Source: Lasiodiplodia sp. COLG20 (lineage: Eukaryota; Ascomycota; Dothideomycetes; Botryosphaeriales; Botryosphaeriaceae). From it: a stretch of DNA of 64,000 nt. Within the stretch, counting starts at the first letter, position 1, and the number at the start of each line of letters is the position of its first letter. Location: NCBI GenBank assembly GCA_009801085.1, contig VNWV01000004.1:1-64000 (forward strand). The letters are read 5' to 3'. This document shows, piece after piece, positions 1 through 64,000 of this stretch. The translations under genes and the position numbers were made by a program. The notes beneath the pieces are model-generated. The model worked only from the letters and a program-made list of their open reading frames with translations, was not told where the DNA came from and made no database searches.

Positions 1-366
1 GGGGTGGGGGGGGGGCGCTGGATCGCCTAGGTGATCTAGTCGCGCGGGACTAGTGGTCTGGAGAACGCTAATGTAACCGCTGCGCGGGAAGGAACGTCCA
101 CAACGCTCATGAGTCCTCTGCCTTACTACTGCTTGGCTCTCTTTCTTGCAAGACGATCCTAAATGCGCGGTCCTAGGATCTAGAAGTACTCCGAGTAAAG
201 ATACTTTTCTTCAAAGCTTATAAAAGCGTTCATTAGGAGGAGAATGTCCAACAGATACTAACAGAAGCCGACAGTATATATTGAAAGGATCAATGAAGAT
301 CAAGTGATAATTAAGCAAGGCTAATGAAAAGCCCAAGTGGAAATTCTCAAGCATAACACCCCCAAA

Positions 367-2932
367 CTAATCACGATCATCGTCCCACTCCTCATCATTG
401 TCCTGATCAGCATCCTCGTCAATGTAATCACCAGCATCGTTCCTACTCCCATCTGGATTGAAAAAAGACCGCGTCTCTTCCAGCCCACCATCCGTATTTT
501 TCAACTCCGGCATGTCATAGACGCACTCCGGCAACTCGACGCCCTGCGGCGCGGTGATGATGCCGAACTCTTGGATACCGTTGAACGAGCGCTTCCAATC
601 GCTCCTGCCAAAGAATCCAACGATCATCTCACCCAGTTCCGGTTCCAGCACGACGATTTCGATGTCTGACCCGTAACCGTCATTCTCGTGCAGCTCGCCG
701 CGGACGGTACCATCGGCGAGGGTGGTGCGCATGCCAACCAGCTCGTGGAGGTTTCTGTGGATCTCGACTTTCACAATGTCGACGTCAGGCGTAAGGGTGA
801 TCTTCTCAGAAGCGTGGCCGCCGAAGTAGTGCTCGTTGCCGCACTCATCAACGCGCGGGCCGAGGTGTGTCTTGTGGCCGTCGGCGTAGGTCAGGACACC
901 ACCGTCGAGGATGCAGCCGACGCGCATGTCAAAAGAGATCGCGTGAGTTACTGAAGCAAACTGTCAGTGATGTGTTGCAACGCAGAGAAATGATCGCCGC
1001 AAACTTACGCTTCCCATCCGCCCCACGCTCCTTCAACATAGCCGCCCACTCCCAGTACGCACGCTCATCACTCCGCTCGCCACCGTCCTGCGCCTCAAGC
1101 TCCCCCGACCGCACCGACCGCTTCTGCAGCACGACATCCGACCCAGGCACCTTCACGAACGCCGAGCGCGCCACAAACGCCCACACATTCGCCACGACCT
1201 TCTCCTTCCCATTCATCCCCACCGCCCGCAACTCCAACGGCTTCTCCCTCCCAAACTTGCGCTCCAACCGATCGACCCGCCACTCCCGCACATCCACCGG
1301 CTGCACGACGCTGGGCCACTCCTCCTCCACCCCGCCCACCATGATCCTTGCCAGCCCCCCGCCTCCCCACTCCACGCTCATCCTCAGCACAAACATGCCA
1401 TCCCGCACGCACGCCCGCAGCACCGGCGCCGCGGCCCTCGCCTGCCTCGCCACGACGGCCGCGCGAGCATCGCCGACGATGCGGAAGTGCGGCACGCACC
1501 GCAGGGCCAGCGCGTCGCGCAGGTCCCACACCTCCTCGTTTCCCCTGATGCCGTAGTCGACCAGCTGCAGCGGGTGACCCGGGTGGCCCGGGCCGCGCGA
1601 GATGCTGGGCAGGAAGACGCTGGCGTAGTTGCGCTGCGTAGCGTACGTCCTGCTATCTTCAACAGCATCTACGCTGGCTCGTACTGAGCAGCAACCGAAC
1701 GCGCGCCCGACGCCGCGCAGCATGAGCGCCTGGCCGAAGGCGCAGGCCTGCCACGCGGCGCCGTACTCGAACGAGCCGCTCGAGCCGCCGCTGCCGTCTG
1801 CGTCGGCGGCGCTGCTGGATGTGCTGACGCTTGCCCCGCGGGCAGAATAGGTCGTCGTCGAGTCAAGCAGGCATGCGGCTACTTCCTCGACGAAACGCGG
1901 CCACGCCCAGCACGTGTGCGAGCCGAAGGCCGCGAGGGAGATGCCGGATCTCGGGTCCTTCTGGACGCCATGTTGCGGCGGCATCACGGGGTTGGCCAGG
2001 ACGGCGTCCTGCGCGGCGGAGTAGTGCGAGTCCAGCACCAGACCAGCGACGACGATATCAGGTCCGGCGAAGGGCCCGCCGCTGACGTCGCCGCCGCTGT
2101 GATGCTTCACCAGCGCGTCGCAGAACCAGTCCCGCAACTTCATCCTGTTCCCTGCGTTCCGTAGCTCCGCGACGGTGCGCTCCGTCCGGACGACGTGCAC
2201 CTTGGCCGTGGCCGCGTAGGGCGAGCACTCACCGCCGCCTTCCTCGGCCCCCGCCGCGAAGCTGGATGGATCATGGTCCAACTCACACGCAGCGTTCACG
2301 AACGCACTCGACACCGTATCCACCCCGCGCCCCCACTCCTCCTCCAGCCGGAACGCGCGCCGCCCCAACCCTTTCCCGCGCATGTCCTCGGCCGTGCCCG
2401 CCTGCCACATGTACGCGGCCATGCGCAGCTTGCACACCGCCGCGTCCAACCCGCCGTGCGCGGACGATATCCCCGCGGCCTTGTGCGGCGGGCAGTCCAT
2501 CAGCAGCGGGGAGTCGGCGGCGACGAGGACGGCGAGGTGGAGCGGCGGCGTCTGCAGGAGAGGGAGGTAGGTGACGTGGGGCACGCAGAGGGTGGCGGCG
2601 TGCGAGGGGGAGGAGTGCGAGCTGTTGTCCCAGACCAGGTAGAGCGTGTTGGGGCCGGGCGAGAGGAAGACGAGCGCTTTGAAGTGGCCTGAGGGCGTGA
2701 GCGGCCAGGTTTGGTCGGGGAAGAGGGGGTCGCCGGTGGAGGAGGTGGTGGTGATGGTGATGAAGGAGGGGGAGGTCGTCGAGGTGGTGGGTGGTGGTGG
2801 CGTGGAGCCGGGGGGTAGGTGGATGCGGCCTTTGAGGAGGAGGGCGCGTTGGTGGATGGTGTCGCCCGGGTTGAGGTTGGTGAGACTGATTAAGGCAGTC
2901 GTTGCCGGAGCTGTCTGCTTTGTGCGTGCCAT
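367..2932 (-). CDS. Metallopeptidase-like protein (PF12044 type) with C-terminal jacalin-like domain
   Basis: Two exons, 2932-1009 and 950-367, joined across a 58-bp intron (donor GTAAGT, acceptor CAG), give 835 aa. The N-terminal part (SLTNLNPGDTIHQRALLLKG near residue 16) looks like the fungal putative metallopeptidase family that includes yeast YIL108W. Residues about 655-800 form a jacalin-type beta-prism domain (GGVLTYADG; DIEIVVLEPELGEMIVGFFG; SFNGIQEFGI), followed by a very acidic tail. I chose the ATG at 2932 because it has a purine at -3, follows a CT-rich leader, and the family-like sequence starts soon after; an in-frame ATG at 3082 would add 50 unconserved residues. Where the family normally has HExxH followed by FGC, this protein has RGVGR-AFGC (residues 406-413), so it is probably not a working zinc protease. 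The mature N-terminus would be ARTKQTA, the same as histone H3 residues 1-7. Family call fairly sure, function unknown. Confidence 0.75.
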
Positions 2933-3597
2933 TCTGGGTAATCGATGTTGTGGGGAGTGAGGGTGGAGGAGGTAGTGGAGTGCTTGCATGGGTGCATGAT
3001 GATTGACGCGCTCCGATCGCGATGTTATAGAAACGCGTGCACCCGTGACCAAAGGACATCCATATGGCATCCCCAGCGCCAAGTGCCTCTGTTGCCTAGA
3101 CTATGGCGTTGTGCTTGCACGATCTCCAGGCAGCATCCACTAGCGTTGCCTTTTCGGGCTTAGTCTAGGCTCTTACGCTTCCTTCGATCTTGGATTCCAT
3201 CGCCACCCCTGCTGAACTAAAGTCAGATGGGTCAAACGTAAAATCGAGACAGATCGTAATCATACGGCTTTTCCATGAGCAGGCTCCACCATGATGCTGG
3301 ACAAATGAGAGCGTATGAAACAAACGAGAATATCCTATTGGAGTCTCACTGCTCGGGGATGATGATGATCATAGAGAAATCGATATGAATGACTTTTACA
3401 GTTTGATCATTAGTATTGCTCTCGGTATCTAGAGCTTTTCTGGTTTAATCTGCCCTTGTTTTGAGAATACATAAGTATCCGAATCTCCCGGGAAATACAG
3501 GCTGCGATCCGGGTATGTGCAGGATTAAACTTACCGATTCGGACACTGTTAGCTTTCCCATTACTGGTGACGTTCAGGTGCCTGGAATTGCCAAGCT

Positions 3598-5063
3598 TCA
3601 AGCAGTAATCGTACCGCTCACCGGTCCCGCCCGCTCAAAGGTTGGAGTCCCCGTTACTGAAGTTCTCCGAAAGTGAACGATCTCCGTCCCGTTCACTCCA
3701 TTTTCCAGGGCAAACAAGTGTCCAGTTTTCGTTGCAGAGATGGGTGACAATGGCACCACGTCCTCCATACCATCCACATTGTCAGTATAAGTCCAATCGT
3801 TTTCAGGCCCGCCATCCAGGTATGCCATCGCTACGCTGCCGTTGCTCCGAGTCATGAGCACCTGCGCGTATCGCAAACCGTCATGTGTGTACCACATGGC
3901 AGCAATCCGGGCGCCTGAATCCACAGGTACGTCTGCTATTTAAGACAGTCAGCGAAGAAGAGGAATGCAGAAAGATGGGATAAACGAACAGCCCATGCTT
4001 CCAGGAGTCCATCCATATCCACGCGCAAAGTAGAACTCCGTTAGCCTACGTTCCGCGCTCAGAAAGACACCAATCGATGGATGCGTCTCATTGAGCTCCG
4101 GTATCGCCACAGTCGGCATCAGTGCGTATGCTGTATCGTCGTCCGCAGTGATGTTCAAAGCCGCAGAGGACGTGTTGAAATCGGGGCGTTCATTCGGGTA
4201 AGCAAACGCCGTCTCATTAGACTTTGCGGACCGGAAGATATTCAAGGCGGTAACGTCGCATACGTCGTTGCACACCTTGTCGTATGTTACGAGCGCCGAG
4301 TTGTCCGTCACCGTCCATAGATTATCGTAGATCTTGACCTCTATCCAGTCCTCCGAAATCAACCTGTCCACCACTCCGACAGACCGGACGTTGTGGTTTG
4401 TACCTACGAAACGGAGATGGAAATCGGTGCGCTGGTGTGGTTCATGGGCTGTCAGCCGAAGCGCTATCCCTGAAGGAATGATTCACTTACCGACTCATTG
4501 ACCCAGTTGACGGCCGCGATGGGCGTCCCATTCTTAGGATCCATATCGAATGTATTGACTTTCGCAAGACTCCAATTGTCTGTAGAGGTATCAAGGTCTG
4601 CTTTCCAGATATCGAGAGCGTTGTCCTGGTAGTACACAAGACTGCGTTCCACACCCTGTTTATCGGTATAGTTTTCGGCTGCGAGTTGTGAAAAGGATGC
4701 GACACTTCCTGTGCTATTTCCTCCATTTGCGCTTCCACCCTCTTCTCCTACATCCTCTGTGGACGCCGACGAGCTGTCGGAGTTGACGCCGACGCCCACA
4801 CCCACACCAACCCCAACAGCGATGGCCACAGCTGTAATTATCGCGCAAAGAGCTATCCAAAAAAGCTTCTTACGAATACCCCATATTGTTGATCGCTTCT
4901 TAGACTGCACGACCTCTGGGTAGACATCTTTGGAAATGGCCTCAGGCAGCGTGTTGTCTAATTTAGTTTGGGGCAGGTCATGGCTGTTGACTTCGGGGAG
5001 TTGTGTGCTCTGGTCGACCTCGAGAGTGCTGTAATGGTTGCAGTGGTCGTTTTGCCGTTCCAT
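3598..5063 (-). CDS. Membrane-anchored fucose-specific-lectin-like protein
   Basis: Three exons (5063-4491, 4431-3990, 3932-3598) with introns of 59 and 57 bp give 449 aa in consistent phase. The N-terminal 75 residues are hydrophilic and lack a signal peptide. One transmembrane segment follows (about residues 68-92, ending in a run of GV repeats), then a Ser/Gly/Asn-rich linker. The extracellular part has repeating strand patterns such as SLVYYQDNALDIW, FHLRFVGTN and RYAQVLMT, typical of the fungal fucose-specific lectin (AAL-type) propeller fold. Topology is therefore type II: short cytosolic tail, lectin head outside. The last intron ends in TAGCAG, so two acceptors three bases apart are both in frame. 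The sugar ligand cannot be read from the sequence. Confidence 0.72.
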
Positions 5064-6965
5064 CGCGTCTCAGGATAGAAGAACCCGGGAAATAGGAAGG
5101 CTGGCGAAGCACGCGAGCGGAGGGGCTGTTTTCTTAAAAGGCTGAATGACGAAAAATCGAGCTAGTGTTACAGTAGCGAGCAGATCATTTCTATTTCCAT
5201 AAGCTTATACATCTCTGCCACTAGCTTTTGTTGGGCAGGAGGTCTTGTTAGGCATATGCAGAGCGGGCTGTCGTATTCTCAGCCCGCAGCTATATCCGTC
5301 CAGTAGGCAGTGATGAGCATGGCCTTTCTTGGCAGTGATTGATCGGCGTTGCGCATTTGGCTTCCTATTCGCCGTATATGGCCGGTCAATGTCAGCTTTG
5401 GCGCTTGAATCTTACTTTCGGTACTGCTGGAAGGCATGACATCCAATTTGCTTGTCACGGCGACGATAATCGAGCCTCTGAATTCCGGGTTAAACTTCAT
5501 GTTGTGACTGGAAAGATGAGCGCAATAGTTGGAGATCTTCGCGCGAGCGATCCTTGTGACCTAAATATTTGTGGGCCTACCCTGGTCAGGACGGCAATAA
5601 CGCACTTTATGAGACACAAGGCACAGCCCTGTGCCGCAGGTGCCCCATATCACACATGTGAGCGGCTCTCCGGCCAATGACATGTTTGCTTCAATGTGGC
5701 CTCGAAGGTATTTTTGTTTGGGGTATTTCGGCGTAAATCACCGTTTCCATAATATCCTGTTCGTTGACAGATCGTGGCTGCAATCTTTGTCAGAGCAGAG
5801 CGCGCCAAGGCAAGATACTTCCCAGACCATAGAGAGTATCTTCTTTGCAGACCTAAGAGGCTATCGCCATCACCATTTTCCTAATGAGTCGATGACTGTA
5901 CATCCACAAGGCTGGGTAGACTTCGCCCCCACTTTATGCAGCTCGACATTTGGAACGCAAGGCTGCCAACACACTAATCCATTCCAGGTAATCTTTCCGT
6001 CTTTTTCTTCTCTCTTCCGACGATGCTAAGCAATCGTTGTTGAACCAATACACAGGCCATTGACTCTCTGCAGCGGGCCACCTTCTCGCTAACCGCGCTC
6101 CACTCCCTATTGGTTGTTTTAAGCATACTCCTTCCTCCAGTGCACGCTTCTAGTTTTGAATACAGTAACAGCCGTAGAAATTGCGGGTCATCGCGTCGAG
6201 TGGGGGAGTCATGATGCCGTGGCGGCGAGGATGGGATACGGATGCGAGATATGCGAAGGGGAACTGTTCGGGGCGTCAGAGAGGCTGCAAAATAGACGTG
6301 TTTTATTCGGATGTTGAGGTTTAGGTGCAGTGAGACCCATCTGGTGATGCCGTAATTGGTATGGGGCGTTTTCGAGAGCTTTTCGCTGTTGTGAGGGTGA
6401 GGTACGACCAGATAGGCTTCAATGATACATTCTGCGAGACAGAAGCCAGTACGCTCGGGGCCTGTGACATAGAGCGACCTCTGCACAGCCTCGCTCCCCC
6501 AGCCACCTTCTAAGCGCCCGTGCCGCTCGCCGTATCATATTTAACTCATTCTCCACCCTCCCGTCGATGTGTTGCCTTCTTTACTCTCACTACCCTCATT
6601 CCGCACGACGAAGTGGCCCAGCAGCACTTGGAGCACGCGCGGGGCTTGTGAGGTGTAAGTAACTGCAAGATAGGCCAGCAGAGTAGTAAAAAGGAGCACA
6701 GATCTTCCTAATAAGCGCCGAGGCTTCTTGACATACCAGCGTTTCGTCCACGCCGCAAGGCTGTGCCACAACGGATAATCGATAATCCACCAGTGCTGAG
6801 CCCCGTACCCCGCACCTCAAACCATCACCGCACCCAAGACGAAGCACCGCACTCGAGCAGGGCCGTCGCGTCTGAGAGGCGTCGGGTGCCGACGGAAACA
6901 AAACGAACCCGACGACGATTCTTTCACCTCACCTGAAGCGCGAGACCCCTCGGACCGTCGACACG
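5064..6965. other. 1.9-kb intergenic stretch, no supported gene
   Basis: This lies between two divergently transcribed genes, so it must hold both promoters. Several ORFs of 60-170 codons are present on both strands, but none shows domain motifs, convincing splice partners or a protein-like composition. I see no RNA gene or transposon remnant. Confidence 0.5.
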
Positions 6966-9250
6966 ATGAGAACCCTTGGCGCTTGTCTGCTGCTGTTGAC
7001 GGCTTGGGCTTGCATCGTGGCTGCGAAAGGTAATTGCCGCTAAAGAGCTTTGTTGTCGTCAACATTAACAGCCACTACAGAAGAGCCCTATGCCACTAGC
7101 GTTGATCCTAACAGGGATAACCTAACCACTCAAGACAACCGCGGTGGCTGGGTCAATCCCGAAGACTTTCCTCCCATGCCACAGTGCATCGCTCAGCAGG
7201 ATCCATCCAACTGGCTAAGTACCATGACCGAATGCACCGGCAAAAAATGCACCCGTCACTTTGGAGTCATCTGCACCCATCACCAATGGCTGACCCAGGC
7301 CAGCTGTCTCAGCACCGGATTTTCTCCCGATGTTGTCGAACCTTATCTCCCATACTGCAGCAGATCGGTACTCGCCAAAGCACAGTTGTATCGGTGGATT
7401 CACGCCATGACCGGTCGAACGTGGCTCGTTGATGTCGGCGACGCGAACGAGCTGCAAAGTCTCTCCCCAGCCTCCCTGTCTGAAGGATATGCTGCAGTCA
7501 ACGTCACACACCACGCACCAACATGCCTGACAGCCTCGGCTTCGGCTCGATCCATGGAACCCTTCGAACATGTCATGGCCTCCTGCAGTTTCACGAGCAC
7601 CACACAGCATACCGGAAGGGCCGATCGACCTTGGGAATATCGTCAAGACCTACATTCCATGGTCGCCCTAGATTTTGAAACGGTTGGCTACGATCTCACC
7701 GGGGGTTATATCCGATATGGCAACTACTTCGATAGAGAATGCTTCTGCCGAGCCTTCGCTGTAGATACCGACAATGAACCCTGCTCAGTGCCTGGGACCT
7801 TGGAATGGACGCAGCAGCAGCTTTGGATGAGTGTCACCTGTGGGCCGTGGTCCCTTCCCGACAATTGGGAGGATTCTCTCAAGACTACAGGATTTGCTTA
7901 TATCCCCATGGAAAACTGGCACTGGCCCTCGTGCGTCAAGGAGCTACCAGAGCGGGTGACCCGGCTTGTTCAACATTGCGCAACCGATGCTTGTGGGATC
8001 GACTCTGATGGCTACTGCAAAGTTAAGCGCACCGTCGACAGGTCTTGCATGTGCCGCAACCTCAGCTTCGAAACATGCGGGGATTCATGCCAGAATTTCG
8101 AGGCCCGGATAAGCTATGCAAACTGGCTCCATGACCTTTGTGGCAAGGTGCAAGACTGGCACGGCCTCCCAGACAATTGGCGCGAATTAGCCGCTCCCAC
8201 CGTCCTCGAGATGATTCCATGGCAGTGGACCATCAAACCATCCACTGATGAGAGTAAATGTGGCTCGAACTCATGGATTCTCGGCAGCTTCATCCTTGTC
8301 AACGTAGCTACATTGATTGCTGCATTAAACGGTCGTGCGGCAGAAATCCATGGCTTCGCACTTCGCTTCCCACGGCTCTCGCAGTCGTCATGGTTCGCCA
8401 CGGGAATCTCGATCGCTGGTCTCCAGCTGCTGGTCAACTGGATCAACGCTCTGCTCATCCAGGGAACCCTTGGATTCGAAGATATTCCCGTTACCCAGCT
8501 GATGTTCCTCTGGTGCTCGATGCCTCGGCTCGCTTGGCTGACGTTTTTGCTGATTGGTCTACAACCCTTCGACGAAGTAGATTTCTCCGCGGCAAAAGCT
8601 TCTCTGTTTGCGGAAATCATCCTCCAGGTGCTATCGGCATATTACATGGTTTTCACCGTCAGTTATGGCTTCCAACACAACTTCTACTTCAGGAGTCTTG
8701 ATGGCGTAAAAGGAGGACAATCGGCAAGGCTCATGTATGCTGGAGCATTGTTGTGGCTGGTTATTATTACCGTGACATTCGTTTGGTCAATCCGGGTTGC
8801 TCTTCGGATGGTTGAATCCGGAAGTGATGATAGTGTCGCAGGAGAAACATCGTCGTTGCTTAGCGGGACAACACTTTACGCGCAGTCTTATGGCGCTATC
8901 CCCGGCCGAAGCCAAGGTAACTCGGATTATAGAACGGAGTTGGCCGTACTCTACGAGATTACGGCCATCAGCATGTTCCTTCTTTGGATCGCGCAGTGGC
9001 TCTTTTGGGGTGGTTTTATTGATCTGACTTCGGAAGAGTACGTATTCAGGCATATAATCTGGCCATGTAGCTAACGGGACGTAGGTTCTGCCCCCCTAGG
9101 CTTGCGGGTCTCACAGCTGTCTGGATTGTCTACTCCTTTGCAAGCGCGATCTTAGCTCAGGGTGCTCAGAAGTCGTGCCTTCTCGGAAAGCGGCTGAAAG
9201 TTCGTGGTGCCGACAGTAGGACGAGTACTCCGGTCCGAAGGATTCATTGA
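6966..9250 (+). CDS. Secreted/polytopic protein with cysteine-rich ectodomain, unknown function
   Basis: Three exons: 6966-7029, about 7072-9037 and 9085-9250. Exon 1 encodes a clean signal peptide (MRTLGACLLLLTAWACIVAA). The first intron can end at 7071 (42 bp) or 7080 (51 bp); both keep frame and differ by three residues, giving 731 or 728 aa. The last intron (47 bp, GTACGT...GCTAAC...TAG) adds a tail starting FCPPRLAGL with a further hydrophobic helix. About 400 residues of ectodomain contain more than 20 cysteines, including ECFCRAF, SCMCRNLSFETC and two SLPDNW/GLPDNW motifs that suggest an internal duplication. Six or seven predicted membrane helices follow (residues about 415-720). I do not recognise a named family. 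It lies just left of the peptide cluster; membership is possible but unsupported. Confidence 0.7.
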
Positions 9251-9583
9251 CTCAGTCTCTACGCAATGGTAAAGCCGTACTCACCTAGATACATGACTTG
9301 CAAGGCTCTGGGAAGACTGTTTCTTTGGACTGAATTGAAATTTGTATTCTCCATCTTCATCTCCATCTCCTACTCGTAGTCTTGGGAAGCAAAAGGGCAC
9401 GCCTCCGAATCACCTGCTCAAGAAGAAGTTCAAATTTCTCGTAGAAAGACATTTTCTCATTGCAGCTACTACAAAGCCCTGTCCTCACAGACAACATCGC
9501 CTTCTCTCCCGCCGCATTCCCTTTCTCAACGCTGAACAAACAATCTCCATCACCATGTCCTCATCTCCATCAGAACCCCAACT

Positions 9584-10306
9584 CTACTGCTCAGCAGGAG
9601 CGGCGTCGCGCTTCGCCTTAGCCGACGATGCCCAAACGTAAGCGGGAGCCTCCTCGGCCGGAGCAGCGTCACGCTTAGCCTTGGCCGAAGACGCCCAAAC
9701 ATACGCGGGGGCTTCTTCGGCGGGGGCAGCGTCGCGCTTAGCCTTGGCAGACGAAGCCCAGACGTAGGCGGGAGCCTCTTCAGCGGCATCCCTCTTCGCC
9801 TTGGCCGAGGACGCCCAAACGTACGCCGGCGCCTCTTCAGCGGCGTCGCGCTTGGCCTTTGCGGATGATGCCCAGACGTAGGCGGGGGCTTCCTCCGCGG
9901 CATCGCGCTTAGCCTTGGCGGACGAGGCCCAGACATAGGCGGGGGCTTCCTCCGCGGCATCACGCTTAGCCTTTGCGGTGGATGCCCAAACGTAGGCAGG
10001 AGCTTCCTCAGCGGCATCACGCTTGGCCTTTGCAGACGAAGCCCAAACGTAGGCAGGCGCCTCCTCAGCAACATCGCGCTTAGCCTTCGCGGATGAGGCC
10101 CAGACGTACGCCGGCGCCTCCTCAGCGGCGTCCCTCTTGGCCTTGGCAGAAGACGCCCAGACGTAAGCGGGCGCCTCTTCCGCAGGAGCGGGAGCGGCAT
10201 CGCGCTTGACGGCCTCGATGATGGGGTTGGCCTTGGGGTCGGCAATGGCGGCGGCCATGGCGGACGCCGTGAGGGCGGAGAGGGTGGCGGCGGTTGTGAA
10301 CTTCAT
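9584..10306 (-). CDS. Kex2-processed repeat peptide precursor (candidate RiPP/dikaritin precursor)
   Basis: Single coding exon, 240 aa. Residues 1-20 form a signal peptide ending in AMAAA. A short pro-region runs to the first Lys-Arg at 34-35. Ten repeats follow, each ending in AKAKR: the first is 23 residues, seven are 19 and two are 21; the protein then ends in DAAPAEQ. Every repeat carries EEAPAYVWASSAKAKR, with one Ser-to-Thr change and one Ala-to-Val change in the spacer of another copy. The signal peptide plus KR-bounded identical repeats is the layout of UstA/PhomA-type RiPP precursors and other Kex2-processed repeat proteins. Each unit supplies one Tyr, one Trp and one Pro as possible modification sites. 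Three UstYa-family genes and a prolyl-4-hydroxylase-like gene lie within 8 kb. A signalling or pheromone-like peptide is the main alternative; the conserved segment lacks the Trp-Cys...Gly-Gln...Cys pattern of ascomycete alpha-pheromones. Confidence 0.85.
   Translation of the reverse strand: MKFTTAATLSALTASAMAAAIADPKANPIIEAVKRDAAPAPAEEAPAYVWASSAKAKRDAAEEAPAYVWASSAKAKRDVAEEAPAYVWASSAKAKRDAAEEAPAYVWASTAKAKRDAAEEAPAYVWASSAKAKRDAAEEAPAYVWASSAKAKRDAAEEAPAYVWASSAKAKRDAAEEAPAYVWASSAKAKRDAAPAEEAPAYVWASSAKAKRDAAPAEEAPAYVWASSAKAKRDAAPAEQ
9608..10201 (-). repeat. Ten in-frame tandem repeats of about 57 bp inside the peptide precursor gene
   Basis: The units are 57 bp (seven copies), 63 bp (two) and 69 bp (one), with no gaps. 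At protein level they are almost invariant. At DNA level adjacent copies differ at many third positions: the two C-terminal units use different codons for several Ala, Tyr, Ser and Arg residues. The pattern is old duplication held by selection on the peptide rather than a recent slippage tract. Confidence 0.9.
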
Positions 10307-10333
10307 TGTTGTTTTTGGTTTTGAGTTGTTGGG

Positions 10334-10402
10334 CTAAGGGTGTGGGGTTAGCTTTGATGCTCGCTGTGTGCTTTCCTGGTTGGAGGAGCCGGGGGAGCTT
10401 AC
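10334..10402 (-). other. Probable 5'-UTR intron of the peptide precursor gene
   Basis: On the minus strand a GTAAGC donor (10402), a GCTAACC branch site (10353-10347) and a TTAG acceptor (10334) sit in correct order and spacing, 69 bp in all, between the likely promoter and the ATG at 10306. No coding is implied on either side, so this would be a leader intron. Confidence 0.55.
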
Positions 10403-10496
10403 TGTGAAGGGAAGAGTTGATGTTCGTCACTCTGAGAGGTGGAGAGGAGAGAGCTGGTGGAGTGATGCTGAAGTGGTGGTGGCGTGAGAAAGGAAT

Positions 10497-10503
10497 CTTT
10501 ATA
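10497..10503 (-). promoter_or_regulatory. Candidate TATA box of the peptide precursor gene
   Basis: TATAAAG on the minus strand, 191 bp upstream of the ATG. With the inferred 69-bp leader intron removed, the spliced leader would be about 90 nt, normal for a strongly expressed fungal secreted-protein gene. An A/T homopolymer lies just upstream. Confidence 0.45.
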
Positions 10504-12007
10504 CCATTTTTTTTTTTTTTTGCTTTACTTCGTGACAATTCCCGCAAGTCTCTTTCTCACGGCTCCTGCTGACTATTCCCGGCGCGCCTTCGGATACATC
10601 CGGCGTGTCTAGTGTCGTGCTTGGTTGGCATCACAACGCCATCCCCGGCGGCGATGGTCACGGACTGTCTAGACATGTCGACGACGATCAGTTGCTGCAC
10701 CTTCCTGATTGCGGCAATGCGAAAGGGATACCGGACTGAGGGCCTGCTGCGGTACGGTCCGATGTTTGCATCAGAACGCCCAATAATTGCGAGGACGATG
10801 TTGGTGGCTTGAAGTGAAGTGGCCGAGTCAACTGTCTCATGAGAATCACTTTCCTGATTTGGAAAGTATCGAGAATATGTTTAGTTATCGCCCGGTGTTT
10901 GGGAGAAGGGGTCCGTGATTCTCGTGCGCTGGCAGGAGAATCCTTCGTGGAGAGTAGGATTGGGGGTTAGCCTGCGCGGATGGGCGGTGCGGGTGCAAGT
11001 TGGGCCCGGATGGTGCACGTTCTGGCACGGGCAGCTGGAAGCTGATCCTTGCCTCCGCAAGGTAATAGCTCAGATAAGCTGTTAGGCGGAATGACGGTTG
11101 GATCAGTGAGAGCACTATACGGACAAGCTCCCGCGCGTCGTATGTGTGCTTTTTCGCGGAGATAGATCAGCGGTAGTTGGTTGTAGAAAAAACAGAACGC
11201 CACTAGAGGGCCTGATTGGTCGGGCGGATGAAACATGTGAGGTTTACTTTTTTGAGCGGTCTAGAAATGACACCGAGTCAACGGGCCGAGCACGCAAGTC
11301 GGGCGCCTCGAACGCGCGGTATATGCAAGTATGGGCCGGTTTGCAGGCTCACCGGTAATGGCGACTGATGGTTAGCATGTATGCAGCGCGCCGAACCGAG
11401 AATTGGGGGATTGCTGTCAAGGGATGACGGCGCCACGACAGCCACAGCTGTAAGGGGCGCTTGGACCCTGTCAGCGCTAGAGATAACGAACTAAAGCCGT
11501 GCTTGTTCACGATAAGAAACAACCAAGACTTTTTAGTGTCTAATGATTCATGACTAGTCGTAGTGCTGACACCGAAGGATGCCCATGGTCGACGGTTTGA
11601 ACTTGTAACCGTAACGGTGCGCGACCAGTCTCGCCGAGCGCGAATGCGGGAACGATTTATGAAGAATTTTATGCTGCACGTGAATTATGCTGGCTATAGA
11701 TGGCGTCAATGCGGGGTGTTCTTTCATGATCCGGAGCCATGTCCGGTGCTACCTCCTCGTAGTAATGGAGTCGTCGCATCCGATGCTCTCGGTGAGACGA
11801 GTGCTGAACCTCCAAACTCGCAGCTTTCAATAGACAGTCACATCAAAGAGGATTTGAAGATGTGAGAATTGAGCAGCGAAGTTCTGACTGTCAATTCTTC
11901 GTCGTATATTAGTGTTATCCTACAAAGTCACAACGCAGTACGAATAGAAAATTTGTAGAAGTAGTCATCATTCAATTGCAATCGTAAAAAACCTCAACGC
12001 TAATCAA
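10504..12007. other. 1.5-kb intergenic stretch, no supported gene
   Basis: It lies between the precursor promoter and the 3' end of the oxygenase gene. Several short ORFs are present, the longest about 100 codons at 11563-11865, with no recognisable domain, signal peptide or splice structure. I see no clear repeat or RNA gene. Confidence 0.45.
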
Positions 12008-12895
12008 TCACTGCTGCTCGGGAACCCATTTGTCCCTCCTCGTGAAGATATTCAACCCAACCTTCCTCCCCTTCTTCACCGGCATGCCCGCGTGCCACAC
12101 GCCCGGATGGCCCGTCCCATTCGGATACAAGTTCTCCCAAAACACAGCATTCCCCACCTTCGGCGCGAACGCCACACCGCCCACCCCGGAATCGTCCTCA
12201 CAATCGACCCACCCACACCACTTCGCGGGGAACCTCCCCTCATAATGCGGAAACTGCGTCGCACCACCTTCACACTCCCCGCTGCCCGTCTCCCCATCAT
12301 CGCAGGCGAGGTAGACGAAAAACGTCGAGACGCGCGGATTGGCCATGCCGGCGAACCAGTCGAAGTGCGGGCGGAAGTGGTCGCTGACGCCGTACTTGAC
12401 GACCTGGACGTCCTCGAGGCGGTCGCGCGGCGCGAAGCCCTGGAAGTCGACGGCGCGCTGCTCGACGCACGCCACGACCGGGTCGTCCGGCACGACCGCC
12501 GACATGCTGCTGCGGATCTCGCGGTCGTACGTCTCCAGCGCGTAGCCCTTCGACACCGGCGATTGGCGGTAGTAGGGTGTTGCGAGGTTGAGGAGGTAGG
12601 ATGTTTCGGCCGCGGTGAGGAAGTCGGCGACGTAGATGATGAGCGGGTCGCTGCTGAAGATGTGCGGGCTGATGGTGTGCGCGGGGCAGGCGGCGGCGTA
12701 TTGCGCGGCCATGGCGGTGAAGGTGGAGTTGGGGGAGGAGGGGGCAGAGAAGGAGGGTATGGTGAGGTCGATGTTGTGGAGGTTGAATTTGGAGCTGATG
12801 TTCTGCCATTGCAGGAAGCCGAAGGGGAGGAGCGGCAGCAGGATTGCTGCTGCTGTCGCCATTTTGGACGACTTGGGTTTGGTTGGAGAGGCCAT
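12008..12895 (-). CDS. Prolyl-4-hydroxylase-like 2OG-Fe(II) oxygenase
   Basis: Intronless, 295 aa. An N-terminal hydrophobic segment (about residues 12-28) suggests a signal anchor and an ER or Golgi lumenal catalytic domain. The P4H alpha-subunit fold is visible from residue 84 (PLIIYVADFLTAAETSYLL). Iron ligands are H177 and D179 (HFD) and H268 (GVWHAGMP); K278 is the likely 2-oxoglutarate-binding basic residue (GRKVGLNIFTR). The loop WCGWVDCEDD is typical of fungal secretory-pathway members. It lies between the repeat precursor and the first UstYa gene, transcribed like the precursor. Each precursor repeat has one invariant proline, so peptide hydroxylation is a reasonable but untested role. 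A housekeeping P4H-like enzyme that merely neighbours the cluster cannot be excluded. Confidence 0.85.
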   Translation of the reverse strand: MASPTKPKSSKMATAAAILLPLLPFGFLQWQNISSKFNLHNIDLTIPSFSAPSSPNSTFTAMAAQYAAACPAHTISPHIFSSDPLIIYVADFLTAAETSYLLNLATPYYRQSPVSKGYALETYDREIRSSMSAVVPDDPVVACVEQRAVDFQGFAPRDRLEDVQVVKYGVSDHFRPHFDWFAGMANPRVSTFFVYLACDDGETGSGECEGGATQFPHYEGRFPAKWCGWVDCEDDSGVGGVAFAPKVGNAVFWENLYPNGTGHPGVWHAGMPVKKGRKVGLNIFTRRDKWVPEQQ

Positions 12896-13443
12896 TGAGA
12901 CGACTAGTGTGGAGGAAGGAGTTGAATGGAGTTGAGGATGAAGTCAGAGTTGGGCGATGGTTGGAGGGGAGCTGAGTGTATATCCTCTGGATGCCCCGCG
13001 ATGTCTTGCACATGTAAGCATAATTTTTAGGGGCTTGCATGCACGAGTATGTGCATCACCCGCAGACGCAGGGACACTTGGGGATCGACAGTTGTGGGGG
13101 CTGAAGGATTCGGAGGCTTGGGGGCGGAGGGCCCGACCCGCGAATCCCTCCCCTACCTATTCCGGTAGTCCGGAGCTGTCCAATGGTTTTCCTTGCGGAG
13201 TAATAATAGCCAGCCACTGCTAGTCATGGTCGGCGCTAGTTTTGGATCCTGATCCTGCGAACCCAACGCTGGCTCCCTACCCCCGCTTTCCTCTTTCAGT
13301 AATAATCCGTGAAGTGGCAACGCACGTTAGGTCGGACGGTCCGACACCGTGCGCGGTCTCTATTTCCGGATGATGAATTGACTTCTTCTCGGCTCCCAAT
13401 TGACCTTTTCCTCCCACAATCATTCTCTGAAACCTCATCCACA

Positions 13444-14331
13444 ATGTACAAGTTCAAGCCGACACAAGGGCGCAACTCGTCCGAAGAGCAGCTCTCAAGT
13501 GCATCCACCAGCATGGAGGACGACAAGCAATTCCTGCTCGACGAGGCTCGTGGTTTCAAGATGCCAAAGAGAAGTCGCGGGTGGATGAATTGGAAGGCAG
13601 CAGCAGTGGCATTCAACGTGCTTCTCTTCGTCGGCGGCTTGTCTGTCTGGGGGCACGTTATCGTGCTTCTGAAGAGCCTTCGCTGCGATACCAAGCCCGA
13701 GGTGGACCATTTCGAGCCAGACTGTAAGAATACAATCCATCCAGTACCAGAAGTCGACTAACAGTCAACAGTGCTCTACAACAGCGCCGTCACCTTCCAG
13801 CCGCACGCATACATGGGCGGCGCACCCAGCAACGCAACAGACGAAATGTGGCAGCGGCTGTCACCGCCGGGCGACGGCATCGTCGAGGTGCCCAACGAGT
13901 TCACCCACAACCTGCCCGCCTCTCTCCCCGCGCCGAACAACCCGGAGACGCACAAGGTGTACGGCGTGTCCATGTTCCACCAGCTGCACTGCCTGAACTT
14001 CCTGCGGTTCGCCTACTACCCGGACGCGGTGACAGACATGACGGCCGAGGAAGTCGTTTTCCACCGCGACCACTGCCTCGACTACATCCGGCAGGCCATC
14101 ATGTGCGCGGGCGACGCCACCTTCGAGCCGCTGACCAAGGTCGGCATCAACGGCATGGGCGCGACGCATCAGTGCCGCGATTTCGAGCGGCTGTTCAGCT
14201 GGGCCTACGAGCACAGGTCGGACAAGGAGCACGGGTCGGGTTACAAGGGCGGCAAGGTCACCCACACGCCCGGCCACCGGAACGACTTTGACGAGGAGGG
14301 CGAGGAGGAGGGCGGCCACCACCACCACTGA
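13444..14331 (+). CDS. UstYa-family oxidase (DUF3328), copy 1
   Basis: Two exons (13444-13723, 13772-14331) across a 48-bp intron with GACTAAC branch give 279 aa. A cytosolic N-terminus of about 55 residues is followed by one transmembrane helix (around residues 58-80). Both family signature motifs are present: HQLHC (163-167) and HRDHC (191-195), the HxxHC pair thought to bind copper in UstYa-type oxidative cyclases. The tail is acidic and ends naturally in HHHH. In characterised dikaritin pathways such proteins cross-link the Tyr of the core peptide. The intron position (before LLYNSAVTF) differs from the one shared by the other two copies, so this is a separate lineage rather than a local duplicate. 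Confidence 0.9.
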
Positions 14332-14519
14332 TTGAGAGAGCTGTCATCGTTGTACCTTTAGCGAATAGAGAAGAATTGAATGTAACCCCATCGAGCAATT
14401 GACTTTCCTTGCCGGGCAACTGCCCCGACGGTGCATGACTCGAGCAGCAACCACATAAAGAAGCAACCACCCACCACCCATCCACCCCCACTCCCAAACA
14501 AAACCTCAACCCAGCAAAC

Positions 14520-15164
14520 ATGACAGACCCAACCTTCCACATCATCACCCCACGCCTCTACCTCACCCACCTCCTCCCCACCAACCCGGCCCACTGCGCC
14601 TTCATCGTCACCCTCTATAACACCCCCGAATTCATCGCCTCCATCGGCGGCAAGCCCACCTCCATCACCACCCCCGACGCGGCCCGCAAGATGATCGAGA
14701 ACCGCTTCGTCGCCGAGCACGCCCGCAACGGCTACGGGACCTACCTAGTGTCCCTCAAACCCACCACATCCACCACCACCACCACCACCACCGCGGACGG
14801 CGTACCCGGCGAAGACGACGACCTGGCCGCCAGCACACCCATCGGCACCGTCTCGCTCTCGCGCGGCACCCCGCCGGACGCGTACACCGCACCGGACCTG
14901 GGCTTTGCGATCCTGCCGGCGCACATGCGGAAGGGTTACGCGCGCGAGGCGGCGGCGGCGCTGCTGGCGTGGGCGGAGAGGGAGCGCGGGGTGGATGCCG
15001 TGCTGGGGCTGTTCGATCCGACGAACGAGGCGTCGAAGGGCGTGTTTCGGAGCTTGGGGTTCGAGGATCGCGGGACGAGAGTGCTGAGGGTGTTTGGGGG
15101 CGTCGAGGGCGCGGTGTGGACGAAGAAGGGGATGGAGGCGGATTTGGGGGTGTATGGGCTTTGA
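14520..15164 (+). CDS. GNAT-family N-acetyltransferase (RimJ/RimL type)
   Basis: Intronless, 214 aa, starting 188 bp after the UstYa copy 1 stop and on the same strand. The order is typical of the Acetyltransf_3/RimJ-like fold: TPRLYLTHLLP at the N-terminus, then PIGTVSLSR, PDLGFAILPAHMRKGYAREA (acetyl-CoA-binding strand and helix) and FDPTNEASKGVFRSLGF. A Thr-rich insertion encoded by a run of ACC codons (about residues 81-92) interrupts the early part. Such enzymes acylate an amine of a small molecule or peptide. Its place among UstYa genes makes acylation of the peptide (for example the lysine side chain or free N-terminus) plausible, but the substrate is not readable. Confidence 0.85.
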   Translation: MTDPTFHIITPRLYLTHLLPTNPAHCAFIVTLYNTPEFIASIGGKPTSITTPDAARKMIENRFVAEHARNGYGTYLVSLKPTTSTTTTTTTADGVPGEDDDLAASTPIGTVSLSRGTPPDAYTAPDLGFAILPAHMRKGYAREAAAALLAWAERERGVDAVLGLFDPTNEASKGVFRSLGFEDRGTRVLRVFGGVEGAVWTKKGMEADLGVYGL

Positions 15165-15244
15165 GGGGGGGATCATCACTTCGTAGCGGAGGGGTTGGGG
15201 GTTTGAACGGGAAATGTATATTTTGAATGCCTCTATATCTTCGA

Positions 15245-16099
15245 CTACTCATGCTGCCACGTCTCGTTGTACTTGGCCTCCTGCTCGATCTGGAAGGCGC
15301 GCAGCCGGTCGAAGTCGATGCAATCGTGCTCGACGCCCCAGCCCGTCACCGACGTCGCGTGGCCCTTGCCGACGTTGATGGGGCTGCTGCCCTCGATGAT
15401 CAGGTCGCCGCCGCACGAGATGCCCTGCCGCAGGTACTCGAAGCAGTGCTCCACGTGCACCTTCCACTTGAACGCGTCCGGGTCCGCCGACGTGTCGACC
15501 CGGTTCTTCTCCTGGTAGTACTGGAAGCGGATCATGTTCTGGGAGTCGGTTAGTATATCTTGCGCCATTGGGAAAGGGCGAGGTTCTTACCAGGCAGTGT
15601 AGCTGGTGAAGGATGGAAATGACGTAGAAGTCGGTGGGCTTGGGATTGGGCGTGTTCGGGTGGTCGTACGGCGCGACGATGCCATCCGGCAGGCCCCATT
15701 GTTTCGGGTTTTCGATCCATACAGCGTCGTGACCTACTCAATTTAGAAAAGGTACTTAATGCCAATGAGAGGATAATTACCTGCGACAAGCTTGTCCCAA
15801 TAATGGTTCACCTCAGGCCCATCGCCCATGTAGCGCGGGTCCTTGTCGAAGACCTTCTTTACCGGATCGAAGACTTCTCTCGGGATCGGCGTGTTGTGGT
15901 AGACGTGTAAGAGCGTGCTTTCGCTTTCTTCGTGTTCTGCTGGTTGCGTGCGGTAGTTGTGTAGTGCTGTTGCAGCCCAGCCCAGAGCAAGAACGAAAAT
16001 GCAGATGTAATGCCAGATGGTCGGGCGGGGAGTTCTGGGCTGTTCGTGGCCAGCTTCCTCGTCTGCAGCAATCTGCTGGTACTCTTTCTTGGAATTCAT
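15245..16099 (-). CDS. UstYa-family oxidase (DUF3328), copy 2
   Basis: Three exons (16099-15781, 15733-15591, 15538-15245) with introns of 47 and 52 bp give 251 aa. It has a short cytosolic N-terminus, a transmembrane helix (IWHYICIFVLALGWAATAL) and a lumenal domain with NTPIPREVFDPV, HQLHCL (149-154) and HVEHC (182-186). The second intron falls directly after HQLHCL, inside the first metal motif. The first intron (after WDKLVAG, phase 1) matches the only intron of copy 3. It converges with the GNAT gene (80 bp between stops) and diverges from copy 3 across a 715-bp shared promoter. Confidence 0.9.
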
Positions 16100-16814
16100 G
16101 TTGCCGTTCAGAATAATGGTGATGATCAAATTGATGAATTGACTTGCAATGAGCAAGAGGGGGGATCAAAGATACCTGAGAGCTCCTGCCCTTGAAGCAG
16201 CTTCTTGCGAGCGTGGGGGCGAACATGAGAGCATAATCCTTTGGATAGCGACAGGTTGCCTCATTCGTCACATGGAGCATCTCGGTGGTCCTACCGCTAC
16301 CTAATCAGCGCCACGTCAAGAATGGCGTGTCCGCGCTCGGAGCCGATCCGGCGGTCTGACCCTGTCTCGGGGCGGCGGCCAACGGCTCGGGGCCCGGGCT
16401 TTTTTGGTGATTATGCTTATCCTCCGCCCCCCGCGTCATGGATCGTCATCCCTGCCTCGCCTCCTCCGCTGGCTTGCATAAAACGCCTCACCGTAGTCGC
16501 TATCGCGTGCCCAGAGGGATCGCCATCTCTGGATCGCCCGCACCGTCGACAAACCGCTCTGAGCTTGTCAGCGCTTGGACGTGTTGGTTGTCTCATATAC
16601 CCAATGACCGACATTTCGGCCCCCGGGCGATAAGCCGGCCTTAATGGAGGATGCAGTGCTCTGTTGCAAGTCGAGTCGAGCCGGTCAGGGCTCGAAAGAT
16701 AGTGGAAATAAGGAAATATGGGAATAAGTTCTTTTTTCCATTCGGTGTCTGGCTTGTTCCCACTGGCATCGAACAGTTCTCAGAGCTGCGAATTCCCTTC
16801 AACTCCATCTCACA
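16100..16814. promoter_or_regulatory. Shared promoter between divergent UstYa copies 2 and 3
   Basis: 715 bp separate the two start codons. Small ORFs here have no coding character. The stretch around 16,330-16,410 is GC-rich and contains several CGG/CCG triplets in both orientations, the type of half-site bound by Zn2Cys6 regulators, but I cannot name a specific motif. No pathway-specific regulator gene is seen in the cluster. Confidence 0.4.
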
Positions 16815-17712
16815 ATGGAATTACCCAAGTTCTTCAGGCAAAAACAAGACTACGCCGGTATTGAGCAAGCAGACAGTCTGCTGCCAACCGACGAAAAGAC
16901 ACGAGAGGAAGATGGCGCACCCACAACAAGCCGCCGCAGATTACCCCACAATCTTTTCTTCTACACCTCCTTCGCCCTGTTCAACATCGTCGCTGGCCTC
17001 TTGATCGGCTACCTGTGCCGCGCCGCCAGCGAAGACTCAGCATCAAGTTTCGGCATCAACCCGAACAACCCCATCCCGCGCAAAATCCTCACCAATCGCC
17101 ATGACGTCCCCTTCAGCCCGAACCCGGACTACATGGGGCCCGGCCACCACGTCAACAAGAACTGGGCCAAGCTGACCGAAGGCAAGAAACTCCCTTCCCC
17201 TCACCACCGAAAACCCTCAATTCTAACCAATGGCACACACGACAGGCTCCGACTCCATCTACCTCCCCGACCCATCCCGCTACGGCCTCCAAGACCCAGG
17301 CATCCACGCACCCTTCTTCATCTTCTCCGAGCCACCGCCCGCCGCCGCCACCGACGCCGCCAACATCAACAACTTCTACGTCCTCAACAACCTGCACCAG
17401 CTGCACTGCGTCAACATGATCCGCATGCGCTACAACGCCCTCGTCTACCACCCGGACACGACCGATCCCTTGGCCAAAACCCCCATCGACGAGGACTGGA
17501 TAACACACTTGGAGCACTGCTTCGAGTACCTGCGGCTGAGTGTCACGTGTGCGGATTATTTGACGTTCGAGAGCGACTCGCCGCCCGGCAGCCCCGAGGA
17601 GTATTGGAAGGATGGGTTGAGTTGGGGGGTTGTGCATTCGTGTGTGGATTGGGATGCGTTGATGGGGTGGCAGAGGAGGCAGGTGGCGGCGTATAATGCG
17701 ACGTGGACCTGA
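16815..17712 (+). CDS. UstYa-family oxidase (DUF3328), copy 3
   Basis: Two exons, 16815-17181 and 17246-17712, give 277 aa. The junction needs a GC-AG intron (GCAAGA donor, TTCTAAC branch, ACAG acceptor, 64 bp); reading through would lose the frame at the point where family similarity continues. The protein has a transmembrane helix (around FFYTSFALFNIVAGLLIGYL), then NPNNPIPRKIL, HQLHC (173-177), HLEHC (210-214) and the usual ending WQRRQVAAYNATW. The intron lies at the same place and phase as the first intron of copy 2, pointing to a common ancestor. It ends 98 bp from the converging membrane protein gene. Confidence 0.9.
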
Positions 17713-17810
17713 GATGGCGTGGATGTTGTGTTTAGCTTGAGGATTGTGTAGAGACAAAATAGATTCAATTGGTTTGTAAAGTACGAAGTTATAATCATGA
17801 GACACTAACT

Positions 17811-19779
17811 TCAAAAACAGTACCGGTAATGAATGTTCTCAATGTCAGTCATCCCAGAGTCTATTGCAATACAGTTCAACCGCATTGACTCCGCTTCTGA
17901 TAGTCCGAGCTCCGCAATGACCTTACTCTTTTTCTTGTTCTGGTAGAAAAGCCATGCTCCATAGAATGCCGCAGCCAGTATCATGACGCCAGAACAGATG
18001 AATAGGGGTAGCACCGTTTTTTCTCCTGAATGTATCGTTACTTCGTCATAAAAGAGAAGGTCAAGCGTAAAACGCATACCCTGAAACATCGGGCCCAATC
18101 TGTATCCAGTGCAGATAATTGCAACGATTATCGCCCTCCTAAGAGATCCACTAATGTTCGCGGCGAACAAGCTCGCGATACCTAACAATCCATTAACTGA
18201 TTTCGGAGTAGCTTGTCTTCTCTCCATTTTTGACTTACATATGATGGGGAGATTACCCAACCCAGCCGCAATTGCTGGAACCCAGAAATCTCTGGTGAAG
18301 CATTCGAAGTACATTATTACATTGTGATCTTTCTCGAAACTCAGAAAGACCATGCTGAGAGATATACTGATGACTAGTAAAGTAACTATTCCTTGATTAG
18401 TTCTAGACGCTCGAGCCGTTGGGGAAAGTAGGCTTATAAGTACTCCGTAGTTGAGAAAATTTGTATAATACCAGACCGCATACCACATGTAGTGATATGA
18501 CCGCTAACTTTGAGTATATGGAAGGTAGAATACAAAATGCAGTCCTAAATTCCGGCTCAATAAAGCCATCAAAACTAGAGATCATCAAGAAAAAGTAGGC
18601 GTGCGGGTCCTTAAATGTGCCAAGCAACTGTATTGTGTCAGTTTCTTATTTAGAAAATAAAATCGGGATTAATCCGTGCGATACATACTTGAGATGCGTA
18701 TTTGTGATATGTTCTTGGACCAAATGATGTATCAGATGAGCTGTTTATACTTCTGAATGAAATAGCTTGGTAGTCCGTGGTGTCCAAAAGCACATTCACA
18801 CGAAGTGAGAAGGCCGCAAAATAAAGCCCTAGGATAGCCATGGCAATGTTGACTACCGGGGACCAATATATATTGTCGGAGCCGGTGGCTACGAACATGA
18901 GATCAATGGCGATATCTACAATTAGTCCCATAACTCCCCAAACAAGCAGAAAGACTGGTTGCGTCTGTTGGGGGTAACTAGAAGCTGTAAGTAGAAACGC
19001 AGCAGGAGTAAGTGCGGAGCTTGTTAGTCCGGAAACCGAGTACCCGGCAATTATAGCTATACTATACCAGTCTGATGGTCCTTCCAGACTGATTGTATCG
19101 CCATGCAAGTAGCTTCTAGAGGTCGCGTCCGGTTTGTTGAAAAAAGACATGATGAAAATAAGAGTACCTAGTCAGTTTTAGTTTACAATGGCGAAATGTA
19201 TAAGGTAGCCACGCACCTGTGATGAACAAGCTTGCTTGTGTGATTGATGCGACTTCAGCTTTGATCATAAGTGTGACAGCAAAGCAGCACCCCAGAGCGC
19301 CTGCAAAAGAGACTGTCATAGGGAGCACTGTTATCAAAGATGAGAAAATACACACGGCACAGCCTAGTTGAGATTGCATACAACAAGGTCCGTAGCCGAA
19401 CGAGATATCAAGGTAAAATGTAGGCGATACGGTTGCGATGTACACAAAGCCTTGAAGAATGTGATATAATAGACCGCTGTGCTATGATACGTCGTTAGTC
19501 CTGCGACTGCGCCCAGTTTCCCATATTACATACCAAGATCAGGACCTGGAGGCGTACTTTACTCCAGAGAGATATACGTCGGTAGCTCCGGCAGCTCTCT
19601 TCACCGATACTGGTCTGTGAAAAGTCTAGCGGACGCTCAGACATAGACCTTACACTGCGCGTGGATCTTGTAGCTCGCATCGAATGGATCTCAGGGTCTT
19701 CCGTTTGAGCTCCTGGAAGTTCTGTTCTTGCGGCGACATGTCCCTCGTTGGAACATTCGGTGTTTGTCCATGATTCCAT
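17811..19779 (-). CDS. Polytopic membrane protein; C-terminal half resembles an ACS/Dal5-type MFS carrier
   Basis: Six exons fit splice signals and phase throughout: 19779-19534, 19481-19217, 19167-18689, 18627-18444, 18385-18239 and 18181-17811, with introns of 47-61 bp. The product is 563 aa. After an Arg/Ser-rich cytosolic N-terminus, hydrophobic helices run to the end. The last 260 residues match the second half of allantoate-permease-type MFS proteins: LLGTFKDPHAYFFLMISSF (TM7), FAANISGSLRRAIIVAI...GYRLGP (TM10-11), LFYQNKKK after the last helix, and the terminal signature TDIENIHYRY, close to the usual TDxENPxFRY. The N-terminal half does not look like the matching MFS half. It could be a divergent carrier, a fusion, or a partly wrong model. 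As the nearest membrane protein to the UstYa genes it is the best candidate exporter. Confidence 0.55.
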
Positions 19780-20740
19780 GAATAATCTGTGATGAGTAAG
19801 TTATTGTTGTCACTGCTCTGGAACAACTTCTGGGATTTCAAATGTGAACGTTGAGAGTAAATTGGCTTTCAATCTAGCGCAGTAGAGCGTCAATGTTTTG
19901 AATGAAGACACCTTTGTGATGGTCACGCGATGGACTGGTTCGCACATGAGGGTTGCTGCCTGGAGTGAGTATTACGTATTACCGTGACAAGGCTATTATT
20001 CCATTGCTTATGAGAGGCAAGGTTCTTTGTTACACAGTATAACTCCGCCCAGATGTTGGAAATGGCGGTGAAGAATGGTGGCGATTATTGTAACACCATT
20101 GTGCAATCTTATCCCTTTTGCGTCGCGGACGACCGCTAGTGCGAGGGATCGCAGGACGTTGAAAAAGCATGACTAGGTGTAGATGAATAATACGATAAGT
20201 AGACATCTGTAAGGTATGCACATAAAAAGCCTGTAAGGCACAAGAAAACAACCATACTCTAGTAGGACAGCAAGTGAGCCCCTCCTATATAAGCCTCTTA
20301 CTGCTAGTGCCGGCTGGGGGCGACATCGAAATTGATTAAGATTCGCACATCCTTACACAGCGTGATACAAGGGATTTATTCTTCTGTCTTACCTTACGAA
20401 ACGGCTGAAAGATAATGCTGGTTGCCTCATTATCCTTACTGCCTATATTTTATCATTTGGGTATATTAATAGTGCAGAGTATCTTCCTTTCAAACCTTTG
20501 CCTTGAATCAAGCTTCTGGCTTTGCCAAAATGACCTCTACAAATAGATTCCTGCGTACACAAACTACGTAAGCGAAATGACCACAGCCATAGAAGCGAGC
20601 TAATCTTAGCTTTTCTCAGTTTCTGTCCAACCCCGCACTGCGATGGAGCCACTAGTGACCGGCACTCCATCAACGATCCTGACTTTAGTCATGATGGGGG
20701 ATTTCCGCATCCCCCAAAAGCACGACTGTGTCATTGCACT
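19780..20740. other. Intergenic stretch between two divergent membrane-protein genes
   Basis: About 960 bp, AT-richer than the flanking genes, with no ORF that looks coding. It must carry the promoters of both neighbours. The 5' end of the right-hand gene may extend into its last 100 bases. Confidence 0.4.
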
Positions 20741-22843
20741 CCCAGCCTTCCGAGTGGGTGGCGAGGCGGCCTCTTTCTGAACACATGCTTGGCAACGCTG
20801 GTATTACTTACAAATGTAGCCTTTCTTGCATGGGCTTCGAATAACTCCACATTGCCCATGGATTGCAAAAACGCGGAGAAGTTCTCGATACTCAGTCATT
20901 TTGTTGTCAATGTTCTAAGCACCGTGCTTTTGAGCGCCAGTAACTATACGATGCAAGTTCTCTCTAGTCCGAAGCGACTTGAGGTGGATAAAATACATCA
21001 ACAAGAAAGGACCCTTATTATAGGGGTCCAATCTTTCGAAAACCTCCGCTCTATCGGCATCCATCGGGTATTACTCTGGTGTCTTCTTGCCATCTCTTCA
21101 TTACCTTTCCATCTACTGTAAGTTACCATTACCAACGCCCCTTATTACACCATCTAACTTCCAAAGATATAACTCTGTTTTGTTTCCAGTAACTGGTGCA
21201 ACGGCCTATATAGCAGCAGTTACCTCACCAGAATTCCCAAAGGGCGCTACCTTTTCGTCTCAGACTAGTTCGGGAAACGATCCGGACTCTACGGTAGATG
21301 CATTACAACATTCAATTCTCCTGGAATTACAGCAAAAGGCCCAGAGAGGAGAGCTGGCGGAGCTATCAAAGGAAGATTGCTTTCATGCATATCGTCATTA
21401 CCCTCAGCAAACAGGATACCGAAACGTTATTGCAATTAGCGATTCCATTGCATGTAACGATTCTGTTACGTGGATCTATACCTCCAACCCTATCAATGCT
21501 CTCAGTAACTCGTGGGTTCATATTCTCGAGGTGCCCATCAACAAAGAGTATTCGCGACACGATTCAAGAGATGCTATGGGAAAATCGTCAAACTTGAGTT
21601 GTGATTCGGGCTCACCCCAGGGATTTGGTTCTATTTCGCGTTGTTTGGCGGAACCGATCACCACTTCGATGTGCGCACTCAAGTATACTAGGAATGTCCA
21701 CCTGACTGTCATCGCGGCGAACTTGGTCAAGGTTATTGCTATGGGTGTAACTTTGTTTCTTTATAGAGCTCCGGCTTTGGTCACCGTGGGCGACGGTATC
21801 GTATCTTTCCTGGAGAGACCAGATCCAACCACGCAAGGGTTATGCTTGGGCACGAAGGAGGACTTTGCAACGGAGAGCTGGACCCCCCGTCCTAAACCAT
21901 TCATTGTCGCTCAGGTGAAAGAGCTTCGGCAATCAACTGGAGCACCCTACTTGCGGTGGGTAGTGACCTCAACAATGTGCGTAGCTTCACTTATTTTCCC
22001 GGCCACTCCCCACAAAAACTCTCCATACTTAATGAAAAACATGGCAGGTTTGCATTATCGGGTCTCGCCGCCTCAATCCTCTTCGCTTTAGTCTACAAAG
22101 AAAGAAGAACGTTCGACTGGTCTTTCAAGAGCTCCACCACACCCAGTTCTCTCACACTCGGCCACGGTATCCCTGGCTCCTCTCTCCTCATCCTAGCCAA
22201 TATCCCACAACTACTCATTTCCACTGAATACCTCCTTTTTAACCACCTCGTCACCAGCATGGCTGTAGCACGCGAATGGTCACTCTTCGCGCACCAACGC
22301 AAGGGCCTGCGTACTTCAACACCTCAAGGCGCGCAGCGTTCTACGTACTGGCTTCAACTCCCACTCAAGGTTAGCATCCCGCTCATGGCCGCATCTGCAA
22401 CTTTGCACTATTTTGTCTCGAAAAGCTTATACTTCGGCTCATTCGTATATTACGACTACTACGACGACGTCGGCGTGGATGGAGAGAAGAAGAAGCGATT
22501 AATTTCAGACTTCAGTGGCCTCGGTTACTCGCAGACAGCTGTCCACATCCTCATGTTCGCCCTACTACTGCCTATGGCCGCGGCAGTGCTATGGGGCCGC
22601 AGGCGACTCAAACCGGGTATGGTGGCTCCCACGTCTGGGTTCAATAGCGCTGTCATTTCTGCGGCGTGTCATCCTGAAGGAGAAATGGGCGGAATGCATC
22701 ATCTAAAGCCTGTGCAGTGGGGAGCCGAAGTGATGCAGCAACATCAGCAGCAAAATTACGGAAGTGGCGATGAGACGGTTGGGCACTGTTCGTTTAGTAG
22801 TGAGGAGGTTAGCATGCCGGTCGAGGGGAGAGAGTATGCATAA
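20741..22843 (+). CDS. DUF6536-family polytopic membrane protein (5' end unresolved)
   Basis: Conserved sequence starts at SGWRGGLFLNTCLATLVLL (from about 20753) and runs through exons ending at 21117, then 21167-21976 and 22048-22843, with introns of 49 and 71 bp; roughly 655 aa are visible. Hallmarks of the fungal DUF6536 family are SASNYTMQVLSSP, YNSVLFPVTGA after the first intron, the LLIST-EYLLFNHLVTSMAVAREW stretch, FAHQRKGLRTSTPQGAQRSTYWLQLPLK and LHYFVSKSLYF. Function of the family is unknown. No in-frame ATG precedes SGWRGG within at least 130 bases, so either a small first exon has been missed or the start is further upstream. The gene borders the peptide cluster, but the family is also common outside such clusters. 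Confidence 0.75.
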
Positions 22844-25800
22844 GATTGAGATGGCTAGATCCGTGCCCTTAGCGAAGAAAAATTGAACGCAACAATTCAC
22901 TGCTGGTTATTTTGATGCCGAATCTCCATCTTGATTTTTAGTTTGGGTCACTCGCTGCTGGGGATTCTTACTACTAACCATTTCGCTACTATCTCGTTCG
23001 TATCCCAATAGAATTGTGTTTGGCTTGTGCTGTTGCCAGATATACTTTTTCTGACGTCTAGCCGTTTCAGGGCTCGCATGTGTAAGGTTTAATTGAAACT
23101 TTGGCTTCTCATTAGTCAGCTTACTTTGGAATTTGGATCATAGTGAAACGTCAAGAGAGAAGAGCTTTGAAAGTGAAACTTCCACGGAAGGCAAGTATTA
23201 CATCAAATCATTACTGGAGTTTCCCGAGAGAGTGATGCCTCATAGTGATCAGCGCTCCAGACCCGCTTCTGGGAGAAAAGAAGCACCAGAGAATGAGAAC
23301 AGACACCAGTATGAGGATATTTTCTTACTAAACATGAGGATTTCTGCGTCGGAATCGCTTGTACGGCGATATCTAGCCTGAATTGCCCACATCACAATTG
23401 TAAGATATGGCCGACTCTCTGCTTTTTGGGTCCTTTTCCGTCCGTGTCTGTGCACGGATTCCTGCATTCCTACCGGGGTGAACCAGCCGCCACTAAATCC
23501 GTACAGTTATTGCCGCCGCGAGCCGATCAGGAATGCGCAAGACAGTCTTTATTGTCCCCGAAACAACCGGCCGGAGTATTTACCAAAAGAGCGCCAAATT
23601 CTCATCAGCTGAGCAAGCATACAGTATCTCCAAAACGTTAATAATCACAATCTAGTTGAAGTTGGGCACTCCCTATTGGTAATGCTTCCTGTAACAGCCA
23701 GTCAAAGCCCTTGTTTTATTCTGAAATCCTTGTAACGTGTAATGAGATTCGTAGGTAGAGCTACGGAAGTAAAGGCTTCTTGAATCCTCCTCAAACCCTT
23801 GGACTTTGTGGTCGAGGCAAAGGCGATTGATTGAGAAAGAGCCACACACTTTCCTCTTTTCCGTGCTAATACTTTAAGATCATCGCCACTTGAAAGCAGA
23901 ATGACAATGGCATATTGGACGGTGTGGCGAGGGCAGTGTTGGAGTTGAAGTAGGCATGAGGAATGGGTAGCTGTAGTAGCCGAATTAGCCGCCAATGTCC
24001 ATGTCAAAATAGGTTGCTGCCAATGCACATTGGCATGAATACGCGAGTCGCCCTGTCTCCTGGGCATCATTAAAGTTGAACTCTTAAGTCAGCCTTGTTC
24101 CTGGCATGCATGTACAGGCAACGTCGGGATACTTCGTTAGGCCTACTCCGGAATGATCTCTTCTGCTCAAGGCACCCAACATGGCATTCCTTCGAAATCC
24201 CATTTGATCACGGTTGGGAAAGAATCCAGCGCGGGGCTAGGAGTTGAGAGTAACCGCAGTTATTGGTGGGGTTTTCAGTACGGTGAATCCCGGGTCGTAT
24301 AACTTGGGCCCCAACACCGGGCGTGGTCAGACAGCGACAGAGATCGTCAGCTTTTATTCGAAAGATGGTCACTCGTGGAACATTCAAGGATCGCAGAAGG
24401 TGTGCTGAAGACGGTTGAAAGGCAATCTAAACGGGTAATCGGCACATAACGAACGAAAAGTGTTGCATCCAGAACATTCATCACGTGTGGTGGCGCAATC
24501 CCTTTTAAGAAGGAGGCTGAATCGGGATCTCCTCCGCATCCATCTCGACATCTTCAGGCAGAGATCGGCGATCCGTTTTCTTTACAAGGAAGATTGCTCC
24601 GGCGTAAAACATGGGAGCGTGCCATGATCACCGTGCCACCAACGGGTAAGCATGCATGTCACTGTCCAAATAACCACAACAGGAACTATACCCACACAAT
24701 GGATGTGTGTGTGCCAGGGGCTAGGGCTCGAGAGGGGCGGTTTTTCGTAAGGTTGACGTCTACTGAAGCGGGGCTGCGGTTCGCTTATTACTTGCATCGG
24801 GCCTCGCCGCAGCCCAGGATTCAGTGAACCAATAAGGTAGACTCTGCAACCTCTGCCAAGAAACCGAGTATGAGGGCGGAATTAAGCTCCGTACAAGGTG
24901 CCAAGACTGGTCTGGGTAAAAAGCCACACGTGGGACATGCTCTTTGCATGTTGTTACCACATCTGTCATGGCCGCCAAGATGTAGACACTCAGGCTTGCT
25001 TATGGATCATGCACCTTGGGCAATCTGGCAGCTAACACGGGATACGTTAAAAAAACAGTGTTTCAAATGTTGTCTCCTCACAGTTTCGAAATACTGCGCT
25101 TAACGACTTCCGACACTCAGTCGCCTCATGGAGATGGCCTAATAGTCATATTTGCTAAAGTACACGCGGCAAGTTTGAACCAGATCTTCATGGAACGTCA
25201 TTGCCAAAATCAGTTGAAGGACTTGAATGCCAAGGTTAGGAGTCACAAGGTCGCTCATAACCGCTGTGTCTTCGTATTCCTTCATCCGTTGGCTGCAGTC
25301 ATCCTGCAAGGGATCAACAGAGAGCTGCCGAAACAGTCGATTACGGATCCAGGCACGCTCAGGACTAGTAATGCTCACACAAAGCGTGCCGGATCCAGTT
25401 TCAAGCCAGTCTGTGCGATGAATGAGGCGGGTATTAACGACTGGTCTTGATATCACGGCAGTATCATGTTGTGAAGGGAGTTGTGGGGCGAAAGCGAGAA
25501 AGGCCAGCACTACAGTAGCATAACGATAGGCCCCTCTGCTCTACCCCTGCCATCCTGGCCAGAGCAGTCCGCCCTTTTGACCAGGGGATAAACATGAGAG
25601 GACTGACACAAAGCTTACAACGGACGTCACTTGGTGCAAAGCTTTCCTACTGAAGCTCAGACGCATATAAGCAGCCACCGCGGGCCAAGTGCATCCATAG
25701 AGCTTAGTATCAATCAGGCACAAAGTGGTGATATCGAGAGAAATCATTCTTGGCGGGAGCCCTCCGTCACTTTGTTCTCCACTCATCGACGGTTGGAGGA

Positions 25801-26281
25801 GAGACCTCTGCGCATGAAGAATCACTCCTAGGTATTATTTTGGCGATTTCTGATTGTTGGCACATGAAAAATACTGACAACTAGTGCAGGAGTTGCTCGA
25901 CTCTCCCGTCAACGCACCGTAACGACAGCTCATGGAAGCTGCTCCTCCATCTCTGTTAGTAGAGAGGCTGTGATGCACAACCTTGTCTACACCGAATCCA
26001 CGATGCAGTCAGCTTATGTCGATAGTGTAAAACACAAGTGGGTGTGAGAGGCGACTCACTCTTCACGCCACCGAGTGGGATCAACAATGGACCTCGGACT
26101 ACAACCTCCGCCCGAAAGCTGTCCGTGGAGAGGCCAGTGTCCCACGAGCTTGTCTATAAAAGCCAGCAAGACGCCCATCAATCCGTTCGACATCCAGCAG
26201 CCGTTCACTCCAGCTCAGAAAGATCAAAGCAACCCCCAAAAGTTACCTCCAATCTTTATCCAGCCCCTCACTCCAGCCAAA
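22844..26281. other. 3.4-kb gene-free stretch
   Basis: ORFs up to about 145 codons occur on both strands (for example 25016-25450 and 23702-24070), but none has a domain, signal peptide or splice partners that I trust. I see no transposase, reverse transcriptase motif or clear terminal repeat. The right end holds the promoter of the next gene. Confidence 0.45.
26155..26162 (+). promoter_or_regulatory. TATA box of the small secreted protein gene
   Basis: TATAAAAG lies 120 bp upstream of the ATG at 26282, followed by a C/A-rich leader, the usual arrangement for a highly expressed fungal secreted-protein gene. Confidence 0.55.
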
Positions 26282-26709
26282 ATGCTCTTCACCAGTCTGA
26301 TCGCCTCCGTCCTGGCCGTCGCGGTCACCGCTGCCCCCAACAGGGTCCTCACCAAGAGGCAGGCCAACACCAGTACGTTTCCCGCATTCGTGTACCTATC
26401 TCCAATACTGACTCGTCAAGCCCCCAATGTCACCCCTGAGCAAATCGCTTTTGCCGTTCAGCGCGCCGACTGCGATGTCCTGTCTTGCGTCGGTGTGGTT
26501 GCTGCCGCTGGCTGCATTGCTGCTGGAATTGCCACCGCCGACGTCCCTGCGGTTCTTGCCTGCGTCGTTGGAGGCGAAGGCGTGGTAAGTAGCGTCCGCA
26601 CCCCAAGTCTTACAGTCTTCGTATTAAGTTATTACAGCTTTGCGACTGCGCTGGATGTGTCGACGCTCTCAACGACTTCCTCGTCGACAACGGCATTTGC
26701 GACGAGTGA
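26282..26709 (+). CDS. Small secreted cysteine-rich protein, fungal calcium-binding protein (CBP)-like
   Basis: Three exons (26282-26372, 26421-26584, 26638-26709) with introns of 48 and 53 bp give 108 aa. Residues 1-19 form a signal peptide ending in VTAAP; a Lys-Arg at about 25-26 may be a Kex2 pro-site. The mature part has eight cysteines in an Ala/Val-rich helical context (DCDVLSC, AGCIAAG, LACVVGG, LCDCAGC, NGICDE). Helix plus Cys spacing of this kind resembles the fungal calcium-binding protein family that includes Histoplasma CBP1, a secreted helical dimer. The resemblance is to overall pattern; I have not aligned it. Unspliced reading would run on to a longer, cysteine-poorer tail and miss the last four cysteines. 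The product could act as a secreted effector, but nothing here proves that. Confidence 0.7.
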
Positions 26710-27335
26710 GCGGGCAGAGGAGCAGCGAATTGCCACGTCTTTCTTTTGATGTGATTCGGTCTTTTTTCAGGAGGGTTTGATCCGACCAGTGTCGCTCTCT
26801 GAATTTACCGGAGAGGGACGCTCCGGAGAGAAAGAACTGGGTTTGGCGTCGTTCTATTGTGATTACTGAGCTGGTCTCAAATATCTATTTAGCAACGAAT
26901 TCAAGCTCTACAGCCGCATGGTCTCTTTTCGCATCACGTGAACATGATCCTAACGGGGAAATTGCTTTCTTTGTCAAGTACCCGATGACTAACAGGCATG
27001 TTTTCGCATTCAACAATAACTCGATTAATTTACCCTTCTGGTCTTTTCGAGAACGATGTCCATGACTTCCTCTTCCACCACCATTTATTGCACAGAAGAC
27101 GAGTTCAGAAATTCAAATGTTTTTATAGTCAGCGCAACTCGGATTTTATTTCACAATAGCTTTACTTATGGCATCAATACGATCATCGTGATGAGAAACA
27201 AGAGCAAATAATATTTTGTATGTACATGAAGATTCTACTGGAATCCAGTCCCAGTGTGGCTGCGTCCCTTTTCATAAAGCCCAATTGGAATGACTAAACT
27301 CTTTATGAATCAACGCGGTTCTTACGGCCGAGCGT

Positions 27336-28073
27336 CTAGCAAGACGGGAGCTTGGCAAGACCGCCCTGAGCACCCTTGCAAGCGCCAGTGGGGGTGTCGA
27401 GCTTCTCGCTCTTGCCCTGGCCCTTGTTGACGCCCTTGTACTCCTGGCAGACCTTCTTGGTGGTGCCGCACGAGTTGGTGACGGTGGCGGTGTCGCCGTA
27501 GTTGCTGTTGATGCCGATGAGGTCGGAGTTGACGCCGAAGGCGCGGATGCCCGAGGCGACGACGGTGCGCTTCTTGCCGGCGTTGTTGGTGCAGTCGCCG
27601 CAGGAGCGGTACAGCTTGCCGACGTTGGAGACGGTGAAGTCCTTGATCTCGACGGTGCCGACGCCGTTGTGCTGGATGACCTTGTCGACGGCGTTCTGCG
27701 CGCCGCCGCCCGTGATGCGGTAGCTGCCCGAGCCCAGCAGCGTGATGGCGTCCTCGCACACGTCGCGGAACCACACGTTCTGCAAAGTGCACGAGCCCTC
27801 GCAGTGCACGCCCTCGAAGGAGTCGGAGCCGATGATGACGTTGGCGAGGGTGGCGCCGTTCTTGAGGACGAAGACGGCTTCGTTGCTGCCCTGGTCCAGG
27901 TCCGACGTGCAGGGCTTGCCGCGGTCGAACTCCTGGAATTTGAGGTCGACGAAGCCCTCGATGGGACGAGGGGCGTTGAGGACCTGCTTCTTGCCGTTGG
28001 CGGCGGGGATGTTGAACTGGGCCGAGGAGACGGCGGCCAGGGTGGCGGCGAGAGCGATGTTCTTGAGCTGCAT
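27336..28073 (-). CDS. Pectate lyase, polysaccharide lyase family 3
   Basis: Intronless, 245 aa. A signal peptide (residues 1-18, ending VSSA) precedes a parallel beta-helix domain of PL3 type: NGATLANVIIGSDSFEGVHC, NVWFRDVCEDAITL and VIQHNGVGTVEIKDF, then SNVGKLYRSCGDC and RTVVASGIRAFGVNSDLIG. Ten-plus cysteines are placed as in secreted fungal enzymes. The enzyme cleaves de-esterified pectin by calcium-dependent beta-elimination in plant cell walls. Length matches the family (about 240-260 aa). The ATG at 28073 was chosen over in-frame upstream codons because the signal peptide starts there. Confidence 0.95.
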   Translation of the reverse strand: MQLKNIALAATLAAVSSAQFNIPAANGKKQVLNAPRPIEGFVDLKFQEFDRGKPCTSDLDQGSNEAVFVLKNGATLANVIIGSDSFEGVHCEGSCTLQNVWFRDVCEDAITLLGSGSYRITGGGAQNAVDKVIQHNGVGTVEIKDFTVSNVGKLYRSCGDCTNNAGKKRTVVASGIRAFGVNSDLIGINSNYGDTATVTNSCGTTKKVCQEYKGVNKGQGKSEKLDTPTGACKGAQGGLAKLPSC

Positions 28074-28185
28074 GGTGGCGGTTGGAGGGATTGTTTGGAA
28101 ACGAAGGTGATGGATCAGAGATCTAGTGAGAGTGATGAAGTAGCTGTGAGTTGCTGATGGTTCTTTCTTCCGCTCTAGGGCGAGT

Positions 28186-28193
28186 CTTTTATA
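28186..28193 (-). promoter_or_regulatory. TATA box of the pectate lyase gene
   Basis: TATAAAAG on the minus strand, 113 bp upstream of the ATG at 28073. The in-frame ORF running through it cannot be part of the protein. Confidence 0.55.
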
Positions 28194-28199
28194 TCCTCC

Positions 28200-30333
28200 G
28201 CCAAGGTATGCCAACACTTCTTGTGCATTTCGCTCAGCTTTCATCACACGTCCAGAACGGGTGGTTCAAACAACCAACTCAGAAGCGTGCATCTTGGCTC
28301 AGGGAGGATCCTCATGGCTCGTGTTCTCTGAATCGCGGAGGTGGCTGGCCGTGGATGCCAAGCTGTGTTCAAGTGACAGTCTAGTAAGTTTACGAGGCGC
28401 TTGCAGGGCTTGGTGGGGAGAGCTAAGTTGTGAGTCTTCTCAACGTCTTCCAGAAAGGATATCAAACCTACTATACCTCACCATTGTTCATGTCTCATCG
28501 GATCGCGTCCATGTCTCACTGCTACCAGGGTGGCGGAACAGATGATGCATGAATGTATCTGTAAGGCTTTGGCTACTCCACATAGAAAATCTCCGTACCG
28601 ATCGAAGAGACAGCTGCTCGGGCGGAGTTGCAGGGGCTAACTGACTAGCCAGAAAAGGAAAGCCTGAGGAGGCTTGGCGTGTCGGAAGATGCCAAGTCCG
28701 CTCCTCGCGTGGGTGGCGTGGTCGGACCTACCCTTTGTATGCACCTCCGAGTCATTTCCAGTACTCCCTTGGGACATCGTCCGACGAAAAGTGGATATCA
28801 TCTCACCACGTGAGCGGGAGCCTTCAGGCTATCCATCGCATCCAACATCCTAGATGACGATTGATATCACAATCACAGCAGCTCGCTGTGAGGTAGGGTA
28901 GATGTATATACTATGGATTTCAGCGGAAAATTCTTCCGTACATTTGTGTTGTACAATACGTAGGTGCTGGTTGTAGAGTGAACAGAAGCCCCCAATTTCA
29001 AACCATATTTTGTGGCTGCGACAGTGGCGATGATCGGACCGAGGATTTGGCGAGGCTGTATATCGAACACGCTAAGGTCTTCTATACACTGATCGATTTG
29101 TCTCCTGATCCGAGTGTTTCATAGAACTTCTAGAAGGAACCTTATTGTTGCTGTGTTTCCACTGCTACAGACATCCTTGCTCGACAAACATATCTCGCTC
29201 ATCGTGAAGCAACTCTCTACGGTTCCCATGTCCTATTACCTACAGAACGATAAACTCGGTTTATTTCCGGTTCCCCTCCCTACGGCCTTACGGTGTGGCT
29301 GAACCTCTCGGGTGCTAGGCGAGGGTCATGACTCGTTTTGGAAACAATGGCGTGCGCTACCGACGGCTTTAGCTACTTCCGTCCTAGATTGGAATCGTAG
29401 CCGAGGCTTCTTTATGGTATGTTAGCTCAACACTTCTCGGTTTATCCTCTTCTCCGTCCTTAGTCCGCTCTGCATTTATCCATCGGTACATGACGATCTT
29501 CTGGGGTGCGGAGAAATTGTACTACGCCCCGGAGAGGGGATCCTACAAAGGAATAACGTAAAAGAACCGGCATAAGGAACACTCGAGACCACAGCCGGAA
29601 ATTTCAGCTCAGGCGCTCCGGTCTGGGCATTGTGCCGCTCGACGGGCGTCGAGGGCGTTTTTGGCCGTGATTCGTCGTTCCACCATCGCCAAGTGCTACA
29701 ACAAAACCGAGTCAAAATGAGCCCCCACACAGGGTTCACTGGGCTAGAATACGCCTTGCGGGCGGGTGACGGGCCGTAGTTGATGCGAAAATTGCCTCAT
29801 TTGTTAAAGCCTCAACTCAAAATGACATCATGACTCGTCCCGTATAGCTTCTCGCGACGGTCGGCCTTACTCCACTATTTCTCCCAGGGCTGTGGAAAGC
29901 ATGCAGGTGATCCGATTTTTCAGGGTTGTTTCACGTCTATCCGGCCCTATCCGGGTCGCTGCTGAGGCGACATCCTTATTATCCCGGTACGTCCCTTCTG
30001 TCGTATTTCACGGGATCGCAGACAAGGTTTGGGGTACGATTGAGGATCTCTTATTTGTTGTATGAAACAAAATCACGGAGCCTTGGTTCGCAAGCAAGAA
30101 GATAAGGACCATCGGCTCGAGCTTTACGGCAGGCAAAGATAATGCCAGCTGGCCGCGTTTTGCTCCCCACATCCATAGCTTCTCAGTCTCAGAATATGTA
30201 TGTGGTTCGACATGGTTTCGGACACCCCAAATATCGATGTTGAGTCTCCTCGCTCGGTGGTCGTCGGGCTACCAAGGTGGGCTAAGTATTGTCATCCTTG
30301 GGCGACGTTCGGAGCGGGAATTGGAGTATTGAG
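28200..30333. other. 2.1-kb intergenic stretch, no supported gene
   Basis: It starts in the pectate lyase promoter and ends at the 3' side of a small coiled-coil gene. Short ORFs only; no domain, RNA gene or mobile element is recognisable. Confidence 0.45.
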
Positions 30334-30674
30334 TTAGCCGTGGACCGCTTTGTGCAGAGAACTCAGTTCCTGGCGACATTTCTCCAGGTGCAAGTCGAGA
30401 AGCTGTAGCTTGGCGCGCACGTGTTCCTTGCCCTCGACAAGACGAGCCAACTTCTTCTCGAGCAGGTGGATCGCCAAACTCTTCTCGAACGCGGCTGCGG
30501 ATTCGTCGCGCGGGGGGTGGTTGACCACAGCCTCATCGACAGCCTACGAGTTTGCGTTAGTCAGACATCTCACGGCAAGGTGGGCCTACGATGGCTTACC
30601 GAAGTGATAGTGATGGCACGGTCCTCCGGAATCGTGCGGAGCGGAGTGCCGGACAAGGTCCTTTGATGCGGCAT
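30334..30674 (-). CDS. Small coiled-coil protein, 94 aa, unknown function
   Basis: Exon 1 (30674-30600, 25 codons) and exon 2 (30543-30334) join across a 56-bp intron with GTAAGC donor, GACTAAC branch and TAG acceptor, in phase 0. The first exon is too short to stand out as an ORF; it reads MPHQRTLSGTPLRTIPEDRA. The second half is one continuous amphipathic helix (FEKSLAIHLLEKKLARLVEG through LEKCRQELSSLHKAV) with heptad-spaced leucines, so dimerisation is likely. There is no basic region, signal peptide or metal motif. The perfect splice signals and even coding quality make it a credible gene. It may belong to a small complex subunit family, but I cannot name one. Confidence 0.6.
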
Positions 30675-31144
30675 CGTCGAACAGCGATGCGCCCCACAAC
30701 GATGGGAAGCAGCGGTAGATGGATGTAGTGTGTTTTCTAGAGTCAGGCTTGGTGGCTTTTGCAGTTGCAGCGAGAGTGGTCGCGGAGGCGGGCGCAGGAA
30801 TACTCGTACCTTTGTCGCGCGCTTGGCGCCGACTCCATAGTACCCCAGAAGCCCCGGGCAACCGATTGGGACGTCAATTGCGCTTCAGACCGCCTGCCCA
30901 TCTCAATGTCAGTCTCTCCGTGAATCTGTGCCTTATTGGTTCCCACGTCTGAGTCATGGCGCTGCTGGTGGTCTTATTGTTCATGGTATTGTTCCCCTGT
31001 TTTCCATAGCATTCCGTGCGAACACTTGAAAGATGCCAAAACCTCACCGCACTATTCTAACTCAACATTCATCCAGCGTCAAAGAAGGCTAACAAATCCT
31101 CTGACTACATATTCTGCGTATCTCAATCTTTAAATTTCGCATTC

Positions 31145-31738
31145 ATGCCAGAAGAATCAAGATTACGGCCTTCGAAGCATTATTTCCACTTCGACTGTTT
31201 CCCGCACTCCTGTCAAAGGTATATCCATATCCCGATATCATTCGTTGACAGTCCACCCCCACAGGTCCAACCTCACTCATACATGACCAATCACTGTCAG
31301 TATCAGCCTCAGCTTCAGCCTCAGCATATATCTCACCTCAACGTATGCCGGCAAAAATTTGCTTTAGCTCCTTACCCTCGCCAACCCTGTATAGGCCCGC
31401 GCCTCCCCTTTCCAATCGCCATCTCTCACGTCTTTGAAGCACACCACTCACATAAGCGTGTTCTTACCCACCCCCACTACCGTGACATGACCAACTTCTT
31501 TGCGTGCTTGCTTACTTTGAAAGAAGCCTTTGGGCTCATACAAGGGACTTTTCCTTTAGCCAATAATCATTTCATACCTCTTAAGAATGAACAAGAGTAT
31601 GCCAGACGCTTCTTTGAAAAATGCCCCATCCACAGCTTTCAGTACCTACGCAAATACCCATTGCATTTATCTGAACTGCTTTTTAAACTCTACTACCTAA
31701 GTTCTATTCAAAGAAATCGCAACTTTAGAACCTTGTGA
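31145..31738 (+). CDS. Uncertain ORF, 197 aa
   Basis: An open frame from an ATG at 31145. The first half is His/Gln/Pro-rich low complexity (QPQLQPQH). The second half could form helices (LKEAFGLIQGTFPLANNHF; YARRFFEKCPIHSFQYL). No domain is recognised, codon use is plain, and there is no splice or promoter support. It may be an orphan gene or chance. Confidence 0.2.
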   Translation: MPEESRLRPSKHYFHFDCFPHSCQRYIHIPISFVDSPPPQVQPHSYMTNHCQYQPQLQPQHISHLNVCRQKFALAPYPRQPCIGPRLPFPIAISHVFEAHHSHKRVLTHPHYRDMTNFFACLLTLKEAFGLIQGTFPLANNHFIPLKNEQEYARRFFEKCPIHSFQYLRKYPLHLSELLFKLYYLSSIQRNRNFRTL

Positions 31739-31947
31739 GATGTCGTTTTCGAGGATGATCTACAGTAAGCGATCAACTTCGTGACGTTTTTCCCCTCCGC
31801 TTTGTGCGCGCTTATTGGCTCTGATATGCCGGAGGATTCTCACCCGCATCTCGAGTCATACGATGCTGCCTAGAGCGAAGCAGGAAATAAATCGCACCCT
31901 CTCGCAAAATAGCGGTTGCTAGCTTCTCAGACTATCTAAAATCGACC

Positions 31948-33396
31948 ATGTTGCATCAAGAAGAAACCCAGCCTCCAAACCTAGACGGCGCCACATGTGC
32001 CCATCGACCTTTGGAAAGCGGAAACAGCATCAGACTTGTCGTCTTACATCCTGGGACATCCTCGGACACTCTCTCATGTGACCTGATTACCTGCGAACTG
32101 GATCAACCACCCGATTACGAAGCTCTCTCGTATACCTGGGCCGATGAGAACGGCGACCGATCTCTGACGCAGGAAATCCGGTGCGGTCCAGAGTACAGAA
32201 AAATTTCCATCACGAAGAATTGCGAAGCCGCATTGCTTCGCCTGCGCCTCGAGAACGACCCACGCTTCCTATGGATCGACGCACTCTGCATCGACCAATC
32301 CAACGTCCGGGAACGTAGTCACCAGGTCCATCTGATGTCCAAAATCTACCACACAGCATTCAGAGTGGTCGTGTACCTCGGCGACCGCTCCTTCGAAAGC
32401 GACAGGCTCTTCGACTACTTGAGCGACCCCAAGGTAGACTGCGGGCTTCCCGAAGGAGAAGCAGTGGAGCTAGCAATGGAGCTGTTCAAGCGCAACTGGT
32501 TCAAGTGCCTGTGGGCCCTGCAAGAGATCGTTGTAGCCCGCGCCGCTATCGTCATCTGCGGCAGCAAAATGATCAAGTGGCAGGCGCTGTCCAAATTCTT
32601 TATCGGTTCAATCAGCGATGCGGCACGGGATGGCGTTCCATTCTTTGATTTGCGCATCTTTGTTGATCCTGCAGCCATGCTGCTTTGCGGCGGCTTGCAG
32701 GGGCCGCAGCCTATCGATCTACTTCCGCAGCTGTTCCGCGCATCTCAGACGTTTAGAGTGTCAGAGCCACTGGATCACATTTTCGCCGTTCTCGGCCTCT
32801 TCGATCAGGACGCTACTGTCGGGATTGTACCTGATTACAGCAAGAACGTGTTTGAGATTCTATACGAGCTCTCTGTCTACTTTCTGGAGAAATTTCATAT
32901 CATCTTTCCCCCCGGGCCGCGGGTGCTGACTGACTTCAGAATGGGGAGGCCCAGATCTCCAGATACCTGGATATATGATTGGACGAGGAGGACACCCCCG
33001 GGGATGCCCATATTCTTCGCCGAAAAGCCAACGGCTGATGATCATCTGCTCACCATACAGGGCCAAAGGATGATCAAGGGCTTCTTTGACCTTTCCGACG
33101 AGCCTGTGATACTCTTGAGGGTCAGACTGGGTGAAGACAAGACCATCAAAGTCCACGAAGGTACCGTAATGGTTTTGGATGGAGCAGCAGAATTGGGACA
33201 GGATCGTGCAGGCTTCATCGCCGTGAAGGTTTCAGAAAGTTCCGGAGTATTACTCAAAAGCTGGGCTGCATCGGAATCGTTTTCACTGATAGCAGGCTTT
33301 TCAAACCCACGAAAACCCCATGGTACCGCCCATAAGGAGGAAAGCAAATCTTCTCAGAGTTGGTTGGATGAGCCGCAGTCATTTACGATATTCTGA
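31948..33396 (+). CDS. HET-domain (heterokaryon incompatibility) protein
   Basis: Intronless, 482 aa. The HET domain (PF06985) starts at YEALSYTWADENGD (residues 57-70) and continues through RLRLENDPRFLWIDALCIDQ (98-117), ERSHQVHLMSKIYHTAFRVV and VYLGDRS, then WFKCLWALQEIVVARAAIV. These are the three conserved blocks of the domain, all intact. The C-terminal 250 residues look like the usual variable region, with PLDHIFAVLGLFDQDA and a beta-rich end. Such proteins trigger cell death or growth arrest on non-self recognition after hyphal fusion. No NACHT or lectin partner domain is fused here. Confidence 0.93.
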   Translation: MLHQEETQPPNLDGATCAHRPLESGNSIRLVVLHPGTSSDTLSCDLITCELDQPPDYEALSYTWADENGDRSLTQEIRCGPEYRKISITKNCEAALLRLRLENDPRFLWIDALCIDQSNVRERSHQVHLMSKIYHTAFRVVVYLGDRSFESDRLFDYLSDPKVDCGLPEGEAVELAMELFKRNWFKCLWALQEIVVARAAIVICGSKMIKWQALSKFFIGSISDAARDGVPFFDLRIFVDPAAMLLCGGLQGPQPIDLLPQLFRASQTFRVSEPLDHIFAVLGLFDQDATVGIVPDYSKNVFEILYELSVYFLEKFHIIFPPGPRVLTDFRMGRPRSPDTWIYDWTRRTPPGMPIFFAEKPTADDHLLTIQGQRMIKGFFDLSDEPVILLRVRLGEDKTIKVHEGTVMVLDGAAELGQDRAGFIAVKVSESSGVLLKSWAASESFSLIAGFSNPRKPHGTAHKEESKSSQSWLDEPQSFTIF

Positions 33397-33993
33397 AGAA
33401 TTCAATTCCTTTATTCGGCAGCACCCGCGTAGGCGATACCTTTCGAAATTTCATTTGTACTAAGTATCTAGGAGAGACCATGAACGATTAGAATTCCTTC
33501 CCGTGACTGGCACCAACCACATGCTGGAAATTTCAGTTCAATCGAAATATCCGAAGATCTCTTAAAATCATACCGCAAGCCTCTCTACCTTTGTCCGGTC
33601 TGCTTTCTGCTTGTCAAGGTTGAGTCGGATGGGCCTTCCCAATCAACGCCAACCAATTGGAAATGAGTCTCCAGTGATAGAAAATCTACTTTCGGCCCCC
33701 AAGTTGTTTCCACCAATAGCCATCTTTGGGGTTTCCCAAGGATGCACACAGCCTTGAATTCAGGCAAACCTGTTTTTCTGTGTAACATAAGCTGATTCTT
33801 TTGCCCAGATAGCACAGTCTTGAAGGTTCTCTGCGCTGCGCCACATTTGCACGAACTCCAATCACAGCGCATCACATTCCTTAGTCTCTTTTCATACTGG
33901 ACTCGTCAAAAGGCTGACTGTCCCGCTTTTTGGAGCTGGCCTCAAAGCTCCGCCAACACTCTAAATCCCCCCAGAACTCCGGACTCCGCTACA
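33397..33993. other. Intergenic stretch of about 600 bp
   Basis: It lies between the HET gene and the next start codon. One antisense ORF of 96 codons (33585-33875) shows no domain. I see nothing further. Confidence 0.4.
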
Positions 33994-35192
33994 ATGTCTT
34001 CGGCCCCTGAAAGCTGTAGTACGATATACGCATTACTTCAGGAAGTCTGGAAACTTACTAGAGATATAGATGACTGCATTTCATGGCAAAGTGCAATCTG
34101 GGCGCTTGTGCCTTTCCTTCTGTCTGTCATGACACAGCCCTGCGGACAAGTCTGTCATTTCTCGCTGGGAGCCCGCACCTATATGCGGTGCTCTCCTATC
34201 GTATGCGCGGATAACTTCGGGATAATTATCCATCTGACATTTCTGATCTGCTATGGTTACCGTCCACGAAAGGCTGCGCATGTGGTCTTGATGGCACGTG
34301 GAATCGAAAACGGTGTTTGTGAATCCTGTGGAGAAAGGCTTCAATCCATTGAAAAGTTGGGAGCTGTCCGAGCCTTCCTGTTCTGCTTCGGAGCCTTGCC
34401 ACAAGCCGTCAAATTGATGGCACTGTCGGGCATACCTTGGACCCAAATATGGGCAGGACTGTACCTTGGCTCCTTTTTGACAATCGAAATATTGCTCTCT
34501 ATTGCAGAAGGAGAGAATGGAGGTGCAGAGAACGCTGTCGCTGGAGAAATTCCTGCACCTTTGAAACATTTGACAGCAATTCGAACAGCCCTAGGGATAT
34601 TTCGGTCCTCATCCATCTGATTATAACGATATGGGCTAGTTATCAATTACTATCCAACGTCAGATGCTCAGAAGATTTGATTTCCTGGAAGATGTCACTT
34701 GGGCTACTGATTTTCCTATTCTCCGTCCTTCTTCTGCACTTTACTATTCCATTCATATATGTGAGTTTTCCGACACTTATAGACCGCGCATCTTTGATTT
34801 TTAGTTTTGTTTTCGCTTATATTTTCCTTTTGATGCCTATGACCTTCCTGTTAACTGTTCCGAATACGGAAGCCCGTCCACTAGCCTATCACTGCTTATG
34901 GGATAGGACGCAAAATTTGCTATGGGGTCTTATGTTCGTTAGTATTTGGAGCTTGTTGCTTTTCCTTTCTTGGTCATCAAAGCGAATACGGCTTTATGTG
35001 CTCTTTCTTGACCATCGACTCCTCGTTGGCGGCTCAGATATCATGTTCGAAGCTACGGAGATGAATATTTTGAAGTCATTCAACGCTTGTGTTTTCTTTG
35101 TCAGCACATTTATCTTATCATTTGCTTGGTATAGCGTGTGTTACAATCCTACTGGAACATATAAACCTAAGTGGGTCAACGATCTTGGATAA
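33994..35192 (+). pseudogene. Polytopic membrane protein gene with an apparent frameshift
   Basis: From the ATG at 33994 the frame encodes several membrane helices (SAIWALVPFLLSVMTQPC; LGAVRAFLFCFGALPQAV; WAGLYLGSFLTIEILLSIA) and stops at 34620. A second frame then continues with five more helices of the same style (VLIHLIITIWASYQLL; SLGLLIFLFSVLLLHFTIPF; MPMTFLLTVP; LLWGLMFVSIWSLLLFL; FFVSTFILSFAWYSV) to 35192. The switch must happen between about 34,540 and 34,620. All nearby GT...AG pairs either keep the first frame or would give an intron of about 35 bp, so I favour a one-base frameshift over splicing. I do not recognise the family. The first-frame product alone would be 208 aa. Confidence 0.5.
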
Positions 35193-35382
35193 AACAATAG
35201 ACTTAGCTCAGCCATCGTTGTAATTCTGTCATGACAGTAAGTACGCCTGGTAACCTCTTTATTTCTCGAGGGAGTTAGCTAATGGCTGGAGCACTCTGTT
35301 TATCTCGTACTTGAAAATTCTGCAGAAGCACGCTGCTTTAAACTATTCAACTCTATTGAACATCAAATCCCTCCCATCCCAC

Positions 35383-36453
35383 TCAATTCCCCACCTCAAC
35401 CGCCATCCTAACCTTCAACAAATCCCCCCTCACAACCTCCTCCCTCTTCCCCTCCAACTCCTGCATATCCCAATTGCAACTCACGTACCGCGCATTCAGC
35501 CACCCGCGCCGCTCCCGCGTCAGCCACACGATCGTGTCGGCGGCCAGCTCGGGCGTGTCGACCAGCACCTGCCGGCCGAGCTCCTCGCCCATGCGCCACG
35601 CCAGCTCCGTCGGCACGCCGCCCGGGTGGACGGATAGCACCTGCAGGCCGCGGCGCTGCTGCTCCTCGTCGGCGATGCGCTCGGCGAAGCGCAGCAGGGC
35701 GAGCTTGGCGCTGCGGTAGGCGGAGCCGCCGACGCCCTGGTTGTGCGCGCCGATGCTGCTGAGGATGAGGAAGGTTTTGAGGCTGGCGTCGTCGTCGGCG
35801 GTGGCGGTGCGGTCTCCGTTTCTCTCATCCGCGCCCGCTGTGGCAGGATTCCGGGCTTCGGCTGGCGTCTCGGATGAGGATGAGGGAGACGACGGCACCG
35901 GACCCAGCAGCAGCGGCGCGAAGTAGCGGTACGTCAAAAACGTCCCGAGGACATTGACCTCGTAGCTGCGCCACCACTCATCCACATCCTCCACCTCGGC
36001 CGCGGGGACGAAGCTCTCGAGGAACCCGGCATTCGCGACCACCACGTCCAACAGCCTCCTCCCCCTGCCTCCATCCCCTCCAACCCCATCCAAAAGCTCG
36101 CTCCCCACACTCTCCGCCGCCTCCTCCACCGACCTCCGATCCGTCACATCCACCTCCACCACCAGCACCCGCGGCTCCGCTCGTCCCGCTTCTTTCGCCG
36201 CAGCTTTGATCTCCGGGACGAGCTGCGCGAGCGACGGTGAGCGGGCGCCGACGGCGATGCGGGAGAAGCCGGCGCGGGCAAAGGCGAGGGCTGTGGCGGC
36301 GCCGATGCCCTTGGAGGCGCCGGTGATGAAGACGGAACGGCCGGGCGGGACGGGATCGGATGTGGGGGAGATGTAGGCGTATGTGTCGTGGTGGATGGTG
36401 GGCGTGAAGTCGAGGCCCATGTTGGAGAGGGTGTTGGTGGGGGTTTGGGACAT
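35383..36453 (-). CDS. Short-chain dehydrogenase/reductase (SDR)
   Basis: Intronless, 356 aa. The Rossmann start SVFITGASKGIGAATALAFA (TGxxxGIG at residues 44-51) is followed by VVVANAGF, the catalytic serine in LILSSIGAH, and YRSAK with Tyr at about 246 and Lys at 250, then VHPGGVPTELA. All catalytic residues are present. A Ser/Pro/Asp-rich insertion of about 45 residues sits before the catalytic serine strand. The C-terminus (VSCNWDMQELEGKREEV) is typical of fungal members related to norsolorinic-acid ketoreductase-like SDRs. The substrate is unknown. Confidence 0.93.
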   Translation of the reverse strand: MSQTPTNTLSNMGLDFTPTIHHDTYAYISPTSDPVPPGRSVFITGASKGIGAATALAFARAGFSRIAVGARSPSLAQLVPEIKAAAKEAGRAEPRVLVVEVDVTDRRSVEEAAESVGSELLDGVGGDGGRGRRLLDVVVANAGFLESFVPAAEVEDVDEWWRSYEVNVLGTFLTYRYFAPLLLGPVPSSPSSSSETPAEARNPATAGADERNGDRTATADDDASLKTFLILSSIGAHNQGVGGSAYRSAKLALLRFAERIADEEQQRRGLQVLSVHPGGVPTELAWRMGEELGRQVLVDTPELAADTIVWLTRERRGWLNARYVSCNWDMQELEGKREEVVRGDLLKVRMAVEVGN

Positions 36454-37255
36454 GGTGGTGGTGGGGATCTGTGGTGCCTTTTCTTGGGTCTGGTCGTGTT
36501 TATTGCAGCGGCGATCAGGAGGAGAGAGGGGGAGAGCGGATGATGATGGTGGGGGTGCGTTGGGTGGGGTTTGAATTGACGCTGGCGGACGGTTGAGAGA
36601 AGCTTTTTTCGCTCGTTTACCTGATGCCCTACCCGGACTTTATTTATAGATGAAAGCTTCTTCGTCGCGTGCATGACTTCGGGAGGCCAGGCAAGGGTAG
36701 AGCTCTCGGCGCCTCCGCCGCACTATTGATAAGGAAATTAGTCATCCTCTGTCACGTAGTTAGAACATTTCGCGCAAGATTTCCTATGCCGAGAGTAAAA
36801 TCTGGGCGTAATATACTTGGCCTTAGTACTGGGCTGCGCATCATATACGGGGCTTAAGACTTGGGAGGCGGGTTGTCAGCAAGAAAGTGGCGTCATGCGG
36901 GGTCGAAATGTCCGTGCATCTTACACCAGATAAAGCCCCATGTTCTGTCGTGATTGGGGAATATGCTGCAAACGGGAGCCATGGAGTGAGAATAAGCGCA
37001 TCTGTGGTGTTTTGGCGCCGTTGCTGCTAGTGGTTGACAGTGCGCCACACCTTATTTTTCGACGCAGGGATTGGGTGTTGATGGTTGTAGTTTTCCATCC
37101 ACCAGGACATCAATTCTCCGAATACAATCGGGACGCCTTGCGCAATGGCGTCATATTCCTCTAAAATGGAGGCAGTCTGCCATGAAGCTTGCATTGAGCA
37201 TTAGCTGGCTTCTCAATGCCTCAAGAAGCACCGAAAAAGATCCCTCAACCCCGCA
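36454..37255. other. 0.8-kb intergenic stretch
   Basis: It holds the SDR promoter (a TATA-like TTTATAAATA run, minus strand, lies near 36,640) and otherwise only short ORFs without coding character. Confidence 0.35.
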
Positions 37256-38326
37256 TTAGTAACTGCACGCCTCAAGGAAGCCGGTAATCCCACGGCTCAG
37301 AGCGCACAGCGCCGCACTTCCATGGTCTTCATCCTGAAACTCCTGGAGCCAGACTTTCCTCAGAAGCCCGCTATCCCTTAGCCGACTACCCATCTCAATG
37401 GCGTTGTCCTTCATCCGCCGCTCCGCCGCAAGCTTCTTCCTCACCGCAAACTCCTCCTCCGACTCATGATGGAAGCGCTTCGGAAACTGCTCGTTGGAAC
37501 CGTACATGACAAACAGCTGCGGCGCATGCGACCTCTCCTCTTCCTCACCCTCCACCTCCCCCCTCTGCTTCCCGCGCCTGCACTCCCTCTCCACCTGCAC
37601 GATCCGCCGCTCATTCCACCACACCGACGGGCTGGCCGCGACGACGGTATCGAACAAGCGCGGCCTGGTGAACAGCGTATACAGCGCGAACAAGCCGCCG
37701 TACGAGTGGCCCCACAGCGCCTGCGGCCCGATGCGCACGCCCGGAAACACGGTCGCGGCGACGAACGGCATGACGTCGTGCTCAATCGCCTCGAGAAATT
37801 CTGCGGCGCCGCCTTGATGATGATGATGATGCTCGATGGCGCCGCCGCCGTTGAGCAGCGGCCTGCCGTCGCGGCCCAGCACGGGCGCGTAGGTGGGGCT
37901 GGGCGGCGTCAGGTCGGCCGAACGGCGCGGTTGGTTCAAGGCGGAGGAGCGCAAGGCTGGGTAGCCGACGGCGACGACGAGAGCATCGGTGTTGGGGACA
38001 TGGCGGATGCGGCGGACAAGCTCGGTGGCGGAGAAGAAATAGGCGTTGCCGTCGACCAGGTAGCTGTGTGTAGCAGTGGCATGTCAGCGATGATCGATGA
38101 TCTGCTCACCCGTGCATGATGCGGGTTCCCGGCCTTGTGGTGGGCGGGTGAGCGGGCGAGCGGGCGGGCTGCCAACTTACACGATAGGCACCGGCCGATC
38201 GGTTGTACTCTTCCTGTCCTCGCCCCAGGCCAGAGGCCACGACGCTTGGATCAGGTAGTCGCCTCGGCGAGTGCGCAGCGTGTGCTGGCAGGTATTGGGC
38301 GCGGCGGCAGGTTCCAGAGGCTCCAT
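37256..38326 (-). CDS. Siderophore esterase (EstB/IroE-like alpha/beta hydrolase)
   Basis: Two exons (38326-38181, 38063-37256) across a 117-bp intron give 317 aa. The junction restores VPIVYLVDGNAYFFSATELV, the typical first strand of the PF00756 esterase fold. The nucleophile is in GHSYGG, followed by VVAASPSVWWNE; the catalytic His is in FQDEDHGSAAL and the acid probably near YGSNEQFPKRF. A His run comes from GAT repeats read on the other strand. It has no signal peptide, so it is cytosolic. In Aspergillus, EstB and SidJ hydrolyse imported ferri-siderophores to free the iron. The divergent neighbour is an MFS siderophore importer, which supports that role. The exact siderophore is not readable. 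Confidence 0.85.
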
Positions 38327-38793
38327 CGCTTTCCGGGGGTTTTCTTGAGTTTGCCGAGGGACGACGGCGAGATAGGTGAGACTAGATCACGCCCTGTCTT
38401 CGACAACAAAAACACGTACTACACAACACATGTCGGTCGGCTTTTGAACATTTGTCTCATCACCCCACCCCGGAGATCCTTCGGCCGCGCAACGTTCCAC
38501 GGGCTTGCCTTTCCGCAGCGCCACGCGGCTTGGCGCTCGCGAAATGGCGCCTGTCTCCAGCCACATTAGCCAACCTGCTCCACCCTGCCAAGACACTTGC
38601 AGCGGAGCGGATCTGATAACAGGCAAGCGGTCATTGTATATGCGGCTTCGTTAAATCGCTGGACGCGTGTCCGTCGACTCTGAAAAATTGCTGCGTCTGA
38701 TGACCCGGTGAGCCGATCTCGGCTATTGAGCGACGCTGACTATGTATTGTGGTGTCGCGATGCTTTCGGAAGGGCAGCATCTTCCTTGCCATC
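38327..38793. promoter_or_regulatory. Shared promoter of the siderophore esterase and transporter
   Basis: 467 bp separate the two start codons of the divergent iron-uptake pair. The stretch contains one perfect SreA-type GATA motif (38611-38619). ORFs overlapping it are not coding. Confidence 0.6.
38611..38619 (+). promoter_or_regulatory. Candidate SreA (iron-regulatory GATA factor) binding site
   Basis: ATCTGATAA matches the published fungal iron-repressor consensus ATCWGATAA exactly. It sits 175 bp before the transporter start and 285 bp before the esterase start. SreA-type factors repress siderophore uptake genes when iron is plentiful, so one site could control both genes. Confidence 0.65.
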
Positions 38794-40811
38794 ATGACGA
38801 AGAATCCGAGTCTTGAGGTTTCCAGCACCCCGGCGTCGGTGGATCCGGAAGCGAAAGATGGAACGCCGCAGCAACAGGGACTGACCAAGGTCGAGATCTT
38901 GAGGAAATCTTGGTCGCGGAAGGCACTGATTGTCGCCTTCACGGGGTATGACTCTACACCCCTTCTTCCCTTTCCGTAGTGGCAGGGGGAACTGACTGCA
39001 TCCAGTCTCTTCGCAACGACTTTCATCCTCTCCTTCATCAAGTACTCGACCAAGGTTTACGATGCATACGCAACCAGCGCATTTTCGAAACACTCGGCGC
39101 TTGCCACTGCGAATGTCGTCTACACCATCATGAACATGGCTGTCTATCCGATCATGGCGAAGCTCTCGGATGTGGGTGGATGCAAATCGCAATTGCTGTG
39201 CGGGAACTGATCAATACACCAGGTGTTTGGCCGGGCAGAAGGCTTCTCTTTCTCCATACTCTTCATGGTCTTATCCCAGGTGCTATACGCGGCGTGCCAG
39301 AACATCGGGACTTACATCGTAAGCGCCTCCTCAGAAGTCTCAACCTTTCTAACACAACCCCCAAAGGCCGGCGGAATCTTCGAGTCAATCGGCGACACGG
39401 GCTACACCATCATGCAGCAGATCTTCATCGCCGACACGACGAGCCTCCTCGACCGCGGCCTGTGGTCGTCGCTCCCCGAATCCGTCACGGCCATCCCCAC
39501 CCTCTACCTCGGCTCCATCGTCGGCGAGAGCGTGCTGAAGCACTCAACCTGGCGCTGGGGCTACGGCATGTGGGCCCTGATCTTCCCCTTCTGCGCCCTG
39601 CCCCTCATCCTGACCATGTTCGTCCTGCAACGGCGCGCCGAGAAGAACGGGCTGCAGCGCCGCCGCCTGCACGACGGCCACGCCTCCACCCTGCCTCAAC
39701 GCCTCTACAACCTCCTCTGGACCGAGCTCGACCTCTTCGGCGCGGTCCTGCTGGTCGTCGGCCTGGGCCTGACGCTGATCCCGCTGTCGCTGACGGGCGC
39801 GAAGAACAGCGGGCGGTGGCAGAACGGGTCGTTCATCGCGATGCTGGTGCTGGGCGTCTTCGTCCTCTGCCTCTTCGTGGCGTGGGACGCGCGCGTCGCG
39901 GCGCGCCCGTTCATCCCGTTCCGCATGGTGCGCGAGCGCACCGTCGTCGCGGCGTGCGTGCTGTCCGCCCTCGACTTCTTCCACTACTCGTGCTTCACCA
40001 CCTTCTTCCCCAGCTACCTGCAGGTCGCGGGTGGCTACTCGGCCGGGCAGGCCACGCGCATTGAGTAAGCCCTGTTCCCCCCACCCCACCACCCATCCCT
40101 CATAATACTGACAACCCGCACCACAGCAACTCCCTCCGCGTCTCCTTCCAAATCGCCTCCGTCCTCGCCGGGCTAGCCATGCGCTACACCAAGCGCTCGC
40201 AGCCCTTCATCCTCCTCGGCGTGCCCCTCTGCCTCCTCGGCCAGGGTCTACAAATCCACCTCGTCTCCCGCGCGCACACGCCCTCCGCCGCCTTCATCAC
40301 CGCCAAGGTCCTCGTCGGCGTCGGCCGCGCCTGCTACCAGACGGCCGCGCAGGTCAGCATCCAGGCCGTCGTCGCGCGGTCCGACGTCGCCGTCGTGACC
40401 GGCGTCTTCTTCGCGGCCATGAACTTCGGCGCCGCGGCGGGGACGAGCGTGGGCGGCGCGATATGGAATAATTTGTTGCCGGAGAAGTTGGAGAGGCATT
40501 TGCCAGAGGGGTTGGTGGCGAAGGGGGTCGCGGCGAAGGTGTATAAGAGTATTGTTGTGGCGCAGAAGTATGAGAAGGGGAGTGTGGAGAGGGAGGCGAT
40601 TGATCGCGCGTATAGGGAGACGCAGCGCGTGTTGGCGATTGCGGCGACGGCGGCGTTGGCGCCGATGGTGGGTGTGATGTGGGGGTTGAGGAATGTGGAT
40701 TTGGGGAAGGAGGAGACGGAGGAAATAGTGCAGAAGAAGGGTGTGGAAGGGGCATCGGCGGGGGTGGAGGTTGCGGCGGAATTTAGGGAGATGACAGCGA
40801 AACGAGGGTGA
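38794..40811 (+). CDS. MFS siderophore-iron transporter (MirB/Sit1 type)
   Basis: Five exons (38794-38945, 39006-39171, 39223-39318, 39367-40064, 40127-40811), introns 48-62 bp, all phases consistent, give 598 aa. After a 45-residue cytosolic N-terminus come about 14 helices. Diagnostic stretches are FIKYSTKVYDAYATSAFA, NMAVYPIMAKLSDVFGRAEG (MFS loop 2-3) and QVLYAACQNIGTY, followed by GYTIMQQIFIADTTSLLDRG and SLPESVTAIPTLYLGSIVGE, then HSTWRWGYGMWALIFPFCAL. These are characteristic of the siderophore:H+ symporter family. It imports ferri-siderophores at the plasma membrane and pairs with the adjacent esterase. The regulatory GATA site upstream fits iron repression. Confidence 0.93.
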
Positions 40812-41660
40812 ACTGGGTTGTTAGATCTGGGAATAAAGTAATTGATACATATGCTGCACTGGCGCCTGAAAACCCTGCTGATCTCGGTCGGAGGTTATTG
40901 AAACTGCTGCGTGAGTAGTTTCTGTTCAGACGTGGCGACGAACGGAGCTTTCGGGTTGCATTCTCTGGGTCTAGAATAGATGAAAAATACCTGCGCACAA
41001 GGCTCTCGCTATCTCGACCTGCAAGTGGATGATGGAAGAAGCTGCAGATCAGATATTGCCAGCTTGCTCAGCTCGCCAACATCTTCTGCAACACGTGGTA
41101 CACCATGTTGGTTTGTAAGCACTAGCTCTCGAAGGACAATTTCGGCGCCATGCACGCAGTTATTGCAGCCTCGCAGCACGAGCTCCGCCTCGGTGTGCTC
41201 TAGACAGCCGGGACCAGCGACATTGATGAGCTGTATGCGTAACACAGCAGGCTGAAATGCTGACATACTGAGACAAACTGTCCGCCACCGCTCACTGATT
41301 GCTCAGCCAGATTGTGGAAAGAGCCAATGAGGGGCGACGGTGGTTGTCAGCCTCGCTTCTACAGATTTTGGATTTCGCCAATCACAGACAAGCTTGAAAG
41401 CCTTACCCTGCGAGTCACAGCAGACGTTCACCTTAGAAGAAAGGGCCGTGCCTTACATATAGTGTGGCCTTTCGTGACACTGAATTTCCTCATTCCATCT
41501 TCCTTGGTCGCTTCAACAATCAAGCCTTCCAGAGACATGCTGGAACAGGCTCTAATTTTCATCTGAGCTTAGCTCACTCTTTCTTTTAGCCCCAATAGGG
41601 CTTGTTTCGTGTCGCAGCAGCTTCGCGCAGCGGACAAGGGCGCCACATTACAAACCAAAC
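40812..41660. other. 0.85-kb intergenic stretch
   Basis: Several ORFs of 70-90 codons, none with recognisable features. The right end must hold the Clr5-ankyrin promoter. Confidence 0.4.
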
Positions 41661-44600
41661 ATGGAGCGCCTGTGGGAGCAGCACAAAACAACTATTCGAG
41701 ACCTCTACTTGGTCAGAGACATGACAAAAACTGAGGTTGTTGAGGAAATGGCCAGGCAGGGTTTCAAAGCTGAGTAAGGCACACTGTCTTCCGCACTGAA
41801 TCCTTTTTGGAGGGCGAAAAGCTAACAGCTTCCCCACTAGCGAGGGTCAATTCGAACGCCAATTCAAGAAATGGAACTTTCGCAAGAATCTCACAAGAAA
41901 AGAATGGCAACACGCTTCGCGCGTTGTTGGAAAGAGAAAGAGAGAAGGAAAAGAAAGTGATTTGAAAATTGATGGAATCTCAATCCCACGGAAGAAGGTC
42001 CAAAAAGCCATTTCGAGGTATGGACAGGGATCAACATGGGAAACAATACATCGAACTCTCAAAGAAGGTAATTCGGCACTTCTTGAGCGTGTTCTCTATT
42101 ACTAACACTTGTTAGGTCAATGCGAACGCAGCCCGACGCCAAATGGACTCGTTATCTGCACCCCACCTGCGTTTTCACCTCCAAAATTCCCTACGGACTC
42201 TTTGCCATGGCTCAACTTCTACACCACCATGAAGTCGCATCTACAATCTGAAGGATGGCTCTACAGCAGGACTGAACATAGCGTTAGTCACCAAAGCAGG
42301 CCTATGAGGTCCGAGACTATCTGCGCCGCTATTCCAGTTTTACAACTCGAGCTTGGAGACTTGACAAGTTCCAGCATCTGCCATGATATCATTCAAGGAT
42401 CTGGATTTGATAAATTTGCGCTCTCAGTTCTACTGGCATCAAACCGTATGTACGATGTCTTTGCAAACATCATTCCTTCATCCGAGATTTCAAGGTATGA
42501 CCTAGGCAAAATCATTCTCCAACATCTTCAGTCTCGAAGAAACCTTTCGGTATTGAATTCTTTCATCATCCAGCACGATGAGACAGCTGAAGCGCTCTCT
42601 GAAATCATGTTTAAAGAAGCACTTCTGGAGATGAATGTCGCTCTCGCAGATCTTTTGCTTGGGTGCTTCAAAGTAGATGGGGACGAATTTTTACCAGGTC
42701 CCTGGCCAGTTCCTCATAATCATCCATGCGCGTCGATCTCTGGTCGCCTTGACAGTATGCTTCCGCTTGAATTAGCGATTTTGGCCAAACATGCTCCAAT
42801 GGTCCGTGTTCTTGTCAGGCGGGGAACCAACATCTTTTCCACTAAACAACCCAATTGCACAATGGACAATCTCGCTTTGGACAGCACACCGGAGATTTTA
42901 CAAATCCTTCTAGGTGGTTGGGTTGCTCCCGATCCTCCATCGGCTTTGCTGAGGGCGGTGTGTCTGGGGCTGTCCGCTGACGTCGAAATTCTTTTAAGTC
43001 AAGGCACTGACCCAGATACGAGTCAATCTCGATTTGGGGGTCCCGCGCTTGCTATCTCAATACAGGTGGCAAACTTCCACATTGCGCATCTGCTTCTAAG
43101 TGCTGGAGCAGAAGTCAACGTTTATGATTATCGCGGCAAGTCGCCACTTCGTTGTGCTGTGGAGCAACAAAATCTCGAGCTCGTGAACCGTATTCTGGAG
43201 CTTGGCGCAGAGCTCAATGAGCCTGACGTCTCAGGATCGGATCACATCGTTTGTTACGCTGTTGTGATGGGGGACTTTGACCTGACATCCACTCTCTTGA
43301 AATGTGGAGCCGACCCCGATGCCGGTCTATCATTGTCCAGTTACAATGAGGGTTCACCAATTGCAGAAGCTATCAGGAATGGAAACATGCGGCTAGTCGA
43401 ACTTCTGCTCGAACACGGCGCATACGTGGACAGCGGAACACTGAATCTTTCCATCTTTCATGATGATTGTTCTATAACTCGGCTTCTTTTAGATCATGGA
43501 GTGCCATTAGACGAAAATGCACTGTTCCATGCGGTTTCAGGGGGAAAGCTAGAGCTGGCCCAACGTATTTTGGATGCAGGGGCAGACATCAATGCGTGCG
43601 GCTTCAACGACTCTGGAACTAGCTGCCACTTCGACTACTGCAGCACTCCGCTGACTTTGGCGATTGACCTTCAAGAAAACCCCTTAGGGATGATATCATT
43701 TCTGGTCAATGCCGGTGCAGATATCAACCATCCTGACGCACTTCCCACAGCACTCGAAGTTGCGATCAAAAACGAAAACGCAGAAGTTATCAACTTCCTT
43801 CTAGAAAGAGGCGCACGCTGTGACAACCCAGGCGTGCTCAAAGCAGTTACTGAGAGATTGGAACCTCTATTATTAAACAATTGGATGGATTTTGTCAAGA
43901 ATCAGGACATTCTCAGTCAGTCTCATGGCCCGTGCTTATACCATCCAGCCCTAGCCACAGCTGCTCGATATGGGAGTTTGAAAATGGTCGAGATTGTTCT
44001 AAAACAGTGTGTTGGAATCGCCACACCATGTTCCGTCGGCGCAATCCAGCAGTGTGAACCGAACAATATCCCAATCCTGCAGAGACTTCTTGAAGCTGAT
44101 ATTCCTGTCAACGTTCCTCCAAACCTTGCAAGTCTCTCTTGCATCCCACCTAGGTGGGGTGACTGGGAATCTGGAAGATCCCCCATGCACCATTTTGCCT
44201 TCGCCGGCAACGACGAAGCAGTGCAGCTTCTATTGGACTACGGAGCAGATCCAAACTGTCGCGGGGTTATATTCCGATTCTTCCATTGCGGTAGTGATAT
44301 CCATAAAATGGAATCAGTCATGAGCACCGTGGCTGCAAACTGCAGTACAGCTGTGCTTGAAGCAGCCTTGAAAGCAGGTGCGATTATTGATCCACAGGTA
44401 TTGGGCACCTTCGAACGAACTCCTCTACAAAACGCCGTCGAGCATGGAAAATGGGAGAACATGGAACTACTTCTTCGTTATGGAAGCGATGTCAATGCTC
44501 CAGCGGCTGAATATGGTGGGGTCACTGCGCTCCAGGCTGCAGCGATTTCAGGCTGCCTCGGTATCGCGATCCGACTGCTTGAGGCTGGGGCAGATGTCAA

Positions 44601-44823
44601 TGCTCCGATGGCTAAAGAGGAGGGAAGAACAGCTCTCGAAGGCGCGGCTGAGTACGGGAGGATCGATATGATCGAGCTTTTGCTGAGCGCTGGGGCAGAC
44701 ATTGAAAGCCCTCAGTTTGGAATCTTGCAGTACGAGACAGCAGTGAAAAGGGCAAGAGAAAACGGACATAATGCAGCAGCAAGACTGCTCGAGAAACACC
44801 GGTCGAGGCATAAGCCAGATTGA
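41661..44823 (+). CDS. Clr5-domain ankyrin-repeat protein
   Basis: Three exons (41661-41773, 41841-42067, 42116-44823) with introns of 67 and 48 bp give 1015 aa. The two short 5' exons together encode a complete Clr5 domain: WEQHKTTIRDLYLVRD, VVEEMARQGFKA, then GQFERQFKKWNFRKNLTRKEW. A helical region follows, and from about residue 330 an ankyrin-repeat array covers most of the rest, for example HIAHLLLSAGAEVNVYDYRG, RLVELLLEHGAYVDS and GIAIRLLEAGADVNAP. The Clr5 module is a fungal N-terminal domain first noted in fission yeast Clr5. Ankyrin arrays of this kind belong to large, fast-evolving fungal families. Function unknown; it is likely a protein-protein interaction or regulatory factor. 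Confidence 0.88.
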
Positions 44824-45215
44824 GCTGACACCTGCTCTACAGCTTTTTGTTGTAATTTTCATTTCGTAACTGCTGTCTTCTTTTTGTTCTCGTTCGGGCT
44901 ATGGGTTCCAAAATTTCTTTCTTCATTATTTTACCATATAGGATATAAAAGGATTTGCCTTTTCTTGAGTCGATATCTCTGATACATGAACTTGGGAATA
45001 TCCGCCAGATAATTTAGTGGGCCACTTCTAAGTGTCACTAACTGCTATATTTACTAACCGCGCCACATTAAACCTTAAAAATTCACGTTGGAAGAAGTAG
45101 ATGGATAGGATCATATATATACAATTACAAAGTGGTAACTACAATATACCTTTTCGGATAGCTCGAAACAATAGTAATGTTCAAAGAGAAAATGAAATGC
45201 TGAAGATAAAAGCCC

Positions 45216-46574
45216 TTAAGGGGCATCACCAGTCGTCGCTACCAACTTCTCCTGTCTCTTTACCTTCTCAGCCTGCTCTGCCATCACCTTCCTTATGAAC
45301 ATCCGCGGCAACGAGCGGAGCTCGGGGTTCTTCCGTAAGATTCGATCCGAAATTCGAATGTATCGAATCGCGAATGTGCTCCACAGCCTGCTGTCATGAC
45401 CATCATCGTCTTCAACGGGTGGTCGGGGATAGTAGGGGTCGTTGATCATGTATGCCTCCACTGCTTGCGAGACGCCGGCCTCGTCCATGGAAATCGGTTG
45501 GCACTGGTTGAAGTCAAGCACCCAAAGGTGCGTGGTGCGTTTCACGAATCTCAACTCTCCGAACACCCGCATCTCCGTGTAAGTGTTAGGCTCCATGTTT
45601 GCGAGCTCGACGGACGTCAGAGGCTTGGCGGGGTAAGCCATCGGAGCAGTCCCAAGAACGAACTCCACGTCTCTTGCATCAATCTTTGCTTTCCAGTGCA
45701 TGGCAGCTAGTGCATCAGCCATATGGCCTGCTAGGTCGAATGTGTTCATTTGCAGCTCAAGCATTTGGTTGAGGTGCAATTTGAAATTGCGGAGCGAGAA
45801 GAAGAGGGCGTCAGCCTTTCCTTTCCGGCTGCCAAGGTAGACCCGGACGAGGCAATCTTCGTTGCCGGGCGACTGGAGTGCTTTCCTTCTGTTCCGAGGC
45901 GCGCAGAACTTCTCGATGAGCTTGTGTCTGACTAGGATAGGAAGCGCATGGATCCGTTCGGTGCAGAGTACAGCCGTGGGAAGATGAACAGCGATGCCTT
46001 GGGTGGGGAAAAAGGGCAAGTGTTTTGCCCACCAACCCTGCTCGTCCTTCGGAACGTAGAAGGTCGGTTCAGGCACTCTAACCTCTTCTGAGATGTCAGG
46101 AACTTGTGCAAACGCTTCCCACACCCGAGTATGCATTAGGTAATCGTTCCAGAGCTGGAGGTCGTCCGTCTTGGCCAGCTTCATAACGTGCGTGGATCCA
46201 TCTCTGGCGTATATGGCTCCACATGCTCCCCAGCCAATCAGTCTGTAATCTGACTCGTCAAAGGCGGCTTCCTGCTGTGCGGTAAAGCGGAATGTCGTGA
46301 AGCTCTTCGAACGAGTGGATAGAAGCTGTCCGAGTTGTTGTTCGAGCGAGAGATTTCCTTTGAATTCCGCATCGGCGTCCTCATTTTCGAGGACATCGAG
46401 GAGAAGCAGGTTGTCGGGGATGTTTGAAGTCATGCTTCTTAAGTCCGATATGCAATTTTGTGATTTCTGCACTGCTGTGAGCGGCGGTGGTGCTTTTATG
46501 AGGGCGAGGTTGCGGACCGTCTGGCAAATTCTGTTTTGGTACAGCCGCCACGTTGACTCCCACTCATACGTCAT
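45216..46574 (-). CDS. DUF3669 (zinc-finger-protein-associated) family protein
   Basis: Intronless frame of 452 aa from the ATG at 46574; an internal ATG at 46433 (MTSNIPDNLL) is an equally plausible start. The fungal DUF3669 core is visible: YRLIGWGACGAIYARDG, HVMKLAK, then WNDYLMHTRVWEAF, EFVLGTAP and the terminal LWVLDFNQCQPI with YYPRPP. The arrangement (Gly-rich loop, Lys in a VMKLAK strand, Asp-Phe-Asn near the end) recalls a distant protein-kinase or aminoglycoside-phosphotransferase fold, but HRD/DFG motifs are not obvious. It converges with the Clr5-ankyrin gene. Function unknown. Confidence 0.8.
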   Translation of the reverse strand: MTYEWESTWRLYQNRICQTVRNLALIKAPPPLTAVQKSQNCISDLRSMTSNIPDNLLLLDVLENEDADAEFKGNLSLEQQLGQLLSTRSKSFTTFRFTAQQEAAFDESDYRLIGWGACGAIYARDGSTHVMKLAKTDDLQLWNDYLMHTRVWEAFAQVPDISEEVRVPEPTFYVPKDEQGWWAKHLPFFPTQGIAVHLPTAVLCTERIHALPILVRHKLIEKFCAPRNRRKALQSPGNEDCLVRVYLGSRKGKADALFFSLRNFKLHLNQMLELQMNTFDLAGHMADALAAMHWKAKIDARDVEFVLGTAPMAYPAKPLTSVELANMEPNTYTEMRVFGELRFVKRTTHLWVLDFNQCQPISMDEAGVSQAVEAYMINDPYYPRPPVEDDDGHDSRLWSTFAIRYIRISDRILRKNPELRSLPRMFIRKVMAEQAEKVKRQEKLVATTGDAP

Positions 46575-46680
46575 CGACCCAACGCAAAAATAATTTATTT
46601 CACAACCGAAGAAGGCAAAATCTTGATGCTAGAGGAAATGAGTCTCCCCGACGACCTTCGAGAGCATCCGCACTCGACCT

Positions 46681-46769
46681 GCGTGGGTGGCTGAAGCTAT
46701 CATCCGGACGTAAATGTAAAATTATTAAATATACATCTACGTCCGGATGATAGCTTCAGTTACCCATGT
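46681..46769. repeat. Foldback element: 38-bp inverted repeat with 13-nt loop
   Basis: Left arm 46681-46718 and right arm 46732-46769 are reverse complements with five mismatches, every one a transition. The inner 21 bp (CTGAAGCTATCATCCGGACGT) are perfect. The loop is AT-rich (46719-46731). It could be a solo MITE-like element or a strong hairpin at the upstream end of the DUF3669 gene. Confidence 0.8.
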
Positions 46770-46802
46770 AATGGGCTATATATGAAAATAAGTTCTGATG
46801 GT

Positions 46803-47228
46803 TCAAGTCTTCCGGCACAAATTTGTATCTAAATGGCTCTCCACCACTATGCAGCTTGAACAGAATATCGGCCAAATGATACACCGTGTCTCCCCGGACT
46901 CAAAGACCACTGGTATCTCCAGCTCCAGCTCGGCCCTCAACAAATGTGCCAAACTGGTGCCATCTGTGCGGTCCAGCCAATTTCCGTCTCGGAAAATGTC
47001 ACTGTCTCCATCCTCGCAACCGTCTTCCTCGACGTCTCTTCCGTCCCAATTCTCTCTCCGGCTGAAGCCCATAATATAGCTGAAGTACCTGATGTTCGAA
47101 GAGGGCGACGTCAAGACTACCTGCTGTCCGGGGTCGTGGATCTCGAGTATGTAGGGCCCGACGGCAGGGAGGAGATGGTCAGGCGATCGTCCTGTGCGGC
47201 AAACAAAAGGATAAATACCAGCAAGCAC
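46803..47228 (-). CDS. Uncertain ORF, 141 aa
   Basis: An open frame with SYIMGFSRRENWDGRD and an acidic patch (VEEDGCEDGDSD) followed by a hydrophobic C-terminus. No domain is recognised. It could be an exon of the gene to its right, since a GTAAGA donor lies just upstream on this strand near 47,278, but the phase does not fit this frame. Confidence 0.25.
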   Translation of the reverse strand: MLAGIYPFVCRTGRSPDHLLPAVGPYILEIHDPGQQVVLTSPSSNIRYFSYIMGFSRRENWDGRDVEEDGCEDGDSDIFRDGNWLDRTDGTSLAHLLRAELELEIPVVFESGETRCIIWPIFCSSCIVVESHLDTNLCRKT

Positions 47229-47272
47229 GTTCAGTAGTTTCGGAAGAAGGATAACGTGGAAATTCCGGGTAT

Positions 47273-47704
47273 TTAAGGTCTTACAGTGAGATCCGTAGCA
47301 AACTCCGATGATTTGCCCGGAGTCTGCGTGGTTTCGGTGCCGGCGTTGTTCATCTCGTCAAGGCGTTTGTTCTCGCGGATTTTGCGGAGAGTTTCCGCCA
47401 TGTTGGCAAATCCCTGAACCTCGCTGAGAAACAGCCTAGCCAGTATAGTGAGTTCCTCATTCGATAGAATCGCTAGTCTCGTGTTGCTTCTCGTCGAGTC
47501 CTCTGTGCGATGTCCAAGTCCTGAATTCCGCTGTACCGTCAAGTCGACATCCTTCCAGACATGACTGCTGGTCCGCAGGTACCTAAGAGACTGTAGATGA
47601 CTATTTACTCTGATGGAGAGATTTGGGAGAATACTTCTTGTAATAAGATGTCGTGGAGCCCGAGGAGAAAGGGTGTGAACGACTTGACATATGCGTGAGC
47701 GCAT
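47273..47704 (-). CDS. Hypothetical protein, 143 aa, possibly mitochondrial
   Basis: The N-terminus is Arg/Ser/Leu-rich without acidic residues (MRSRICQVVHTLSPRAPRHL), which resembles a mitochondrial presequence. The rest is hydrophilic and helical (EELTILARLFLSEVQGFANM; AETLRKIRENKRLDEM). A GTAAGA donor occurs four codons before the stop, and splicing to the CACAG near 47,186 would replace the end with DDRLTISSLPSGPTYS. Either form is possible. No family is recognised. Confidence 0.35.
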   Translation of the reverse strand: MRSRICQVVHTLSPRAPRHLITRSILPNLSIRVNSHLQSLRYLRTSSHVWKDVDLTVQRNSGLGHRTEDSTRSNTRLAILSNEELTILARLFLSEVQGFANMAETLRKIRENKRLDEMNNAGTETTQTPGKSSEFATDLTVRP

Positions 47705-48846
47705 TCTGTTGGAGCACTCAAGACAGTGTTCGTTCGAGCCGATGGATATTGCGGGAGCTTTAAGTCTTCTTTCACAGAGGATAATCGAGTTTTGATGCCA
47801 ATTCTGAAGATCGTATGTATCGTGCTGTTGCGGGGAAAATGAATTGCAATTTTGAGGGGGACGCTAGTGTCAGTGCTCGCCGCTGGTAAAATGTATAGAG
47901 CAAGAGAGGTCGGACAGGCCTACTTGATATGAGATTGCAGCAAAATGACGGTCCTGTGCCCTTTGTAACAGAAGGCTCAACTATCCGACCAGCAAGCGGG
48001 TCTAATTTTATGAACCTACACACTGCTTGATTTGAGCAACGACATGATCCGATTTAATGCATACAAGCTTATGAAGTGGAATGACAGAAGGGGCAGATTG
48101 CATATGTAACGTTCCAGAGTGAGTAATATACCCGGGTAGGTACTCTCGACATCAGCCATTCGATTGGTTATATTGATGTGCATGTAGTTGATGGGAAAGT
48201 TCTCTGCCTTGTAAGCCGCATCGACGTTAGTAGTAAGGCTCCGAGTAGGGTTTTTAGGACTACAACAACTAATGTCCGCGCCGCAAAGCTTCGTTTGGGC
48301 AGATATATGCGCTTCGAAATATTACAGTAGTCATGTGGTCCACAAAAGGAGGATAGATTTCTGCTGAGGGCCATGAAATGCGTATAGACTAGGAACGCGC
48401 CTGAGACGGTCTGGTGATTCTGGTAGCTCTTGTAGTTTGACTTTCGGGATGAGTTGCTAACCCCTCTTACCACTAGTAAATGGCGGAATGTTTTGCTGAT
48501 GTTCGGGTGGTTTTATATCAGAGTGATGGGACGGTGTCTATGCCTATGAGTTGCGCCGGCTGCATTGGTCGGTGAATCTTGATGCAACACGGAAAGTGAA
48601 TATTCAAGGGTGCAATATCCCGCATTCAGAGAGTTTCCACTTTGGGACGCGCGCGGACGCGACCACCCGGATCACCTGGACGACGTGGACCGCCTGGACA
48701 GGCACTTCGCGCCGCACCTACAAAATCCCGCCGGTGCACACCGAACCTCTCCACTTCATCCAACTTTCTTCCTTCGCACAAGCACCTTGACTTATCTGCA
48801 CTTGAACTTTCCGCGATACTCTACTGTATCCATCCTGGCTAGCAAC
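47705..48846. other. 1.1-kb intergenic stretch
   Basis: An AT-rich stretch with several ORFs below 105 codons (for example 48168-48473, minus) and no recognisable domains. The last 200 bp are C/A-rich and look like the leader of the next gene. Confidence 0.4.
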
Positions 48847-50095
48847 ATGGCCAACGACTCTTCCAACAAGCCTGCTATCCAAGGCATCTCTTACGTACGA
48901 CCCCAAGCTGCCATCCGCATTGTGACACTTTTAACACGAGAGCTAGTCGTGTCCACTTCTTCACAAGATCGCCGGTCACTGGGGACCTGATTCCAAGGAA
49001 TGGTTCCCGAAGGACGCTGTTCCGGCCCATGGCAAGGTCGATAAGCTGTCGGCGGACTACAAGAACTCCCTTCTCAAGCTCGCCGAAGCCGCCGGTGCCA
49101 AGGACCGTTCCGTCGCTGTCGGCCTGGTCGCTCAGGCTATCAAAGAGCGAAAAGAGTCGAGCTGGAACCGCTTCGCAGGCGTCGAGGACATCAAGTCGGC
49201 TCTCGCTCGCTATGAGACCGTTCGCGCGACCACCGCCGGTCTCAAGCCGACGTTCGTTTCCACCGTGACAGTCCAGACCAAGCACCATGACATCTCTGTC
49301 CCCCATGGCGTCCGCCGCGCCCGCTCCCAGTCGGGCGACTCCCCCGACGCGCGCGCTCCCCAGCGCCGCCGCCTGGAGCAGCCCAAGACGACCGACACCA
49401 TCGAAAGTCTCACCGCCAACATCGACAAGCTCAAGCTGGAGAACACCCAGCTCAAGACTGAGCGCAACAACTTCAAGCTCCAGGCTTTAGACATCTCCAG
49501 CAAGGACGAGACCATCAAGGGCCAGAACAAGATCATTCAGGACCAGGACAAGACGATCATGGCTCTCGACGGCGAGCGCGCCGATCTCCAGAACGAGAAC
49601 ACCGAGCTCGGCGAATTCGCCATCACCTTCTGCAAGGCGTGGCTGGCCTCTCTTGTTAACAACAAGCACTCGTCGTCGTCCGCCGCGACGAACATCAACA
49701 ACTACAAGCAGTCGCCGATCGCCACCGCCGACATCGACAAGGCCATGCGCACCTCGATCGACGAACTCCAGCACAAGCTCAGTCTGCACGACGTCATCCC
49801 CAATGTTGGCGCTGCCCGTGCCAGCATCGATCAGCTGGTCGCGACGCTGGATGGCTTCAAGGCCGATGGCCTCTGGTACCACCAGCGCTACACTGAGAAG
49901 GACCAAGTCAACTTTGAAGCCGCCCCAGAGGATGTCGAGGATGACGAGGTTGAGGTGGAGGGATACGGTGCCGATCCTGATGACGACAACGATGAGGAGA
50001 TGGATATGGATGATGGTGGCGTTAGCGTTGGCTACTTCCCGTTCGACCTGTTCAAGGATGACCTTGAGGAGGAGGAGGAGGAGATGGAGGAGTAG
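48847..50095 (+). CDS. Coiled-coil protein with acidic tail, unknown function
   Basis: Exon 1 (48847-48894, 16 codons) joins exon 2 (48947-50095) across a 52-bp intron with TTTTAAC branch and GCTAG acceptor, giving 398 aa. A later acceptor (CACAAG before ATCGCCGG) is also in frame. The start is hydrophilic, with HWGPDSKEWFPKDAVPAHGK suggesting a small folded domain. A basic stretch follows (GVRRARSQSGDSPDARAPQR), then a long coiled coil (IESLTANIDKLKLENTQLKT to DGERADLQNENTELGEF), a helical region, and an Asp/Glu-rich end (DDDNDEEMDMDD; LEEEEEEMEE). The layout resembles nuclear scaffold or chromatin-associated factors, but no family is recognised. Confidence 0.7.
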
Positions 50096-50840
50096 AAGTG
50101 CCCCTCGTCTTGTCTGTTTTCTTGAGCCTCTCTGCTTTCCACCGGTCGGCATCGTTGACTGGTATTCGGCTTGATTTCTAGAGTAGTGGTCTGCATAGTG
50201 ATCGGCCATAGATAGTCTGCAGCTATATGCTGCCTTTCATTAGTGAACTCACTTGATTGACATCATGGATATGACGGCAATGCGCTGTCAAGTTTTGCCT
50301 CATGCCCGCATACCAGTGCCCAATGACTCTCCCAACGCGCTCAGATCCTCGACGTCGTCGTAATATTTCTGAGTTATCTTCTATCCCTTGACTTCCTCTC
50401 TTTGCAGAGCCGGTAGCCTTTCGCCGTCACCTTCCGCTGTCGCCTTCCCGCTCGGATTCCTCGCTATCTGACTCTCCATAGCTGCCGAGGATAATGAGGA
50501 TCTCCTTCGCTCACCGACCCTTTCTGAGTGCTTATTCACGAATACGGGCATGTTTCATAGCTCAAGTAGATGTATATAAACAATGTCTGAACCCCAGACG
50601 GATCGCCACTTCAGCTATTAGTTTTCGCTCCCTAATATTGTGCTCATTGCTGTCTGTTCCTTGATCTATCCACCTTATATACGCAACAATGCCCTTGGCA
50701 CAATCTTCTGTGCAAATTTGAATCAACGCCGACACGATCGACCCTGACCTTGAAACCCAATTGCCTAACAGAGTGACCATCTACGGCGACGAGCCGACCA
50801 GAAAAGTGATAGCAGAAGACATGAACCAATACTCAAACCT
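50096..50840. other. Intergenic stretch left of the retroelement remnant
   Basis: No convincing gene. It contains the 3' flank of the coiled-coil gene and AT-rich sequence leading to the reverse-transcriptase remnant. Confidence 0.35.
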
Positions 50841-51240
50841 GTGGATGGAGAGCCGGGTTTTGCTGACATTCGCTCGGGTGAAGAAACGTTGGTCCCACTC
50901 AAGGACGATTGGCAGAAGGAAACCAGGTTGCCCACCAAGGTCTACCCGTTACTCGCCGGAGGGAAGGCTGAGATCGATAAGACATTCAGCAAATTGCACG
51001 ACCAAAGCAAGATGAGCCGGGCCAACAAGCATAGCTACTTTTGGGTTCCCAGTATTCGTTGCGAGGCGCAGGATCCTCAAAGACGGAACATGGATGGCAA
51101 AACACCGAGTGGTAGTCGACATTATCAATGCGACCCGAGGGTCGCAATTCGCCCCGGTTATCGACACGAGTTCAGTCTTTAGCCAAAGTGATGCGAGAAG
51201 CGCCACATCGCTACAAGCCGGCCGGCCATCCAATTGAGGC
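50841..51240 (+). mobile_element. Decayed Gypsy-type retrotransposon fragment (start of reverse transcriptase)
   Basis: One frame reads DIRSGEETLVPLKDDWQKET then LPTKVYPLLAGGKAEIDKTF and SKLHDQSKM. After a frameshift near 51,040 the next frame reads GFPVFVARRRILKDGTWMAK and HRVVVDIINATRG. This order (WQ...VYPL...IDKTFxxLHxQ...FPVFVxRR...KxRVVVDI) is the entry to the RT domain of fungal Ty3/Gypsy elements. The catalytic YxDD region, integrase and LTRs are not visible, so this is a fossil. Confidence 0.65.
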
Positions 51241-54200
51241 GCACCCGGTCACTAGATCACTTGCGCCGCAGAGGAGCATGGCTCGCGGCGGCGGCCACCT
51301 GGAGTCCAACCCGCTCTTCCGCTGCAGCATTCGGGAAGAACCGCGATGAGTATAGGCATAGCAGCAGGAGAACGAGATAAGAATGAGAGGCAGACGCGCG
51401 TAAATAATGCGTCTCCGACTCCGATGAATCATATGCATCGCTCGCTCGACCTGTTCGGCCTGCTTATTACTGCCCGTTGTATTTTCACGATGGGGGGCCC
51501 GGCAGGTCTTCGCCACGCGTGCAGGCTAGTCTACAGTATCGTCGCACCGCACATCTTTGGCGTTTCCTTCAGGGAGGCGAGATTGTGCACCAAGAAGGTG
51601 ATCGCTATCCGAAGCGAAGGCGCTGGGCTGAAGCCGACAAGACTGAGGCGCCGGCCTTGCTCGGCCGCGGAATCCTCATCCGAACCCTCCGCAAATCTGG
51701 CCTCATCGGCCAGGCGTACTACGGCTTCCAGATGCTCGCACCCTTCTTCTGCGGGAGGCGCGTGGTCTTCTCGAACAGGGTAAAGCCCGCTTACCTTGTC
51801 CATCTCTCCGATTGAGCGTGTCGTTTCCTTCTCACACTGCGCTTTTCAATTCGAGCTTCGTTCTGCGCTTTCGGAACCACAGCTAAGGCTGCTTCTGCTA
51901 CTGGAAGGCTAGGAGGGGACCAGCGATTGCGGCCTTGTGGTCGTCGAGGGCATTGCCCGCTGTAATTGTAGACCCTGGAATGTCAGCGATATCTTTTTCG
52001 CCCTCCTGCCGACAGCGCCTCGTGGCTCCTTTTTTTTTTTTTCCCCCTTGGCTTCGCCGCTATGGGTTTGAAGAGAGCAAGCGCGTCCCTCGATGTCCAG
52101 ATGTCGTTCTGCTTCATCAAGCTTTGCGCTGTATCTTAATCAGGATGCGTTGCCGACGGTTCCTGCCGGCTGTTCGCTGGGATGCCCGCCTGGTATCTGG
52201 CCAGGATCGTCTCGATGTTCTTTCTTTAAGGATCGCGACTCAGCATCCCCAGTCTCTGTCTTCCTAGAGCGATGCGCCGCCGCACCCGCTTTGGTATCCT
52301 GTCGTGCTATTAGCTGTCATGACCACGATGCCGGGTTCCTCGTCTCGCCGGCTGAGCATCGCTTGGGCATACCTCTTCGCCGCGGCGATTGTCGCTCCTC
52401 CGCTTCTCGTGGAACCTCTTATCCATTTTGCCCACCAGAGGCCGCGGCTCATGACATAGCGGATTCCTCCGCCTTTGAAGTGCGCTTCCACCCGTTGTCC
52501 GATGCCCGATGCGATGTTGCGGTCCCGATGTGGCATCACCTCTTATTTGTAGGCCCGACCCGCTGCCTCTCACTCCTCGACTGAACGTCCTGATTGTGTT
52601 GCTGAATGAGCTCGTCCAACCGCCCCAGCCTTCGGTCGCTTTCTTCCTGGCTGACTGGGCGGATTTAGCGCTGTGCGCTCCGGGTTGGGCTGCGGCTGTC
52701 GAAGGCGATGTGCGAACGGCGCAATTCGGCTTGGGCAGGCATGCGGGCTACCTTCCCAGTCGGCGTGTCGCGAAAATGGAACGGTGAAGTTCAGAACTGT
52801 CTTGCTAGTTAGACGAAGCCTCGTCAGCTCGACCATTGCGTAGAAACAGTTTGCGCACTATGTTTGGAAGGTTGCCAGCGCTTTGGGGATTTTTGGTGGA
52901 CAGTAAAGGCCAGTCAGTGGTGAGCACGAAAGTAGGTGATGACGATGAAGGAAGCGGGTGACGATGGTGAGAGTGGGTGACGATGTGCGGAGTGGGGAAC
53001 AGCGACAGTGGGTGACAGCAGTAGTAGGCGACGGCAGCAGTGGGTGATGGTAGCAGTAGGCGACAATGATGGGGTAGGTGACAGTGGAAGTCGGTCGTCG
53101 TGAAGGGCAGTGTGACTATAAAAGACAGCGACACGGGCCCTGGGTGGTAGGTAAAAAAGGCGGCAACGAGAGCGCGCATCGGCGCACATTAGTGGCGCGC
53201 ATCGGTGGCGGGGGCCAATGGACAGTAGGAGAGGGTGACAGGGCAAAAAAAATCTGTGACACGAAGTCGAGTGACCGAAGTCCCATTGTTTAAGCCAGCG
53301 ACCCGACCCCCCACCCCTAGGCTTCTTGAAGAGGGGCCCAATATTTCGCGCCATACCAGAGGCTCGGCCTACTTGTTACGGAGTGGGTGGTCGGGGGCCA
53401 AGCCGGGGTCTAACGGGGCATACTACAAATCGCTGCGCCCCGCCGCTTCAGTCGCTGGTGGGTCGGCGGCCCTGACGCCAACCCTCTCGGAAGTGCGCCC
53501 CCGAGGATATCAGCCTACCGATAGGCCATTGAACACCAACCGCGGGCCGTCCCAGCCCACACAGCGCTGGCGTGAACCCGTTCCGCCTAAGCTAATCTAT
53601 GTACCTAGTCTGGGGCAGGGTGCTGTGGGCAGGGGGTGGGCAGTGACATAGCAGGGCGGGGTCTTACCGTGGGTGACTGGAGTGGGAGTGGTGCACGAGT
53701 GAGGGGCCGCGGTTTATTGGGTGGAACGCTGGACGCCGGGGGGAACTTACCATAGGAATCGAACTGTCGCTCGTCGGAGGAGGGTAGCGTTGGGCGCTTC
53801 GCATTGTACCTGTGGCACCAGTCAGTTGGAGTTGGCGCCGCACTTTGGTGTTTTATACCGTAGCACCCGCGAAAAATCCACTCGGCGGGCACCCACTGCT
53901 GCCACCCTATTTGTCGCTGGAATCGCTCACCTTCCGCCGCAAGAATTCCTGGTGTCGCCGCTCACCTCTGGTCGGAGGACAGTCCCTTCCGATGCTGCCA
54001 CTTCAGCATCGCGACCACCTCGACATGTCGCGCGTGCCCACAAACTAACTCCGGCAATCCTGTCCCGGTCTTCTCCATCCCCCTCATCTTAGTTTGGCGC
54101 GGCCCATGGCTTCCCACCCCAATTGTTGTTTACCTCAATCTTGCCGCTGACACCCGCGAATACAGAGAAATGCTATTTCTGCCCGAATTTCTCCACCATT

Positions 54201-55149
54201 GTGCTCGCAGAATCGTGTCTCAGCAATACTCACTTCAGACCGCTTCTTCACTCACAGACGGCAATGCCTCCCCGGCAAATCCCAAGCACAACCACGTCCT
54301 AGACATGGAGCAGGGTCATGAGGTCGATTTGCAGGCTGGTCGCAGGCGGAGATTCCTCTTCTCGGTCTGCCAGGATCAAGCTTTGTCGATCTCGTACATT
54401 CAGTCGGAAGTAGAAGGGAGTAGCTTTTGGTTGAGCGCGAACGGCTGGCGCGGAGCGCATGCGATGCTGCGAAGCTAGCGAATATACCCATTGAGCGATG
54501 AGCCCGGTTAGGGTAAGAAGAGAGCGTTTGCTGGCCTGCGAACTACAGTACCTAAACAATGCAATCAGCTTGCGCCAGAACACTGAAAGAAAGGTAAATG
54601 CCCACCCAACGCCGGGTGGAGTCCACCTGGTCATAAAAATAACATCCAAGATCACCAGGGACATGAGAAGCGCAGGAAACCCCTTCCTCCTCACCTCGAG
54701 CCTCTTCAAAGACTGTTGTTGTCAAAAGGAAGAAAGCATGAGGTCCAGCTAAGGTTAGAAGCGGGACGGGATGATGGTCAAGCAAGCCCGGATTTTCGCC
54801 GTGTGCCGAACGGAAAGCGAAGGGGAAATGACGTCAAAAGTCGGCGAGTTCGCACGTGAAGATGGTGGGAAAAAAAGGCGCCTCTGACTCACCGACCGCG
54901 AAATTAGCACGGCCTGCGCGCCCCCCTGGAGGATCCTTCACACAGAGCATGGGAGAGATTTTTTCAGTGCCAAGATTCTATTCTATTCTAGCCCGATTTT
55001 TTCTTGAAAGCCTCCTCTTGCACGGCAGTAAGTAGTCGCGAACTCAGAAGCTCTGATATCAAAAAAAGAGCCACCCAGAAAAGTACATCTGTAAATTACA
55101 GGATTTCGCCTGCATTTCATTTACATACACAGCCGGACCTTACCTGATC
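51241..55149. other. 3.9-kb gene-poor stretch, probably old transposon debris
   Basis: Many overlapping ORFs of 60-160 codons occur on both strands, but none has a recognisable domain or stable splice structure. GC-rich blocks, homopolymers (a T/C tract near 52,030) and a minisatellite lie inside. It follows directly on the retroelement fossil and ends in the 3' flank of the adenylosuccinate synthetase gene. Confidence 0.45.
52915..53110. repeat. Degenerate minisatellite (GGTGAC-type units)
   Basis: Imperfect units of about 12-18 bp built around GTGGGTGACGATGG/GTAGGCGACAGCAG repeat roughly a dozen times. They are not kept in one frame and do not encode a regular peptide. Confidence 0.6.
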
Positions 55150-56553
55150 TTACCTGATGATCATGCTCTCGCGGCCGGGGCCGGTGCCGATGTACTTCAC
55201 CTTGAGACCGGTGAACTCCTCGATGAAGAGGATGTACTTCTTCGCGTTCTCGGGCAGATCAGCGAACGTCTTGGCGCCCGTGGTGCTGGTCTTCCAGCCG
55301 GGCAGCTCCTTGTACGTGACGTCGACCTTCTCGAGAATGTCGAGGTTGGCGGGGAAGCTCTCTAGCTCCTGGCCGTTGTGGTGATAGGCCGTGGCGACCT
55401 TGATCGTCTCGAAATCGTCGAGGATGTCGAGCTTGGTCAGGTTGATGGCCGTGTAGTCGTTGACGTCGTGCGAGTAGCGCACCACGACCAGGTCGAGCCA
55501 GCCGCAGCGACGCTTGCGACCCGTCGTGACGCCGAACTCGCGCCCGACCGACTGCAGCTTCTCGCCCACCTCGTTCAGCTGCTCCGTGGGGAAGGGGCCG
55601 CTGCCGACGCGAGTCGTGTAGGCCTTGACCACGCCGATGACCTCCTTGATCGCGCGCCAGCCCAGGGGGAGACCGGTGAGGACACCGCCTGTGAAGTTGT
55701 GATTAGTGACCATGGGCTCGCGCGTTTCCGCGCATCGCCTCATGTTCAACTCTTTCATTTAATACAGGGCCGCTTACCAAGACCAGTGTTGGACGAGGTG
55801 ACGAAGGGGTAGCTTCCGGCATCGATGTCGAGCATGAGGGCATTGGCACCCTCGACAAGAATGTTGGCATTCTGAGCCTTGGCCGACTTCAGGAGCGGCA
55901 CCTGGTCAATGACATAGGGCCTGAGCTTCTCGGCGTAGTCCTGCAACGGGTTAGAAAACGGTTGTCTTTCCGCGAGCGTCTCGTCTGACCTTGTAGCGGG
56001 TAATCTCATCCTCCACGTCATACTTGAGCAGGTCTCCGAACCTCTTCTTGTAGCCGTCGGCGATGCGGCGCAGCTTGTTGGCGAGCTGCTCGTTGTCGAA
56101 GATGTCGCAAATCCGAATACCGCTGCGAGTCATCTTGGTGCTGTAAGTTGGGCCGATGCCCTTCTTGGTGGTGCCGATCAGGCCGGAGCCCAGCTCGACC
56201 TCTTCCAGACCGTCGACCAGTTGGTGCAGGTCGAAGACGACATGGGCGCGGTCGCTGATGAAGATGCGGTCGGTAGTGTCCAGGCCGTGGACGTTCAGGG
56301 CCTCGAGCTCCTTGAAGAAGGAGGGGACGTGGACAACGCAACCAGCGCCGACGAGGTTCACACACTTGGGGTTGACAAGGCCGGAGGGCAGGATGTGGAA
56401 GTCGTAGGTAATACCGTTGGCGACGATGGTGTGACCAGCGTTGTTGCCACCCTGGGCGCGGCAGCAGAGCGAGGCCTCAGAGGAGAGGATATCGACCAGC
56501 TTGCCCTTGCCCTCGTCACCCCATTGCGCACCACAGACGACGGTGGTCGACAT
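55150..56553 (-). CDS. ADE12: Adenylosuccinate synthetase
   Basis: Three exons (56553-55990, 55940-55778, 55688-55150) with introns of 49 and 89 bp give 421 aa, the usual length. The enzyme joins IMP and aspartate using GTP to make adenylosuccinate, the first committed step to AMP in the cytosol. Signatures are intact: the P-loop-like WGDEGKGK with catalytic Asp13 (residues 11-18), GGNNAGHT with catalytic His41, [20 protein letters not shown], and the GTP-binding [12 protein letters not shown] with NLTKLDILD. The first donor is GTCAGA, weaker than the GTAAGC of the second intron. The promoter is shared with nothing recognisable on the other side. Confidence 0.97.
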
Positions 56554-58327
56554 GGCGGGCAGCCAGGCGGACGGGAGCAGCGAGATGAGGAGGCGAACGA
56601 CAAAGAATAGGATTGACGACGCTTGCGCGTGTCAATGCAAAGGAGAGGGGGGTATTGGCGACGCGTGCCAAAAAGCAGCGTAGGAGTCAAACGCTGGACG
56701 GCGGGCGCGCTGAGATTTTGAGGGACGAGCCGGTGGGGGATCGACGCTAACCTCGCCGAGTTCGGGCGGCTGTCCTCTCAGCGCGCCCCCAAACCGACTG
56801 ACCCGAACACGCTCCACCCTCACCGACGTCACCATGAAAGGCGGTCTGCACCCCGCCATGCCCCTCGCTGCTCAACGCTGTCGCCGGCTGGCGCGGCTGA
56901 CGAGCCGCCTTGTGCGACGCTGCCACACGCGCCGAACGCGACCGCACTCCCTGACATTGAGCTTCCCCGGTATTCGGAACGCCCACTGCATTCGGCGCGC
57001 ACGCGACACAGCCGGCCAGTCAGCTCCATTCCATTTCTCAGACAGCCTATCTCCGGACTCTTCCGCCTCATCAAAGCCGCGCCTTCCACAGCGTCTCATC
57101 TTTCTCCACCCGCCTCCAGCCCGAACACCTGGCCGTCTCGCTAGACGTTGTCTTTGTCACCCCGTGCCTGAGCCCCTCATTTGTGGGGCCATTTCTCATT
57201 CATCCCCATGCGAGTTTACGTACTGCGCCGCATGCGAGCCCCCTTCACAGGAAACTACTGCGATCGCATACAGTACCGAGCTCCAATCAATTCCCCTCGC
57301 CTTCGATTCTGGTGCCAATGCGCGGTCGCGCCATCCTCGCGCCAGGTTTTCGGAAGCTGCCACGTCGCCGTCGTTGAGTACTGCTTCCGGTGCGCCAACG
57401 ACATGTATCTATGCCGATCCACATCGAGTCCATTAACAACGTAAAGTCGATGACATACCACCTCCCCCAGATACAAGCTTCTCCTTATCGGCGGCTGCTC
57501 TTTGCGCCATAATTTTGCCATGCTCAGTACGCACCCATGAAGACAACTTCTTCGTGAGCTTTCCAAATCTGCGGTTCCGAGAATAGACAGCATTGTCGAT
57601 CCCCCGCCTGATCTGAGGATCCCGATTCTGCGGTGTTTCCGCTTCCGCTATCCACCATCTTATCTCCGGGCGATCAGAGTCGAGAGTCATGAACCTACGC
57701 TCTTGATAAGAAGGTGTGATAAGCTGCTATACTCACGTCGCCAGGCCCACTAGGTCACAATATTGCTTGCATGCCGTCTGTACCTTCTCCGAACAATTTT
57801 TGCCTGCTTTTCCGAGCCGGCCATTGATCGATCAACGGGTGTCATACGACTCGGTGTGGTGCAAAGCCAAGCCATTTCCAGGCAACGTAAGCTTGCTTGA
57901 TGATGAGAGCCCCCTACTGGCAACGGTCCAGATGCTTTTTAGCCCGTCAAGGCACCCATTGGCCGTTGTTGTTTTATTTCTCGCCTAAAATGAAAGGCAA
58001 TGCACACTGCAATTTGTCAAGACGTCTAAGAAAATATGCGCGATTACACCGGCGGTAATCCAGCACTAATGACAGCATGATCGCAGAGCGGTTGAGCTTT
58101 CCACCGTCTACCTTTGAAGCGTGAGTATTGAGTGCAACCGTTTCTTCCTTCCGTCTCATTTGGTTTGCCCGGAATGACGCCATGCTCACCAGCGAATAGC
58201 AAGCGTTCCTGTTTGCTGAGTCATTCATCCTACCCCTCATTGTCATGCATTCTATCTTCCGCAGCGAACCGTTTGCCTTCATGCTCAAGCAAACTTTAGA
58301 GGACCAATCGGTCTGAGAAACAGCAGA
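56554..58327. other. 1.8-kb intergenic stretch
   Basis: It contains the adenylosuccinate synthetase promoter at the left and the MFS promoter at the right. The longest ORF (56834-57436, plus, 200 codons) is Arg/Pro/Ser-rich without domain or conserved pattern and is probably chance. Confidence 0.45.
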
Positions 58328-60478
58328 ATGGCCACCGTAACGCTAGCTTCATCCCGTGCAAGCTCTCTGGCAGAAGTCCGCTCAGAACCAGTCGTACTAG
58401 AACTTCAACCCACAGCACCAGCAGGTCCTCAGTCTCACAATGCATCCTTATCTTCCGAGGTTAGCCACCGAGCAACCGCCGCGACCGCAGTGTCATCGGC
58501 AGACGCGAATCGGCACGAGATCCACGATCAAACTTCCCGCCTCCCTCTCAGAAAGCTACTGACAGCCTACTCCTGCCTGGCTGCCATCTACTTCATCTCA
58601 TCTCTGGACATCAACGCTGCCGCCAATGCTCTCCCAGCAATATCGCGCTCGCTGAATGCTGGCACCAGCATCACTTGGGCCGGTGCCTCCTACCTGATGG
58701 GCCAGACCGCGTATGCAAAACCTCATCCCATTCCCTCTCTCTCCCCTCTTTCACCACTCCTTCAAGCCCGTCCTCCCTCATATCTGCCCTAAGAAGCCAT
58801 CCGAGCCCCCTACTCACACTAAAATCTCCCCGCAGCTTCCAACCCCTCTACGGCCGCCTCTCCGACATCATAGGCCGCAAACCCCTGCTCCTCGCCTGCA
58901 TCGGCTTCCTAATCCTAGGCGACGTGCTCTGCGGCTTCGCGCAATCCGCGCCGCAGCTGTACGCGTGGCGCGCGCTGTCGGGTGTCGGCGGCGGCGGCAT
59001 CAGCTCGCTCGTCCAGATCACCGTCTCCGACCTCGTCAGCCTGCGCGACCGCGGCAAGTACCAGGGCCTGCTGAGCGGCGCCATCGGCTTGGGGTCCAGC
59101 GCGGGGCCGTTCCTCGCGGCGGCGATGCTGGCGAGGGGGAACGCTGGCGGGCAGGAGGGGTGGCGGTGGATCTTTTGGGTGCCGCCGATGCTGGCGGCGG
59201 CGTGTGCGGGGGCGATGTGGGTGGCGTTGCCGTTGAAGCCGGTGGAGGGGGGTTGGAAGGAGAAGGTTGGGAAGATTGATTGGGTGGGGTTGGGGGCGGC
59301 GGTGGTGGGCGTGTTGTTCGTCCTGGTAAGTTGAGGATGCCAGGCCCGCTGGCACTCTTTCTTGCGGTCACGGTATTAACCTTTGCTCCACTAGATTCCA
59401 ATCAACTCGGGCGGCAGCACCTGGCCGTGGAACAGCGCCTTGATCATCTCAATGTTGGTCATCGGCGGGGCCTCGCTGGTCCTCTTCGTCATCGTGGAGA
59501 AGCGCTTCGCTGCGCTGCCGATGATCCCGCCCCGTCTCTTCAGCCAGCGCTCTACCACTGTCATTTACCTCCAAAGCGCGCTGTACAATTGCGTCTGGCA
59601 GGTTGACATGTACTTCCTCCCCGTGTACTTCCAGGACGTGCGCGGCTTCGCGCCGCTGCAGAGCGCCACGCTCATCATGCCTCTGCTCCTACTCCAGAGT
59701 GTCGCTGGCGTCCTCTCAGGGCCATTGATGACCAAGCTTACCAGGTAAGTTGGAATACCACTCAGTTACGTAGCGTAGACAAGCCATGGATAAAGCATCT
59801 CCTGACTATGCCTCCCTCCTTCTTCCAGATACGGCCCCGTCCTCTATGCCGGCATGGCCCTCTGGCTCCTCGGCGCCAGCATGAAGCTGCTCTTCTCGCG
59901 CACCACCCCGCTCGGCCTCTACGTAACAACCCTCGTCATCGAAGGCACTGGCATCGGCTTCGTCCTACAACCAGGTCCGTCACAGCATGCTCCCTCACTC
60001 CCTCCTCCAGCCTCCCTTCCCTCGCCCGCAGTTCATTACCTCCAGCTACTAACATCCCCCGCCAGCTCTCGTCGCCCTCCAAGCCCTCTCCCAACCCCAC
60101 GACCGCGCCGTCGCTACCTCGACCCGCAACCTCCTGCGAGCCCTCGGCTCCGTCGTCGGCGTCGCCCTCGCCACGGCCGTCCAGTTCGCCGTCATGCGCG
60201 CGGCACTGCCTGCGGACTTGCCCGAATCGCTGAAGACGCAGGTGCTGGATGGGAGCTGGAGCGCCGCGGAGGCGGAGGAGGGGGGAGGTGTGTGGGTTGA
60301 TGGTATTCTCGAGGCGAAGATGAAGGGCGTAAGGGCTGTGTTTATCATGCTTGTGCCGATGATGGCGGTGTGTTTGCTTGGGTGCGTGTGGGTGCCGGAT
60401 AGGGTGTTGAGGGGGGATGAGGGGGAAAGGGATGGGGTCCGTGGGCGTGGACGGGGGGCGGAGGGGAGGAATGCGTGA
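58328..60478 (+). CDS. MFS multidrug transporter, DHA2-like (14 TM)
   Basis: Five exons (58328-58710, 58836-59325, 59395-59744, 59829-59974, 60066-60478), introns 69-125 bp, all phases consistent, give 593 aa. A hydrophilic N-terminus of about 75 residues is followed by LLTAYSCLAAIYFISSLDIN, then WAGASYLMGQTAFQPLYGRL with SDIIGRKPLLL (MFS motif A). Next come ALSGVGGGGISSLVQITVSD, LVSLRDRGKYQGLLSG and IGLGSSAGPFLAAAM (motif C region), then QVDMYFLPVYFQDVRGFAPL and TRNLLRALGSVVGVALATA. These are hallmarks of the DHA2 drug:H+ antiporter group. It probably exports toxic compounds or a secondary metabolite, but no biosynthetic genes adjoin it. The last 25 residues are Arg/Gly/Glu-rich. Confidence 0.92.
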
Positions 60479-60705
60479 GGGCGGTTGGAAGGGGTGGTGC
60501 TGGTGGCGGTAATTACTTAAAGAATGCGCTGTCACGTATCATCGTCAAGGAGACAGCACTTCGATTCAGCCAATGCTTGAATGTAGAAATTTGAAATTCT
60601 CAAAATTTGTAGTTCTGGGGGTTTCCCCGAGGCGCCATGAGATGCCCTGAGTTATCCCAGCATCCCACCAGAACACCCCGGCTCCACAGACTACCCAGAG
60701 CACTG

Positions 60706-61008
60706 CTACTTTCCATCCTTCATCATCCTCAAGTAGCATTTATGCGCCTCCACCGAGTCTCCCATCCGCTTGATAGTCGTCGTCCAATGCTCGCCATTCT
60801 GTTTGAGTTGAGTCTTTATGCTATGCTTCAGCTCCTCAAGCTCGTCGTCGCGATCCCTCGGTCCAAGAGGCTCTTGGAGCGGCGGGGTCCAGGACTATGG
60901 TTTTCTTGTCAGTTCATTTTGCGCAGACGGGGAGGGTCTTTCGGCGGTGCGTACCCAGGAGAGGTCTTTCTTGGGCTGCATATTTTCGGGCTCCTCGGCG
61001 CCGGGCAT
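60706..61008 (-). CDS. Small two-exon protein, 80 aa, unknown function
   Basis: Exon 1 (61008-60955, 18 codons, MPGAEEPENMQPKKDLSW) joins exon 2 (60894-60706) across a 60-bp intron (GTACGC donor, AACTGAC branch, ATAG acceptor) in phase 0. The product is highly charged and helical: DDELEELKHSIKTQLKQNGE, then WTTTIKRMGDSVEAHKCYL and a Lys-rich end. There is no signal peptide or domain I can name. Both exons are too short to stand out as ORFs, but the splice signals and amphipathic helix make the gene credible. It converges with the MFS gene (227 bp between stops). Confidence 0.6.
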
Positions 61009-62124
61009 CTTGTTTGTTCGTTGGAGAATTGAGTGTGCGATTGATATTTGGTTTGTTGTGGACGTCGATGAAAAGAAAAATTAGTGCGAAATCTACGAGC
61101 TTATAGCAGAGCCACTAGTCGAAACTAAAATAAGCAGGGTGGCAGGTGGGTGTCGCCACTGATCCTCAAAGGTTCCGGTCAAAAGTCCCACCCACCACTT
61201 AGTTTCTAGAACAGTCGGCTGCATTGGATTATCTTGGTCTGAACTTTATGTAAAAGTTGAATCCAAAAATCTCATCGGACTACGAATAATATGGCATGCA
61301 TCAATACAGACTTGTTATTATGTCTACGCTAGCTTTCATTTACTATTCAGCCAGAATTACGCGCCATCAGAAGTCCAGCACGGAATTTGACCGGTGTTTT
61401 CGGTGATTCAAAAATTATTTTTTTCCCCTGATCTAACTTTCAGGCGTATGCGACCTGTCAAAAGCATCTTGAATCCCGCTGTAAACCTAGCTGTAAAATT
61501 TTGGGCCGTTCTTCCGTATCTCAATTCTTCCTTTTGAACTCATGCTTGCTCAACATGTACTAGCATACTAAGAGCTTTATGTCGTTTCATTCGAACCGGC
61601 CCTTCTATTCTATCCCGTGAGGTCATAACATTCGATATATTAGAGGATAGCGACTCTCGACAAAGCATACGCAACGTTTAATCTATTGCCGCACACAAAA
61701 CTTCGACAATAGTAAAAGCGTAATCAGTGGCAGCCGCATCTTCATATGCGTAACCTCTTGCGAAGGCCACTCTGAGAGAGAATTCCACATACAACATTTC
61801 ATCTGTGACAGAGCATCGGCAAAATTACTGCTTAGAACGGAGTTCAAAGAGTCATTCTTGAGCCTGTCTACTACTTAGTTAGTGGTATATTCTTTGTTCA
61901 GGACGCTTCAAGAACAAAAAACCCATTTCCCGGTAGAGCAAAAATGATGAACCGGAAATTGGAGTCAACAATATTAAATCTATACAACCGCTTATCCACT
62001 CAGTGACTGAAGCTGCACAGAGACTCAAAATGGAAAGCTCCTCCTCCAGAATTCCAGAAATTCGAGTGATTTTCGATTAGCGATGATGTCCTGCGATAGA
62101 ATCTTGGATACTTGACATCGAAGT
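61009..62124. other. 1.1-kb intergenic stretch
   Basis: AT-rich, no ORF above about 60 codons, no recognisable element. It holds the promoter of the 80-aa gene and the 3' flank of the NACHT-ankyrin gene. Confidence 0.45.
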
Positions 62125-64000
62125 TCATGCCGAGCTCTTCCACCCTCCAGTAGTTCCTCCTTGAGCGCGAATTGAGGACGGAAGCGCAGCACCCTCTGCC
62201 GTTCGAAGCATCTGAGCGATTCGTTCGCGGCGGCGCTGTTCGGCTATTTCCAAAGCCGTTTGGCCCATGTTATCTCGCACGTGGATATCAATACCCTGCT
62301 CTAATAGCAACAAAACCATACGCTCACTGGCACCCGCTTGCGCAGCGGCGTGTAGGAGGGTTTGACCTTCTCCATCCCGCACGTGGACATCAGCGCCGTG
62401 CTCCAATAACAATCTAACCTTATCCTCATGCTTTACCAACATTGCCTCTCTCACAGGAGTGCCGCCGTAGTTATTCTGTGCATTGACATCAGCGCCGTGC
62501 TCAAGTAATAGCTGAACGAGACCCTTTTCCGCACGACATGCTGCTATGTGCAGAGGAGTGGCGCCTATGAGATCTCGCACATGGACGTCAGCACCGCGCT
62601 CGAGTAACAACATGGCCACCTTCTCATATCCATAACGACTTGCGATCCTTAGAGGCGTGCCATGGATGAGTCCGTATTTGAGATCAATATCCACATTCCT
62701 GTCGATCAGGGCTTTGACCACCTTTTCGGCCCCCTTAAAACACGCAGCGTGAAGAGGGTATATTTTCCTGTAGGTCTCTTGATGTTCTTCAGCCCAAAAA
62801 TTGCCTCGGACACTAGGATCTGCGCCATGATTGATGAGCAAACACGCGATGTCGATTAGGTTTGCTTCGATAGCAGCCATAAGTATCGTACTACCAGTCT
62901 CGAGTAGGCCAACAATATTAACATCGGCTCCACTCTCGATGAGGATTTTTGCAATGTCCGAGTGTCCCTTTTCCCAAGCAACTCGGAGCGCGGTACCGAA
63001 CTCGCCCGATATCGCATCGATGTCGGCTCCCTGCCGTAAAAGATCCTTGACGAGGTATTTCAATCCACTCAATGACGCGATGTATAGTGGCTCGACCATG
63101 GTTTGGGGCCATTCGATATCTTCCGTCCAAAGCAAGCGTGGGTCATCCAGGCAAAAGACCGTGTTGCAAACAAACCATGATTCTTTGTTCGAAAAAAGCT
63201 CAAGGAGTCGCTTCCGAGCACTTGGGCTGTTCTCCTCCACAATCCTAATATGGTCTATCCAGTGCCTTGCGCAGTAGTCTGCCAGATGGTGTGTATGGTG
63301 GACTTCGTGCCATTTTGCCCTAGGATCTTTAAGGCTTAACATATATGCAACGATGATCTCAATGATGGACTCATGCGCTGTGAATTCTTTGAGCGATTGC
63401 GTGAATACCCCTTTTTCCTCTTCCGAGGTGATGAATTCTTTCACTGAGAAGTGAGCCAGATGAATTTCATCTGTCTCCTCAGAGAAGGCCACCAGGCTCG
63501 AACAGCATCTTAGGATCTCCATAGGCACCGGCATTCGGCTCCTGATATCAAAGGATGGCTCATGCTCCAGATCCACGGCAATTACATCAACAAGCTCATC
63601 AATGCGCAGTGGTCTTGATGAGAAGGTCAGAAACTGTAGGATTCGGGTTGTGTTCTGCCTGTTGTAGTCGAGTACGTTGTCCAAGATCCGCTTATACGTC
63701 TCGCTCAATGTTTTTGGAAGAGATTCAAGTGCCTTTCGTAATGTCTGTTCGTCGTAACAGTTTTCAAGGACATCCAATTGACAAGAGACCCATCTAAACC
63801 TAAGTTGTGTTAGTGGATCTACAGGAAAACAAGATTGGAGAATCCTACATTCCATGTGCCTTTTCGGTAAGCGTGGTCTGAATCTTTTCTTGAACATCTG
63901 GTCGCGAACTCCATCGGCTCAGATCCTCAGACTGGGTGAATCTCGCGCGAATGTAGTCTTGTATATCCTCTGCAGTTCGATCACTCTCAATGGAAATGCT
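62125..64000 (-). CDS. NACHT-type STAND protein with ankyrin repeats (5' part beyond window)
   Basis: The visible part is an exon from the window edge to 63849, a 49-bp intron (GTAGGA donor, CACTAAC branch, TTAG acceptor) and an exon 63799-62125; about 608 residues are seen. The junction restores KAHGMFRWVSCQLDVLENC, the classic end of the NACHT module in fungal NLR-like proteins, followed by LRKALESLPKTLSETYKRIL and the winged-helix-like FLTFSSRPLRIDELVDVIAV and IHLAHFSVKEFI. Ankyrin repeats then run from about the middle to the end (for example VAMLLLERGADVHVRDLIGA; RLLLEHGADVHVRDGEGQT). The P-loop and N-terminal effector domain lie outside. Such proteins are fungal counterparts of NLR immune receptors; the last ankyrins are very similar to each other, as in fast-evolving members. 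Confidence 0.9.

Follow-up and report, generated by a model that had tools for sequence, protein, structure and literature searches.

A probable six-gene UstYa-type RiPP cluster with a ten-repeat precursor, a prolyl-4-hydroxylase-like gene and a GNAT gene in a Lasiodiplodia-like fungus

Gene content and extent of the cluster

The window analysed here, a 64,000 nucleotide stretch (contig VNWV01000004.1, positions 1 to 64,000) of a Lasiodiplodia-like fungus, contains a six-gene cluster composed of a ten-copy repeat precursor, three UstYa genes, a prolyl-4-hydroxylase (P4H)-like 2OG oxygenase and a GNAT gene. It belongs to the KEP/dikaritin class of UstYa (DUF3328) RiPP clusters, which is already a known kind; its unusual parts are the P4H-like enzyme and a GNAT without other close copy in the genome. 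We consider it probable that the six genes form a single RiPP pathway. The features are:

9366..17771, no strand assigned, cluster unit, bounded by its collinear second copy at C57:22706-30697
9584..10306, minus strand, repeat precursor, 240 aa, with a signal-like leader, a KR site and ten units
12008..12895, minus strand, prolyl-4-hydroxylase-like 2OG-Fe(II) oxygenase, 295 aa (Pfam 2OG-FeII_Oxy_3)
13444..14331, plus strand, UstYa1, 279 aa (exons 13444-13723, 13772-14331), one TM, HQLHC163 and HRDHC191
14520..15164, plus strand, GNAT acetyltransferase, 214 aa (Acetyltransf_3), no TM segment
15245..16099, minus strand, UstYa2, 251 aa (exons 15781-16099, 15591-15733, 15245-15538), one TM, HQLHC149 and HVEHC182
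16815..17712, plus strand, UstYa3, 277 aa (exons 16815-17181, 17246-17712, GC-AG intron), one TM, HQLHC173 and HLEHC210
17811..19779, minus strand, carrier-like membrane protein with multiple spans, not in the duplicated unit

The precursor with ten KR-bounded YVWAS[S/T]AKA repeats reported in the initial annotation is present at 9584-10306, and of the neighbours named there the three UstYa genes, the P4H-like oxygenase and the GNAT give Pfam domain matches. Its reading of the region as a RiPP cluster has good support from the Kex2-type repeat precursor, by the presence of both HxxHC motifs in 3/3 UstYa proteins and by joint duplication. The carrier-like gene, which it had included by running the cluster from 9584 to 19779, has to be removed: homology to C57 stops 59 bases beyond UstYa3, so this gene lies outside the unit, whose extent is ~9366-17771, and it is probably not in the pathway. 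An approximate reading gives its product 7 TM-like windows, and three exon pieces scanned gave no Pfam family.

A second copy of the cluster

A collinear copy of all six genes lies on a different contig of this genome (C57:22706-30697), as defined by a blastn comparison of the entire window with C57 1-40000, a MAFFT identity profile and edge alignments. The two copies are 78% identical in DNA across a 6.7 kb main block; the left edge (9366-9578) is only 64% identical to C57. Spliced models leave the frames of all six genes open in the window and C57 alike, and dN/dS is 0.08-0.21 across all six gene pairs. The precursor leader is conserved in C57, where the array is reduced to two full units and one partial unit; Trp is lost from one of the full units, Tyr is kept in both, and the partial unit has Trp in the place of Tyr. 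Because the whole cluster is duplicated and the repeats are synonymously saturated (see below), a chance origin of these observations is very unlikely. Together the two loci allow a natural comparison within one genome: the same set of enzymes in two diverged versions, each with a different precursor.

The repeat precursor

The precursor leader (MKFTTAATLSALTASAMAAA) is typical-looking by eye, with a modest hydropathy peak of 1.41. It is followed by ten units of the form D[A/V]A(PA)0-2EEAPAYVWAS[S/T]AKAKR, each 57 or 63 bp long; KR bounds 10/10 units and Tyr is present in the core of 10/10, preceded by a spacer of 8, 10 or 12 residues that changes in steps of whole PA dipeptides. The repeat peptide is under strong selection, since the units are nearly identical as protein while their codons differ like random draws: among the ten repeats (45 pairs) pS is 0.756 versus a pN of 0.014, and the codon difference between repeats is 0.563 observed versus 0.544 expected for random draws. 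The Ser codons of the array units are 19/19 TCN and 0 AGY (p ~7e-5 from cluster-gene usage, a post hoc value), and the copies have therefore diverged via synonymous steps.

Two sources of this codon scrambling were considered and rejected. In the precursor the ratios TpA/ApT (0.89) and (CpA+TpG)/(ApC+GpT) (1.47) show no RIP footprint by the thresholds applied, and active codon diversification beyond neutral is not indicated, as the codon differences match random draws and do not exceed them. We note that synonymous saturation of identical repeats provides a simple sequence-based test for genuine repeat-peptide precursors; how tandem arrays avoid being homogenised is a question it poses in turn. 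Repeat precursors are also present at three further UstYa places in the genome.

The array has two units and part of a third in C57 versus ten in the window, so unit loss does occur in this precursor family, and the window cluster might by extension be taken for a decaying locus with no product. We regard that as extremely unlikely: every window frame is open, the encoded repeats have stayed nearly identical although their codons are saturated, and the P4H-like protein is 96% identical to its match in L. hormozganensis. The precursor might also be thought to give a secreted linear peptide, either of pheromone type or serving as a signal, with the UstYa genes acting elsewhere, as alpha pheromones come from Kex2 repeat precursors and 6120 of the 7878 KEPs in a fungal survey lie without a DUF3328 neighbour (PMC7329392). 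According to the same survey, however, pheromone-type KEPs with such a neighbour are almost nil (three exceptions) and 65.6% of DUF3328-linked repeats have Tyr, as this unit does; with the precursor and UstYa genes duplicated as one block and retained, a linear product appears highly improbable.

When the whole precursor was compared with 5.8 billion proteins, none matched at E<=0.001 (7998 candidates sharing most words scored), and residues 1-80 had no match at E<=1 in the same set (5288 candidates). These nulls are weak evidence because small repetitive genes, we assume, often go unannotated. The string AYVWAS had no match in the main texts of the papers searched.

The UstYa proteins

Pfam UstYa is over cut-off in all three genes, and both motifs of HxxHC(x)nHxxHC are found in all six UstYa proteins of the window and C57. 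In the DUF3328 hydroxylase CctR this motif is described as coordinating two copper ions (PMC12435403). UstYa1 had no match at E<=1 when searched by sequence against solved structures, and NCBIfam gave nothing over cut-off for the four proteins tried.

The P4H-like oxygenase and the GNAT

The P4H-like gene is the part of the cluster with least precedent. The putative site residues of its product, in an HxD...H...K arrangement, are H177, D179, H268 and K278, of which H177, H268 and K278 are invariant and D179 is at least 90% conserved among 19 sequences. Its N-terminal hydrophobic segment peaks at a modest 1.55 in the window and at 1.92 in the C57 copy. The top of 419 matches to the fold model is the algal P4H 3gze, which was crystallised with (Ser-Pro)5; mean pLDDT is 70.3, and site geometry is not resolved by the model because the active-site loop 176-182 is below 50. 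Every precursor unit has Pro at APAY.

The closest solved structure to the GNAT is a ribosomal-protein-S5-alanine N-acetyltransferase (E 6.4e-4). Besides its C57 copy, other matches in the genome are limited to 31% across 98 residues and 50% across 40 residues.

The RiPP core could consist of the precursor and UstYa genes only, with the P4H-like and GNAT genes as bystanders in between. The asperipin-2a cluster manages with one UstYa, alongside a reductase plus a transporter (PMC6514808), relatives of the P4H-like gene occur widely among fungi (Neofusicoccum and Sordariales included), and no paper in the literature searched pairs UstYa with 'prolyl 4-hydroxylase'. Against this, both genes are duplicated and under purifying selection (dN/dS 0.082 for the P4H-like gene and 0.204 for the GNAT), three of the six PF13640 loci found in the genome are within UstYa clusters, and the GNAT is without a close copy other than that on C57; we therefore consider the bystander explanation unlikely.

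Candidate cis-motifs

Two short sequences are candidates, at most, for a conserved pathway motif:

11684..11691, plus strand, candidate word ATTATGCT shared by promoters, lying 1.4 kb upstream of the precursor start, kept in C57 at 24597
13010..13024, minus strand, candidate cis-motif ATTATGCTYNCAYGT, P4H/UstYa1 divergent promoter
16223..16237, minus strand, candidate cis-motif ATTATGCTYNCAYGT, UstYa2/UstYa3 divergent promoter
16410-16417, plus strand, core word of the candidate cis-motif again, exact form not kept in C57

The word ATTATGCT, spotted by eye prior to testing, occurs four times in the window, all within the unit (~3e-4 under random placement); four occurrences were also reached in 5/100 shuffles, and only 3/4 sites are retained in C57. 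The 15-base form has five matches in the genome, four of them in the two clusters, a count that is partly circular because the form was derived from its four cluster sites. With two mismatches allowed it has three window matches, of which that at 23888 falls beyond the unit, and 9/100 shuffles reach three.

Proposed pathway

We infer that the precursor would enter the ER and be cut by Kex2 at its KR sites in the Golgi, releasing ten near-identical 17-21-mers that would then be trimmed towards YVWASSAKA. UstYa1-3, as putative lumen-facing, membrane-anchored copper oxidases, would oxidise the core peptide, most likely giving a Tyr-O to beta-carbon cross-link together with at least one further oxidation. 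The P4H-like enzyme, which is probably N-terminally anchored too, may hydroxylate the Pro of APAY, directly ahead of the core, or else a residue within the core, and the GNAT may acetylate the N-terminus or Lys, for tailoring or self-protection. The product is thus likely to be a Tyr-cross-linked YVWASSAKA peptide that is further hydroxylated or acetylated. More tentatively, and with somewhat less than even confidence, we suggest that a lumenal P4H-type 2OG enzyme and three copper UstYa proteins act on the same Kex2-released peptide before acetylation, and that the array, like others in this genome, has been codon-scrambled to full synonymous saturation, keeping ten identical peptides without recombination shrinkage. 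The bounded six-gene unit would allow a direct test of the action of UstYa and a P4H-like partner on a peptide.

Comparison with known systems

Literature searched on Lasiodiplodia UstYa, UstYa tryptophan cross-links and synonymous change in Kex2 repeats contained nothing on this cluster. In the fungal survey 1758/7878 KEPs have DUF3328 neighbours, and these share with the present cluster a signal-like leader, Kex2-bounded repeats and UstYa nearby (PMC7329392). Ustiloxin and phomopsin likewise have a KEP precursor, several UstYa genes (2 and 5) and a core that begins with Tyr (PMC7329392). Their pathways use a tyrosinase, however, and that of ustiloxin additionally a methyltransferase, P450 and flavin monooxygenases (PMC12048977), whereas Pfam detected no such gene among the six and 0/40 PF00264 matches in the genome fall on C34 (3.2 Mb) or C57, in agreement with the initial annotation as to the missing tyrosinase. 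Tyr is joined to an Ile in ustiloxin and phomopsin (PMC9233826), and the Y+2 residue here is Trp. The label "dikaritin-like", whose defining feature is a Tyr side-chain ring, holds at the level of the machinery only.

Lichen RiPP Clan R2 resembles this cluster in having a UstY gene beside GNAT acetyltransferase genes and, as described, no tyrosinase; it has one UstY gene only rather than three, and the word "hydroxylase" is not found in the main text of that paper (PMC12048977), whereas a P4H-like gene is present here. A UstYa cluster reported without tyrosinase is already known in asperipin-2a (aprA/aprY/aprR/aprT), which also has a repeat precursor of the surveyed kind and a UstYa oxidase, and whose Tyr is ether-linked to beta-carbons (PMC6514808). 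Asperipin-2a differs in its single UstYa, its FYYTGY core and its reductase and transporter, in place of which the present cluster has three UstYa proteins, a P4H-like enzyme and a GNAT.

A duplicated six-gene cluster

The initial annotation proposed a RiPP cluster with UstYa (DUF3328) genes in the window, which opens contig C34 (3.22 Mb), and this is upheld as a real, selected and duplicated unit of six genes: a repeat precursor, a prolyl 4-hydroxylase (P4H)-like 2OG oxygenase, UstYa1, a GNAT enzyme, UstYa2 and UstYa3. A blastn comparison of the whole 64 kb window with contig C57 of the same genome (minus the last 269 bases of the latter) gave one collinear region, 78% identical over 6.7 kb and 71–72% identical in the precursor and its upstream region; the other matches are repeat-unit cross-matches and a single stretch of 44 bases shared by UstYa genes. 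Edge alignments, with 64% identity at the left edge and 77% at the right, delimit the duplicated unit as follows.

9366-17771, window copy
C57 22706-30697, second copy

All six genes have the same order and orientation in both copies, and dS between the two clusters is 0.39–0.82.

Window and C57 proteins compared (identity; dN/dS)
Precursor: 72.5% over 91 aligned residues; 0.212
P4H-like: 89.5%; 0.082
UstYa1: 89.6%; 0.139
GNAT: 82.0%; 0.204
UstYa2: 87.6%; 0.157
UstYa3: 88.1%; 0.079

The carrier-like gene that had also been counted in the cluster should be dropped from it, as the duplicated unit ends at 17771 and this gene lies at 17811-19779 (- strand). It is low in GC and encodes a multi-spanning membrane protein that has one 37% identical relative, on C78; a Pfam scan of three of its exon pieces gave no match. 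The reported lack of a tyrosinase gene was borne out, since none of the 40 tyrosinase matches in the genome is on C34 or C57. The pattern ATTATGCTYNCAYGT has five sites in the 43.5 Mb genome, and the four from which it was derived lie in divergent promoters, two in each cluster:

13010-13024, window
16223-16237, window
C57 25950-25964
C57 29142-29156

In both copies, each of UstYa1, UstYa2 and UstYa3 combines a single hydrophobic segment with two HxxHC motifs. The motif makes up a binuclear copper site in CctR, whose C-terminus is assigned to the lumen (PMC12435403). We note that the UstYa3 intron at 17182-17245 is of the GC-AG type and is apparently retained in the C57 copy.

The precursor and its repeats

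The ten KR-bounded YVWAS[S/T]AKA repeats described initially are present in the following gene.

9584-10306, - strand, repeat precursor, 240 aa

A leader ending in VKR is followed by ten units and a DAAPAEQ tail. The spacers are D[A/V]AEEAPA in seven units, DAAPAEEAPA in two and DAAPAPAEEAPA in one, and every one of them is followed by the core YVWAS[S/T]AKAKR. Spacer lengths before Tyr are 8, 10 or 12 residues, differing by whole dipeptides, and yeast alpha-factor spacers, which are trimmed by dipeptidyl aminopeptidase, vary by dipeptide in a like manner. Such trimming is only inferred here, because the invariant A-E pair suits a dipeptidyl aminopeptidase less than ideally and in C57 the first unit places 13 residues ahead of Tyr.

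Among the window repeats (17-residue units, 45 pairs of ten) pN is 0.014 and pS 0.756, with a lowest pairwise pS of 0.50. Where residues are the same, codons differ at a frequency of 0.563, against 0.544 ± 0.031 expected when codons are drawn independently from the usage of the cluster's other five genes (the observed value is attained in 277 of 1000 simulations), and all 19 Ser codons in the array units are TCN while 30 of 76 in the reference are AGY (chance about 7e-5, noticed post hoc). Divergence like that of random draws, together with the all-TCN serines, makes it most likely that the units descend from a single ancestor and drifted until their synonymous sites were saturated, while hardly any change of amino acid was accepted. 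The C57 precursor retains the leader, but its array comprises no more than EEAPAYVSVSAGKDKR, EAAPAYVWASCGKVKR and the incomplete unit EAWVSCGRKQ. Because the mean synonymous divergence among the window repeats is greater than dS between the clusters, the array probably predates the duplication and units were lost in C57. Tyr would be a better cross-link candidate than Trp, since the two full C57 units both retain it and one of them has lost Trp.

Other UstYa places in the genome

The 43.5 Mb assembly has 88 contigs and contains 22 UstYa matches at 11 places, 18 genes by count. The surroundings scanned were about 10 kb at eight places, 15 kb on C7, 40 kb on C57 and the 64 kb window. Repeat precursors are found at five of the 11 places, namely the window, C57 (counted through homology only, as it falls outside the repeat rule of the search script) and these three:

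C1:4098248-4099684, - strand, eleven units with a KYAWYNFKR end, nearest UstYa gene about 3 kb away (contig position 4.10 Mb)
C21:27883-28806, - strand, ten KRQFMIDAYEELD units, nearest UstYa gene about 2 kb away
C36:89162-89686, - strand, P[Q/H]KVKVD[K/R]R units, nearest UstYa gene about 2 kb away

These arrays behave similarly to that of the window (pS 0.777, 0.768 and 0.614; pN 0.009, 0.000 and 0.080, respectively), the C36 array being less strict; the C21 repeats are identical in protein and saturated in codons, and the C36 unit has neither Tyr nor Trp. A further script match, in stretch L037, was rejected as a long ordinary protein judging by its first 200 residues. A third cluster differs in content:

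C7:294873-301323, four UstYa genes, a diverged P4H-like gene and a small Cys-rich protein

The last of these (L028:8388-8609, - strand) is secreted-looking and could be a non-repeat precursor.

The P4H-like and GNAT enzymes

Residues for Fe and 2OG are present in the P4H-like protein, and the top fold match of its AlphaFold model (mean pLDDT 70.3) is an algal P4H crystallised with (Ser-Pro)5 (E 1.6e-12; TM 0.77 by target, 0.58 by query). Hydropathy at the N-terminus of the P4H-like protein peaks at 1.55 in the window copy and at 1.92 in C57. This protein is 96% identical to a Lasiodiplodia hormozganensis protein and 79% to one of Neofusicoccum parvum, so that, judged by this one protein, the DNA comes most probably from a Lasiodiplodia. 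In a tree of 31 proteins (the 28 of 39 hits with at least 215 aa and three of the genome studied here, of which the C7 protein is fragmentary and has a very long branch), the window protein pairs weakly with that of L. hormozganensis (92/53), C57 joins the two at 100/100 and Neofusicoccum lies outside. The genome has at least six loci for PF13640, the P4H-like 2OG domain (seven candidates, all seven scored), and the UstYa clusters in the window, on C57 and on C7 hold three of the six found; with window and C57 taken as one, two of five have a UstYa place no more than about 5 kb away (chance about 6e-5). The C57 copy aside, the matches of the GNAT elsewhere in the genome are at 31% over 98 residues and at 50% over 40. 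Among solved structures the GNAT is nearest to a ribosomal-protein-S5-alanine N-acetyltransferase (E 6.4e-4), which mildly favours N-acetylation as its putative reaction.

Comparison with known systems

UstYa together with prolyl 4-hydroxylase was not found in the open-licence papers searched, and the repeat strings looked for are absent from the main text of those papers. DUF3328 clusters are induced in infected banana leaf (PMC5006380), and the available part of that paper makes no link between them and a 2OG gene; in PMC12435403 a 2OG enzyme serves as an assay control. Lichens are already known to pair UstY with GNAT (PMC12048977). Kex2-processed repeat precursors (KEPs) with a DUF3328 neighbour form an established class, to which 1758 of 7878 KEPs belong (PMC7329392). 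The cluster is real, under selection and duplicated; its six genes make up a UstYa RiPP cluster of this known class, and its tailoring pair, P4H-like enzyme and GNAT, is unusual.
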